Shown one piece after another: positions 1 through 52,932 of a DNA stretch of 52,932 nucleotides. Positions within the stretch are counted from its first letter, which is position 1; each line of letters begins with the position of its first letter. The stretch comes from a virus. The stretch is from positions 1 through 52,932 of IMG/VR virus record IMGVR_UViG_3300046170_000229, one strand, 5' to 3'. The notes under the pieces were generated by a model. The model saw only the letters and a list, made by a program, of their open reading frames with translations. It had not been told where the DNA came from and did not search any database. The translations under genes were made by a program, and so were the position numbers.

Positions 1-23
1 TAGCAGTAGAAGATTCAGGAGAT

Positions 24-617
24 ATGAATTTTTCCCCTACTGAACAACCTCAAGAAGAAATTACATATGAAACAGTCGAATTAGAAATGCAAGATTTTGA
101 AATAGATATTCCTGAGCCAGAGATAGTTGAAGTTGAGATACAAGCAGAAATTGAAATTGAACTAGAAATGAAAATGGAAGAAAGTATTGAAGTTGATGAT
201 GTAGAGGAAACTGTTAATGAGAAACCTACAGAAAAAGATACAACAGAAGTTAACAATGAAACAGATGAAAAACCTGTTGTGGAAGATAACGATAGTTCCG
301 AGCAGAAAGAAGTTAAAGAGTCTCAAGAAGAACCTGAACAAAAATCAGTAAAAGAACCTTCTGCAAAAGAAAAAGCTGCAACAAAGATAGTTAAAAAAAT
401 TAATGATAAAGAAAGATATGATGATGCAGCACAAATGAAAACTTTAATTGTAATGCAAATTTTAGGAAACACTAAAACATTTTTTGATACACAATCAACA
501 ATAGTAGATACTAATGTTAATGAGTATTTAAATAAAACAATAGAAGACCAATATGGACTTTTATTTCAATTAGCACAAGATGTAAGCATGGAGGATATGA
601 TTAATGCCCAGTATTGA
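24..617 (+). CDS. acidic protein, probably the C-terminal part of the gene cut at the right end of the window
   Basis: The predicted 197 residues are very acidic, with runs of Glu/Asp between about residues 5 and 120, and end in a more globular part of about 70 residues. The ATG at 24 has AGGAG only two bases upstream, too close for a normal start, and the frame is open back to position 3. The gene ending at 52932 is in the phase that joins this frame if one base (or 1+3n) is missing at the ends, and its last residues (FEFND) would be followed by LAVEDSGDMNF. I infer one secreted structural-type protein split by linearisation. Function unknown. Confidence 0.7.
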   Translation: MNFSPTEQPQEEITYETVELEMQDFEIDIPEPEIVEVEIQAEIEIELEMKMEESIEVDDVEETVNEKPTEKDTTEVNNETDEKPVVEDNDSSEQKEVKESQEEPEQKSVKEPSAKEKAATKIVKKINDKERYDDAAQMKTLIVMQILGNTKTFFDTQSTIVDTNVNEYLNKTIEDQYGLLFQLAQDVSMEDMINAQY

Positions 618-1065
618 GTATTCAGGTTTAAAGGTAAGTGGAGGTAAAGCCTTCGCTATACTTACTCTATTAGGTGCATTAGGTAGTGGTGCTTGGGCAG
701 TTTTTGAATTTTGGAAAGATTATCAAGATATGAAAGGTAAAATATTAGAATACACTGCTCCTGATTTATCACAATATGATGAGGGTATGGCAGTACTAAA
801 ATCAGAAGTAGATATGATACTTCAAGAAATAACCATAATATCTGATGTAGCCCGTGATATGCGTTCAGATATGAAGGCAGATTTAAGGCAGCAAAGTTCA
901 GATATCAGACATATAACTGAGATTGTAAATGATGTTGAAGATAGACAGAAAGCCGACACAAGAGAGATATTTGATGAGATTAAAATTATTGAAGATAATC
1001 TTAGTCTAGAATTAAACAAAGCTTTGAACAATCCTTTATCTGGAATGTCAGCAAAAAGTAAATAG
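604..1065 (+). CDS. membrane-anchored coiled-coil protein
   Basis: 153 residues. A hydrophobic helix spans about residues 16-34 (AFAILTLLGALGSGAWAVF), followed by a long charged helix rich in heptad-like I/L spacing to the C terminus. GGAGG lies nine bases before the ATG, and the gene overlaps the end of the upstream gene by 14 bases, so translation is probably coupled. The shape (one membrane segment plus coiled coil) is common among small phage structural or lysis-associated proteins. I do not recognise a family. Confidence 0.75.
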   Translation: MPSIEYSGLKVSGGKAFAILTLLGALGSGAWAVFEFWKDYQDMKGKILEYTAPDLSQYDEGMAVLKSEVDMILQEITIISDVARDMRSDMKADLRQQSSDIRHITEIVNDVEDRQKADTREIFDEIKIIEDNLSLELNKALNNPLSGMSAKSK

Positions 1066-1073
1066 GAGAACAT

Positions 1074-1361
1074 ATGTCTTTAAAAAAATTAGAAGATAGA
1101 GTAGAAGAACTTAGAAAAGAAAATAAAATCTTAAAGAAAGAATATAAAGAAATTGTAACACACAATAAATTTCTATTAGATAGATTAGAGCAGTGGGCAG
1201 AAAGAAACTTTCAAGAGAGACAGAAACGTATGAACATGACTGTTGATGAAGTGGTTGCCTTTAATAAAGATAAACATGATTATGCTAAAGATAAAGAACT
1301 TGCTAAGACATGGGAAAAGCAGGAAGAGCGTGTAGCACAAATGAAGGCATCAAACGGATGA
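1074..1361 (+). CDS. small coiled-coil protein
   Basis: 95 residues, almost entirely charged helix: an N-terminal heptad-rich segment (LKKLEDRVEELRKENKILKK), then a Trp-containing and Lys-rich tail. AGGAG precedes the ATG at good spacing. Its stop overlaps the start of the next gene (ATGA), showing translational coupling. No enzymatic motif is visible; probably a structural or assembly partner of its coiled-coil neighbours. Confidence 0.75.
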   Translation: MSLKKLEDRVEELRKENKILKKEYKEIVTHNKFLLDRLEQWAERNFQERQKRMNMTVDEVVAFNKDKHDYAKDKELAKTWEKQEERVAQMKASNG

Positions 1362-1558
1362 AATTAGATATGAAAACAATACTACCCTATCTAGTACTAT
1401 TGGTAACCATTGGTATGACATGGGGTATGTTTTCAGAAAGATTAGACGCAGTAGAACGTAAAGCAGATACTGTATCACAAATACAGCAAGACATAGCAGT
1501 AATAAAAGAAAAAATTATGTGGATGGAAGCATATATGATTAAAGGGAGTAAAAATTAA
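1358..1558 (+). CDS. small single-pass membrane protein with coiled coil
   Basis: 66 residues from the ATG at 1358. The open frame extends to 1310, but the ATGA overlap with the upstream stop makes 1358 the natural start. A hydrophobic segment (residues about 7-22, ILPYLVLLVTIGMTWG) is followed by a short coiled coil. The stop overlaps the next ATG by one base. It resembles the 604-1065 product in layout and could work with it in the envelope or in lysis. Function unknown. Confidence 0.7.
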   Translation: MKLDMKTILPYLVLLVTIGMTWGMFSERLDAVERKADTVSQIQQDIAVIKEKIMWMEAYMIKGSKN

Positions 1559-3054
1559 TGGCATATAAACCTTATGAAGATTTATCAGAACAACAAAAGC
1601 AATTATTTGCAGATGAAGGTTCATACAAATCTTTTATGGATACTACACAACCAGAACCTAAAGCAACAGGAACTACACGAGAACAGCAAGTAAGTGCTAT
1701 ACAACAAGCTTTACCTACAACCAGAACAGATACGTCTGCTTTAACACAAGCAACGACTGCTGCTCAAATGGTTCAGCCTACATTACCTAGTGGTACTTCT
1801 ATTACTCCTCAGCTACAACAAGCACAGACAGCAGAAATGCAGACAACTCCCGGAGTAACAACAACTGCACCTATTGCACAAGCTACTACTACAACAGCCC
1901 CCACTGTAACTGCAGCTACTCCTACAACTGCTGCTCAAGTTGCCCCTACAGACTTTTCAAAAACTTATCAAACTTATAATGCAACTTTAGGACAACCTGC
2001 ACAACAAATGACTGCCGCTACAGGAAGTGTTACACAACCTGCTATTGCAGCTACAATGAATATTGCAGATATACCTAAAGAGGCTACTGTTCTAGGGCAG
2101 TTAGAAAATATATCAAATGATGTTGTTCAAGCACAACAAGCAGGACAACCTTTACCTGTATTTGCTAGTGCTGCTCAAAGAGTAGCTGATGCTGCTATGG
2201 CAAAGAGAGGTTTAAGTTCTTCTAGTATTGCTGCTGAAGCTATTGCAAGAGGCGTTCTCGATGCATCTATTCCTATTGCTCAACAAGATGCTCAAACGTA
2301 TTCCCAAGTAGTATTTCAAAATTTGAATAATAGACAACAAGCGGCTGTTTTAAATGCTCAACAGTATTTTCAAATGGATATGGCAAACTTGTCTAATAAT
2401 CAACAGGCTAATTTACAAAATTCTCAGTACAGACAACAAAGTTTATTATCTGACCAAGCTGCTCAAAATGCTGCATCTCAATTTAATGCTGAAAGCCAAC
2501 AACAAACTGACCAATTCTTTGATAACTTACAGTCTCAAATTAAACAATATAATTCTAATGCTTATAATAGTATGGCACAGTTTAATACGTCAGAACAAAA
2601 CAGAATTTCTGCTTTAAATGCACAAAATAAAGCTGAAGTAGATAAAGCCAACGCAGAAAGAGAAACACAAATAAATCAATTTAACTCTACATTACAAGAT
2701 GCAAGAGATAAATTTAATGTAGAAAATCAACGTGTCATTGACCAATCAAATGTGACATGGAGAAGACAAATAAACACTGCAAATACAGCAGCAATTAACG
2801 CATCAAATCAAGCTAACGCAGCAAACTTATTAGGTATATCTAATTATGCTATGTCAGCTTTATGGCAACAATGGAGAGATGAAGCTTCTTGGGCTAATAC
2901 TTCTTCTGAAAATGCTTTAAATAGACAGCATAACTTAGCAGTTGCTGCTCTAGAAAGACAAGCCGCATTTGATTTAAATGATGATTCTCAAAAATCAAGA
3001 TTATATGAATTGATGGGTGAGTTTGCTGTTTCTGTTATTGCAGGAAAAATGTAG
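1558..3054 (+). CDS. Gln/Asn/Ala/Thr-rich structural protein, putative internal virion protein
   Basis: 498 residues. The first 160 or so are low complexity, rich in Thr, Ala, Gln and Pro. Residues about 165-450 form a long Q/N-rich helical region, ending in a short globular part (QWRDEASW, then YELMGEFAVSVIAG). No catalytic motif. The composition and position, a few genes before the 1389-residue protein, suggest a virion component such as an internal or ejection protein or a tail-associated helical protein. That assignment is inference. Confidence 0.6.
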   Translation: MAYKPYEDLSEQQKQLFADEGSYKSFMDTTQPEPKATGTTREQQVSAIQQALPTTRTDTSALTQATTAAQMVQPTLPSGTSITPQLQQAQTAEMQTTPGVTTTAPIAQATTTTAPTVTAATPTTAAQVAPTDFSKTYQTYNATLGQPAQQMTAATGSVTQPAIAATMNIADIPKEATVLGQLENISNDVVQAQQAGQPLPVFASAAQRVADAAMAKRGLSSSSIAAEAIARGVLDASIPIAQQDAQTYSQVVFQNLNNRQQAAVLNAQQYFQMDMANLSNNQQANLQNSQYRQQSLLSDQAAQNAASQFNAESQQQTDQFFDNLQSQIKQYNSNAYNSMAQFNTSEQNRISALNAQNKAEVDKANAERETQINQFNSTLQDARDKFNVENQRVIDQSNVTWRRQINTANTAAINASNQANAANLLGISNYAMSALWQQWRDEASWANTSSENALNRQHNLAVAALERQAAFDLNDDSQKSRLYELMGEFAVSVIAGKM

Positions 3055-3063
3055 GAGGAATTA

Positions 3064-3351
3064 ATGTTAGATTTTTTAGGTAGTATAGGCTCAAGTGTAG
3101 CCACCATATTTGGTGGAGATATAGGAAGTATGGTAAAAACAGGAGCAACCACAATGCTCAAAAACAGAATGGCAGGTGGAGGGTCAGACCAACCTAGTCT
3201 TCTAACTAAACCTCAATCTTTAGGAACGGATGAAATGCCTACTTATGCATTAGATGCCCCAAAGGAAACTAAAACCCCTGAAGTAGCCGACTACGAAAAC
3301 TTTTTAGCAGAGTGGACTGAGATTATGAGAAGATTTGCGAGGTATCAATAA
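3064..3351 (+). CDS. small hydrophobic/Gly-rich protein
   Basis: 95 residues with a weakly hydrophobic N-terminal half rich in Gly, Ser and Ile (MLDFLGSIGSSVATIFGG), then a polar tail ending EWTEIMRRFARYQ. TAGGAGG precedes the ATG. It sits between two putative virion genes and its stop overlaps the next start by one base, so it belongs to the same structural operon. Function unknown; a membrane-active ejection peptide is possible but unproven. Confidence 0.7.
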   Translation: MLDFLGSIGSSVATIFGGDIGSMVKTGATTMLKNRMAGGGSDQPSLLTKPQSLGTDEMPTYALDAPKETKTPEVADYENFLAEWTEIMRRFARYQ

Positions 3352-3851
3352 TGTCTAAGTATAATAATTTTGATGCACCTATTCCGGGGCAATCTTTAAC
3401 TGACACTCCCGGTAACTATCCTTGGGAACATTCTCCTAATGTTACTAGAGTAGAAGACGCTATGATGTACTTAACAGAAAGATTTACAGAAGAAGAAAAT
3501 GCACAAAATTTAGTAAGCATGTTAAAAGCAGGTGTACCTGTAGAAGCTATAGCTAGGGTTGTATTGTTTGCAGGATTTACAGAAGGTAAGTGGTCAGTTG
3601 ATTTGGCAATACTTATTGGAGAACCCTTAATGAAATTAATTGCAGCTATTGGTTCAAGACTAGGATTAAAAGAAATGTATATATCTATGAAACGTAAAAA
3701 GAAAACTAACGTAGGTGATGAAATGATAGTCAGAAATGAAGTTAGTAAATCTATGGAAGATATAGAAGAAGAGTTATCAGAGAAAGAAGATACAGAAGAA
3801 AAAGAACCTATGCCTATAGGTTTAATGTCTAAAGAAGAGGAGATAGAATAA
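3351..3851 (+). CDS. hypothetical structural-operon protein
   Basis: 166 residues. A soluble N-terminal half (PWEHSPNV motif near residues 24-31) is followed by a helical, moderately hydrophobic segment around residues 75-105 and a strongly acidic C-terminal tail rich in Glu. GAGG precedes the ATG. It overlaps both neighbours by single bases (TAATG-type junctions), typical of a tightly coupled late operon. No known family recognised. Confidence 0.7.
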   Translation: MSKYNNFDAPIPGQSLTDTPGNYPWEHSPNVTRVEDAMMYLTERFTEEENAQNLVSMLKAGVPVEAIARVVLFAGFTEGKWSVDLAILIGEPLMKLIAAIGSRLGLKEMYISMKRKKKTNVGDEMIVRNEVSKSMEDIEEELSEKEDTEEKEPMPIGLMSKEEEIE

Positions 3852-4894
3852 TGGCTAATTTTTTAACTAGTTTTGCAACAGGTGGATTAAAAGCAGGAAT
3901 AAATCAAATGAATAGAGTAGTAGAAGAAAGAGGAGAAATTCTTGATAATTTAAGACCCTCTGTGCAAGAAAAATTTAGTTTACTAAATGATAATACTAAA
4001 AAATATTCTGATATTTATAAGAAAGTTTCTAAATTTGATGGTGGTCAAACAGCGTTTAATTATTTCTTTGATAGGGGAGATATAGATACTTCTTTGTCTA
4101 CCGATGAAGCTACAAAAGCTATTATGGATAATGCTAGTATGATTCCTCAAGACTATATTGCAGGTGATACCATCTCAGGTCAAGAAAGAATATCTAAAAT
4201 GTATGAAGGTGGTGTAGATAGTATTAATAATTATATTACAGATGTAGGAACTAAGCATAAGTTAGGTACTAGAACATCTGATTTACTTTTAAAAGAAGGT
4301 AATCCTGCATTAGCAGGTGCTAGTCCTACCGATGTTTTAGAGCAACAATTAAAAGTTCCTGTAAACTCTATGCAATATGCTCCGGGAGTATTAGGTGGTA
4401 CTCCTAGTGATAGAAAAAACGATTTACTATTACGTGCTACTGTTATTAATGCATATACAATGAAGAATTTAAATAGACCTGCAACAACAGAAGAATTAAT
4501 GAATAATGAAATAGCAGATGCAGCAGGTACTTATGCTATACAACCTCAAGAAATGTCATTGTATAATGATGCTATTGGTGAAAAAGATGTTAGGAATAAT
4601 ATGTTAGTTGAATTATTTAAAGGCTATATGCAAAATGAAGCTATCATATCTAATTTTAAAACAGACCAAGATTTAAGTGATGAAGAAAACTTAGCAAATC
4701 AAATAAATAATTTTCAGAATATATATAATAATTTGATAGGACCACTACTAACACCTTCTGCAGGTAACGCAGAAACACAAGCTAATAATTATGTAGCTAT
4801 GTTACAGTCTAGACTCTTAGAAACAGAAGAAGGTTCTGAAAAAGAAGCTGAAGTGTTAAAAGAAATAGAAGAATACTTCCAGTCAAATAGTTAA
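3851..4894 (+). CDS. putative internal virion/structural protein
   Basis: 347 residues, mostly helical, no signal peptide and no catalytic motif. GAGGAG lies upstream of the ATG. Placed directly before the 1389-residue protein and separated from it by two bases, it has the position that core or ejection proteins occupy in podoviruses. Assignment is from context only. Confidence 0.65.
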   Translation: MANFLTSFATGGLKAGINQMNRVVEERGEILDNLRPSVQEKFSLLNDNTKKYSDIYKKVSKFDGGQTAFNYFFDRGDIDTSLSTDEATKAIMDNASMIPQDYIAGDTISGQERISKMYEGGVDSINNYITDVGTKHKLGTRTSDLLLKEGNPALAGASPTDVLEQQLKVPVNSMQYAPGVLGGTPSDRKNDLLLRATVINAYTMKNLNRPATTEELMNNEIADAAGTYAIQPQEMSLYNDAIGEKDVRNNMLVELFKGYMQNEAIISNFKTDQDLSDEENLANQINNFQNIYNNLIGPLLTPSAGNAETQANNYVAMLQSRLLETEEGSEKEAEVLKEIEEYFQSNS

Positions 4895-4896
4895 AA

Positions 4897-7800
4897 ATGG
4901 ATAGAACACAAGCTTTAAAAGCTTTAGAATCTGCTAAAGCAGTAAAAACTCCTATTACAGAAATAAAAGATAGCAGTCTTGATAGAAATACAGCTTTAGA
5001 ATTACTAGACTCACAACAAAAAGAAGTTGTTACAGATTCTATTGGTATAACTAGAAAAGACGCACTTGAGGCAATTGAATCTTATAATAAAGGTAACCCT
5101 CAACAATATGACTTATCTAATGGTACTGCTAATGTACCAACTCAAGAATACTTAAAAGTATTTACTCCTGAAGTAGATGATATTCTTTCATCTAATGCCT
5201 TCACTGATGAAGGCTTACTCAAACCTATTAGAAGTTTAAAATATGGTTATCTACAATCATCATCAAACTTATATAATATCTTATCTAATATCCCCGGTGG
5301 CGTAAACAGATTTAAAAACTTTATGACAGGACAGACTAGTAAAAGTCCTGAAGAACTTCTTATGTCTGACGACAGAACTGACCAATTAAATTTAATGGAA
5401 CAGGCAGAGAAATATTTAAAGACTATAGCTTATGATGTTGCTCCTAAAGGAATAACAGATGATAGACTTATTGATAAAATATATCAAGGCGTTGGGGCAA
5501 CCCCCGTGACAGTGGCTCAGTACATTCCCGCAACTAGAGCAGCAGGTGTTTTAGCAAAACCCCTTTCTAAAATAACTCCCACAAAACTTAAAAAATTAAA
5601 TGATAAATACTTTAATTTAGTTAATCCTACATCTATGGGATTGGCTGCAACTGATGTATTAGCTACCTCTGACCAAGGTTTTGGTGATGCTTCTATTGCA
5701 GGTATAAAAGGTTTAATCCTTGGTAATGCTTTAAAAGGTACAGAAGGATTAAATGTAAATGCTAGAATTACAACTTTAGGAACTTTAGGTTTTGCATCAA
5801 CAGAAGGTTCGTTTGATGATAGAGTATCGGGTGCGGTGACCTTTGGATTACTAGGTGGTTTTGGAAGACTGGAAGGTAGGACATTAAAAGAAATAAATAG
5901 AGATTTTAAAGATACTTATGAATTTAGAAAAGGTGTTTTAGAAAATAGATATAATAAAGAATATATAGAGACTTCTGAAAAGTTTAAAGTCCAAGAAGAA
6001 AAAGAACAAGCTAAGATGATGGACTATTTAGACAAAGTAGACACATTAACTCAACAAAAATCTATAGCTGAGAAAGCATTAGAAAAAGGTGAAAAAAGTA
6101 TCAGCCAAAAAGGTATTGATGATATTCAAAAAAGTATTGATAAGTATAATACTTTATTAGAAAGAGAAATTAAGAAAAATAAAATAACTAAACCTTATTT
6201 TGATGCTATAACAGCAGAAAAAATGGATATTAGAAATGCTGTAGAAGTATTTAAAGATTTATTTTATACAGTAAAAGATGGTAAAAATTTAAAAACAAAA
6301 AAGAAATATAAAGATATAGATGATGGAACTATATCTTCCATAGCAGGTAAATATTTATTACCTCCTAAGTTTATGAAGAATCATCCACTTCCTAAATACA
6401 TAGCAGATAGAGTATCTTTGTCAAAATTGAATGGTAGTTTACGATTTAATGATTTAATAAAATCGGACAAAGTAAATGATGTCAAATACAAATATGAAGG
6501 TGATGTTGCAAGTAGATTTAGTTTTGTTCCGGGAATGAAATCTACAAAAATTAAAGCAGACCCTAATTCTTACGAAGGCACATTAAAAAATATAACATCA
6601 AAAGAAGCTTATGGTGTCATGGAAGCAATGATAAAAATAGAACAACGTTACGTTGATTTTATTAATGCAAAGAAAAAAGATAAAGCAAAAATGAAATATT
6701 TCTTTGATAAGAAAGGTAATGCGAAAGTAAATTTAGTAGAAAAAGAATATGGCTTAAACGAAAATCAAATGAAACATTATCTTGCTAAAAGATATGCATA
6801 TGATTTAGCACATAAAGATTTGATAGCTACCCTAACAGAATCAGGTGCTAAGACTAACATCCCTAAAAGTTTACCTAACTTTATGGTACACGCTTTTCCG
6901 GGAGAGTACAGAGTGTATGCTAAAAAAGAAACTAAGAAAGGTGATGTTACAATACAAACTTATGGTGTTGAAAGTTCTAAACAAGCTAAACAATTAATAG
7001 AAAAATTAAAAGAGAAAGACGCAGATTTAAATTATAACTTTAACAAAAGAGATATGCCTTCAGACAGAAGAGCAATAGACCAATTCTCTGAAGTTTTTGG
7101 ATATATAAAAAATGATAGTAAAGCAACTGCAGCATTAGATACGGCTTATCGAGAATTTTTATTAAAAAATTTACCTAAACATTTTATGAAAAGAAAGAAA
7201 GACAGGTATATTACAGGTTTTGCAGGTACTAATCCTTTTAAATCAGACGTAAAAAATGTAGAAGAATTTCATCGAGCAGAGATACAGTATTTTGATGGTA
7301 TTACTCAAGCTATTGAAAAAATAAAATTTGATAGAGATGTTAATTTTGTTTTAAATCATCAAGGTAAAGCTAAAAATCTTTACCCTAATGCAGTTGCTCT
7401 ATCTAAGGCAGTAATTAATAATGCATTTGGAAGAGAAAATAATAAATTTACTAGAAATGTAGATAAGTTAATTGAAAACTATACCCCATTTGAATCAGCA
7501 GGTAAATTTTTCGATGGTGTAAATAGATTTACTTTAGTATCTAAACTACTAGCTTACAACGTAAGATTTGGAACAGCTTCATTTTTACAACCTTATCAAA
7601 TGGTCATACCTAGATTAAGAAGGTTAAATGATTTAGGAATAACAACTGAAAATCCTTGGAACTCTTTATTCCAAGCATATAGAGATATGTTTTTACCAAG
7701 CAAAGAAGCGAAGCAAGTAATAAAATATTTTGCAGAAGAAGGTGGATTAGCTAGTGCAAAGTTTCTAGATGAATTTAATAGTGTAGATTTTTTAGGAAAA

Positions 7801-9066
7801 ATACAAGTATCTACAAAAGATGTATTATCTAAAAAAGGTAAAAAGAAAATAGGTAAAGGTAGGGTTATAGAAGTTTTATCAGGTAAAAAAATAGCTGCAC
7901 ATATAGAAATGTATTCTCGTACTATTGCAGGTCTGATGTTTTATAACCATCTTAAAAAAGCAGGATATGATACTAAGTCTGCAATGAAAAATGCTGCTTA
8001 CCAAGCTAATAACGCAATGGTTGAATATGATGCAGAAGTAAGACCTCTTCTATATGGACCTGAAACAGGGCTAGGTTATATAGGTAAGAGTGCAGGTTTA
8101 TTTAAAACATTTCAACATAACTATTTAGCACAAATGATAGAGTATGTAAAAACAACGAAACAAACAGGTAAGGTATCTGGACTACAAGGATTTATAGGTA
8201 GTATGATTATGTATAGTGGTTTGTTAGGGGTTGTAGGTATAGGTGCTGCTGACCAACTAATAAGAGGTTATAATGCAGTAACTGGTTCTAATAATAGAGA
8301 TATGACTACATTTTTAATGGACCAAGGATTTCCTGATTGGGCTTTATTTGGCGGTGTATCTGGAGTAGCAGATGTTAATATATCTATAACAACAGCAGCA
8401 CCGGGGTTAGCCTCAGACCAATTGATAAGTTTTCCGGGATTTGAATATGTTGGAGGTATAGGAAAAGAGATGCTTGTTCTAGCAAATAAAGCAAGGTTAC
8501 AGATGCAAACAGATGGAATGTTAACACCTAAAGATTTTCTTATTCCCCTAAGAGCAGCAGCACCTAACTCATTACATGGTATTATAGAATTATATTATAA
8601 TTCTCTTGCTCAAGGAAAACCTATGATAAGTTTTTTAAATACAGAAGGTGAAGAAAAAACTATATTTTTAGACGCAAAGAAAAATTTAAGAGCCTATCCC
8701 CCAAGAGAAGCATTAGATTGGTATAAAAAAATATTTTTAACAGCTACTAGTGTGGATGAAGCTAGAAATTTAAAAGCTTTATTTCACTATAGTAGATATA
8801 AAACACAGTCAGAAAAAGTGGATGATAAATATGTAGCTATGGCAGTATCTACATTTTTAAGTTCAGGAGGAGAATTTATTCCTCAGTCTTACTATGACAT
8901 AATGGCTAGTGAAGGGCTAACAAAAAAACAAGCAGATGATAAAATTATTAATAAATTAAAATCATTAAAAGAAACAAGTCTAGATAAATTTTTAAAGCAA
9001 AAACCTTCAAGTGTAAAAGCTATAGAGGAAGTAGAAATGCTAGAAAGAATGTTAGGTAATCAGTGA
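4897..9066 (+). CDS. giant 1389-residue protein, probable internal virion (ejection) protein
   Basis: Largest gene of the window. The N terminus carries three copies of a short helix motif (DRTQALKALES at 2-12, DRNTALELLDS at about 28-38, TRKDALEAIES at about 51-61). A long Lys-rich helical middle follows. The C-terminal third has a conserved-looking block ending in FKTFQHNYLAQMIEYVK, then hydrophobic segments at about residues 1095-1122. This plan (helical, very long, membrane-interacting C-terminal third) matches podoviral ejection proteins, and the C-terminal block resembles a large-polyvalent-protein-associated domain, but I cannot verify the family. It directly precedes the lysis genes. 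Confidence 0.7.
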   Translation: MDRTQALKALESAKAVKTPITEIKDSSLDRNTALELLDSQQKEVVTDSIGITRKDALEAIESYNKGNPQQYDLSNGTANVPTQEYLKVFTPEVDDILSSNAFTDEGLLKPIRSLKYGYLQSSSNLYNILSNIPGGVNRFKNFMTGQTSKSPEELLMSDDRTDQLNLMEQAEKYLKTIAYDVAPKGITDDRLIDKIYQGVGATPVTVAQYIPATRAAGVLAKPLSKITPTKLKKLNDKYFNLVNPTSMGLAATDVLATSDQGFGDASIAGIKGLILGNALKGTEGLNVNARITTLGTLGFASTEGSFDDRVSGAVTFGLLGGFGRLEGRTLKEINRDFKDTYEFRKGVLENRYNKEYIETSEKFKVQEEKEQAKMMDYLDKVDTLTQQKSIAEKALEKGEKSISQKGIDDIQKSIDKYNTLLEREIKKNKITKPYFDAITAEKMDIRNAVEVFKDLFYTVKDGKNLKTKKKYKDIDDGTISSIAGKYLLPPKFMKNHPLPKYIADRVSLSKLNGSLRFNDLIKSDKVNDVKYKYEGDVASRFSFVPGMKSTKIKADPNSYEGTLKNITSKEAYGVMEAMIKIEQRYVDFINAKKKDKAKMKYFFDKKGNAKVNLVEKEYGLNENQMKHYLAKRYAYDLAHKDLIATLTESGAKTNIPKSLPNFMVHAFPGEYRVYAKKETKKGDVTIQTYGVESSKQAKQLIEKLKEKDADLNYNFNKRDMPSDRRAIDQFSEVFGYIKNDSKATAALDTAYREFLLKNLPKHFMKRKKDRYITGFAGTNPFKSDVKNVEEFHRAEIQYFDGITQAIEKIKFDRDVNFVLNHQGKAKNLYPNAVALSKAVINNAFGRENNKFTRNVDKLIENYTPFESAGKFFDGVNRFTLVSKLLAYNVRFGTASFLQPYQMVIPRLRRLNDLGITTENPWNSLFQAYRDMFLPSKEAKQVIKYFAEEGGLASAKFLDEFNSVDFLGKIQVSTKDVLSKKGKKKIGKGRVIEVLSGKKIAAHIEMYSRTIAGLMFYNHLKKAGYDTKSAMKNAAYQANNAMVEYDAEVRPLLYGPETGLGYIGKSAGLFKTFQHNYLAQMIEYVKTTKQTGKVSGLQGFIGSMIMYSGLLGVVGIGAADQLIRGYNAVTGSNNRDMTTFLMDQGFPDWALFGGVSGVADVNISITTAAPGLASDQLISFPGFEYVGGIGKEMLVLANKARLQMQTDGMLTPKDFLIPLRAAAPNSLHGIIELYYNSLAQGKPMISFLNTEGEEKTIFLDAKKNLRAYPPREALDWYKKIFLTATSVDEARNLKALFHYSRYKTQSEKVDDKYVAMAVSTFLSSGGEFIPQSYYDIMASEGLTKKQADDKIINKLKSLKETSLDKFLKQKPSSVKAIEEVEMLERMLGNQ

Positions 9067-9314
9067 AATTTGTTTTAGTACTTATTGTATTCTTTGTAGG
9101 AGAAAATAATCCTAATATGTACAGATATATCTATGTAGATTTTATAGATGAAAATACTTGTTTATTATTTAAAGAACAACAAGGAAAACTATTACAAGAA
9201 AGTATTAGTAATCAATTCAAACATAAAGACATTGACTATCAAGAAATTCAATGTTGGACACTAGAACAGTGGATAAAAGAAGATAAAAGAAGAAGAAGAG
9301 GAGTAGAAGCATAA
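9063..9314 (+). CDS. small protein with N-terminal hydrophobic anchor, possible lysis accessory
   Basis: 83 residues from a GTG overlapping the upstream stop (GTGA). Residues 2-14 are hydrophobic (KFVLVLIVFFVGE), followed by a polar domain with two Cys and a very basic C-terminal stretch (KEDKRRRRGVEA). It lies immediately before the holin-like and lysozyme genes, so a spanin-like or lysis-accessory role is conceivable, but no lipobox or clear spanin architecture is visible. Confidence 0.65.
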   Translation: MKFVLVLIVFFVGENNPNMYRYIYVDFIDENTCLLFKEQQGKLLQESISNQFKHKDIDYQEIQCWTLEQWIKEDKRRRRGVEA

Positions 9315-9709
9315 TGTTAAATATGTTATTAGGTCCTATTACTACTATAATGGGAGATACAATTAAAGGGTTTGTAGCGACTAAGAAAGCTAAAGCAGAC
9401 CTAGCACTAACGGAAATTAAAGCACAGAAATCACTTAAAGAACAGCAAATAGCAGGGAAAATTGGTTGGGAGGCTTCGGCTGTTGACCAAATGAAAGGGT
9501 CGTGGAAAGATGAGGTAATTTTACTAGCCTTATTAATTCCTGCGGTACTAGTATTCATACCCGGATGGACACCTCATATTAAAGCAGGGTTTGAAGCCCT
9601 ACACTCATTGCCTGATTACTATAAACATCTTTTATACATAGCTTGTTCAGCAAGTTTTGGTATTAAAGGTGCTAAAGGTGCTATGGGGCTTATTACAAAA
9701 AAGAAATAA
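9314..9709 (+). CDS. putative holin (two membrane segments)
   Basis: 131 residues. An amphipathic N terminus with the Lys/Ala-rich helix AKADLALTEIKAQKS is followed by the WKDE segment (residues 64-67) and two hydrophobic stretches at about 68-83 and 106-117, ending in a KKK tail. This layout recurs in holin-like proteins of marine podoviruses. GAGGAG precedes the start, and the next gene is a lysozyme with a 25-base gap, so the pair forms a lysis cassette. Holin function is inferred from topology and context. Confidence 0.65.
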   Translation: MLNMLLGPITTIMGDTIKGFVATKKAKADLALTEIKAQKSLKEQQIAGKIGWEASAVDQMKGSWKDEVILLALLIPAVLVFIPGWTPHIKAGFEALHSLPDYYKHLLYIACSASFGIKGAKGAMGLITKKK

Positions 9710-9734
9710 TTTAACTAAAGTTATAGGAGAAATA

Positions 9735-10166
9735 ATGTCAGATATAATTAAAGATGCATTAAAAGAAAGAATTAAACAACATGAAGGATATAGACTAGAT
9801 ACTTATATAGATACCCTTGGATTCAAAACAGGGGGCTATGGTCATAAAATGCTACCCGGAGAAGAGCCTCCTAAAGATAAAGAAGGATGGGATAAAATAT
9901 TTGATGAAGATTTTGACAAGGCATGGAACTTAATGGAGAAATTTTGTGCTGAAAATAATCTTGATTTACCTGCTAAAGCTAAAGGTATTATATGTGAAAT
10001 GATTTTCCAAATGGGATTTGCAGGAGTTTCTAAATTTAAAAATATGATTAGATATTTAAAAGATGGTAACTTCCCTGATGCAGCAAATGAAATGATGCGG
10101 TCGAGATGGTATAAACAAACCCCTAATAGGTCAAGAGCATTAAGTATGGAAATGAGAAACGTTTAA
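9735..10166 (+). CDS. GH24-type lysozyme (endolysin)
   Basis: 143 residues from the ATG at 9735, which has AGGAGA just upstream; the open frame back to 9657 overlaps the previous gene and lacks such a site. The T4-lysozyme active-site triad is visible at the correct spacing: E17 (HEGYR), D26 (YID) and T32 (KTGGYGH), matching T4 E11, D20 and T26. The family cleaves peptidoglycan between MurNAc and GlcNAc. There is no signal peptide, so export through the neighbouring holin is expected. It ends the rightward arm and its stop interleaves with that of the convergent minus-strand gene. Confidence 0.92.
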   Translation: MSDIIKDALKERIKQHEGYRLDTYIDTLGFKTGGYGHKMLPGEEPPKDKEGWDKIFDEDFDKAWNLMEKFCAENNLDLPAKAKGIICEMIFQMGFAGVSKFKNMIRYLKDGNFPDAANEMMRSRWYKQTPNRSRALSMEMRNV

Positions 10167-10420
10167 TTCATATTTATAGTGTTTTTAATTCTGTCATATA
10201 AATTCTCATAAATATAAATAGTATCGTAAATAATAGAAGATAATAATACTGAGTTTTCATAATCAGGAAATTTTTCTTTGAACACATTAATTAAATCAGA
10301 AGGTTTAATATAATCTAAATTTAATTTTATTTCTCCACTTTTATCTAATTTAACTACAATAGTAGCAAGGTTACTACTTACCTTGTTTTTTTGAGATAAA
10401 GTCCGCATTGACTTTTTCAT
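10163..10420 (-). CDS. hypothetical small protein at the end of the leftward arm
   Basis: 85 residues from the ATG at 10420 (an internal ATG at 10408 is possible). It overlaps the end of the upstream small gene by 47 bases. The sequence has a basic N terminus, a beta-like segment (LATIVVKLDKSGEIKLNL) and a helical C-terminal half with Tyr/Asn/Asp. No family recognised. It is the last gene of the leftward arm, with its stop overlapping the lysozyme stop. Confidence 0.65.
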   Translation of the reverse strand: MKKSMRTLSQKNKVSSNLATIVVKLDKSGEIKLNLDYIKPSDLINVFKEKFPDYENSVLLSSIIYDTIYIYENLYDRIKNTINMN

Positions 10421-10538
10421 CTAACTCTCTCAGTTTACCAAGTATCTCTATTAATCTTATTACTTCCCCATAGGGTCTAGTAAATAAGTATCTTAGTAAT
10501 GTTTGTATTTCTTCGTTATTAATTATGTATGTTTTCAT
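10374..10538 (-). CDS. 54-residue hypothetical protein
   Basis: Begins MKTYIINNEEIQTLLRYLF and ends FISKKQGK. TAGGAGG lies six bases upstream of the ATG, a textbook ribosome site, which supports a real gene despite the small size. The protein is a single amphipathic helix-rich domain. It lies between the DUF3310-like gene and the last gene of the arm. Function unknown. Confidence 0.7.
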   Translation of the reverse strand: MKTYIINNEEIQTLLRYLFTRPYGEVIRLIEILGKLRELDEKVNADFISKKQGK

Positions 10539-10546
10539 ACTGCCTC

Positions 10547-10783
10547 CTAATTAGTAATTAAATTGCCTTCACCCATTTCTTTCTCAAATTGTATTAGGTA
10601 ATCCATATACCACTTTGCTTTTCTTAAATCTTCAAAACCATTCTTTTCTCTGTGACGAGATAAATATTTCCAAATCTGACCTTTTAAATAACCTCGAAAC
10701 TCATCTGATGTAAGCTGTGATTTAATAGCTTCAATAGTTTCTATGGTCTTAGCCTTATAATAATTTGGATTTATTTTATCCAT
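10547..10783 (-). CDS. DUF3310-like protein
   Basis: 78 residues with the DUF3310 pattern: NPNYY at 5-9, IETIEAIKSQLTSDEFRGYLKG around 14-35, then YLSRHREKNGFEDLRKAKWYMDYLI. The family is frequent among phage early genes and is linked by annotation to nucleotide metabolism, without a proven role. It overlaps the start of the preceding endonuclease-like gene region by eight bases, part of the replication operon. Confidence 0.85.
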   Translation of the reverse strand: MDKINPNYYKAKTIETIEAIKSQLTSDEFRGYLKGQIWKYLSRHREKNGFEDLRKAKWYMDYLIQFEKEMGEGNLITN

Positions 10784-11189
10784 TCTTTATGTTCTCCAAC
10801 ACAAATAATTCTTTTAATGGTACTAAAACAAATTTAGATTTTCTATGGTCTCCTCCAAAAACATTTTTATTCTTATATTTTTTTACAAGTTTCTTAACGG
10901 TACTTACTTTAAATACTAAAGTACAGTATTCATCATCACCATCAGTTAAGATATGCATCCAATAATCAGCTTTGGTAACTGATATCCCACTTGGCTTATC
11001 ATAACATTGTATTTCAATTGCAATGTTACCTGTCTTTTGCCACCAATCTCTCTCAGACTTTATCTCAAATTTTTTCTTAAAAAACATATCGTGAAGTTTC
11101 TTTTCACGCATTTGACCAAACTGTAAATCTAAATCAAATTTCTTTAGTGTTTTAATATCACTAGAGTTATTAAAATTATCTTTACTCAT
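10776..11189 (-). CDS. PD-(D/E)XK-type endonuclease
   Basis: 137 residues. The central block has E42-x-K44 (FEIKSERDWW), then TGNIAIEIQC, and a later KADYWMH, the layout seen in small phage PD-(D/E)XK nucleases that act on branched or host DNA. The role is probably Holliday-junction resolution or host DNA degradation in replication and recombination. It sits among exonuclease, SSB-like and polymerase genes and overlaps both neighbours by a few bases. Family placement is by motif only. Confidence 0.7.
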   Translation of the reverse strand: MSKDNFNNSSDIKTLKKFDLDLQFGQMREKKLHDMFFKKKFEIKSERDWWQKTGNIAIEIQCYDKPSGISVTKADYWMHILTDGDDEYCTLVFKVSTVKKLVKKYKNKNVFGGDHRKSKFVLVPLKELFVLENIKNG

Positions 11190-11524
11190 TAATTTAATTT
11201 CCCATTATCATTTTTAAATTTAATATAATCTAGTATATCAACAATGTTGGTATCACTGTGTTTACCATTACCTTTTAATACAGGTTCTTTATAAGTAACC
11301 TCAGATTCCTCTTCTTCTAAAGCTTCTATACCTAAATCATAAACATATGCAGGGTCTGTTAAACACATTCTCATCATTCCCATTGCCATAATCTCACAAG
11401 TTTGCTCATCTTCAGAGGGATTTTTATTCTTTTTAATACTGCACATAAATGAACCCTGCCTATCAGGTACAGGGGTCACATAAATAACAGGACCATTTTT
11501 TTCCAAATCTTTACTTTTTGACAT
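11189..11524 (-). CDS. hypothetical replication-operon protein
   Basis: 111 residues. The first half is beta-like with PVIYVTPVPDRQGSFMCSIKK and ICs near MAMGMMRMC, the C-terminal half acidic then polar. It overlaps the exonuclease gene by 14 bases and the endonuclease gene by one. No recognised domain. The conserved position between two nucleases suggests a role in DNA processing, but that is inference. Confidence 0.65.
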   Translation of the reverse strand: MSKSKDLEKNGPVIYVTPVPDRQGSFMCSIKKNKNPSEDEQTCEIMAMGMMRMCLTDPAYVYDLGIEALEEEESEVTYKEPVLKGNGKHSDTNIVDILDYIKFKNDNGKLN

Positions 11525-12401
11525 CGTTTTTATCCTCCTTTGGATTAACTAATTTTGTATACCAAAACCATCTAGGTGATTTTGCTTTTGATTGTTGTTG
11601 TGGAAGATATTGTAACTCTTCTCCCCAACAAGTTTTTTTATAAGAACAAAAAGAACAGACTGTGCTTAACACTCTGTTGCCTGTTGTTACTTTATTAAAT
11701 GTTTCAGGAGTATCCTCAAAACATCTTTCAAACTCTTTATCATTTACTAAAGCATCTATATTCTCTTCAGCAATTTTTATTGCTTTAACTTTATAATCTT
11801 CATTATAAGTAGGTGTTTCTACTATTTGCCATTCACCAGTAGATTTATTTATTACAATCCATCCACCAAAAGGTTTACCCGAAGAATCAGAATATAGAGA
11901 ACCTTGAACTACATATCCAAAGTTATCATCTTCTCTGACATTATTAAATCCTTTTGCAAATTTATTATCATACGCCCAAGGAGATGCACTTTTAATATCA
12001 TAGATTTTATTATCTATCTCAACATCATAAGTACCTTTAATCTTAACACCTGATAATTCATTATGAACTTCTTTCTGTTCTGATTGAATTTTAATTCCTG
12101 CAGCTTTCATAATACCTATTGCTGCCGCTTCAATTAAGTCTCCAAACAAAACTCTCATTTTAAAATTATAAGGGGGTGACTCTGATGAAGACTTACTTTT
12201 CTCCATTTGTAACTGGCATAAAGGTTTACCAATACTAGACATTCGTATAGAAAATTCTTTATTTCTTTCTTCTGTGAATTGTTTTCTAAATGCAGTTTTA
12301 CAATCCTCTCCAAACTGCTCAATGATATCTTCTGATATTTCAACCCGCTCCGTAGTGGAGCGGGATAATAGTTCTTGTATTTTTACTAAAAGTAAATGCA
12401 C
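11511..12401 (-). CDS. Cas4/RecB-like PD-(D/E)XK exonuclease with four-Cys iron-sulfur pattern
   Basis: 296 residues from a GTG start. The nuclease core is visible as GDLIEAAAIGIMKAAG, then GTYDVEIDNKIYDIKSAS (D...D-x-K) and a later Q-x-x-x-Y-like block (YVVQGSLY). One N-terminal Cys (PLCQLQ) pairs with a C-terminal CSFCSYKKTCW cluster, the arrangement that binds 4Fe-4S in Cas4 and AddB nucleases. Such phage exonucleases resect DNA for recombination and packaging intermediates. It follows the SSB-like gene in the replication operon. No ATG fits before residue 50, so GTG at 12401 is preferred. Confidence 0.8.
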   Translation of the reverse strand: MHLLLVKIQELLSRSTTERVEISEDIIEQFGEDCKTAFRKQFTEERNKEFSIRMSSIGKPLCQLQMEKSKSSSESPPYNFKMRVLFGDLIEAAAIGIMKAAGIKIQSEQKEVHNELSGVKIKGTYDVEIDNKIYDIKSASPWAYDNKFAKGFNNVREDDNFGYVVQGSLYSDSSGKPFGGWIVINKSTGEWQIVETPTYNEDYKVKAIKIAEENIDALVNDKEFERCFEDTPETFNKVTTGNRVLSTVCSFCSYKKTCWGEELQYLPQQQSKAKSPRWFWYTKLVNPKEDKNDVKK

Positions 12402-12405
12402 TTAC

Positions 12406-12732
12406 TTAGTTAAGTTGGTCAATTACTTTTGCATCATCACCATCTGATTCTGCTTGAGTAGTAGACCTACTATGCTGAGTACTGACACTTTTATTCTCAG
12501 AATTAATTATAGTTAAGAAACTTTCTAAAGTTTTTTCATCATCTGTAGAAAAACTTAATTCCTTATCTTTATTAATTTTATAAGTAGTAACAAAGAAACG
12601 TATTGCACCTGCTTTTCTTCTCTCTGTGCCTAATGTCAAAGTATATTTAAACATTGGTTTACCTAGATTAGTTAAGCCTGTAAATGCTTCATTAACAATA
12701 TTATAATTAGTTCCTGTGTTTCTCCAAAGGAC
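12406..12732 (-). CDS. SSB-like protein, C-terminal part (+1 frame)
   Basis: This frame continues the gene that stops at 12707. Read from 12732 it gives VLWRNTGTNYNIVNEAFTGL and then FKYTLTLGTERRKAG, with a beta-strand-rich body and an acidic end (ESDGDDAKVIDQLN). Acidic tails are typical of single-stranded DNA binding proteins. Taken alone it could start at the ATG at 12654 (82 residues), but that ATG lacks a good ribosome site and sequence before it reads as normal protein. I treat it as the second half of one 271-residue protein. Confidence 0.7.
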   Translation of the reverse strand, partial: VLWRNTGTNYNIVNEAFTGLTNLGKPMFKYTLTLGTERRKAGAIRFFVTTYKINKDKELSFSTDDEKTLESFLTIINSENKSVSTQHSRSTTQAESDGDDAKVIDQLN

Positions 12733-13222
12733 AGGGGAAGTTTTCGATATCTACATCTTCGCCTTTAGCATTTTTACCTTTAAAAGATACTGTACCATAA
12801 GTCATCTTATAGCATTTTATCTGCTTCTGAAGTTCTAGTTCAGCAGAGGTAAGATTAGCTTTTTGTGCTTCAGGAAGTTTGCCACATCGTGTGCCACCTG
12901 AAGTGTCAATAATATCCTCTTTCCAATTCCTAAAGATAACAGAACGAGAAGTATATTTTTTCTCAGTAGGATTGTAAGCCATATATTGATAAGCAGTGTA
13001 GAAAGGTCTAAATTCTACTGACTCACCATATATGTTTTGTTCTAGTTCTGGATGATAGATTTGATAGTGACCTGTTGGTAATCTATTACCTTCATCATCC
13101 TCTGCATCTCTGTTAATTTGTAATCGAGATAGCATGGGTCTGTTTGTATCAACAGTCTGTCCAATTGCTGCCATAATCTGAGCATCAGACATTCCTTTTA
13201 CTGATATTTCATTAGTCATCAT
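12707..13222 (-). CDS. SSB-like protein, N-terminal part, interrupted by a +1 frameshift
   Basis: 171 residues before an early stop. AAGGAG precedes the start MMTNEISVKGMSD. The body contains aromatic-rich strands (FRPFYTAYQYMAYNP, RSVIFRNWKEDI). At 12736-12731 the bases read CCC TGT; a +1 slip on CCC-T leaves ENFP followed by VLWRNTGTNYN in the frame of 12406-12732. Joined, the product is 271 residues with an acidic tail, fitting a phage single-stranded DNA binding protein beside the polymerase. The break may be programmed or a one-base insertion in the C run. Confidence 0.75.
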   Translation of the reverse strand: MMTNEISVKGMSDAQIMAAIGQTVDTNRPMLSRLQINRDAEDDEGNRLPTGHYQIYHPELEQNIYGESVEFRPFYTAYQYMAYNPTEKKYTSRSVIFRNWKEDIIDTSGGTRCGKLPEAQKANLTSAELELQKQIKCYKMTYGTVSFKGKNAKGEDVDIENFPCPLEKHRN

Positions 13223-13259
13223 TAATAATAACTCCTTATTATTTATAGTTGTGGATAAG

Positions 13260-15356
13260 TTACAGTTTTATTTCTGTCATGTCAAGCCAATCAGAGCCTA
13301 CTTTTATCTCTATATCTAGAGGTACATTAAAATCAATATTATACATTGATTTCATTGTGTTTTTTACCCCTGTAGTAGATTTAGCTAAGATATCTGACAT
13401 AACATTTTCTTCACCCGGATAGACATCTACAACAATACTGTCATGTACAGTATTAATTAATAGACTTTTTACCTTCTTTTGTTTCATTAACTCATAAGCA
13501 TTAATACAAGCTAAAGGAACAATGTCGGCAGTAGCAAAACCTTGAACAGGATAGTTTTTTATTTGGGTGGAATAATTAGAACTACCCCAAGGCATCCTTT
13601 TCGCATCGGGAAAAGAATATTGCCTACCTGTTGGTAAGGTAACTAGTTTGGTGGCAATCGCACTATACTCTAACTTATCGTGCCACTCTTTAATCTGTTT
13701 ATATTTAGTTAAAAATTCAGCGTAATATTTCTTTTCATCATCTGTACCACTAAAACCTCCATACAAAGGTTTGAAAGTATGAGCCTTAGCATCTTGTCTA
13801 GATACTCCTATGATATCAGCAGTGAATTGATGAACATCAACTCCATTTTTTATATCTTCCATACCTTGTTTATCCTGAGCAAGAAAGACTGCAGTTCTAA
13901 ATTCTAACTGTGCAAAGTCTACCTCCATAATCTTACCATTCTTAAATCTTGATTTCATTACTTTCCTAATAGGGAAAGTTTTAGCACGTGGTTGGTTTTG
14001 GAAATTAGGATTTCTACTAGACAATCTTCCTGTTGAAGTAGCAGTCTGCATAAAGCTAGGATGTAATATAGAGTTCCAACCTACAAAGTTTTGTATACCT
14101 TCAACAAAAGTAGATAAGTAAGTTTCTATAGCACTATACTTTGTAATAGAATCTACAAAATCAATTACTCCATTTTTACTATACTTAGAAATAGTCATTA
14201 AAGTTATTTTATCTGTTTTAAATCCTGTATTACAAGCTAGTCCTACTAACTTACTAGCAGTGTCTTTAGAATCTCTAGAAAAGTTTTCTACAATAGTTTT
14301 AAGGTTAACTTTAAATCCTGCTAATTCTTTTAACTGATGATATATTAAACCCTGACCATCACAAGTCTCACACTTACTTAAATTCTTATAGGGATTACCA
14401 TCAACTTTCATTTTCTGAACTTTACCATTGCCATAACAACTAGAACATCTTTCTGAACGAGTTTTATGAACAGGCTTAGTATACATTTTAACATACTTAT
14501 TAAAGTCTGCTATGGACATTCTAGGTCTTCTCTTAGGTTTATTAGTTTGTTTATTAACACCAATGTTAAAAACCTCAGCCCATTTCTTTTTATTAGTAAC
14601 TTTTAATCCATAGACTAGCCAAGAAAGTTGTTCACCACTACTAGGTTCTATGTGGGTATCTCCCATCATATCCCAAATAGTATCATCTATCTTTACTCGT
14701 AATCGTTTATGCTCTTTTTCAAATTCATCTCTAACTTCAGATAAAGTACTCTTATCAATATAAATACCATTCATCTCCATATTGGTTAATACTTTTGTAA
14801 ATTTGTTCATCATTTTAACTGTAGTTAATAAAGAAGAATTATGTTTCTTATTTAAATCTGATACCTGAGCATCAAAAAGCTGTCGGGTACACTCCACATC
14901 TCTTCTACCATAGAACTCAATATCTTTAGGAATAATATCTTTAAAAGTCATTCCCTGACTTCTATATGTATCAATAATTGAAGTAGCTTTATGTATTAAT
15001 CCTCTTCTTACACAACATTCTGCTAAAGATATTCTAGTTTTAACACCTCGATGTAAAACATATTCAGCTATCATAGTGTCATAAATAATACCAGTATATT
15101 TAAATCCACAAGAATATATCCATGACAAATCAAATTTTATATTATGACCTACAAGAATATCTGTTTTATTCAGTATATCTTGGACAATCTTTTTATTCTT
15201 TTTTAAATCAATATCAGGCAAGTCAGGATGCCAAAAAAATAAATACTCATTATCTATACCTAAACTTATTAATTTATTATCAGGATAGTAAGGAGTAGGG
15301 CTTCCTTTATAACCTTCTTCTGTTGTTTCCACATCAAATACTGTTATCTTTGTCAT
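13260..15356 (-). CDS. polA: family A DNA polymerase with DnaJ-type zinc finger insert
   Basis: 698 residues. 3'-5' exonuclease: FDVETT (D8, E10), GHNIKFDL (N72, D76), YGRRDVECT (D153). A zinc-finger insert has CSSCYGNG (304-311) and CETCDGQG (329-336), the CxxCxGxG repeats of DnaJ. Polymerase: TSTGRLSS (440-447), motif A VDFAQLEFR (D480), motif B R520/K524/F528/Y532 in RxxxKxxxFxxxY spacing, motif C VHDS (H638, D639). This is the replicative polymerase. The DnaJ-like centre was described for phage HMO-2011. It overlaps the helicase gene by four bases. Confidence 0.97.
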   Translation of the reverse strand: MTKITVFDVETTEEGYKGSPTPYYPDNKLISLGIDNEYLFFWHPDLPDIDLKKNKKIVQDILNKTDILVGHNIKFDLSWIYSCGFKYTGIIYDTMIAEYVLHRGVKTRISLAECCVRRGLIHKATSIIDTYRSQGMTFKDIIPKDIEFYGRRDVECTRQLFDAQVSDLNKKHNSSLLTTVKMMNKFTKVLTNMEMNGIYIDKSTLSEVRDEFEKEHKRLRVKIDDTIWDMMGDTHIEPSSGEQLSWLVYGLKVTNKKKWAEVFNIGVNKQTNKPKRRPRMSIADFNKYVKMYTKPVHKTRSERCSSCYGNGKVQKMKVDGNPYKNLSKCETCDGQGLIYHQLKELAGFKVNLKTIVENFSRDSKDTASKLVGLACNTGFKTDKITLMTISKYSKNGVIDFVDSITKYSAIETYLSTFVEGIQNFVGWNSILHPSFMQTATSTGRLSSRNPNFQNQPRAKTFPIRKVMKSRFKNGKIMEVDFAQLEFRTAVFLAQDKQGMEDIKNGVDVHQFTADIIGVSRQDAKAHTFKPLYGGFSGTDDEKKYYAEFLTKYKQIKEWHDKLEYSAIATKLVTLPTGRQYSFPDAKRMPWGSSNYSTQIKNYPVQGFATADIVPLACINAYELMKQKKVKSLLINTVHDSIVVDVYPGEENVMSDILAKSTTGVKNTMKSMYNIDFNVPLDIEIKVGSDWLDMTEIKL

Positions 15357-16588
15357 TCTATATACCTCGATTTCTCAGGCACTAGTATACTATTAACTAT
15401 ACCATGCCATCCATTTATTTTATTCTTTATAACATTTAAGTTTCGCAAAAAGTTTGGTGTATCACCATCTTGTTGGGCTTTACCAATACCAATAATTAAA
15501 TCAGCTTCGGCTGCCTTTCCTGTTCTACTATTCTCCATCATATCAAAAGACAAAACTGCTGAGCCTTCAGCTTCTGCATTTGCCTGAGAGACACCAATCA
15601 AAGCTATATTTCTTCTCTTAGCTATTTCTCTTGCACCTAAGTAGATTGCTCGTAATCTTTCATCACCTCTAGAGAAAGTTCCTTCTACATTTATTTTATC
15701 TAGTTGGTCAACAATAACAATATCAGGTTTATTATCTTCACAATACTTATCTAAAGATTCTAGTGACCAATCTACAGAATCATGGCAAACTATGTTGTCA
15801 CTAATCTTAGCCCACTCTTCTTTTGCTTCTTTCATACTGTCTTGTATATCAAGCTTATGCATATCAGTCCATGCAGATACCATTCTCATCTGTGTTCTAA
15901 CTGCGGGTTCTTCATTAATAAAACAATGAACCTTAGCACCTTGATGAGCAAAGCCTTCGTACCCGGCTACTAGACTAACCCAAAATGCAGTCTTACCTGT
16001 TTCAGGTCTAGCGAATATAACCATAAGATTACCTTCACCTACGCCATCAATTCTATCACCTAATGTTTTTATATTAAACTTCCATTTAGATGTAACTGAT
16101 ACTGCATCTAACATCTCACCAATATCTTTAGTAACAGGAGTTAGCCCATCTTCAGATTCTATTACGTCTTCATCAAATTCTTCCACTAATTTTTTAACAG
16201 TAGATAATGATTTACTTTTACCATTCCAAACACCATTAGCTTCTTCTATAACTTGTTTAGCATGTTCTAGCATACGTAAATTCTTTAACGTATCAGAAAC
16301 AATATCAGCATTATATTCTGTGTTATCATTACCTATGTTGTCTAGTATGGCTTCCATTTTCTGTCGATGAGCAGTAGTGGATGCAGGTTTGTAAATATTA
16401 AAATATGCATCTTTAACTTCTTCAACAGAAAGCTTTTGTATATTATTATGTTTTTTATAGGTATCTCCTATAACAGTGTATACCTCTGCTAAACCATTAG
16501 TAAAATTGTTCTTACTAATCCTTTTTCTATTCTCTTCAAAAAAGTCACGGTTTAGACAGAACTTTATTATTCTATTCTCAAGTGACAT
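15353..16588 (-). CDS. dnaB: DnaB-type replicative helicase
   Basis: 411 residues. The N-terminal 150 residues are helical, followed by the RecA-like domain: Walker A ARPETGKTA at 193-201 and Walker B DIVIVDQLD ending near D294, then a SRTGKAAEADLIIGIGK block resembling the DnaB C-terminal motifs. The hexameric enzyme unwinds the fork ahead of the polymerase. No primase domain is fused; a separate primase gene lies directly upstream and overlaps by 11 bases. The start MSLENRI is the natural one. Confidence 0.95.
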   Translation of the reverse strand: MSLENRIIKFCLNRDFFEENRKRISKNNFTNGLAEVYTVIGDTYKKHNNIQKLSVEEVKDAYFNIYKPASTTAHRQKMEAILDNIGNDNTEYNADIVSDTLKNLRMLEHAKQVIEEANGVWNGKSKSLSTVKKLVEEFDEDVIESEDGLTPVTKDIGEMLDAVSVTSKWKFNIKTLGDRIDGVGEGNLMVIFARPETGKTAFWVSLVAGYEGFAHQGAKVHCFINEEPAVRTQMRMVSAWTDMHKLDIQDSMKEAKEEWAKISDNIVCHDSVDWSLESLDKYCEDNKPDIVIVDQLDKINVEGTFSRGDERLRAIYLGAREIAKRRNIALIGVSQANAEAEGSAVLSFDMMENSRTGKAAEADLIIGIGKAQQDGDTPNFLRNLNVIKNKINGWHGIVNSILVPEKSRYIE

Positions 16589-17381
16589 TAAATAACTCCT
16601 TTATCCTTGTGGGGTCTAAATATTTTAAGTCTTCTTCTAAGACTTTTACTTCAGTATCAATAAGATACCTCAAGCCTTTTGATAAATCAAATGCCTTCTG
16701 CGTTGCGTCTCTATCTAAAGCTATAATTACTTTCTTAAAGTTTTTAGATAAGTAAATTGCATACTCTTCTTTCATAGTTGTTCCTAATAAGGCAACTCCT
16801 GTGTAGATAGAACTAATAGCACAAGCAGAAGCACAGTCTTCTACAATAACTGCAGTGTCGCTTTTACCACAAGTAAAAGGAATAATGTTTTTATTGTAGT
16901 TGAACCACTTAGGCATGTTAAGGGGATTAAGACTTCTACCTACTGCAGAAACTACATCACCCTCATCTTTAACTACAAAGACTGCTCTATCTTTACGGGG
17001 GTCAAAGTATATTGATGCTATCCCTTCAAGGTATGCCGGGTAACAATTATTTTTCTTAACATAAGACAAACATTTTTCACTAGATTGTATGTTAGTAAAA
17101 TGTTTTGGGATTGTCCAAGCTTTTACTTTCGGTTCAGCCGAGCCTTTTGATGACGATAGTTCCAAGAACTTGGTAACATCATCAGGAGATAATGCTCGTT
17201 CAGTAGTACCACCAATCTTACAAGATGCATGATAGCATCCCCAATTAATTTTAAAGTCTTCTGTGTTTATATAGAATGTATTTTTGTTAAGACAAAAAGG
17301 ACAATCCATTCTAACTCGGGTGTTAGAAGGTATCTCTAACTGTTTGATATATTCTAATTGATGTTTCTTTGTGATGTACAT
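16578..17381 (-). CDS. DNA primase (zinc ribbon plus TOPRIM)
   Basis: 267 residues from the ATG at 17381, which has AAAGG just upstream. The longer GTG-initiated frame begins inside the regulatory palindrome and is rejected. An N-terminal zinc ribbon has C27, C30, C49 and C54. The TOPRIM part shows the acidic VIVEDCASACAISS block and the IIALDRDAT DxD motif. It synthesises primers for the adjacent helicase and polymerase. The length fits a T7 gp4-like primase half without helicase. A palindrome copy ends 13 bases before the start codon. Confidence 0.92.
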   Translation of the reverse strand: MYITKKHQLEYIKQLEIPSNTRVRMDCPFCLNKNTFYINTEDFKINWGCYHASCKIGGTTERALSPDDVTKFLELSSSKGSAEPKVKAWTIPKHFTNIQSSEKCLSYVKKNNCYPAYLEGIASIYFDPRKDRAVFVVKDEGDVVSAVGRSLNPLNMPKWFNYNKNIIPFTCGKSDTAVIVEDCASACAISSIYTGVALLGTTMKEEYAIYLSKNFKKVIIALDRDATQKAFDLSKGLRYLIDTEVKVLEEDLKYLDPTRIKELFNVT

Positions 17382-17394
17382 TTTTACCTTTCTA

Positions 17395-17410
17395 CTTAAC
17401 ACGTGTTAAG
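17395..17410 (-). promoter_or_regulatory. regulatory palindrome, copy 1 (before primase operon)
   Basis: Perfect 16-base palindrome CTTAACACGTGTTAAG. It sits 13 bases before the primase ATG and just after the terminator-like hairpin at 17434-17466 of the preceding unit, so it is placed as the operator or promoter of the primase-helicase-polymerase operon. No sigma-70 boxes are seen next to it. Confidence 0.85.
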
Positions 17411-17433
17411 TTATTTTCTCATTTCTTCAGAGC

Positions 17434-17466
17434 CAAAAAAAGGGGCAGTCATTTCTGACCACCCCT
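17434..17466 (-). terminator. rho-independent terminator of the 17512-17673 gene
   Basis: On the minus strand an imperfect stem (AGGGG with CCCCT outside, GTCA with TGAC inside, loop GAAA) is followed by a run of seven T. It lies between the 53-residue gene and the palindrome of the primase operon, separating the two transcription units. Confidence 0.8.
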
Positions 17467-17511
17467 CTCAGCCACAAAGAAAGAAAGTATATGAGTGAAT
17501 ATACTCTTTCT

Positions 17512-17673
17512 TTATAACTTTTTTTTCTTATATTGCAAGTGCTTTAAATCTTTATCTAAATGTTTTTTTATCAAAGGAAATTGAAAATCTGTTCGATACT
17601 CCCCTTGATGGTATCTTAACAATGACCACAATCTAGGATTAAATTTTTCTAGATATGCTTCAGTATTATTCAT
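17512..17673 (-). CDS. 53-residue hypothetical protein
   Basis: Begins MNNTEAYLEKFNPRLWSLLR and ends in a Lys-rich tail (HLQYKKKKL). AAAGGAG lies eight bases before the ATG, and a regulatory palindrome lies 15 bases upstream of the start, so the gene forms a one-gene unit closed by the terminator at 17434-17466. That palindrome-ribosome site-gene-terminator order is strong support for a real gene. Function unknown. Confidence 0.75.
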   Translation of the reverse strand: MNNTEAYLEKFNPRLWSLLRYHQGEYRTDFQFPLIKKHLDKDLKHLQYKKKKL

Positions 17674-17688
17674 GATTACTCCTTTCTA

Positions 17689-17704
17689 CTTAACACGTGT
17701 TATC
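17689..17704 (-). promoter_or_regulatory. regulatory palindrome, copy 2
   Basis: CTTAACACGTGTTATC: the 12-base core TAACACGTGTTA is perfect, the right outer arm differs. It lies 15 bases before the start of the 53-residue gene and directly after the folded region 17705-18122. Confidence 0.8.
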
Positions 17705-18122
17705 TTCAAAAAGTTTTTTGAGGATGTGTACAATGACAAACTGTTATATGTACATTAGTGGTCATGAATCCACTCACGTCAACATCCTCAAAAAATCTTG
17801 TTGGTAGTTTAGCGTCCAAGTCAGGTTCCTGAGGCTTTGCGTCCTTTTGGCTATATCTTGGTTTCTGCATATAATTTTTCAGCAGACCTGCCACTAAACT
17901 AATTTACGTGGGGCAGACTGTACAATCTACCCCAAGGTACTTTGCGTTGCGTTTGAGTTTATACTCGGCTACGAACCCAAGAATACGAAATGGCTTACGC
18001 ACGAGTACCGACAGTGACCATAGACTTACCTATCATTTTGGTAGCTAATTCAAAACTCATCAAGCTTAGTGTAATCGGTTAAAAGAAACATTCAATCGTC
18101 ATCAAATGTTTCTCTAAACCTT
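17705..18122 (-). ncRNA. candidate structured non-coding RNA of about 400 nt
   Basis: Flanked on both sides by regulatory palindromes, with no credible gene inside. On the minus strand it begins two bases after palindrome copy 3 with a 16-pair stem (18077-18120, one mismatch), followed by hairpins at 17960-17985 (9 pairs, one mismatch) and 17910-17933 (8 pairs, GGGGYAGA/TCTGCCCC). It closes with a perfect 14-base inverted repeat, TTTTTTGAGGATGT at 17714-17727 and its complement at 17782-17795. An open frame at 17706-17894 exists but starts with GTG, has no ribosome site and is cut by the inverted repeat. RNA function is inference. Confidence 0.55.
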
Positions 18123-18138
18123 CTTAACACGTGTTAAG
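18123..18138 (-). promoter_or_regulatory. regulatory palindrome, copy 3 (before the candidate ncRNA)
   Basis: Perfect CTTAACACGTGTTAAG. Preceded on the minus strand by the terminator at 18140-18172 and followed two bases later by the first long hairpin of the 17705-18122 region, the only copy that does not lead into a gene or another copy. Confidence 0.85.
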
Positions 18139-18139
18139 T

Positions 18140-18172
18140 AAAAAGGGGTGTCAGATATAGACTAACACCCCT
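18140..18172 (-). terminator. rho-independent terminator of the 18247-19014 operon
   Basis: Minus-strand stem AGGGGTGT / ACACCCCT with a 13-base loop, followed by TTTTT and then palindrome copy 3. A second, weaker hairpin (ACTCCGAAA / TTTCGGGAGT) lies between it and the end of the gene at 18247. Confidence 0.85.
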
Positions 18173-18246
18173 GTCGGCTTAATTAACAAACAACTCCCGA
18201 AAGGATTTCGGAGTCACTTATAATAATAAACTAATCCCCTGTTAAG

Positions 18247-18507
18247 TCAAATCGTAACAGGCTGATTATCTTTTCCTATAACAGTAACATCACCTAATGC
18301 TTCTATCCAAACTTTAGCACCACAGGATAAAGGTTTGTCAGGACTATAGACAATTCTTGTAGCACCATTGCAAACAACATCAGAGCCATAGTAATTATGC
18401 TTGTATGTTTTAACTGTAATAACATCTTTGATGTCATCAGGATGTTTGGCATTGTGTCGAATGTTATGTTGGTTAACATGAATACGTTTAATCAAATGAC
18501 TCTCCAT
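18247..18507 (-). CDS. hypothetical small protein, beta-rich
   Basis: 86 residues from the ATG at 18507 (MESHLIKRIHVNQ). A longer frame to 18534 would overlap the upstream gene further. The C-terminal half is beta-like with VVCNGATRIVYSP and LSCGAKVWIEALGDVTV. Third and last gene of a unit driven from palindrome copy 4; terminators follow. Function unknown. Confidence 0.7.
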   Translation of the reverse strand: MESHLIKRIHVNQHNIRHNAKHPDDIKDVITVKTYKHNYYGSDVVCNGATRIVYSPDKPLSCGAKVWIEALGDVTVIGKDNQPVTI

Positions 18508-18679
18508 TCTTTTGTAGTACTTCACTAACATCAACTATTGTTCTGTCTATACCTTTTTCATACAAAGGACTAGAATGACCATCCATTAAATAATTATTCT
18601 GTGCCTCTTCTACATCTTTTGCTTTTATGTAATACTTTTTTGTTTTAGTTACCTCAACAACAATTTCATACATAGGCAT
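18488..18679 (-). CDS. small protein of DpnD/PcfM-like pattern
   Basis: 63 residues. MPMYEIVVEVTKTKKYYIKAKDVEEAQNNYL shows a beta-beta-alpha start in which I-x-A-x-x-x-E-E-A follows a strand, the pattern of DpnD/PcfM-like small phage and plasmid proteins. Its ATG overlaps the stop of the upstream gene by one base. The similar 19986-20171 product suggests a small paralogous family in this arm. Function unknown. Confidence 0.65.
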   Translation of the reverse strand: MPMYEIVVEVTKTKKYYIKAKDVEEAQNNYLMDGHSSPLYEKGIDRTIVDVSEVLQKNGESFD

Positions 18680-19014
18680 TAGTTTGTTCCTTTCATGTCA
18701 ACAGTACCTACAAACATTAATCTGTAGTCATCTGTGTTCTCTACTTCAATATGATAAATCATACCCTTAGCTTTGATATATTTAATCGTATTGTAATTAA
18801 TATTTCTATAACCTTTCTTCTGCATATCATAAGCAACTAAAAAATTATTAGGGTTGGTATATTGTCTACCGCCCTTTTGATTTTTCTTTACACCTAGTCT
18901 GAATACACCAGTTCTAAATGTTCCGTCTTTCTTGTAGAAACCTACAGAGAAAGTATTCTGTGTACCTACCATTTCTTTAATAGCTTCAGGCACAGTTAGT
19001 TTTGACATTAACAT
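18679..19014 (-). CDS. hypothetical protein, first gene of its operon
   Basis: 111 residues from the ATG at 19014, with AGAAAGG six bases upstream; a GTG frame to 19038 would start inside the palindrome and is rejected. The sequence is beta-rich and basic: FSVGFYKKDGTFRTGVFRLGVKK (two adjoining segments), then MIYHIEVENTDDYRLMFVGTVD. It resembles small phage proteins with SH3-like folds, but that is a guess. Palindrome copy 4 lies about 15 bases upstream. Confidence 0.7.
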   Translation of the reverse strand: MLMSKLTVPEAIKEMVGTQNTFSVGFYKKDGTFRTGVFRLGVKKNQKGGRQYTNPNNFLVAYDMQKKGYRNINYNTIKYIKAKGMIYHIEVENTDDYRLMFVGTVDMKGTN

Positions 19015-19029
19015 ATCGTTCCTTTCTAT

Positions 19030-19047
19030 AGATAACACGTGTTATCT
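19030..19047 (-). promoter_or_regulatory. regulatory palindrome, copy 4
   Basis: AGATAACACGTGTTATCT, a perfect 18-base palindrome with the common core TAACACGTGTTA but different outer arms. Both arms change together, so symmetry is kept, which argues that a symmetric binding protein or a hairpin is selected. Confidence 0.85.
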
Positions 19048-19117
19048 CTATGGTTTTAATATCCAATAAGTTATTATTATAGATATAAATATAATCCATT
19101 CTACATCCATAAATTTT

Positions 19118-19246
19118 TTACGATTTCGCTTTACATATTTTAAAATCCATGATAGAAGGGGTTACCACCCCCGAGGGTATATATACCCCTTTATTATTAT
19201 TCATAATACCATACCCAAAGGGTAAATCAAATTTATTACTTTTCAT
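19118..19246 (-). CDS. 42-residue hypothetical protein
   Basis: MKSNKFDLPFGYGIMNNNKG, then a beta-like VYIPSGVVTP and a basic end (FKICKAKS). Its ATG overlaps the previous stop (TAATG), consistent with coupled translation, but no independent ribosome site is visible. Last gene of the eight-gene chain starting at 20564. Between it and palindrome copy 4 are about 70 bases with no feature seen. Confidence 0.5.
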   Translation of the reverse strand: MKSNKFDLPFGYGIMNNNKGVYIPSGVVTPSIMDFKICKAKS

Positions 19247-19422
19247 TATTTAGTTTCCTTAGTGTTACTATAATACGTATTAGTTAAAATGTAATTAACT
19301 CTAATACGTTCTCTTTTTCTTTCTCTTTCTTGTTTACTCATTTGAGCCTTACTAAGATTGTATCCTAATAAGGTACTTTCTTTTTTTTCTTTGCGACCTC
19401 TGATTTCAACATCAGATATCAT
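19246..19422 (-). CDS. 58-residue basic helical protein
   Basis: MISDVEIRGRKEKKESTLLG, then a strongly charged helix (SKAQMSKQERERKRERIRVN) and a Tyr/Asn/Thr-rich end. Starts within the last codons of the upstream gene (11-base overlap). The composition would suit nucleic acid binding. Function unknown. Confidence 0.6.
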   Translation of the reverse strand: MISDVEIRGRKEKKESTLLGYNLSKAQMSKQERERKRERIRVNYILTNTYYSNTKETK

Positions 19423-19624
19423 TGCTTACCTCATCTAAATCATCTTCAACCATAACATGAATGTCTAGTTTATGTTTGTCATAATCTAATCCATATTCAT
19501 CTAACAACATTCTCTTTGCTAAATACTCAGCGTCAGAGAATATATCTCTACTATTACCTGCTACTTTTACTTTGTAGCGAATAGTAAAAGATACTTCTAA
19601 GGGATAATCTTTTTTAAATCCCAT
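19412..19624 (-). CDS. 70-residue hypothetical protein
   Basis: Begins MGFKKDYPLEVSFTIRYKVK with GAGGAG upstream, and its ATG overlaps the previous stop (TAATG). A strand-rich half is followed by a helix (DAEYLAKRMLLDEYG) and an acidic end (VMVEDDLDEVSNDI). The strand-then-helix plan resembles the DpnD/PcfM-like products of this arm. Function unknown. Confidence 0.7.
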   Translation of the reverse strand: MGFKKDYPLEVSFTIRYKVKVAGNSRDIFSDAEYLAKRMLLDEYGLDYDKHKLDIHVMVEDDLDEVSNDI

Positions 19625-19794
19625 TACCTACTCCTCTCTTCAAATATTCTATGTACTACATCATAGAACATAGCATCTATAGTTTCTATACCTAAGTCAT
19701 ATTTTTCTACTAGATTAGAAAAGTCAGCCATAGACATACCTTCTAATTCATCTTTAATACTTTCTAGTACTTCTTCATTCTGTTGATTACTCAT
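19624..19794 (-). CDS. 56-residue acidic helical protein
   Basis: MSNQQNEEVLESIKDELEGM, then SMADFSNLVEKYDLGIETID and a short basic end (RIFEERSR). The ATG lies within the last codons of the upstream gene and the stop overlaps the next ATG (TAATG). The position in an unbroken chain of overlapping genes supports it. Function unknown. Confidence 0.7.
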   Translation of the reverse strand: MSNQQNEEVLESIKDELEGMSMADFSNLVEKYDLGIETIDAMFYDVVHRIFEERSR

Positions 19795-20005
19795 CTACAA
19801 ATAACCCACCTTTGCTTATTCCAAATACTAAATAGTCCTTCATGTATTCCCCATATCTTGAGGATTCATAATCATCATGAGTTATTTGTATTCTTACCGT
19901 CCAATACTTATCTGCATCAACAGATAAAGATTTTTGAATTTGAACACCACTTACATGATGATTTTTAGGTATAACTTTTTTAATATCACGCATTGTTATC
20001 TTCAT
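19787..20005 (-). CDS. 72-residue hypothetical protein
   Basis: MKITMRDIKKVIPKNHHVSG, then SLSVDADKYWTVRIQITHDD and a Gly-rich end. The start could be 20005 or the second ATG at 19993: AAAGG is one base from the first and about twelve from the second. It overlaps both neighbours. Function unknown. Confidence 0.65.
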   Translation of the reverse strand: MKITMRDIKKVIPKNHHVSGVQIQKSLSVDADKYWTVRIQITHDDYESSRYGEYMKDYLVFGISKGGLFVDE

Positions 20006-20171
20006 TCCTTTCTAATAGTGTTGCGTATTGATAATCAACTTCATCTATTTCTAAGTCACCACTAATATCTAGACCACCTTTTTCCTGTAGTATTTTTCTA
20101 GCTTCATCTTCATTTTGTGCTTGTATTTCATAAGTGTATGCACAAGGTACTGCAAATTTAAATGTTGTCAT
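19986..20171 (-). CDS. small protein of DpnD/PcfM-like pattern
   Basis: 61 residues. FKFAVPCAYTYEIQAQNEDE followed by ARKILQEKGG shows the strand, then A-x-x-E-D-E-A helix pattern shared with the 18488-18679 product. AAAGGA lies upstream of the ATG. It overlaps the previous gene by 14 bases and the next by 20. Function unknown. Confidence 0.7.
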   Translation of the reverse strand: MTTFKFAVPCAYTYEIQAQNEDEARKILQEKGGLDISGDLEIDEVDYQYATLLERNEDNNA

Positions 20172-20376
20172 CTTTCTGTTCCTTTTTTAATTGGGTGATT
20201 AACTTTGATAACTCATTATTTGTACCAATAAGATTGTTTACAACATTATTAATATGTTCTTTCTCATTCCTATGAAAATGAGGATGGTGTTGCATCCACG
20301 CATAAGCAATGATATCTGACAAATAATCTTGTGTATCTCTCATTACTTTTCTTGCTTCTTTTAATGTATCAATCAT
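20158..20376 (-). CDS. 72-residue hypothetical helical protein
   Basis: MIDTLKEARKVMRDTQDYLS, with a central AWMQHHPHFHRNEKEHINN stretch unusually rich in His, then a helical LSKLITQLKKEQKD tail. The five His within about twelve residues could bind metal, but no known motif fits. It overlaps the upstream stop by four bases. Confidence 0.7.
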   Translation of the reverse strand: MIDTLKEARKVMRDTQDYLSDIIAYAWMQHHPHFHRNEKEHINNVVNNLIGTNNELSKLITQLKKEQKDDNI

Positions 20377-20564
20377 TTTCCAACCTCAACAAATAATTTA
20401 CCACCTAAATAATTTAAATTATTACTCATGATGTATTCTTTTGCTCTATCAGCTACATCACCCCCTTCAGGAATACAAAAAGGGATTGTAGCTTTACCTA
20501 GTAATTCGTTATCCAAAGCGATAACGTAAATATAACGTACTGTTTTTTCTGATTTTTTAGACAT
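20373..20564 (-). CDS. 63-residue hypothetical protein, first gene of an eight-gene chain
   Basis: MSKKSEKTVRYIYVIALDNE, then a beta-rich body ending GGKLFVEVGK. GAAAGG precedes the ATG and palindrome copy 5 ends 12 bases before the start, so the whole untranslated leader is probably very short. It heads the overlapping set 20564 down to 19118. Confidence 0.7.
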   Translation of the reverse strand: MSKKSEKTVRYIYVIALDNELLGKATIPFCIPEGGDVADRAKEYIMSNNLNYLGGKLFVEVGK

Positions 20565-20576
20565 AATTACCTTTCT

Positions 20577-20592
20577 CTTAACACGTGTTAAG
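20577..20592 (-). promoter_or_regulatory. regulatory palindrome, copy 5
   Basis: Perfect CTTAACACGTGTTAAG, 12 bases before the start codon at 20564 and four bases after the hairpin at 20596-20621 of the preceding unit. Confidence 0.85.
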
Positions 20593-20595
20593 TAT

Positions 20596-20621
20596 AAGGG
20601 TGCATTATAAAATACACCCTT
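20596..20621 (-). terminator. terminator-like hairpin after the DUF932-like gene
   Basis: AAGGGTG / CACCCTT stem around a 12-base AT-rich loop, 13 bases after the stop of the gene at 20634. A T run is lacking (ATACTT follows), so termination is likely but less certain than at 18140 or 24236. Confidence 0.55.
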
Positions 20622-20633
20622 GCTAAATCAAAT

Positions 20634-21533
20634 TTAAGCTACTTGTAATAAGTTATTCCACTCATTACTACCCAAAGCTTTAGTGATAGATGCTTGTCTA
20701 GTCATCTGATACTTTGGTGTTCTAGCTTTACCATTGAAGTTGTGAGTAGCCCAATGAGTCATGGTGTTGTATAAAGACCATACTGTATTACCCCACCTAT
20801 CCTTCTCTCTTGAGAATAAGTGATTTAAAGTTTCTAATCTTTTCTGATTAACTTTATTGGCAGTATGTTTTGAGCCTCTACACATAGTGTTCTTAAAGAA
20901 GGTACTAGCATAATCTAGTCGAGGTAATTCTTTAACACCCCATGTAGACATTCTATTGGCTTGAAGCAGATAGTTATCTACTAATCTTCCAATATCATTA
21001 ACTAATTCCAAGTCTTGTAAGTTCTTTGTATGCTTACCATAATGTTTGACAAATGCTTTACCATTAAACACTTGTAAGTTGGCACAATAACCACCATAGC
21101 CACCAAAGACAAAGTGAAATGCCATTTTCATATTGTAAGAATTGAAAATATCAAATCTTAAATACTGAAAGTCATCCCCATTCTTTGTAGGAATATGCAC
21201 TTTGTATTGGTCATCTTTACAAACAATAGTTCTCTTTACTAATGCACCACTATCAAACACTTGGTCAGTGACATCAATGTTATTGAACTCACGATAAGAG
21301 TTATCTAGTTCTCTATTGACTGTTTGATACAAGTCTTTGTGATTAAGTAGCTTGTAATTCTTACCTACTATGGCAATTGTTTTCTTTTCATCAGTCCTGA
21401 ATACTGCTCTACCTACTTCTTCAGGTACAGTTCTTACACCTGTATCAGGTCTGTATGTTTGTATTGGTAGTAAGGTCACAGGAAAATCAAATTTCTCTGT
21501 GAGTAGTTTTATCTTTGCTTCGTTGCTTAACAT
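20634..21533 (-). CDS. DUF932-like phage protein
   Basis: 299 residues from the ATG at 21533; the GTG frame to 21566 begins inside palindrome copy 6. The DUF932 (phage/plasmid-like, TIGR03299-type) pattern is visible: GRAVFRTDEKKTIAIVGKNY, DVTDQVFDSGALVKRTIVCK, RFDIFNSYN, FVFGGYGGYCANLQVFNG and a C-terminal WSLYNTMTHWATHNFNGKAR. The function of the family is not settled; it is common among early phage genes. It forms a one-gene unit between copy 6 and the hairpin at 20596. Confidence 0.85.
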   Translation of the reverse strand: MLSNEAKIKLLTEKFDFPVTLLPIQTYRPDTGVRTVPEEVGRAVFRTDEKKTIAIVGKNYKLLNHKDLYQTVNRELDNSYREFNNIDVTDQVFDSGALVKRTIVCKDDQYKVHIPTKNGDDFQYLRFDIFNSYNMKMAFHFVFGGYGGYCANLQVFNGKAFVKHYGKHTKNLQDLELVNDIGRLVDNYLLQANRMSTWGVKELPRLDYASTFFKNTMCRGSKHTANKVNQKRLETLNHLFSREKDRWGNTVWSLYNTMTHWATHNFNGKARTPKYQMTRQASITKALGSNEWNNLLQVA

Positions 21534-21558
21534 ATATTTACCTTTCTTTGTTAAGATA

Positions 21559-21574
21559 CTTAACACGTGTTAAG
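21559..21574 (-). promoter_or_regulatory. regulatory palindrome, copy 6
   Basis: Perfect CTTAACACGTGTTAAG, 25 bases before the DUF932-like start and 12 bases after the hairpin at 21587-21610. Confidence 0.85.
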
Positions 21575-21586
21575 TAATTTATTAAA

Positions 21587-21610
21587 GTGGGGAGTTGGTA
21601 GACCCCCCAC
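21587..21610 (-). terminator. terminator hairpin between units
   Basis: GTGGGG / CCCCAC stem with a 12-base loop; on the minus strand it is followed by TTTAATAAATT and then palindrome copy 6. It could end the leftward gp88-like unit. The stretch 21611-21756 next to it holds no gene; only a short inverted repeat (CAAGAG/CTCTTG) is seen there. Confidence 0.65.
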
Positions 21611-21756
21611 AACTTATATACACAAACTAATTTCACAAGAGTACTCTCTTGCTACGATTAAATTTGTATTTTAATATTATTGAAAAACCCTGTTAAATCA
21701 AGGGGATATTACAATAAATTCAACACTTTTGCATACCTGTTATGTTAGATAAACAA

Positions 21757-21784
21757 TAGTGTCTTCCACCACCAACACTATAAT
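21757..21784 (+). promoter_or_regulatory. candidate rightward sigma-70 promoter
   Basis: A perfect TATAAT at 21779-21784 embedded in ACCAACACTATAAT, the same 14 bases as at the strong promoter at 25558-25585. No good -35 box is seen at normal spacing. It points at the plus-strand gene at 21807, 22 bases downstream, so the transcript leader would be very short. Confidence 0.45.
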
Positions 21785-21806
21785 AGTAATTAATGGGGGT
21801 GAAACT

Positions 21807-21989
21807 ATGAATGGCGTATTTACAAATACTAAAAAATCTATTAATTTTTTCCTTAACTGTTTCAGTTTTTTTGATAATTACGAAGACCATGTCAAAAGAT
21901 TTGTTGAAGTCGAATTCAAACCAAATGACAGGCAGTGGGCTTATGAACAGGTCAAAGCTAGAAACATTAGAAAAAAATCTAATAGTTAA
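21807..21989 (+). CDS. 60-residue protein on the opposite strand inside the leftward arm
   Basis: MNGVFTNTKKSINFFLNCFS, then FFDNYEDHVKRFVEVEFKPN and a basic end (ARNIRKKSNS). GGGGGTGAAACT directly precedes the ATG, and a TATAAT shared with the major rightward promoter lies upstream. It is the only convincing rightward gene between 10.2 and 25.7 kb, and its end overlaps the convergent gene at 21986. An early host-directed product is possible; function unknown. Confidence 0.65.
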   Translation: MNGVFTNTKKSINFFLNCFSFFDNYEDHVKRFVEVEFKPNDRQWAYEQVKARNIRKKSNS

Positions 21990-22165
21990 GAGTTATTAGA
22001 CTTCATGTATTCCTTATTATTTTTATCGGTAATACGTTGGTCTAATAATAATCTAGGCTCGTGTGTTCCATGATAATTAACATTAGATTTAAGAAATACT
22101 TTCTCACCACTACTGTTGATTACATGGCAACCACACCTATAATATAATACTTTTTTATTTTTCAT
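21986..22165 (-). CDS. 59-residue hypothetical protein with CxC
   Basis: MKNKKVLYYRCGCHVINSSG, then EKVFLKSNVNYHGTHEPRLL and a polar tail. AGGAGAG lies upstream of the ATG, nine bases after the gp88-like stop, so it is probably the second gene of that unit. The RCGCHV segment with two Cys and a His could bind metal. Function unknown. Confidence 0.7.
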   Translation of the reverse strand: MKNKKVLYYRCGCHVINSSGEKVFLKSNVNYHGTHEPRLLLDQRITDKNNKEYMKSNNS

Positions 22166-22174
22166 AATACTCTC

Positions 22175-22864
22175 CTAATGTGTAATAAATAATACACTCT
22201 TTACTTCCTTATTCCAACAAAGGGTACACGTACCACAACTAGCAGTCTTGCCTAATTGTTCGGGGCAAGTGATACCTTCATCTGTTAACTCTTTACTATT
22301 GGCAGATAACTTATCTTCCACCATATCTGAGAAACGTACAGAAAATCTATCCCACATCTTATCTCTCAAATTCTTTATAGCTTTACCTATATTCCTTTCT
22401 TCTTTCCAACCAATACCCACATTACGAATATCATGATACTGTCTATTCCAATGGTGATGAGTATAGCCATAGCAAGACAGATTAGGAAAAGTCAGTAATG
22501 CCATTCTCCAAAAGTCCACATACTCTACACTAGGAAAGTCACCACCAACATGAAGTCGAACAAGAAAACCTTGTTGATGTTTCTTGTCTAGCTTCATCAG
22601 TTCTTTCCATAGCCTTGTCATCAAAGATTTAGAATACTTAAATCGATGAGCAAAAGGCATGTTATCGTCATAGCAATTCTCCCAATGATAACAACTACTT
22701 GGGCAATTCTTTCTTACTTCTAAATGTAATGTGTAAATAGGCTTACCTTTGTGTCTACCTTTGGTCACCCACTTACCAAGTTTTTTATTGGTGCTACGTT
22801 TTAACAAATCAAACTTGTAGTTCGTTGCACCAAAGACGTTTCGTATATACTTACAACCATTCAT
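22175..22864 (-). CDS. gp88-like cysteine-rich phage protein
   Basis: 229 residues from the ATG at 22864 (AAAGGA upstream); the GTG frame to 22903 starts inside a palindrome. LHLEVRKNCPSSCYHWENCY (Cys 54, 58, 64), then LVRLHVGGDFPSVEYVDFWR and a C-terminal CPEQLGKTASCGTCTLCW resemble the gene 88 family of phages. The clustered Cys suggest a metal or Fe-S site; CxxxCxxxxxC is near to, but not, the radical-SAM motif. Role unknown. Copy 7 of the palindrome lies 31 bases upstream. Confidence 0.7.
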   Translation of the reverse strand: MNGCKYIRNVFGATNYKFDLLKRSTNKKLGKWVTKGRHKGKPIYTLHLEVRKNCPSSCYHWENCYDDNMPFAHRFKYSKSLMTRLWKELMKLDKKHQQGFLVRLHVGGDFPSVEYVDFWRMALLTFPNLSCYGYTHHHWNRQYHDIRNVGIGWKEERNIGKAIKNLRDKMWDRFSVRFSDMVEDKLSANSKELTDEGITCPEQLGKTASCGTCTLCWNKEVKSVLFITH

Positions 22865-22895
22865 AATAGTTCCTTTCATTGTTATAATAGTATTA

Positions 22896-22911
22896 CTTAA
22901 CACGTGTTAAG
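22896..22911 (-). promoter_or_regulatory. regulatory palindrome, copy 7
   Basis: Perfect CTTAACACGTGTTAAG in the short gap between the 22917-23423 gene and the gp88-like gene, 31 bases before the latter's start. No terminator is visible between it and the upstream gene, so it may act as an internal site. Confidence 0.85.
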
Positions 22912-22916
22912 TCACG

Positions 22917-23423
22917 TCATCTATCTATCTTGTAATAGAAATAGTTTTCTAAATCCTCAAAGAACTGGCATATTGCAAACCAATTCCTAGACAAATAGCT
23001 TCTGTTATCCCATTCTATTTCTGTTCTGCACCCACAAGACAGAGCAAAATATCTTCTTACCTTGTCAATTATACTTCTCTCTTGATATCGGATACCGTTC
23101 CACCACCAAATGTCCTGTATTTCTTTCTGTAACATAGCTGTCCACAACTCAATACTTTCCTTGTCATTTTTTTCTTTAGCTATATCAAGACACTTTTGTC
23201 TATCAGACAACTGTTTTTCTATGGTGTCATGACGAACTTTTACCTTATCTGTTTTTGGCATTTTTGTATCGTCACTGCGATTTAAGTATGTTTTCTGTGC
23301 ATCTTTTAAATCACCTGTCATGGTTATAGCACTCCAAACATTCTCATAATTAAATACATCTTTATGTATCCATAGTCTTATTTTCATAAAGACATAATTT
23401 AAAAAAGTATAAACGTACTTCAT
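22917..23423 (-). CDS. hypothetical protein, Trp/Tyr-rich
   Basis: 168 residues. A hydrophobic-aromatic N terminus (MKYVYTFLNYVFMKIRLWIH) is followed by a charged helical middle and an aromatic C-terminal part (IQDIWWWNGIRYQERS, FALSCGCRTEIEWDN). No family recognised. Last gene of a three-gene unit; its ATG overlaps the upstream stop by four bases. Confidence 0.7.
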   Translation of the reverse strand: MKYVYTFLNYVFMKIRLWIHKDVFNYENVWSAITMTGDLKDAQKTYLNRSDDTKMPKTDKVKVRHDTIEKQLSDRQKCLDIAKEKNDKESIELWTAMLQKEIQDIWWWNGIRYQERSIIDKVRRYFALSCGCRTEIEWDNRSYLSRNWFAICQFFEDLENYFYYKIDR

Positions 23424-23677
23424 GCTACTTTTCCTTCCTTGTTTGATACTTTGAATATAAATATGCTTAAAGGTAGAAATCCTGTTTCAAACATACTACC
23501 TTCGAGCATAAGTCCATTATCCATTTTAGATACCAATTCTTTAATATCTTTCTTATTTAATGTAAAAGGTAAAAAACCTACCTTGTTGTAAGTTTCATCA
23601 TAGCTATGAACAAACATAACTTTCTTTGCTCTTCTAAGATGTTCTTGCTTAATAGGTGTCCATTTTAATTTAGTCAT
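23420..23677 (-). CDS. 85-residue hypothetical protein
   Basis: MTKLKWTPIKQEHLRRAKKV begins a basic helix, followed by MFVHSYDETYNKVGFLPFTL and a beta-like tail with SIFIFKVSNKEGKVA. It overlaps the upstream gene by eight bases and the downstream gene by four. Function unknown. Confidence 0.7.
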   Translation of the reverse strand: MTKLKWTPIKQEHLRRAKKVMFVHSYDETYNKVGFLPFTLNKKDIKELVSKMDNGLMLEGSMFETGFLPLSIFIFKVSNKEGKVA

Positions 23678-23885
23678 CTAATGCCACCTTTGTTATCTCA
23701 TAACCTCTCCAACGAGGGTGGCTACCTGCTGACCAAAACTCAAGGCTAGACTCAAATTCATCTTGTGCCTCAAAGAAATCTTTTGCACTTATTCTTTCAA
23801 TAATTCTACCAAATGAATCATAGTTCTCATCATCAGGTTTCTGTTTACTCTTAATGCTATATTTAGCTTCACATACAAATATCAT
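23670..23885 (-). CDS. 71-residue hypothetical protein
   Basis: MIFVCEAKYSIKSKQKPDDE, then RIIERISAKDFFEAQDEFES and a Trp-containing end (SHPRWRGYEITKV). The strand followed by A-K-D-x-x-E-A helix recalls the DpnD/PcfM-like small products of this arm. AAGGAA precedes the ATG. First gene of a unit under palindrome copies 8 and 9. Confidence 0.7.
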   Translation of the reverse strand: MIFVCEAKYSIKSKQKPDDENYDSFGRIIERISAKDFFEAQDEFESSLEFWSAGSHPRWRGYEITKVALDD

Positions 23886-23924
23886 GTTAATTCCTTTCTT
23901 TGTTTGTGTTGTTATTGTTAATCA

Positions 23925-23940
23925 CTTAACACGTGTTAAG
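23925..23940 (-). promoter_or_regulatory. regulatory palindrome, copy 8
   Basis: Perfect CTTAACACGTGTTAAG, 39 bases before the start of the 71-residue gene and 32 bases from copy 9, giving a tandem pair. Confidence 0.85.
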
Positions 23941-23972
23941 TAAGGGAGGTTCAAAGGAGGGATAGAGAAATA

Positions 23973-23988
23973 TATAACACGTGTTAAG
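23973..23988 (-). promoter_or_regulatory. regulatory palindrome, copy 9
   Basis: TATAACACGTGTTAAG: perfect core TAACACGTGTTA with one degenerate outer arm. Centres of copies 8 and 9 are 48 bases apart, near four or five helical turns, which would suit cooperative binding. Confidence 0.8.
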
Positions 23989-30249: not shown

Positions 30250-31892
30250 AACCACCTAAACCAAAAGCTAAAGGTAGAAAAAGAAAAGTTGCTACTCCAA
30301 AGATTTCAGAATCTGTTGCCAAAGCAAAAAAGTCAGCTACAGAATCTCTAACTAACTCTTACAAGAAATTAGAAAAAGCTAGAGAAAAGTATAAAGCTGA
30401 ACAAGAGAAGTATAAAACTAAAAAAGGAAAGTTAAAAGATTTAGACAATGCTCTAGAAGGTAAAGTTTCTACAGTTCTAGAGACTACTCAAATAGATGAA
30501 ACAACACCAAGTATTCAAAAAGTAATTGGTGAACGAGAGGTTATCTTTGAACCTAATGAAGGACCTCAAACAGAATTTTTAGCAGCACCCGAACGAGAAG
30601 TATTTTATGGTGGTGCAAGAGGTGGTGGTAAATCTTATGCGTTATTAATTGACCCATTAAGATTTTGTCATAAAGCTGCTCATCGTGGTTTATTTATTAG
30701 ACGTACGATGCCTGAACTAAGAGATATTATAAATCATTCTCTTAATCTTTATCCTAAAGCTTATCCCGGTGCAAAGTGGAGAGAGCAAGAAAAAGAATGG
30801 AGATTTCCTTCAGGTGCTAGAATAGAGTTTGGATACGCTGAGAACTTAACTGATGTACTTCGTTACCAAGGTCAATCGTACACTTGGATTGGAATAGATG
30901 AATTACCTCAGTATCCAACCGAAGATATTTATAATTTTCTTCGGTCATCTTTAAGAAGTGTTGACCCTAATATACCTGTTTATATTAGAGCAACAGGCAA
31001 CCCCGGAAACGTAGGTTCACATTGGGTAAAGAAAATGTTTGTTGAACCCGGAGAACCTAATAAATCTTTTGATGTACAGATTCCTACAATGGCAGGAACA
31101 AAGTCTATTACGAGAAGATTTATACCCGCTAAGTTACAAGATAATCCTTACTTAATGCAAACAGATGATTATCTTATTATGTTGTCATCCTTACCTGATG
31201 TTCAACGTAAACAATTCTTAGAAGGTGATTGGGATGCTTACGAAGATTCTAGTTTCCCTGAGTTTTCTAAAGAAGTTCATGTATTAGATAATTTTGAAAT
31301 ACCTAATAACTGGATGAGATTTAGAGCAGCCGACTGGGGGTATAGTTCACCTGCTTGTTGTTTATGGTTTGCTATTGACCATGATAATGTCATGTATGTT
31401 TATAGAGAATTATATACACAAAAAGTTACAGCAGATGAGTTTGCAAAACAAGTTATGGATTTAGAGTATGGAGAGTATATTAGATACGGTGTATTAGACT
31501 CTTCTACTTGGGCTAATCGAGGAGACGTTGGTCCTAGTATAGCAGAAACAATGATTAAAGAAGGATGTCGTTGGAGACCCTCTGATAGAAGTCCTAGAAG
31601 TCGTGTTAATGGTAAATTAGAAATACACAAAAGATTAAAGATAAATGAAGATACAGGCGAACCTAATCTATATATTTTAAATAGCTGTAAAAATTTATTA
31701 AGAACTTTACCTATGTTACCCCTAGATAAAAATAATAGTGAAGATGTAGATACAAAAGCAGAAGACCATGCGTATGATGCTTTAAGATATGGTTGTATGA
31801 GTAGACCAACACATCCACATAGTTTACAAACTCATTCACCTTTATCTAGAGAACAAAAATTTAAACCTGTAGATGAAGGATTTGGATACTAA
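30177..31892 (+). CDS. terL: terminase large subunit
   Basis: 571 residues from the ATG at 30177. An N-terminal extension of about 110 residues is basic and coiled-coil-like. The ATPase has Walker A GGARGGGKS (145-153) and Walker B YTWIGIDE (D241, E242). The nuclease shows ADWGY (D386), GVLDSSTW (D441) and EDHAYDALRYG (D534), the acidic triad of the terminase RNase-H fold. It drives and cuts DNA packaging. The basic N-terminal extension is longer than in typical large subunits. Confidence 0.95.
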   Translation: MVDEKDRQESNGHGITQDSNERLVEPPKPKAKGRKRKVATPKISESVAKAKKSATESLTNSYKKLEKAREKYKAEQEKYKTKKGKLKDLDNALEGKVSTVLETTQIDETTPSIQKVIGEREVIFEPNEGPQTEFLAAPEREVFYGGARGGGKSYALLIDPLRFCHKAAHRGLFIRRTMPELRDIINHSLNLYPKAYPGAKWREQEKEWRFPSGARIEFGYAENLTDVLRYQGQSYTWIGIDELPQYPTEDIYNFLRSSLRSVDPNIPVYIRATGNPGNVGSHWVKKMFVEPGEPNKSFDVQIPTMAGTKSITRRFIPAKLQDNPYLMQTDDYLIMLSSLPDVQRKQFLEGDWDAYEDSSFPEFSKEVHVLDNFEIPNNWMRFRAADWGYSSPACCLWFAIDHDNVMYVYRELYTQKVTADEFAKQVMDLEYGEYIRYGVLDSSTWANRGDVGPSIAETMIKEGCRWRPSDRSPRSRVNGKLEIHKRLKINEDTGEPNLYILNSCKNLLRTLPMLPLDKNNSEDVDTKAEDHAYDALRYGCMSRPTHPHSLQTHSPLSREQKFKPVDEGFGY

Positions 31893-32232
31893 AAAAAATA
31901 TTAAAATAGGATATAGAACATACTCTATTGAGAAAAACGATAAAGTATGGAATAAACAAACAGAATCCTATGGACAGTTTCTTTCTAAAGAAGGCATTAT
32001 TTGTATGTCTTCCGAAGAAGATAGCATATCACAAGCTAATACATTGTTACATGAGATACTCCACGGTATTGTGTATCAATGGGGTCTAGAATCCGAACTT
32101 GATGATAAAGAAGAACGAGTAGTTAATACAATATCAAATGGATTAACAACAGTTTTTCGAGATAACCCGTGGTTAATAAGCTTTATAAAAAATAAAGTAG
32201 AGGAGGAAAAACGGAATGATGAAAAAAAGTGA
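31873..32232 (+). CDS. HExxH zinc metallopeptidase, ImmA/IrrE-like
   Basis: 119 residues. The zinc motif HEILH lies at residues 60-64 (TLLHEILHGI), followed by an acidic DDKEERVVNTIS helix that may supply a third ligand. This layout resembles ImmA/IrrE-type or phage minimal peptidases. It overlaps the end of terL by 20 bases and lies between terL and portal, where a prohead protease might be expected; but the size and motif do not identify a substrate. Confidence 0.75.
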   Translation: MKDLDTKKNIKIGYRTYSIEKNDKVWNKQTESYGQFLSKEGIICMSSEEDSISQANTLLHEILHGIVYQWGLESELDDKEERVVNTISNGLTTVFRDNPWLISFIKNKVEEEKRNDEKK

Positions 32233-32452
32233 AATGAGCAAAGAAATTAAAACTGAATTAGGTACAACTTACAAGCAAGGTGAGTTAGGGTCTGCTGCTG
32301 ATGGTGCTGTAAAGAACAGTCTATTAACACAGGGCGGTACATTTCCTGCTGACGCTTATGCAGAAGGTAATATTGCATATCCTAAAGAAGCAAAATCTAC
32401 AGTAGATGGCTCAATACTTAAAAAATATTCTCAAGGTGACCTTGGCGAATAA
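32216..32452 (+). CDS. 78-residue hypothetical protein
   Basis: MMKKSEMSKEIKTELGTTYK, then Gly/Ala-rich sequence with GELGSAADGAVKNSLL and SQGDLGE at the end. Either of two adjacent ATGs (32216, 32219) could be used. It overlaps the peptidase gene by 17 bases and precedes the portal gene by six. Function unknown; a small virion or head protein is possible. Confidence 0.65.
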   Translation: MMKKSEMSKEIKTELGTTYKQGELGSAADGAVKNSLLTQGGTFPADAYAEGNIAYPKEAKSTVDGSILKKYSQGDLGE

Positions 32453-32458
32453 TATTTA

Positions 32459-34579
32459 ATGGACATAACGAACGATATAGATACAGGTACGGATGCTGTT
32501 CAGTCTCTTGCAGATGGAGAGACTGAAGAAATATATGGTTTAGGTGCGTTAATAGAAGATAAATTTAAAGTATCTGAAGATGCAAGATTATTTGATGAAA
32601 AAAGATGGTTAAGAGCATATAGGAACTATAGAGGAATCTATGGTCCTGATTTAGCATTTCGTGAAAACGAAAAATCTAAAGTATTTGTTAAAATAACAAA
32701 ATCTAAAGTCTTAGCTGCATATGGTCAAATAACTGAAGTTTTATTTTCTCAAGGAAAATTTCCTATTGGTATAGAGCCTACTACTGTACCAGAAGGTGCT
32801 TCTGAATATGCACATTTAAAACCTGAAGGAAAACAACAACAACCTGAAAGCCCTTATGGTTTCCCGGGAGATGGTAAAGAAATAAAACCCGGAACTACTA
32901 TTAATGAAATTTTAGGTGGCTTAAAAGATGAATATGGTTCATTACCTTTTGAAGATGGTCCTGCTCCTGATTTAAAATCTATGCCGCAAATACAACCGGC
33001 AAAATTAGCATCAGAGAGTATGGAAAAAGTAATTCATGACCAATTAGATGAATCTTTAGCTTCAACTGTGTTAAGGCACATTATCTTTGAAATGACGTTA
33101 CTAGGTACAGGTATTCTAAAAGGACCTTTTAACTATGAAAAGAAATTGCATAGTTGGGATAGAGACGAAGACACAGAAGAACTATTTTATAATCCAAAAA
33201 CAAAACTAACTCCTAAAATAGAAGCAGTTAGTTGTTGGGATTTTTACCAAGACCCTAATGCTACATCTATTGAAGATTGTAATTATGTTATTCAAAGACA
33301 TAAACTTACATCTTCAGATATGCGTGATTTATTAAATAGACCTTTCTTTAGAGAAACTGCTATTAGAAATTGTATACAAGCAGGACCTAACTATCAACAA
33401 CGTAGTTATGAAACATCTTTATATGATAGAGAAAATCAAGCAGATTACGACCAAGATAGATACGAAGTATTTGAGTATTGGGGTAAAATGGATGCTAGTC
33501 TTGCTGAAGAAGCAGGTTTAGAAATTGATTCTGATGAAGTAGATGTTTTAAATGAAGTAGATATTAATGCATGGGTATGTAATGGTCATATCTTAAGATT
33601 AGTATTAAATCCCTTTACACCATCAAGATTACCTTACATGGTGTGTCCTTATGAAATTAATCCTTATCAATTCTTTGGTGTGGGTATACCTGAAAATATG
33701 GATGATTCTCAACAAATTATGAATGGTCATGCAAGAATGGCTATTGATAACTTAGCACTAGCAGGTAATTTAGTTTTTGATGTTGATGAAACAATGTTAG
33801 TACCCGGACAAGATATGTCTGTTTATCCCGGAAAAATTTTTAGAAGACAAAGCGGTCAAACAGGTCAAGCAATACATGGTTTAAAATTCCCTAATACTGC
33901 AAATGAAAATCTAATGATGTTTGATAAGTTTAGACAACTAGCTGATGAATCAACAGGTATTCCTTCGTACTCTCACGGTCAAACAGGAATACAATCAACA
34001 ACTAGAACTGCAGCAGGTATGTCAATGTTATTAGGGGCTGCAGCTTTGAATATTAAAACAGTTATAAAAAATATAGATGATTATTTATTAAGACCTTTAG
34101 GAGAATCTTTATTTTCTTGGAATATGCAATTTAATAAAGACTCTAAAAAAATTAGAGGTGATTTAGTTATTAAAGCAAGAGGAACATCATCCTTAATGCA
34201 AAAAGAAGTAAGGTCACAAAGATTAATGACATTTATGCAAGTGGCATCAAATCCTGCACTAGCACCTTTTGTTAAGTTTCATACAATTCTTAAAGAAGTT
34301 GCTAAGTCAATGGATATTGACCCTGAGCAAGTTATTAATGACCCAGAGAAAGCTGCATTGTATATGAAAATGATGGGAGGACAAAATGAAAATCAACCGA
34401 CTGGGAATACTGGTGGAATCCCCGGCATGGGAAGTGTTGGAGGAGTACCTACAGGAGCAAATCCAAATGACCCAACGGGCGTTGGAGGTGGCAACATTGG
34501 AGTTGGAAGTGTTCCGACTGCAGGGGAAGCTCAATTCTCTTCGCCAAATTCTAGCCCTCAAGGAACAGGTGAACAGTAA
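32459..34579 (+). CDS. portal protein (P22-type)
   Basis: 706 residues, the length of P22-type portals. Recognisable blocks: LRAYRNYRGIYGPDLAFREN (near 55-75), then VSCWDFYQDPNATSIEDCNY, YMVCPYEINPYQFFGVGIPE and STTRTAAGMSMLLGAAALNI with a downstream IDDYLLRPLGESLF, which match the clip/wing/stem order of portals. It ends in a Gly/Asn/Pro-rich tail. It forms the dodecameric channel for DNA. No strong ribosome site precedes the ATG. Confidence 0.9.
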   Translation: MDITNDIDTGTDAVQSLADGETEEIYGLGALIEDKFKVSEDARLFDEKRWLRAYRNYRGIYGPDLAFRENEKSKVFVKITKSKVLAAYGQITEVLFSQGKFPIGIEPTTVPEGASEYAHLKPEGKQQQPESPYGFPGDGKEIKPGTTINEILGGLKDEYGSLPFEDGPAPDLKSMPQIQPAKLASESMEKVIHDQLDESLASTVLRHIIFEMTLLGTGILKGPFNYEKKLHSWDRDEDTEELFYNPKTKLTPKIEAVSCWDFYQDPNATSIEDCNYVIQRHKLTSSDMRDLLNRPFFRETAIRNCIQAGPNYQQRSYETSLYDRENQADYDQDRYEVFEYWGKMDASLAEEAGLEIDSDEVDVLNEVDINAWVCNGHILRLVLNPFTPSRLPYMVCPYEINPYQFFGVGIPENMDDSQQIMNGHARMAIDNLALAGNLVFDVDETMLVPGQDMSVYPGKIFRRQSGQTGQAIHGLKFPNTANENLMMFDKFRQLADESTGIPSYSHGQTGIQSTTRTAAGMSMLLGAAALNIKTVIKNIDDYLLRPLGESLFSWNMQFNKDSKKIRGDLVIKARGTSSLMQKEVRSQRLMTFMQVASNPALAPFVKFHTILKEVAKSMDIDPEQVINDPEKAALYMKMMGGQNENQPTGNTGGIPGMGSVGGVPTGANPNDPTGVGGGNIGVGSVPTAGEAQFSSPNSSPQGTGEQ

Positions 34580-34584
34580 ATAAC

Positions 34585-35949
34585 ATGGCAGACACAAAGA
34601 CATCAGAAGTATTATCTACAGAAGCAGGTGAACAAAAAGATTTAGGCTTATATTCTCAAGGTAAATTAAAATTAAATTATGACGAAGAAGCAGGAATATG
34701 GAAACAAGAATATGAAGCTGTTAAACCTTCTAAAATGTTTATTCCTCCTCCTCCTAAAGAAGTTAAATTACCTACTGATATATCAGTGCCTACATTACCT
34801 TTTGAACCATCTTTACCTGCTCAACCTGCTGAACCTATTGTTCAACCTAGGGAAAAAGGTGAAAGTCTTATTGAGAAACAACAACGTGAAAAAGAAGAAC
34901 GTTTTGGTCCGGGTCAAGACCCTATGACATTCTCTAAAACAATGTCTAATATACTTACTCCGGGTACAGAACAATTTAAGTACTATGATACAAGAAATAT
35001 ATTAAAACAAGAGGGAAACCAATTAACTGTTAATTTTGATATGATAGATGAAGCAGGAGGTTATGGAATACCTTCTATTGCAGGTGGTTTATTTAAAGCA
35101 GGAGAAAAAGATATTATACAAACTACAATTACTAATTTAACAAATGCAGGAATAATAGAAGGTGCAGAAATTGATAAAGCAGAAGGAATGTACACCTTTA
35201 CTGTTAACCAAGATAAAATGAATAAATACACAGAAAATGTTTCTTCCTTAGCTAATAAGATAACTGGAGGAAGAGGTCCTAATGGTGAGTATATACCTCC
35301 TAATGAATATTTATTAGATGAATTAGGTAAACTAGGTAAAGAAGAAGCTACTAAATTTATATCTGAAATGGCTATAGCTTCAGATAATGACCAGTTAAAA
35401 ACTATTATTGATAGGGCTGTTAATTTTGGTGACAAAGGTGCAGCAGCAGCGTTATTAACTTTTCAACAAGGTGATGAACCTCTAGATTTAGATGCTAAAG
35501 GATTTTTAGGATTTGATAAATACAATGATGCATTTAAAGAAGCATACACAAAAACATTAAACGAATTAAAAGATTCACAAGGTGAAGCACCCTCTGCAAG
35601 TCAATCAGAAGGTAGACCTACACTTGAAGAACGTAGGGCAGAAACTAAAAGAATAGATAATTTAAATAGAGAAGAAAAAGATAAACTATTAGATGAATTA
35701 GACACTTTATTAAAACAAAAAGAAGATGAAAGAAATAAGTCTTCTCAAGGTTTAACCTCTGCTCAAAAAGAAGTTTTAGCAGGAAGTACTTCTAAATCAT
35801 CTGGTGGAGGAACATTAGGAACTCCCCCTTCAGGAGGTACACCTAAATCAGGAGGTACACCTAAAAAAGGTACTGGAGCATCAGGACCACCCGGATTTAC
35901 CCCTAAAAAATCAAAGACACCGACTGGTGTTAGAAGACCGGGAAGATAA
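34585..35949 (+). CDS. hypothetical head-gene protein, Pro-rich and Gly-rich
   Basis: 454 residues. A Pro-rich N-terminal segment (PPPPKEVKLPTDISVPTLP) is followed by a helical globular middle and a C-terminal low-complexity tail with two SGGTPK repeats and a basic end (PTGVRRPGR). Between portal and scaffold genes it may be a head-associated or packaging-related protein. The 15-base DNA repeats behind SGGTPK lie near 35832-35862. No family recognised. Confidence 0.65.
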   Translation: MADTKTSEVLSTEAGEQKDLGLYSQGKLKLNYDEEAGIWKQEYEAVKPSKMFIPPPPKEVKLPTDISVPTLPFEPSLPAQPAEPIVQPREKGESLIEKQQREKEERFGPGQDPMTFSKTMSNILTPGTEQFKYYDTRNILKQEGNQLTVNFDMIDEAGGYGIPSIAGGLFKAGEKDIIQTTITNLTNAGIIEGAEIDKAEGMYTFTVNQDKMNKYTENVSSLANKITGGRGPNGEYIPPNEYLLDELGKLGKEEATKFISEMAIASDNDQLKTIIDRAVNFGDKGAAAALLTFQQGDEPLDLDAKGFLGFDKYNDAFKEAYTKTLNELKDSQGEAPSASQSEGRPTLEERRAETKRIDNLNREEKDKLLDELDTLLKQKEDERNKSSQGLTSAQKEVLAGSTSKSSGGGTLGTPPSGGTPKSGGTPKKGTGASGPPGFTPKKSKTPTGVRRPGR

Positions 35950-35953
35950 CAAG

Positions 35954-35992
35954 TTTCTACAAACGTAGAAAAGCACTAGAATTTCTCTAGTG
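35954..35992 (+). repeat. two perfect hairpins before the terminator
   Basis: TTTCTAC-AAAC-GTAGAAA (35954-35971) and CACTAGA-ATTTC-TCTAGTG (35974-35992), each with seven pairs. With the terminator stem at 35997 they form a run of three hairpins in 80 bases. They may protect or process the 3' end of the portal transcript. Confidence 0.7.
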
Positions 35993-35996
35993 TTAA

Positions 35997-36032
35997 AAGG
36001 GCTACCTAGGATAACCTAGCCCCCTTATTTTT
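35997..36032 (+). terminator. rho-independent terminator between the head gene and scaffold
   Basis: GGGCTA / TAGCCC stem (alternative inner pairing CTAGG / CCTAG) followed by CCTTATTTTTT. Gap 35950-36096 otherwise holds no gene; the last 60 bases before scaffold show no clear promoter. Confidence 0.8.
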
Positions 36033-36096
36033 TACACAACAAAATAAGAGCTACCTGTTACCATTCGCAGCCCTCGTAACTTAAAAGGAGTTATTC

Positions 36097-36999
36097 ATGA
36101 ATGAAGAAGAAAAGCAAACTGAAGTTATTGAGGAAGGCAAAGAATCAACACCCGTTGAGACTAAGTCTGAATCATTAGGAAGTCCAAAACCTTACAAAAA
36201 CAAAGACCGTGAGGATGTTTGGAAAGACGATGAACCCAATAATGAAAAGAGTGCAGCTACCGTTGACAAGGACACCGAAGAAGATTCTAAGGCTACTCCG
36301 GATGAACAACGCCCTGCAAGTGCTGAAGAAAAAGTGTTTAAGAAACGTTATGACGACCTTAAACGCCATCACGATTCGACTATCGGAAAGCACAAAGATG
36401 AACTTTTAAAACTTAAAAAGCAAGTCGAACAAGCCGCTAAAAAAGCCTATCTACCTCAAATGTCTAAAGATGAATTAGATGATTGGAGAAAAGATAATCC
36501 TGAAATGTATGATGTTATGAAAACATTAGCATATGAGGAAGCTGATGAAAAAACAAAAGCTGTTGAAGTTAAATTGGAAGAGATTAAAAATGCTCAACTA
36601 AATTTATCTAGAGAAAAAGCAGAAGTGGAATTATTAAAATTACACCCTGACTTTTATGAAATCAAAGGCAGCGATGAGTTTCATGAGTGGGCGGATAAGC
36701 AAGATGACATGATTAAAAATTGGCTATATAACAATTTTGATAATGCTAAACTTGCTGCTAGAGCAATTGATTTATATAAGATGGACTCAGGTTTATCTAA
36801 AAAAGCAAAAGTATCTAGTTCAGAAGCTAAAGCGGAAGCAGCAAAAGCTGTTACTAAAACTCGTACTGGTGATGAAAACAAAATGAAGGAAAAGAAAGTT
36901 TGGAGTTTAAAAGAAATATCCAAACTTAAACCTTATGAGTTTGATAAGTTAGAAAAGGAAATCGACACTGCTAAACGAGAAGGTAGAATCACATCTTAA
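36097..36999 (+). CDS. scaffolding protein
   Basis: 300 residues. A disordered acidic N terminus (first 75 residues rich in Glu, Asp, Ser, Thr), then a long coiled-coil-like helical region (KHKDELLKLKKQVEQAAKKA; KAVEVKLEEIKNAQLNLSRE), and a Lys-rich helical C terminus (WSLKEISKLKPYEFDKLEKE) of the type that binds capsid protein. It sits directly before the major capsid gene, 29 bases away. AAGGAG precedes the ATG. Scaffold is the fitting role. Confidence 0.8.
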   Translation: MNEEEKQTEVIEEGKESTPVETKSESLGSPKPYKNKDREDVWKDDEPNNEKSAATVDKDTEEDSKATPDEQRPASAEEKVFKKRYDDLKRHHDSTIGKHKDELLKLKKQVEQAAKKAYLPQMSKDELDDWRKDNPEMYDVMKTLAYEEADEKTKAVEVKLEEIKNAQLNLSREKAEVELLKLHPDFYEIKGSDEFHEWADKQDDMIKNWLYNNFDNAKLAARAIDLYKMDSGLSKKAKVSSSEAKAEAAKAVTKTRTGDENKMKEKKVWSLKEISKLKPYEFDKLEKEIDTAKREGRITS

Positions 37000-37028
37000 C
37001 TAAATAACAATAATAAAGGAGAAATAAA

Positions 37029-37928
37029 ATGGCAGTATCAAGAAGTTCCGGTTACGGAAATTTGCCTAACGATAATTTTATCCCTCAGATATTTAGTCAA
37101 AAAGTTCAAAAATTCTTCAGAAGAGCGTCTGTTGTTGAGGATATCACAAATACAGATTATGCCGGAGAGATTGAAAATTTTGGCGATACTGTGAAAATTA
37201 TCAAAGAACCTGTAGTAAGTGTACAAGCTTACACAAGAGGTTCAGTAGTAAACCCGCAAGATTTAGCTGATGACCAAATTACTATGGTTGTCGACCAAGC
37301 TAATGCTTTTGCATTTAAAGTAGACGACATTGAAGAAAGACATTCTCACATTAACTTTGAGAGTGTTGCAACTTCATCAGGTGCGTATGCTCTTAAGAAT
37401 AACTATGACCAAAACGTATTATCAAATATGTTCTCAGGTGCAGGAACTACAATTGGTTCAGATGGCTCAGGACAAGATGTAGGTTTTGGTAGTTCAGAGA
37501 TTGACCCATTAAATGTAATGGCAAATCATTCTAAGAGACTAAACGCAGCAGACATCCCATTTGAAAACAGATGGTTTGTTGCTTCACCTGCTTTTTACGA
37601 GCAATTACAGCAAACTGACTCTAAGTTACTTGACACACGTTTTTCAGGAGACGCTGATGGCGTTCTGAGAAATGGTAAAGTGTACGAAGGAAACATTGGT
37701 GGTTTTACTTTATATATGAGTAATAACTTACCTGCTTCTTCAACATCTAACTATGAGAAGATATTATCAGGTCACATGTCTTCAGCTTCAACAGCAAATC
37801 ATATTGCTAAAATTGAAGTTGTAAGAGACCCTGATTCTTTTGCTGATGTTGTACGTGGTTTACACGTTTTCGGAAGAAAAGTATTAAGAACAGAAGCTCT
37901 ACTTGCAGAGCATATATTAATCGACTAA
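37029..37928 (+). CDS. major capsid protein
   Basis: 299 residues with strong AAGGAG before the ATG. The N-terminal arm (FSQKVQKFFRRASVVEDITN) is followed by a body with GDTVKIIKEP, ALKNNYDQNVLSNMFSGAGT and DIPFENRWFVASPAFYEQL, then ADVVRGLHVFGRKVLRTEAL near the end, which read like an HK97-fold capsid protein of the kind found in marine podoviruses. Position after scaffold supports it. Confidence 0.85.
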   Translation: MAVSRSSGYGNLPNDNFIPQIFSQKVQKFFRRASVVEDITNTDYAGEIENFGDTVKIIKEPVVSVQAYTRGSVVNPQDLADDQITMVVDQANAFAFKVDDIEERHSHINFESVATSSGAYALKNNYDQNVLSNMFSGAGTTIGSDGSGQDVGFGSSEIDPLNVMANHSKRLNAADIPFENRWFVASPAFYEQLQQTDSKLLDTRFSGDADGVLRNGKVYEGNIGGFTLYMSNNLPASSTSNYEKILSGHMSSASTANHIAKIEVVRDPDSFADVVRGLHVFGRKVLRTEALLAEHILID

Positions 37929-37946
37929 TAGAGGAGGAACTATATT

Positions 37947-38390
37947 ATGACAGCATATAATAGCAGTGTTACTTCTACTAACATTCCTGCAAAAAGGGGT
38001 GCTAGTATTCCAAGAGTAATATCAGACGTAGTAGATTTTTCTTCTACTACAAATGCTTCAGGCGATACTTTTGATATCTTACCTATTCCGGCTAACTCTT
38101 TAGTTTTAGCTGCAGGTTTTGATATTATGACAGTAGGTACTGGTTCAGGTACAGTTGCACTAGGAGATAGTGTAGATGCAGACCAGTATGTTGCAGCAGT
38201 AAATTTACAAGCTGCAGGACAAAAAGTAACGTTGGACGCTAACTATGCCTATTCTTCTGCTGATGCTATAAGAGCAACTATTGCTACAGCAGCAGTGAAT
38301 GGAGTAATTAGAGTATGGGCTTGTGTTATTTCACTAGATGATGGTGGAACATTATCTGATAGTGATACACAAACATCAACTTACTCATAA
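37947..38390 (+). CDS. small head or decoration-type protein
   Basis: 147 residues with GGAGG upstream. A beta-rich, Ser/Thr/Ala-rich sequence (FDILPIPANSLVLAAGFDIM; VTLDANYAYSSADAIRATIA; RVWACVISLDDG) typical of small capsid decoration or head-completion proteins. It follows the major capsid gene by 18 bases and is closed by a hairpin. Function inferred from fold-like pattern and position. Confidence 0.65.
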   Translation: MTAYNSSVTSTNIPAKRGASIPRVISDVVDFSSTTNASGDTFDILPIPANSLVLAAGFDIMTVGTGSGTVALGDSVDADQYVAAVNLQAAGQKVTLDANYAYSSADAIRATIATAAVNGVIRVWACVISLDDGGTLSDSDTQTSTYS

Positions 38391-38402
38391 TACATAAATA
38401 AC

Positions 38403-38426
38403 AAAGGGGGGTTTATTCCCCCCTTT
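38403..38426 (+). terminator. terminator hairpin after the capsid operon
   Basis: Perfect AAAGGGGGG-TTTATT-CCCCCCTTT stem, nine pairs, 13 bases after the decoration-type gene. The following AATTAAATTT is not a pure T run, so termination may be partial. Confidence 0.75.
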
Positions 38427-38439
38427 AATTAAATTTAAA

Positions 38440-38730
38440 ATGCCAATATATATTTATGAAAATACTAAAACAGGTAAAGTATGGGAAGAGAATGTTCCCT
38501 ATGAAGATAGAAATAAAATTGTTAAAAAAGATATAATTAGAATACCTGCAGCTACTAATATGCTTCGTATTTTAAATACAAATGAAAATAAAATTAGAGA
38601 CCGTTTAGGTAGTATGGCTCAACAAGGTTATAAACAAAGAGATACTTTAGAAAAAAAAGGATTAATAAAAGTTTCTAACACTGAAAAAGAAAGTAGAGAG
38701 AAACGCAAACAAAAAAGGAAATGGGTGTAA
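38440..38730 (+). CDS. hypothetical small protein with basic C terminus
   Basis: 96 residues. MPIYIYENTKTGKVWEENVP is reminiscent of FmdB-type proteins, but the Cys pairs of that family are missing. The rest is helical and ends in KESREKRKQKRKWV. It directly precedes the tail adaptor gene with no gap. Probably a head-tail connector helper; unverified. Confidence 0.65.
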   Translation: MPIYIYENTKTGKVWEENVPYEDRNKIVKKDIIRIPAATNMLRILNTNENKIRDRLGSMAQQGYKQRDTLEKKGLIKVSNTEKESREKRKQKRKWV

Positions 38731-39810
38731 ATGAATTACTTACAATTATGTAATGCTGTATTATTAGAACTTAATGAAGTTGTTCTTACTTCTGCAAATT
38801 TTGCAGATAGTAGAGGTGTACAATCAGCAACCAAAGAATTTGTTAATAAAGCTGTTTCTGATTTATATAGTGCAGAAGTAGAGTGGGCATGGTTACATAC
38901 TTCTACTACTCAAGATACTATAGTAGGTCAACAAGAATACACACTACCTACAGATATGAGAAAAGTAGATTTTGAATCTTTTTATCTTACTCCTAAACAA
39001 GTTATATCTAATAATGAATTTACCAGTAATATATCTAATTGGACAACAGTTTCAGGTTCTCCTTCTTATTCATCTTTAGGTAACGGTAGAATATTATTAA
39101 ATAATTCAGAAGTTACTCAGGCTGTTACGGTTACAACAAATAGACAATATCAACTAGCAGTAAGAGTAATGGGAGGTACGGTTAACCTTAAAGTAGGTAC
39201 TTCATCAGGAGACAGTAGTATTATTAATACTAATATATCTGTTGCAAATGTAGGAGAAGGTAAAATGCATTATGTATTATTTACTCCTACTGTTTCTACT
39301 ATTTATGTAGGTTTAGCTAATACTGCAAGTGCAGATTACTATGTTGATTTTATAAAATTAGCAGAAGACTTTCAACCTTTTAAATTAAGGTACATTGCTT
39401 ATGATGATTTTTTAAGAGATTATAGCCATAGAGATTTTGATACAGATGTTAAATATAAAAAACCTGATAGAGTTTATAGAACACAAAATCACACTAGTTT
39501 TGGTTTAACACCTATTCCTAATAAAGATACTTATACAATAAATTATGAATATTTTAAAACACATACAAATTTAAGTAGTTCTACAGACGAACCTTTATTA
39601 CCCTCTAGATATCATAATGTTATAGTAAATAGAGCAAAATATTATTTATATAAATTACGTTCTGATGTTCCTATGGCAAATATAGCTAATGCTGAATACG
39701 AAGATGGTGTTAAAAGAATTAGAATAGAAATGTTAAATAAACCTGATTACATAAGAGATTTAAGAGTAAATCTTAATACTTTATCTTCAGGAGGTTTAAC
39801 TAACGTCTAA
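38731..39810 (+). CDS. head-tail adaptor-type protein with inserted carbohydrate-binding-like domain
   Basis: 359 residues. Residues 1-90 (LCNAVLLELNEV; ATKEFVNKAVSDLYS; EWAWLHT; QEYTLPTDMRKV) and about 215-359 (YDDFLRDYSHRDF; LPSRYHNVIVNRAKYYLYK) match the adaptor or tail-tube A-type proteins of podoviruses. Between them, about 91-214, is a beta-sandwich-like stretch (NNEFTSNISNWTT; VTTNRQYQLAVRVMGG; YYVDFIKLAEDF) typical of CBM4/9-type modules. The insert may sit on the outside of the tail. It overlaps the next start by one base. Confidence 0.7.
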   Translation: MNYLQLCNAVLLELNEVVLTSANFADSRGVQSATKEFVNKAVSDLYSAEVEWAWLHTSTTQDTIVGQQEYTLPTDMRKVDFESFYLTPKQVISNNEFTSNISNWTTVSGSPSYSSLGNGRILLNNSEVTQAVTVTTNRQYQLAVRVMGGTVNLKVGTSSGDSSIINTNISVANVGEGKMHYVLFTPTVSTIYVGLANTASADYYVDFIKLAEDFQPFKLRYIAYDDFLRDYSHRDFDTDVKYKKPDRVYRTQNHTSFGLTPIPNKDTYTINYEYFKTHTNLSSSTDEPLLPSRYHNVIVNRAKYYLYKLRSDVPMANIANAEYEDGVKRIRIEMLNKPDYIRDLRVNLNTLSSGGLTNV

Positions 39811-41351
39811 TGCCTGATACATCTAGTTTAGCCCCTGCCATAGTAAGTTGTGCAGGTGGTTTAGTTCTTAATAGAGATGTATTCTCTATGTCTCCGGGAG
39901 AAGCATTAGAATTAAAAAATTTTGAACCTGATATTGCAGGTGGATATAAAAAAATATTAGGAACTTCATTATACAATTCTAATATTGTACCTGAAGTTTC
40001 TTCTTCTAGTGAACGTGTAGTTATGTCTGCAATATTCAATGACGTTGTTTTAGCTGCAAGAGGTGGAAGTATTCATAGAGCGGGTAGTTCAGGTTCTTGG
40101 ACATCTCTAATTACAGGATTAGGAACGCCTACTGTTAATTATGAATTTAGAAGATTTAACTTTGACGGAACAGATAAAATTATTATATGTTCAGGTACAT
40201 CTACACCTAGAATACTTAATACTAGTTATAGTGTAACTAATGTTAATGCTACAGGAAGTAATAACTTTAAGTTTGTAGAAATATTTAAAAACCATATCTT
40301 TTTTGCAGGTCATCCTACTAATAAACAAGAAATTAGTTTTATGGGTGCTTTTGAAACTAACAACTTTGCTGCTAATGATGGTGGCGGAACAATTAAAGTA
40401 GATACTGAAATTGTAGGATTAAAGACTTTCCGTGATAGCTTAATAATCTTTGGTAAAGATAGTATATTTAAATTAACAGGTTCTACATCATCTGATTTTG
40501 CCATACAACCTGTTACAAGAAAAATAGGATGTATAGATGGTAGAAGTATACAAGAATTTAGTGGAGACGTTGTATTTTTAGCACCAGATGGATTAAGAAC
40601 TATTGCAGGTACAGATAGAATTGGTGACGTTGAGATTGGAACTATTTCTAAACAAATACAAGAAATAATAGATAATATTATAACACATAATATAAATTCT
40701 TTAGTTATTAGAAATAAATCTCAGTACAGATTATTTTTTCCTACCAGTTCAAATCAAGCAGAGGATAATGCAAAAGGTATAACTTGTGTAATTAAAGGTC
40801 AGCCTGAAGGTGGTGCAGCTTTTGAATACTCTGAACTCGAAGGTTTAAAAGTATCTTCTACGGATTCTGATTTTATTAATGATACTGAAACTATAATATC
40901 AGGAGGATATGATGGTTATATATATAAGCAGGAATCAGGTAACACATTTGCTAGAGCAGGGTCTACTGTAAATATTAATGCTTTTTACAGAACTCCTGAC
41001 ATGACAATGGGAGACCCCGGTATAAGAAAAAATATGCAAAGAGTTATTTGGAATTATGAAAATGAAGGAGATGTAAATTCTAGTTTTAAACTTAGATACG
41101 ATTTTGATAGTCCTGACGTTCCTCAGCCTTCAGCATACACTTTATCTACAGGGTCAGGTATTGCTGTGTATGGTTTATCATCATCTCTTTATGGAGCAGG
41201 TGTTTATGGTTCATCAGGAGCAAATTTAGTAAGACAATCTGTAGAGGGTGGTGGCTTTACTATTGCATTACGAGTAGAAGAAACAACAACTAACCAACCA
41301 ATATCATTTAAAGGATATCAATTAGAATTTATACCCGGAGGTAGAAGATAA
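39810..41351 (+). CDS. tail protein, beta-propeller-like (tail tube B/stabilisation type)
   Basis: 513 residues, almost all beta strands with repeated short blocks, among them RVVMSAIFNDVVLAARGGSI, KFVEIFKNHIFFAGHPTNKQ and KTFRDSLIIFGKDSIFKLTG. The repeat spacing suggests a beta-propeller like the tubular B or tail-needle-hub proteins of podoviruses. It lies directly between the adaptor and the main fibre. Function by pattern and order. Confidence 0.7.
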   Translation: MPDTSSLAPAIVSCAGGLVLNRDVFSMSPGEALELKNFEPDIAGGYKKILGTSLYNSNIVPEVSSSSERVVMSAIFNDVVLAARGGSIHRAGSSGSWTSLITGLGTPTVNYEFRRFNFDGTDKIIICSGTSTPRILNTSYSVTNVNATGSNNFKFVEIFKNHIFFAGHPTNKQEISFMGAFETNNFAANDGGGTIKVDTEIVGLKTFRDSLIIFGKDSIFKLTGSTSSDFAIQPVTRKIGCIDGRSIQEFSGDVVFLAPDGLRTIAGTDRIGDVEIGTISKQIQEIIDNIITHNINSLVIRNKSQYRLFFPTSSNQAEDNAKGITCVIKGQPEGGAAFEYSELEGLKVSSTDSDFINDTETIISGGYDGYIYKQESGNTFARAGSTVNINAFYRTPDMTMGDPGIRKNMQRVIWNYENEGDVNSSFKLRYDFDSPDVPQPSAYTLSTGSGIAVYGLSSSLYGAGVYGSSGANLVRQSVEGGGFTIALRVEETTTNQPISFKGYQLEFIPGGRR

Positions 41352-43628
41352 ATGGGAACATCATATACGAGGCAACAATCCAGTAATATTACTGATGGTT
41401 CAGTTATTGAAGCTAGTCACTTTAATTCTGAATACAATCAGTTAGAATCAGCTTTTGCTGCATCCACAGGTCACAGCCATGATGGTACAGCAGGAGAAGG
41501 TGGATATGTTCCTCTTGTAGCTGATAGTGATGCAAATAATAAAATACTTGTAGATACATCTAATAATAGATTTGGTGTATTTGTTGAAGTATCTTCAAGT
41601 GCTGTAGAACAATTTAGATTTCAAGACGGTGCTATTGTACCAGTTACAGATAATGATATAGATTTAGGTACAAGTTCTTTAGAATTTAAAGATGCTTATT
41701 TTGATGGTGTTATTTACACTGATAGTTTAGCTTTACCTACAACTACTATTACAGATATTTTAGATGAAGATGATATGTCTTCTAACAGTGCTAGTGCTTT
41801 AGCTACGCAACAATCTATCAAAGCATATGTAGATAATCAATTAACAGCTAGTGATTTAGATTTTCAAGCAGATAGTGGTGGAGCATTAGCTATTGATTTA
41901 GATAGTGAAACTTTAACATTTACTGGTGGTACAGGTATTGATACAAGCGGTAGTGGTAATGCAGTAACTTTTGCAATTGATTCTACAGTTACTACTTTAA
42001 GTGGAAGTCAAACTTTAACAAATAAAACATTAACAACACCTGTTATTGCAGAAATAGATAATTCAAGTGATATTACTTTAGATGCAGGTACAGATATTAT
42101 TTTAGATGCTGATGGTGGAGATATCTTTTTTAAAGATGCGGGTACAACATTTGGTAGTGCAACAAATTCATCAGGAAATTTAATTATTAAATCAGGAACT
42201 ACAACTGCTTTAACATTTAGTGGTGCAAACGTAACTGTAGCAGGAGACTTAACAGTATCTGGTGATGATATTACTATGGGTACAAATACTGCAGGTAATC
42301 TTTTAATTGCAGACGGAACAAATTTTAATTCTGTAGCAGTAGGTTCTTTATCAGAAATATCTACAGTAGCTAATGATGATGTATTTTTAGCAGTAGATAC
42401 TTCAGGTGGTGGACTAAAGAAAATTACAAGAAGTGCTGTTGTAGCAGGACTTGCAACATCAGGTGCTATATCTAATTTATCAGAAGATTCTACACCCCAA
42501 CTAGGTGGAGACTTAGATGTTAATGGTAACGATATTGTATCAGTATCCAATGGTAATATTAATTTATTACCTAATGGTAGTGGTAAAGTTATCATGGATG
42601 GTAATGGTTCATCAGGTGGTATTACTATTACAGATGGTAATATTGATATTAGAACAGGTACAGGGGATGTATCAAAAGTAAAGTTTTATTGTGAGTCCTC
42701 TAATGCACATGCTCAAACACTTCAAGCAGCCCCTCACTCAGCAAGTAGTTCTGCTGTAGTAGTTTTACCAACAGCTTCAGGTACGCTAGTGGCTAGTGGT
42801 GACAGTGGCACAGTAACAAATACTATGTTAGCAGGAAGTATTGCTGATAGTAAGTTAAATACAATTACAACAGCAGATAAAGTTTCAGGTGCTGCAGTAC
42901 AAATAGATGGTGCTACTGATGGTACAAGTATTACGATTGCGGATTCAGATAAACTATTAGTGGATGATGGTGGTACAACAAAGTATGTCAATGCATCACA
43001 ATTAAATAGTTATATAAGTGCGGAGGCTACAGCTATCGCTGCGGATAATATTACTGCAGGTGATGCGGCTATAAATTTTACAACTACTGCAGGTAACATT
43101 ACTATTGATGCACAAGGCAACGATACCGATATTATTTTAAAAGGAACTGATGGTAGTTCTGATACAACTTTCTTAACGCTAGATGGTAGTGCTGCAGGTG
43201 CTGCAACATTTAATAGCGATGTAACAGTAGGTGCTTTATTTAAAATGCCTGATGTTACTGCAGGTAAAATACTTGTAGGTGACGGTACATCTTATGAAGA
43301 AGTGGCAGTATCAGGAGATGCAACTTTAGCATCCAGTGGTGCATTAACAATAGCCGCTACTTCTGTAGAAAATTCTATGTTAGCAGGTTCTATTGCAGAT
43401 AGTAAATTAAACACAATTTCTACTGCAGGTAAAGTAGCATTAACAGCATTAGAGATTGATGGTGGTTCAGATATTGGAGCAGATTTAACAACATCTGATT
43501 TAATTATAGTAGACGATGGTGCAGGTGGTACAAATAAAAAAGCCGCACTATCAAGAGTAGTAACATTAATGTCAGCCCAAGGATTTTCTACTGAAGACCC
43601 AACAGCATTGGCAATAGCATTAGGATAA
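41352..43628 (+). CDS. long tail fibre protein with repeated shaft
   Basis: 758 residues. The N terminus (SSNITDGSVIEASHFNSEYN) is the attachment-domain type seen in podoviral fibres. The shaft is Gly/Asp/Ser/Thr-rich beta repeats. Two copies of a TMLAGSIADSKLNTITT-type block (about 495-512 and 678-695) mark internal duplication. The C terminus is ALSRVVTLMSAQGFSTEDPT. The neighbouring 115- to 801-residue genes form further adhesin pieces. Confidence 0.75.
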   Translation: MGTSYTRQQSSNITDGSVIEASHFNSEYNQLESAFAASTGHSHDGTAGEGGYVPLVADSDANNKILVDTSNNRFGVFVEVSSSAVEQFRFQDGAIVPVTDNDIDLGTSSLEFKDAYFDGVIYTDSLALPTTTITDILDEDDMSSNSASALATQQSIKAYVDNQLTASDLDFQADSGGALAIDLDSETLTFTGGTGIDTSGSGNAVTFAIDSTVTTLSGSQTLTNKTLTTPVIAEIDNSSDITLDAGTDIILDADGGDIFFKDAGTTFGSATNSSGNLIIKSGTTTALTFSGANVTVAGDLTVSGDDITMGTNTAGNLLIADGTNFNSVAVGSLSEISTVANDDVFLAVDTSGGGLKKITRSAVVAGLATSGAISNLSEDSTPQLGGDLDVNGNDIVSVSNGNINLLPNGSGKVIMDGNGSSGGITITDGNIDIRTGTGDVSKVKFYCESSNAHAQTLQAAPHSASSSAVVVLPTASGTLVASGDSGTVTNTMLAGSIADSKLNTITTADKVSGAAVQIDGATDGTSITIADSDKLLVDDGGTTKYVNASQLNSYISAEATAIAADNITAGDAAINFTTTAGNITIDAQGNDTDIILKGTDGSSDTTFLTLDGSAAGAATFNSDVTVGALFKMPDVTAGKILVGDGTSYEEVAVSGDATLASSGALTIAATSVENSMLAGSIADSKLNTISTAGKVALTALEIDGGSDIGADLTTSDLIIVDDGAGGTNKKAALSRVVTLMSAQGFSTEDPTALAIALG

Positions 43629-43639
43629 TAGGAGGATAG

Positions 43640-43987
43640 ATGGCAAATACGTTTAAAACAATAACTAAAGCAGGAGTAACTAGTGCTGACGTTATCTATA
43701 CAGTGGCAAGTAGTACAACAACAGTGCTTCTTGGTATTATGATAGGTAACACAACAACTAGTCAAATTACTGTAACAGTTAGTTTGGCTTCAGATACTTC
43801 CAATAGAGCAGGAGCAAACAATGAGGCTAACCAAACAGTTGAGTTAGTAACCAATGCACCCGTTCCTGTTGGTGGTACACTTGAGTTGTTAGCAGGAAAT
43901 AAAGTTGTTATGGAAACAACAGATGCTCTTTCGCTAACATCTTCAGCAGCAGCAGACATAATTTTATCAGTAATGGAGATAACCTAG
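43640..43987 (+). CDS. small beta-rich tail/adhesin-associated protein
   Basis: 115 residues. MANTFKTITKAGVTSADVIY, then VLLGIMIGNTTTSQITVTVS and a strand-rich end. GGAGG precedes the ATG. Similar short beta proteins follow fibres in marine phages. Function unknown. Confidence 0.65.
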   Translation: MANTFKTITKAGVTSADVIYTVASSTTTVLLGIMIGNTTTSQITVTVSLASDTSNRAGANNEANQTVELVTNAPVPVGGTLELLAGNKVVMETTDALSLTSSAAADIILSVMEIT

Positions 43988-43988
43988 A

Positions 43989-44657
43989 ATGGCATACGTT
44001 GGTACACCTATAGATACAACCAATCAGTTTCAATCTTTACAAGGTAAGAGGTTTAGTGGTGATGCTAGTACAACAGCATTTACATTAGACATTGCCCCAA
44101 GTTCAGTATTTGACATAGAAGTTTTTGTAGAAAATGTTCGTCAAGACCCAAACTCTGCATATGGCATAAGCGGAACTACCCTTACATTTACTGGAGCGCC
44201 TCCTTCTGGTACAAATAATATTTATGTAATACATCAAGCAAAGGCAGTAGGAACTATTGAAGTTTTAGACAGTGCTATTACGACTGCTAAAATTAATGAT
44301 AACGCTGTTTCTTTTGCCAAATTAGATAGCACCAATCAATCTTTTGTTAAGTCTATTCCTCAATCAGGTAGTGCCAAAACAAGTTCATACACACTAACAA
44401 CAAGCGACATAGGTTCATTTATAGAAGTAGGTTCTAGTGGTGCTATAACAATTCCAAACAGCACTTTTAGTGCAGGAAATGCTATTTCTTTATTTAATAA
44501 TACTTCAGGTAATATTACAGTAACTTGTTCTATTACAACTGCTTACATTGCGGGAACAAATACAGATAAGTCATCAGTTACTTTGGCTACAAGAGGTGTT
44601 GCTACTATTTTATTTATTAGTGGAACAGTTTGTGTTATTTCTGGAAATGTTAGTTAA
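43989..44657 (+). CDS. tail fibre-like protein
   Basis: 222 residues. MAYVGTPIDTTNQFQSLQGK, with FTLDIAPSSVFDIEVFVENV and VRQDPNSAYGISGTTLTFTG, follows the N-terminal pattern of many phage fibre components (a virion-binding part followed by a beta domain). Residues from about 90 (GTIEVLDSAITTAKINDNAV) look like a shaft, ending in a beta-sandwich head. It overlaps the Gly-rich adhesin start by one base. Confidence 0.7.
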   Translation: MAYVGTPIDTTNQFQSLQGKRFSGDASTTAFTLDIAPSSVFDIEVFVENVRQDPNSAYGISGTTLTFTGAPPSGTNNIYVIHQAKAVGTIEVLDSAITTAKINDNAVSFAKLDSTNQSFVKSIPQSGSAKTSSYTLTTSDIGSFIEVGSSGAITIPNSTFSAGNAISLFNNTSGNITVTCSITTAYIAGTNTDKSSVTLATRGVATILFISGTVCVISGNVS

Positions 44658-45598
44658 TGAGCGGAATACACCTTAATTTATTAGGTAGTGCATTTACACC
44701 TGACTACGATGTAGATTTTTTAGTTATTGCAGGGGGTGCAGGTGCAGGACATGGTGGTGGTGGTGCAGGTGGATATAGAGCATCATACAACTCAGAAACA
44801 TCAGGTGGCGGTGGTTCTTCAGAATCTACATTAACATTCACACCTTCTACAACATACACAATTACTGTAGGTGCAGGTGGTGCAGGTGGCACATCTGTGA
44901 CTCATACCTCTACTCAATATGCAAATAGTGGTTCAAATTCTTCTTTAAGTGGTTCTGATATATCGACAATCACTTCTACAGGTGGAGGTAGAGGAGCATA
45001 TCCCTCAAATACTGACTCTGATAGAAATGGTGGTGCAGGTGGTTCAGGCGGTGGTGGTGCATTTGATTGGGATGCAGGTCAAGGATATACTGGTGGTACA
45101 GGCGGAGCAGGTACATCAAATCAAGGTTTTGCAGGTGGTGCAGGTGGCAACGCAGCGGGTGCAGAATATCTTGGTGCAGGTGGCGGTGGCGGTGCAGGAG
45201 CAGCAGGTAGCAATCATAGTGGCACTCTTGGCGGTGCAGGTGGTGCAGGAGTAGCTTCAACTATCACAGGCTCATCTGTTACAAGAGCAGGTGGAGGTGG
45301 AGGTGGTTCTTTTCCATCATCATCAGGCTCTGGCAATTCTTCAGGTGGTTCAGGCGGAGGCGGAGCAGGTACTAACACAACTGGTAATAATGGCAGTGCA
45401 AATACTGGTGGTGGAGCAGGTGGTGGAGATTGGTATTGGTCTAATTCACCTACTACAGCAAGTGGTGGTTCTGGTGTCGTTATCCTTCGTATGCCAACTG
45501 TTCTTTATTCAGGCACAACAAGTGGTTCACCTTCTGTTACCACAAGTGGTTCAGATACAATATTAACATACACTGGTTCAGGGAGTTACACAGCGTAA
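44657..45598 (+). CDS. Gly-rich adhesin, putative receptor-binding protein
   Basis: 313 residues, strongly Gly-rich with GGAG, GGGG and NGG runs from about residue 25 to 285. Segments such as STLTFTPSTTYTITVGAGGA (about 55-75) and a C-terminal GGSGVVILRMPTVLYSGTTS frame the repeats. The pattern recalls Gly-rich adhesins that fold as polyglycine-II helix bundles (for example phage S16 gp38). That fits a tail-tip receptor-binding role. The reverse frame also stays open for long stretches only because of the repeat composition. The next gene, 45598, overlaps its stop. Confidence 0.75.
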   Translation: MSGIHLNLLGSAFTPDYDVDFLVIAGGAGAGHGGGGAGGYRASYNSETSGGGGSSESTLTFTPSTTYTITVGAGGAGGTSVTHTSTQYANSGSNSSLSGSDISTITSTGGGRGAYPSNTDSDRNGGAGGSGGGGAFDWDAGQGYTGGTGGAGTSNQGFAGGAGGNAAGAEYLGAGGGGGAGAAGSNHSGTLGGAGGAGVASTITGSSVTRAGGGGGGSFPSSSGSGNSSGGSGGGGAGTNTTGNNGSANTGGGAGGGDWYWSNSPTTASGGSGVVILRMPTVLYSGTTSGSPSVTTSGSDTILTYTGSGSYTA

Positions 45599-45945
45599 TG
45601 GCACATTTTGCAAAATTAGGAGTTGGAAACATTATTGAAAAAGTGGAAGTGGTATCAAATGATATTGCTACAGACGAGCAAACTGGAGTAGATTTTTTAA
45701 ACAATCTATATAAAACAAATGATGTTTGGAAACAGACTTCTTATAATGGTAATATAAGAAAAAACTTTGCAGGTATTGGTTATACATATGACCAAACAAG
45801 AGATGCTTTTATTCCACCCAAACCTTTTAACAGTTGGGCATTAGATGAGGATACTTGTCTTTGGAAAGCACCTGTTGCTTACCCTAATGATGGTAAAATT
45901 TATCAGTGGAATGAAACAGACCAACAATGGGATTTAGTAAAATAA
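45598..45945 (+). CDS. small adhesin-partner protein
   Basis: 115 residues. MAHFAKLGVGNIIEKVEVVS, then FAGIGYTYDQTRDAFIPPKP and KIYQWNETDQQWDLVK. This pattern is frequent after adhesins in cyanophages and other marine phages and may act as tail tip partner or folding helper. It starts within the stop of the Gly-rich adhesin (TAATG). Confidence 0.75.
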   Translation: MAHFAKLGVGNIIEKVEVVSNDIATDEQTGVDFLNNLYKTNDVWKQTSYNGNIRKNFAGIGYTYDQTRDAFIPPKPFNSWALDEDTCLWKAPVAYPNDGKIYQWNETDQQWDLVK

Positions 45946-45968
45946 AAATATTATAATAGGAGTAAATA

Positions 45969-46547
45969 ATGTCACTTAGTAAAATACAATCAGAATCAAT
46001 AAATTTAGCAGACAACTTTGCCTTTTCAGGTACAGTTAGTGGTGCAGGTGGTGGTAAGGTAGGGCAGGTAGTATCAACTACATTTACAGGAACAGAAAGT
46101 ACTACCGCAAAAGCTAGTAGTGATAGCTTTACAGACAGTTCTGTTACAGCAAGTATAACTCCAACAGCAACTTCTAGTAAAATTATGGTTATGGCTACTG
46201 TTAATCAAGGTGTATCAGATGGTGGTAATGGTTTGCACATAGGAAGATTTACTCAAGCAATAAGTGGTGGCTCAACAACAGCAGTTTTTGTTGGTGCTAC
46301 AGCAGGTAACAGAATAGAAACATCATCAGGTAGGATGGATGGAATGACAGATAGCTCAATTTTTAATTCCAGTTTTAATTTTTTATTAACACCAAGTACT
46401 ACATCCGCAGTAACAGTAACTTATCAATTTGCAATTAGAGGAACTAGTAGTCAAACCGCTTATATTAATAGAAATGGTGGTAACCATGATAGTGTAGAAA
46501 ATCAAAGGACTGCTTCTGCAATTACACTAATGGAGGTACTAGCATAA
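45969..46547 (+). CDS. adhesin with shared N-terminal motif and beta-sandwich head
   Basis: 192 residues with AGGAG upstream. The N terminus SLSKIQSESINLADNFAFSG is shared in form with the 46838-47377 product (LADNFAFSGTVSG / LSDNFAFTGTVTG). The remainder is a Thr/Ser-rich beta domain (ATATVNQGVSDGGN-like). I infer a modular fibre tip. It overlaps the next start by one base. Confidence 0.7.
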   Translation: MSLSKIQSESINLADNFAFSGTVSGAGGGKVGQVVSTTFTGTESTTAKASSDSFTDSSVTASITPTATSSKIMVMATVNQGVSDGGNGLHIGRFTQAISGGSTTAVFVGATAGNRIETSSGRMDGMTDSSIFNSSFNFLLTPSTTSAVTVTYQFAIRGTSSQTAYINRNGGNHDSVENQRTASAITLMEVLA

Positions 46548-46828
46548 TGGCAGATTTACACAAAGCAATTAGAGCAATACATAATACAGTTATTTATATT
46601 AGTGGAGAAACTAAAGAAAATATTATAGCAAAAGATATTGATGGCAATGAAGTAAATATAAACTGGACAAATGTTGAAGCATGGACTGACCCAAATGAAT
46701 ATCAATATAAAAGAGCTGCCGAGTACCCTAGCGTTGTTGACCAACTTGATAAAATATACCATGATGGCGTTGATAAATGGAAAGAAGAAATGATAAAACC
46801 AATTAAGGATAAATACCCAAAAGGATAG
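46547..46828 (+). CDS. small adhesin-partner protein (XkdW-like pattern)
   Basis: 93 residues. HKAIRAIHNTVIYISGETKE, then RAAEYPSVVDQLDKIYHDGV and a basic C-terminal stretch (MIKPIKDKYPKG). The YPSVVDQLDKIYHDGVDKW block is a common partner of tail adhesins in marine phages. It overlaps the preceding adhesin by one base, suggesting a chaperone or tip role. Confidence 0.75.
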   Translation: MADLHKAIRAIHNTVIYISGETKENIIAKDIDGNEVNINWTNVEAWTDPNEYQYKRAAEYPSVVDQLDKIYHDGVDKWKEEMIKPIKDKYPKG

Positions 46829-46837
46829 GAGGGATAG

Positions 46838-47377
46838 ATGAGTAAGACAAAAGTAGATTCAACAGGTATAGATTTAAGTGATAACTTTGCCTTCACTGGC
46901 ACTGTTACAGGAACTCCGGGTATTACAATGGCAGACCAATTTATATTGACTGCTGATTTTACAGGAAATGCTAATCCAATATCTTCAAATTTAGCCAGAA
47001 TATCAAGTGCAGGTCAAGGAACTTTAGGTACAGGTATGACAGTTAGTTCAGGTGTTTTTGCTTTTCCTTCTACTGGAATATATCTTGTAACACTTATAGT
47101 TAATGTTGTTGAAACTGATGGTGGAACAGATGGAAATGTAGGTTCTGAAATTCTGATAGCTACTGACAATGCTAGTTATATAACTAGAGCAAGAGCATTT
47201 TCAAATCTAGCTGTAAATAATGTTAATAATAACATGGTGTGTCAAACACTAGTAGATGTGACTAACACTTCAAATGTCAAAGTGAGATTTGATATAAATG
47301 ATAATGTTAATTTAGTTAGAGGTGCCTCAACCAACAATCAAACAAGTATGATGTTTATAAGATTAGGAGATACATAA
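46838..47377 (+). CDS. adhesin with C1q-like head
   Basis: 179 residues. SKTKVDSTGIDLSDNFAFTG matches the N-terminal module of the 45969 product. The rest is beta-sandwich with GTGMTVSSGVFAFPSTGIYL, then a C-terminal SMMFIRLGD, similar to C1q/TNF-like trimeric heads of phage tail proteins. GGAGGG precedes the ATG. Its partner follows directly. Confidence 0.7.
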   Translation: MSKTKVDSTGIDLSDNFAFTGTVTGTPGITMADQFILTADFTGNANPISSNLARISSAGQGTLGTGMTVSSGVFAFPSTGIYLVTLIVNVVETDGGTDGNVGSEILIATDNASYITRARAFSNLAVNNVNNNMVCQTLVDVTNTSNVKVRFDINDNVNLVRGASTNNQTSMMFIRLGDT

Positions 47378-47378
47378 T

Positions 47379-47669
47379 ATGGATATTAATAATAGACCAG
47401 ACCATATAGAAGATTATTTAGCGAGATTACATAGTGGTCAATGGTTTGGATTTGGTAATAATGAAAATAAAATTTATGCAAACTTAGTAATCCTTGATGA
47501 CACCAAAACTAAACCAACAGAACAAGAATGTATTGATGGTTTAGCAGCATTACAAAAAACATTTGATGATGCAAAAACAAAACAAACTACAGACGCAACT
47601 TCAGGTAAAACTAAATTAAAAAATCTTGGTCTAAGTGATGATGAGATTAAGGCATTAACAGGAAAATAA
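47379..47669 (+). CDS. small adhesin-partner protein
   Basis: 96 residues: MDINNRPDHIEDYLARLHSG, then KTKPTEQECIDGLAALQKTF, and a C-terminal DATSGKTKLKNLGLSDDEIK that recurs in phage tail-tip partner proteins. One base after the C1q-like adhesin. Likely a partner or helper of that adhesin. Confidence 0.75.
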   Translation: MDINNRPDHIEDYLARLHSGQWFGFGNNENKIYANLVILDDTKTKPTEQECIDGLAALQKTFDDAKTKQTTDATSGKTKLKNLGLSDDEIKALTGK

Positions 47670-47670
47670 T

Positions 47671-48515
47671 ATGGCATACATAGGACAATCAATTAAAAAC
47701 GGAACATTCACTGTCTTAGACACCAGTGGTAATACTTACAATGGTTCTAACACAACATTTAGTTTAGGAACACAGGTAGGTTCTCCTGCACAGTTATTAG
47801 TATCTCATGATGGTGTTATACAAAAAGCAGGGAACAGACTATACACTAGCTACAGGCGGTACACAGATTACATTTACGACAGCCCCTGCCAGTGGAGCAG
47901 CAATCTTTATTGTAGAAATATCTGGTGCAGTGGGTGGACCAATGAATACAGATATCAATGGTGCAGAGTTTATATTAGATGTAGATGGTGATACAAGTAT
48001 TACAGCAGATACAGATGACCAAATAGATATTAAATTAAATGGTGCTGACCACATTAAGATTGCTACTTCTAGTGGAGATACTGTAGTACAACCTATGACA
48101 GATGCTAAAGACATAATTATAAAACAGTTTGATGGAAATGAATTAGTAAACTTTAATGATGGAGGATATTCATCATTTACTAGAGCAGCATTTTTTCCAG
48201 AAGGCTACACTAACAGACGCATCTACAATAGCATGGGATGTATCTACATCATCTGTAGCTAAAGTAACACTAGGCTGCTAATAGAACATTAGGTGCAGCA
48301 ACCAATGCACAAACAGGACAGTTTGTATCTTTATTAATTATTCAAGATGGCACAGGCTTCAAGAACAGTTACATTCAATGCTGCATATGAGTTTACAGGC
48401 AGACACCGCACCGACACTAACTACAACAGCAAGTAAAGGTGATTTATTTGTATTTAGATACAATGGTTCAAAGTTTTTAGAGGTAGGTAGAAATCTTAAC
48501 CTAACATTATCATAG
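47671..48515 (+). pseudogene. frameshifted adhesin gene (at least five +1 shifts)
   Basis: The intact-looking start MAYIGQSIKNGTFTVLDTSG matches fibre N termini. Then the reading jumps frame near 47827, 48203, 48276, 48358 and 48398; in each case the next frame continues sensible sequence (GTDYTLATGGTQITFTTAPA; TLTDASTIAWDVSTSSVAKV; ANRTLGAATNAQTGQFVSLL; SRTVTFNAAYEF; DTAPTLTTTASKGDLFVFRY) to a stop at 48515. All shifts are net +1. Either real decay or sequence errors; without the extra bases the product would be about 279 residues. Confidence 0.75.
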
Positions 48516-48523
48516 GAGTAAAT

Positions 48524-49139
48524 ATGTTTGCATTAGTAGAATCAGGAAAAATCACACAATTCCCTAAAGGAAACAAAGGAATTACAATAGGAGATAATCA
48601 ATATCCTAAAACTATCTATAGTTTATGGACCGAAGCAGAAAGAAATGCTATCGGTATCTATACTGTAGAAATAGATAGCACTAATAGAAAAGATGAAGAG
48701 TTTTATGTTAATACAAATATTACTTATGCATTTGGTAGTGGTAAAGTAACAGGTAGTTATGGAACAGCAACTGCTAAAAGACTTAACGATGAAGATGCAG
48801 TTGATGAGAATGGTGATAAAGTAAAAGATGCTGATGGTAATCAAGTAATTAACTATGGTCTTAAAACACAATACAAAAATCAATTTAATGCACAAGCTGC
48901 AGGACTATTAGCTAAAACAGATTGGTATGTAATCAAAGCTGCAGATGTTGGTAGCTTATTCTGTACCTAGTAATATTACAACATACAGAGCAGCAGTCAG
49001 AACAAAAGTCAATGCTATGGAAACATCTATAGATAACTGTTCAGATGTAGATGCATTGATAACTTTACTGACATACACAGAACAAGAAGATGGTTCAGTT
49101 ACAAGACCACTAGGCGAGTTTCCAAAAGAGGTAGTATAG
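48524..49139 (+). CDS. adhesin-partner protein, interrupted by one +1 shift
   Basis: The first part, 48524-48970, reads MFALVESGKITQFPKGNKGI through KTDWYVIKAADVG before a stop. The frame starting near 48951 continues VPSNITTYRAAVRTKVNAME to RPLGEFPKEVV, the usual end of this family of marine phage tail-tip proteins. One extra base around 48950-48955 explains the break; DVGTYSVPSN would be the natural join. AGGAG precedes the start. It would be about 204 residues if intact. Confidence 0.7.
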
Positions 49140-49140
49140 T

Positions 49141-51546
49141 ATGGTTAGTATCTTAGGTGCTAATTCAGTAAGTGGTGGTTACGAAGTAAGTAACTCTTTA
49201 AGATTTAATGATGATGATAGTGCTTATTTAACAAGAACACCTAGTAGTGCAGGTAATAGAAAAACTTGGACTTGGAGTGCTTGGATTAAAAGAGGCAATA
49301 TTAGTACAACACAAAAATTATTCATGGCATATGGTGGTAATAATGAAGGTGGTTATACTAGTATTGATTTAGACTCAAATGATACATTTAGGGTGACAGG
49401 TTATGCCGCTGCCATAGAAACAACAACTGCACTTCTTCGTGATGTTTCAGCTTGGTATCACCTCATGGTTGTATTTGATACAACTCAAGCTACAGAAGCT
49501 AATAGGGTTAAAATGTATATCAATGGGGAACAAGCCGCTACTTCTCAAGGAGGCTCACACCCTGACCAAAATTTTGAACCTGCAATTAATAACAATGTAA
49601 TACATACTATTGGAGCTAGATATCTAACAAGTGCTACAGGTGAATTTTTAGATGGATACATGACAGAAGTAAATTTTATAGATGGAACTGCTAAATCCCC
49701 TACAGACTTTGGAGAGTTTGATGATAACAATGTTTGGATTCCAAAAGAATATACAGGAAGCTATGGAACTAATGGTTTCTTTTTACAGTTTAAACAAACA
49801 GGAACAAGTCAAAATGCTAGTGGTATAGGTGCAGATACATCAGGTAATGATAATCATTTTGCAGTAACTAATCTTGCAGCTACAGATGTAATGTTAGATA
49901 GTCCTACTAATAACTGGGCAACTTTTAATCCATTATTTAAATACGACAATGAAGTATTGTACGAGGGCAATCTAAAAGCAGATACAGGCTCATTAGGTGG
50001 TACTATTGGAACGTTTGGATTGACTTCTGGTAAATGGTATTGGGAAATTAGACCATCATCAGTTAATGCGGTTTACACTCCAAGACATGCAGGGATAACT
50101 GAAATACAAAATGCTCAAACTTCCTTATATACAAAATCAGTTTATTATGAATCAAATGGAAAAAAGAATATCAATAATACTTCAAGTTCGTATGGTGCAA
50201 CATTTACAGGTGGTGATATTTTAGGTGTTGCATTAGATATAGATAATCAAACTGTCACCTACTATAAAAATAATTCTTCTCAAGGAAGTATTGATATTTC
50301 ATCTGTGTATTCTATCGGTGATACTATTACTTTTTCTCATGCTCAATCTGCAGGTGTAAATCAAACAGCAATTGGAAACTTTGGACAAGACAGTTCTTTT
50401 GCAGGAAATGAAACAAGACAAAATAATTCAGATGGTAATGGTTTCGGTGATTTCTACTACGCACCACCTTCTGGATTTCTAGCACTATGTACTCAAAACC
50501 TAGCAACTGAATTATCCCCTACGATTGATGATGGTAGTCAATATTTTAATACTGTTTTATGGACTGGTAATGGTGGAACTAATGCTATCACAGGTGTAGG
50601 ATTTAAACCTGATTTGGTATGGGGTAAAGATAGAACAGGAACAGATAATCATCATTTATTTGATACTACTCGTGGCACTAATCAAAGACTAATATCAAAC
50701 TCAAGTGCTGCAGAAAATACAGAGAGTAATTGTTTAGATTCTTTTGATAGTGATGGTTTTACATTAGGAAGCAATACAGGTTTAAATAATAATGGAGATG
50801 CTCATGTAGCATGGAATTGGAAAGCCAATGGTGGTACTACATCATCTAACACATCAGGAAGTATTACCTCAACAGTTCAAGCCAACACTACAGCAGGATT
50901 TAGTATTGTGCTTTATACAGGTAATGCAACAAATGGTGCTACAGTAGGTCATGGATTGGGAAAAGTTCCATCTATGGTTATTACAAAAGCAAGAGATGAT
51001 TCACCTAGTCATTGGCGAACATATCATAGTGCATTAACAGACCATACTTATGCAGTGACTTTGAATGATACTCATGCTCAGACTACAGGTTATGGTTTAA
51101 ATGCATCACCAACATCTTCTGTTTTTGAATTAACAAATTCATCACAAAGAAATCAGAATACTATTAATTATGTCGCCTATTGTTTTGCAGAAATAAAAGG
51201 CTACTCTAAATTTGGTTCTTATACAGGTAATAACAATGCAGATGGAGTATTTGTTTATACAGGCTTTAAACCTGCTTTTATTATAACTAAAAAGATTGAT
51301 GGTGCATATAATTGGGGTATGTTGGATGCTACAAGAAGTTCTTTTAATGTTGCTGATGATTGGTTAGGAGCAAATTTAAATAATGCTGAAAGTGAAGAAT
51401 CAACCAGAGGTGCTGATTTATTATCAAATGGTTTTAAACCAAGAGGTAATAATGGAGATATAAATCATAATTCCCCATACCTCTACATGGCATTTGCAGA
51501 ACATCCATTTGTAAGTAGTGAAGGAGTGCCAGTAACGGCAAGATAG
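49141..51546 (+). CDS. large receptor-binding protein with LamG-like and SPRY-like domains
   Basis: 801 residues. N-terminal LamG/concanavalin-like domain at about 15-220 (SLRFNDDDSAYLTR; TWTWSAWIKRGN; WYHLMVVFDTTQ; RVKMYINGEQ; LDGYMTEVNFIDG). A SPRY-like domain at about 270-420 (GKWYWEIRPSSV; GDILGVALDIDNQTVTYYKN; GSIDISSVYSIGDTI). The C-terminal third repeats blocks GFKPDLVWGKDRTGTDNHHL, GLGKVPSMVITKARDDSPSH and GFKPAFIITKKIDGAYNWGM, a DUF7483-like pattern. A tail adhesin that binds host surface glycans is the likely role. Confidence 0.8.
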   Translation: MVSILGANSVSGGYEVSNSLRFNDDDSAYLTRTPSSAGNRKTWTWSAWIKRGNISTTQKLFMAYGGNNEGGYTSIDLDSNDTFRVTGYAAAIETTTALLRDVSAWYHLMVVFDTTQATEANRVKMYINGEQAATSQGGSHPDQNFEPAINNNVIHTIGARYLTSATGEFLDGYMTEVNFIDGTAKSPTDFGEFDDNNVWIPKEYTGSYGTNGFFLQFKQTGTSQNASGIGADTSGNDNHFAVTNLAATDVMLDSPTNNWATFNPLFKYDNEVLYEGNLKADTGSLGGTIGTFGLTSGKWYWEIRPSSVNAVYTPRHAGITEIQNAQTSLYTKSVYYESNGKKNINNTSSSYGATFTGGDILGVALDIDNQTVTYYKNNSSQGSIDISSVYSIGDTITFSHAQSAGVNQTAIGNFGQDSSFAGNETRQNNSDGNGFGDFYYAPPSGFLALCTQNLATELSPTIDDGSQYFNTVLWTGNGGTNAITGVGFKPDLVWGKDRTGTDNHHLFDTTRGTNQRLISNSSAAENTESNCLDSFDSDGFTLGSNTGLNNNGDAHVAWNWKANGGTTSSNTSGSITSTVQANTTAGFSIVLYTGNATNGATVGHGLGKVPSMVITKARDDSPSHWRTYHSALTDHTYAVTLNDTHAQTTGYGLNASPTSSVFELTNSSQRNQNTINYVAYCFAEIKGYSKFGSYTGNNNADGVFVYTGFKPAFIITKKIDGAYNWGMLDATRSSFNVADDWLGANLNNAESEESTRGADLLSNGFKPRGNNGDINHNSPYLYMAFAEHPFVSSEGVPVTAR

Positions 51547-51558
51547 GAGGACAACAAC

Positions 51559-51600
51559 ATGTGTGAATATTGTAATGGTGAATGTGGAGGTAACTGCTAA
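51559..51600 (+). CDS. 13-residue Cys-rich micro-protein
   Basis: MCEYCNGECGGNC. AGGAGG lies eight bases before the ATG, and the stop TAA shares its last base with the ATG of the next gene (TAATG). Four Cys in C-x2-C-x3-C-x3-C spacing could hold a metal or disulfides. The ribosome site could also serve only to couple translation to the next gene, so a functional peptide is uncertain. Confidence 0.5.
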   Translation: MCEYCNGECGGNC

Positions 51601-52139
51601 TGAAACAATTGCTAATAATATTAGCCTTGTTTACAACAGTAGCAATAGTTACTGATTCAAAAGCAGAGACTAACACTGTATCTAGTACGGTGGTGACAAA
51701 CTCAACACCACCTACTGCAAATGCACCTTCTATAATCAATTCTAATAGTGACATATGCAAAGTTGGTGTTGGCGGAAGTGTGCAGAATAATGTTTTAGGT
51801 GTAGCTACAGGCGTTCTAATAGACGACCAACTATGTCAAAAGCTAAAGCTAAGTCGCTCCATGTATCAATATGGTATGAAAGTTGCGGCTGTTTCTATAC
51901 TCTGTCAAGATTATCGTGTCTATGATGCAATGACAGATGCAGGTACACCGTGTCCTTATAAAGGTTCTATTGGTGTAGAGGCACAAGAAGGATGGGAAAA
52001 TAATCCTTCGGATATTCCTGATGGAAGTAAATACAAGATTGACTACGTAAAAGCTAAAGTAAAAGAACAACCAAAAGGAGATATCAATGGTCTTAAAGAT
52101 TTTGGTCTTATGGCTCTTACTATGCTTCTCATACTCTAA
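51600..52139 (+). CDS. secreted protein with signal peptide
   Basis: 179 residues. The N terminus has a typical signal peptide (MKQLLIILALFTTVAIVTDS, then KAE, cleavage likely after SKA). The mature part is Ser/Thr/Asn-rich, then has four Cys (DICKV, DQLCQ, SILCQ, GTPCP), and ends in a hydrophobic helix (LMALTMLLIL). Export by the host Sec route is expected, unusual for a virion protein. It overlaps the next gene by 53 bases in another frame. Confidence 0.75.
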   Translation: MKQLLIILALFTTVAIVTDSKAETNTVSSTVVTNSTPPTANAPSIINSNSDICKVGVGGSVQNNVLGVATGVLIDDQLCQKLKLSRSMYQYGMKVAAVSILCQDYRVYDAMTDAGTPCPYKGSIGVEAQEGWENNPSDIPDGSKYKIDYVKAKVKEQPKGDINGLKDFGLMALTMLLIL

Positions 52140-52932
52140 AGCAGATACCTGTTTACCTGATATTGAGGGATTATGCACCCCCGGTATCACGATAGAAGAA
52201 GAAGTTACTATAGAGAAAACAGAAGAAGATAAAGGTACAGAAATTGTTACAACAACCACAACTACTGTAACGACTACAACCACAACAGTAACAAACGAAG
52301 ACTCTGGAAATATTCTTGATGGTGATAATGACTATGTCACTACAACTAAAGAAGGAGATATGGATTACGATTGGGGTGGTCAAGGACCTGCAAGTATGCC
52401 TAATGGTAATAGTTGTGGTCAATTAGGCACGGATAAATGTGCCATGATTACAGGTAGTGGTAATTCAACATCTACTATGGGTGTTTCAGGTATGGGTACA
52501 ACATTTACCAATACAATTGACATATCTGATTTACAAATAGACAACGGTGGAAAAGTAAAATACACAATAGAGGTTGACAAACAAGATGCTCAAGATAGAA
52601 TCTACATGCACATTACAGGAACTAACGGAGGGGTTAGTGTCTTTTCAGGTACTGATATCTTGTCTGAATCTGGAGTATCATCAGGCTATCAATCATATAA
52701 TGGAGATTTCAATTTCAGTGGCGTTTTAAAAAGTTTAACAATAGAAATAGGTGGTAGGGATATCAATCTAGCTGTTGGTCCACTATTTGATGATGTGACT
52801 GTTAATGTATTTTATAATGTTATTAATACAATTATTGAACAACAAATTACCTCTATAGAAGAAATAGTTTATTTAAATTTATTTGACTCAACAGAATTAG
52901 AATTTGCTACAGAAGTTTTTGAATTTAATGAT
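52087..52932 (+). CDS. secreted protein, N-terminal part (gene cut at the window end)
   Basis: Open to the last base, 282 codons. Signal peptide-like start (MVLKILVLWLLLCFSYSKA) followed by Thr-rich repeats (TTTTTTVTTTTTTVT), a Gly/Asp-rich part (DYDWGGQGPASMPNG) and a beta-rich body (GKVKYTIEVDKQDAQDRIYM; SLTIEIGGRDINLAVG). The last residues FATEVFEFND read as the middle of a protein. Joining with 24-617 (one base missing) would give about 490 residues. Located in the tail region; role unknown. Confidence 0.7.
   Translation, partial: MVLKILVLWLLLCFSYSKADTCLPDIEGLCTPGITIEEEVTIEKTEEDKGTEIVTTTTTTVTTTTTTVTNEDSGNILDGDNDYVTTTKEGDMDYDWGGQGPASMPNGNSCGQLGTDKCAMITGSGNSTSTMGVSGMGTTFTNTIDISDLQIDNGGKVKYTIEVDKQDAQDRIYMHITGTNGGVSVFSGTDILSESGVSSGYQSYNGDFNFSGVLKSLTIEIGGRDINLAVGPLFDDVTVNVFYNVINTIIEQQITSIEEIVYLNLFDSTELEFATEVFEFND

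Follow-up and report, generated by a model that had tools for sequence, protein, structure and literature searches.

On the minus strand of the virus record IMGVR_UViG_3300046170_000229, analyzed here over its full 52,932 nucleotides (the window), positions 17704-18123 near certainly represent a tandem array of six short RNA cassettes, designated A, A2, B, C, D, and E, which measure about 27-105 nt each (Table 1). We have very little doubt that this stretch is a structured noncoding RNA array; its existence and modularity can be regarded as near certain, whereas its function we infer. It is likely that the cassettes act in trans rather than through gene-specific control in cis, and the whole chain of reasoning, from a noncoding modular array up to trans action, appears probable on balance. 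The chance that the cassettes are inhibitors or decoys of host proteins falls slightly short of even.

Table 1. Features of the array unit and its immediate surroundings, in minus-strand order
Feature	Position	Strand	Support or remark
Terminator-like hairpin and T run, end of preceding unit	18144-18172	-	11 pairs, 6 of them G-C, then TTTTTAC
Perfect palindrome TTAACACGTGTTAA heading the array unit	18124-18137	.	candidate promoter or operator
Cassette A, long leader hairpin	18077-18121	-	z -6.6; homologues in L001, L003, L004, L006, L019, L021
Cassette A2, conserved block, fold uncertain	18010-18072	-	z +1.4; homologues in L001, L003, L019, L021
Cassette B, conserved pseudoknotted domain, P1 crossing P3/P4	17935-18014	-	18 loci by profile
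Cassette C, simple G-C-rich hairpin	17906-17932	-	z -3.5
Cassette D, closing stem, two inner hairpins, and four-pair pseudoknot	17801-17905	-	alignment of homologues
Cassette E, 14-base inverted repeat closing a conserved core (ACTAATG.ACATATA)	17714-17795	-	z -4.2
Palindrome ATAACACGTGTTAA (minus strand) heading the next unit	17690-17703	.	one mismatch
Gene for a 53-aa protein behind the array	17512-17673	-	no PHROG match; follows different arrays in relatives

The carrier is a virus of the HMO-2011 type by primase comparison (record length 52.9 kb), the homologues of the window primase including HTVC033P (40.8%), CRP roseophages, and HMO-2011 itself (30.7%). The palindrome TTAACACGTGTTAA occurs in 12 copies in the window at no more than two mismatches, compared with 0.38 expected, mostly shortly upstream of a gene and sometimes directly 3′ of a terminator-like hairpin. 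Between 17396 and 25244, 11 palindromes with the core TAACACGTGTTA head consecutive minus-strand units, several of them right behind terminator-like hairpins. Given the little room that remains between such a hairpin and the unit that follows, the palindrome itself may serve as promoter or operator. In L005 and L006, a different palindrome, CTTATAACGTTATAAG, stands upstream of the primase gene, and in L006 also upstream of cassette A, a pattern that would fit a joint change of a DNA-binding protein and its sites. A first-pass annotation had singled out the array unit as the only one that follows a palindrome without a credible gene; it does so, but the palindromes at 23974 and 25231 are likewise followed by geneless stretches, of only 34 and 87 nt before the next palindrome. 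Behind the array come the 53-aa gene and then the primase gene. In another phage (L092), an array of the order R-M-Q-F lies shortly upstream of a gene that by eye reads like a DNA primase, much as in the window; that gene starts close to the 3′ end of the locus. Elsewhere in the window, positions 18679-19014 encode a 111-aa protein with a weak match to an anti-restriction PHROG (E 0.0025), its best match being a PHROG of unknown function.

Folded as the minus strand, the 420 nt as a whole reach -121.8 kcal/mol, compared with -95.3 (sd 5.5) for shuffled sequences (z -4.83; 0 of 100 as stable). The plus strand is likewise stable (z -3.98), and thus the strand is not given by folding alone. Every local element noticed at first inspection was recovered. 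The stem read as 16 pairs at 18077-18120, immediately behind the palindrome, folds as 4 + 15 pairs (stability matched by 0 of 300 shuffles), a hairpin is confirmed near 17910 (1 of 300), and the perfect 14-base inverted repeat joining 17714-17727 with 17782-17795 is exact, none of 300 shuffles of its segment being as stable. Pairing also exists at 17960, not as the plain hairpin proposed there but as part of the pseudoknotted fold of cassette B. Cassettes B (z -2.1), D (z -1.7), and A2 are not outstanding by folding energy, and their support is comparative.

No open reading frame of at least 50 aa lies inside the span from the first to the last cassette; GTG frames of 62 and 46 aa overlap the stretch. 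The homologues, inspected for the conserved open frame that had been named as grounds for abandoning an RNA, contain none, and the 62-aa frame is altered where E is missing; a coding frame was rejected. It is accordingly extremely improbable that the stretch holds a short coding gene or a set of DNA-level elements such as cruciforms or recombination or replication sites: palindromes do flank the unit and the 62-aa frame does run through D and E, but D read as protein differs at several residues by eye, and the one-strand orientation and G-U bias described below point to RNA. Searches with the Rfam 15 families returned no match in the window at the gathering cut-off, in keeping with the earlier impression that no known RNA class was recognizable, and below the cut-off only chance-level matches to the stretch (best E 0.21). 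An identity as tRNA, tmRNA, or known Rfam RNA was rejected, with no match in the window, and tRNA genes of the kind that make up phage tRNA arrays are absent from it. A resemblance of cassette D to the c-di-GMP-I riboswitch (GGACGCAAAGCCUC) found no Rfam support and was discarded.

Comparison with relatives reveals the modular organization of the array. A primase scan of IMG/VR provided ten loci for the first comparison. The match of the array unit to L001/L002, at 99.7% identity, is confined to its first 320 nt; L003 aligns with it over 333 nt at 86%, and L004 does so as two distinct segments. Conservation among these relatives comes in blocks, and the gaps follow the same block pattern. Used as search patterns, blocks B, E, F, H, G, and D returned 12, 6, 17, 14, 42, and 7 stretches, respectively, chance matches included, and a relaxed F pattern returned 24; in these stretches the blocks appear in new orders with further blocks alongside. 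With profile searches the catalogue grew to 23 cassette families; its loci number about 70 and lie almost without exception on phage contigs, and 14 of the 23 families are present in at least four loci. Near-identical contigs still inflate the locus counts. Visual inspection of these same loci supplied the seeds of the families. Families U and K overlap, and C, a plain hairpin, was left unprofiled. We dropped the E-pattern stretches L024-L028, which are one coding sequence, and L018, L068, and L082, which look like chance coding matches. The catalogue count omits L002, L010-L012, L014, L017, L018, L023-L028, L034, L037, L039-L041, L061, L063, L068, L070, L082, and L089 as same contigs, near-copies, or chance or unrelated loci. 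Once minus-strand copies of the self-complementary A and a plus copy of S are removed, 47 of the 48 loci with at least two cassette hits carry all of them on one strand; the exception is L090, where the remaining hit is a partial G of 21 nt at another place.

Cassette order reads A-A2-B-(C)-D-E in the window, A-A2-B-D in L001, A-A2-B-D-H in L003, A-B-H in L004, A-A2-B-G-E-F-E-J-H in L019, A-A2-B-D-F-G in L021, H-G-B-V in L013, K-A2-G-L-J-H in L048, and H-G-W-F-X-G in L093. Cassette B is the most widespread of those in the window array. The stem of A is kept with other bases in L006, and that of C has quite different sequences in L003, L004, and L013 when compared by eye. Cassette A2 is missing from L004 and recurs in L048 and L086 in another setting; D stands alone in L086 and L087; and E has two copies in L019, one of which has a different closing stem (GAGAGAG/CTCTCTC), and none in L014.

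The comparison with L014 is especially direct. Around a replaced segment of 118 nt (17686-17803) that holds E and a palindrome, the two contigs share 99.6% identity across 3685 nt on one side and 99.1% across 1383 nt on the other. Similarly, identity between L021 and L022 is 98.8% on one side and 100% on the other of an exchange in which the palindrome, A, and A2 of the former correspond to another hairpin in the latter. Such whole-cassette differences between contigs about 99% identical on both sides indicate that the exchange is recent. In L019, E follows G across a junction, AAACTACCAACAAGATTTTTTGAGG, identical to that behind D in the window, and the two cassettes appear to have been joined at the shared AAACTACC; over 96 nt, L019 and the window agree at 97% of positions in the E stretch, compared with 80% identity for the genes beyond. 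On this evidence, the modular exchange of whole RNA cassettes is to be accepted with great confidence. The first-pass annotation had envisaged a single structured RNA of about 400 nt. Its structured, noncoding, minus-strand character stands, supported by homologues, two-sided base changes in D, and the lack of a conserved frame, but one large RNA was rejected, since cassettes occur alone or reordered and E is absent from a relative 99% identical on both sides.

Base changes on both sides of a pair furnish further support for the folds. The shuffle control used here keeps the effect of relatedness in, and a second control, in which the alignments are slid, preserves relatedness. In family F (18 sequences), 95.1% of cells are paired and 12 of 21 pairs show two-sided change, in 33 cells; none of 500 shuffles reached these values, and slid versions attained at most 5 pairs and 7 cells. 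All cells of its pseudoknot are paired (100%), and two-sided change affects two of the three pairs there. Family H (12 sequences) is 87.9% paired, with two-sided change in 11 of 26 pairs (1 of 500 shuffles) and 32 cells (0 of 500); its six-pair pseudoknot is invariant, and its last helix is 61% paired in the alignment used. For cassette D (six sequences, 98.4% paired), two-sided change affects 9 cells, a count that 0 of 500 shuffles reached, and 4 pairs, which 115 of 500 reached. The pseudoknot of D is CAGG/CCTG, elsewhere CTGG/CCAG, and one of its pairs is AU in three sequences and UA in three. Two-sided changes thus exceed the controls in D, F, and H, and in D and F they include the pseudoknot. 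Cassette B is 90.8% paired in an alignment that misplaces P1 in diverged rows, and its two-sided changes lie within the shuffle range (3 cells, 116 of 500); a direct search recovers a P1 of 5-9 pairs in 13 of 13 rows, in three sequence versions. The expectation that the stems should survive substitution therefore holds for D, F, and H, and is left by B within what shuffling yields. At paired places G-U outnumbers A-C by 31:6 in F, 14:4 in H, and 4:0 in D, an excess that fits an RNA of the array strand.

The genes that follow the arrays bear on the choice between action in cis and in trans. For 49 array groups, the next gene starts no more than 120 nt away, and these genes belong to 24 families, by a next-gene rule that is crude and misses some (e.g., L004). 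Genes of 14 families follow cassette G, 8 follow F, 5 follow J, and 4 follow B, instead of the constant gene association of a riboswitch or leader, and the window's 53-aa gene is found behind four different arrays. The placement of one cassette before unrelated genes and of one gene behind different arrays argues against gene-specific cis control; this mixing appears hard to square with it, although compatible with a general role in cis. We therefore consider it unlikely that the cassettes serve as riboswitches or regulatory leaders, each for the next gene, as proposed for manA and wcaG. The arrays do share the strand of the coding sequence and in most cases precede genes, and many end 18-30 nt before a start codon, as a leader would; arrays of up to nine cassettes speak against leaders.

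The manA class itself can be cited on both sides of this question. The published description presents both manA and wcaG as leaders that stand singly before metabolic genes, and places manA commonly in potential 5′ UTRs (PMC2864571). A sister family of the cassettes, O, matches manA (RF01745) in several loci below the gathering score (best E 2.3e-8) and is by this match a distant manA RNA; it shares loci with F, J, N, K, and G, and lends the leader reading some support. The window stretch has no match to RF01745. Two cyanophages, on the other side, place manA in rows with tRNA genes. In Synechococcus phage ACG-2014f (L097, 129914-130272), manA occupies 129989-130199, 1 nt from tRNA-Arg and 1 nt from tRNA-Asn; both tRNAs (L097 1115-1188 and 1402-1473) are missing from the record annotation. 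The row in S-CREM1 (L096, 9745-10643) reads wcaG, tRNA-Met, tRNA-Leu, manA, tRNA-Asn, abiF, and tRNA-Gly. With manA flush with tRNA genes on both sides in two cyanophages, its position does not look like that of a leader. The available part of the S-CREM1 paper lists its wcaG, manA, and abiF RNAs and carries no remark on their arrangement. These cyanophage rows share with window-type arrays only the manA-like family O: wcaG (RF01761) is found in 0 of 17 array contigs, S-CREM1 serving as positive control, and abiF (RF03085) is absent from 19 of 20 records searched, S-CREM1 being the sole match, neither having a match in the window. A search of the S-CREM1 record at E 0.1 found no Abi_2 protein, so that the abiF RNA there is apparently an orphan.

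A gene-independent role in cis merits separate consideration, namely that the cassettes are barriers that shield phage mRNA ends from host nucleases or prevent read-through. It would explain both the free mixing of cassettes and genes and the presence of several unlike pseudoknots in a row; moreover, the closing stem of cassette A starts 2-3 nt after the palindrome, and cassette F of L038 ends in a terminator-like T run. However, specific unpaired bases are kept in each family (cassette B has 43 invariant alignment columns), beyond the needs of a barrier, some arrays have no gene start close behind, and no phage RNA of such a kind was found in the open full-text literature. We judge this role improbable, somewhat more so than that of gene-specific leaders. 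It is very improbable that the cassettes are self-cleaving ribozymes or processing signals at which the transcript is cut between them: the folds are short and pseudoknotted with conserved cores, but neither the window stretch nor the searched array loci match a ribozyme class of Rfam, and cassettes also occur alone.

In the trans-acting mechanism that we favor, one transcript would start at or near the palindrome, which would start or control transcription, and would fold into six independent domains (A-A2-B-C-D-E), each in effect an exchangeable RNA gene. The domains would persist as stable RNA, whole or trimmed as in a tRNA array. Acting in trans, most would bind and block host proteins or serve as their decoys, the putative targets being abortive-infection toxins or other RNA-binding factors, and phages would trade the cassettes as they trade anti-defense genes. 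This anti-host reading draws on the rapid exchange, which resembles that of anti-defense genes, on unlike folds with conserved cores, and on the precedent of abiF, whose RNA binds and neutralizes the AbiF toxin (PMC12373285, in the part available).

Several known systems resemble the arrays in some respects. Phage tRNA arrays likewise place RNAs in exchangeable rows, but tRNAs are nearly absent from the array loci (none in 59 of 60 scanned, the exception, L038, having a tmRNA and a tRNA). RNA anti-CRISPRs, reportedly phage-borne small RNAs that act against host defense, are similar as small RNAs of phages, although the window cassettes, compared by description only, are not CRISPR-repeat-like. 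The units of ToxI RNA are pseudoknotted. Like the arrays, type III toxin-antitoxin RNAs such as ToxI are rows of short RNA units, which bind and block proteins, but ToxI repeats one unit beside its toxin gene (PMC12373285, available part); the units of the window are unlike one another, with no known toxin gene adjoining. The abiF RNA (RF03085) is a small folded RNA whose orphan copy in S-CREM1 stands beside manA, wcaG, and tRNAs; it has no sequence or model match to any cassette, and its link to the arrays is by analogy (same source). GOLLD, ROOL, and OLE, as portrayed in the accessible text, are structured, pseudoknotted RNAs, the first two of phages or prophages and often near tRNA islands (PMC12286853). 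The first-pass annotation had been reminded of large phage RNAs of this sort. That resemblance is not supported: those RNAs are large single molecules that form homo-oligomers, whereas the window has short, separable cassettes without an Rfam match, a row of independent domains that separate and reorder in other phages. The manA and wcaG RNAs (PMC2864571, accessible portion) are complex pseudoknotted RNAs of marine phages, one of which family O matches; the window cassettes match neither model, and both RNAs are described as standing singly, not as parts of an array that can be swapped.

Searches of the open full-text literature, outside which most subscription papers and preprints lie, turned up no description of arrays in which different RNAs are mixed and exchanged; the papers found treat manA, wcaG, and abiF as single elements and place GOLLD and ROOL near tRNA islands. 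We rate the window cassettes and their assembly as matching no described kind, the nearest being manA and its tRNA-row setting, of which a more cautious view would make the array a variant. More tentatively still, and with the odds somewhat against it, marine phages may share a fast-shuffling library of dozens of unlike RNAs directed against different host proteins and organized as anti-host islands, with manA and wcaG among them and not as riboswitches. Anti-defense islands are clusters of small protein genes. An RNA counterpart of these, carried by viruses related to those of abundant ocean bacteria, would constitute a new kind of phage accessory region, would add many RNA families at once, would hint at why manA and wcaG are without a settled function, and would make a search for targets directly testable. 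Even if the cassettes protect mRNA or act as leaders, searches of the open full-text literature found no modular exchange of pseudoknotted RNAs between phages.

Beyond the metagenomic contigs, matches are sparse. The array unit has no blastn match among 50,697 phage records, and the L030 array has only short ones, in Pseudomonas and Klebsiella phages (E 4). With the L045 array, 17 records gave short matches, including Staphylococcus phages down to E 3e-4 under hypothetical proteins; the Staphylococcus phage matches to L045 (1380-1900) cover a 43-nt piece of the array. The F and H models gave nothing convincing in nine cultured phage records (best E 0.034 and 0.051) and only known members in 31 and 35 sources, respectively. 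Of 34 loci, 6 gave a match to the J model, with E 0.099 for the weakest. When 84,980 bacterial and archaeal species, each represented by one genome, were screened with the relaxed F pattern, a single match came up, in Phocaeicola; it reads as chance, and F is not credibly present in the genomes searched. Module J is present in Pelagibacter phage HTVC115P, a phage of the SAR11 strain HTCC7211, where the J-model hit (E 4.5e-20) arises by construction, the sequence having been in the model. The region beside cassette F in L038 is closest to T4-like phages such as HTVC008M. There, at 6692-6762, F is closed by AAAAAAGATGG/CCATCTTTTTTT and ends in a run of T, and it may double as a terminator.
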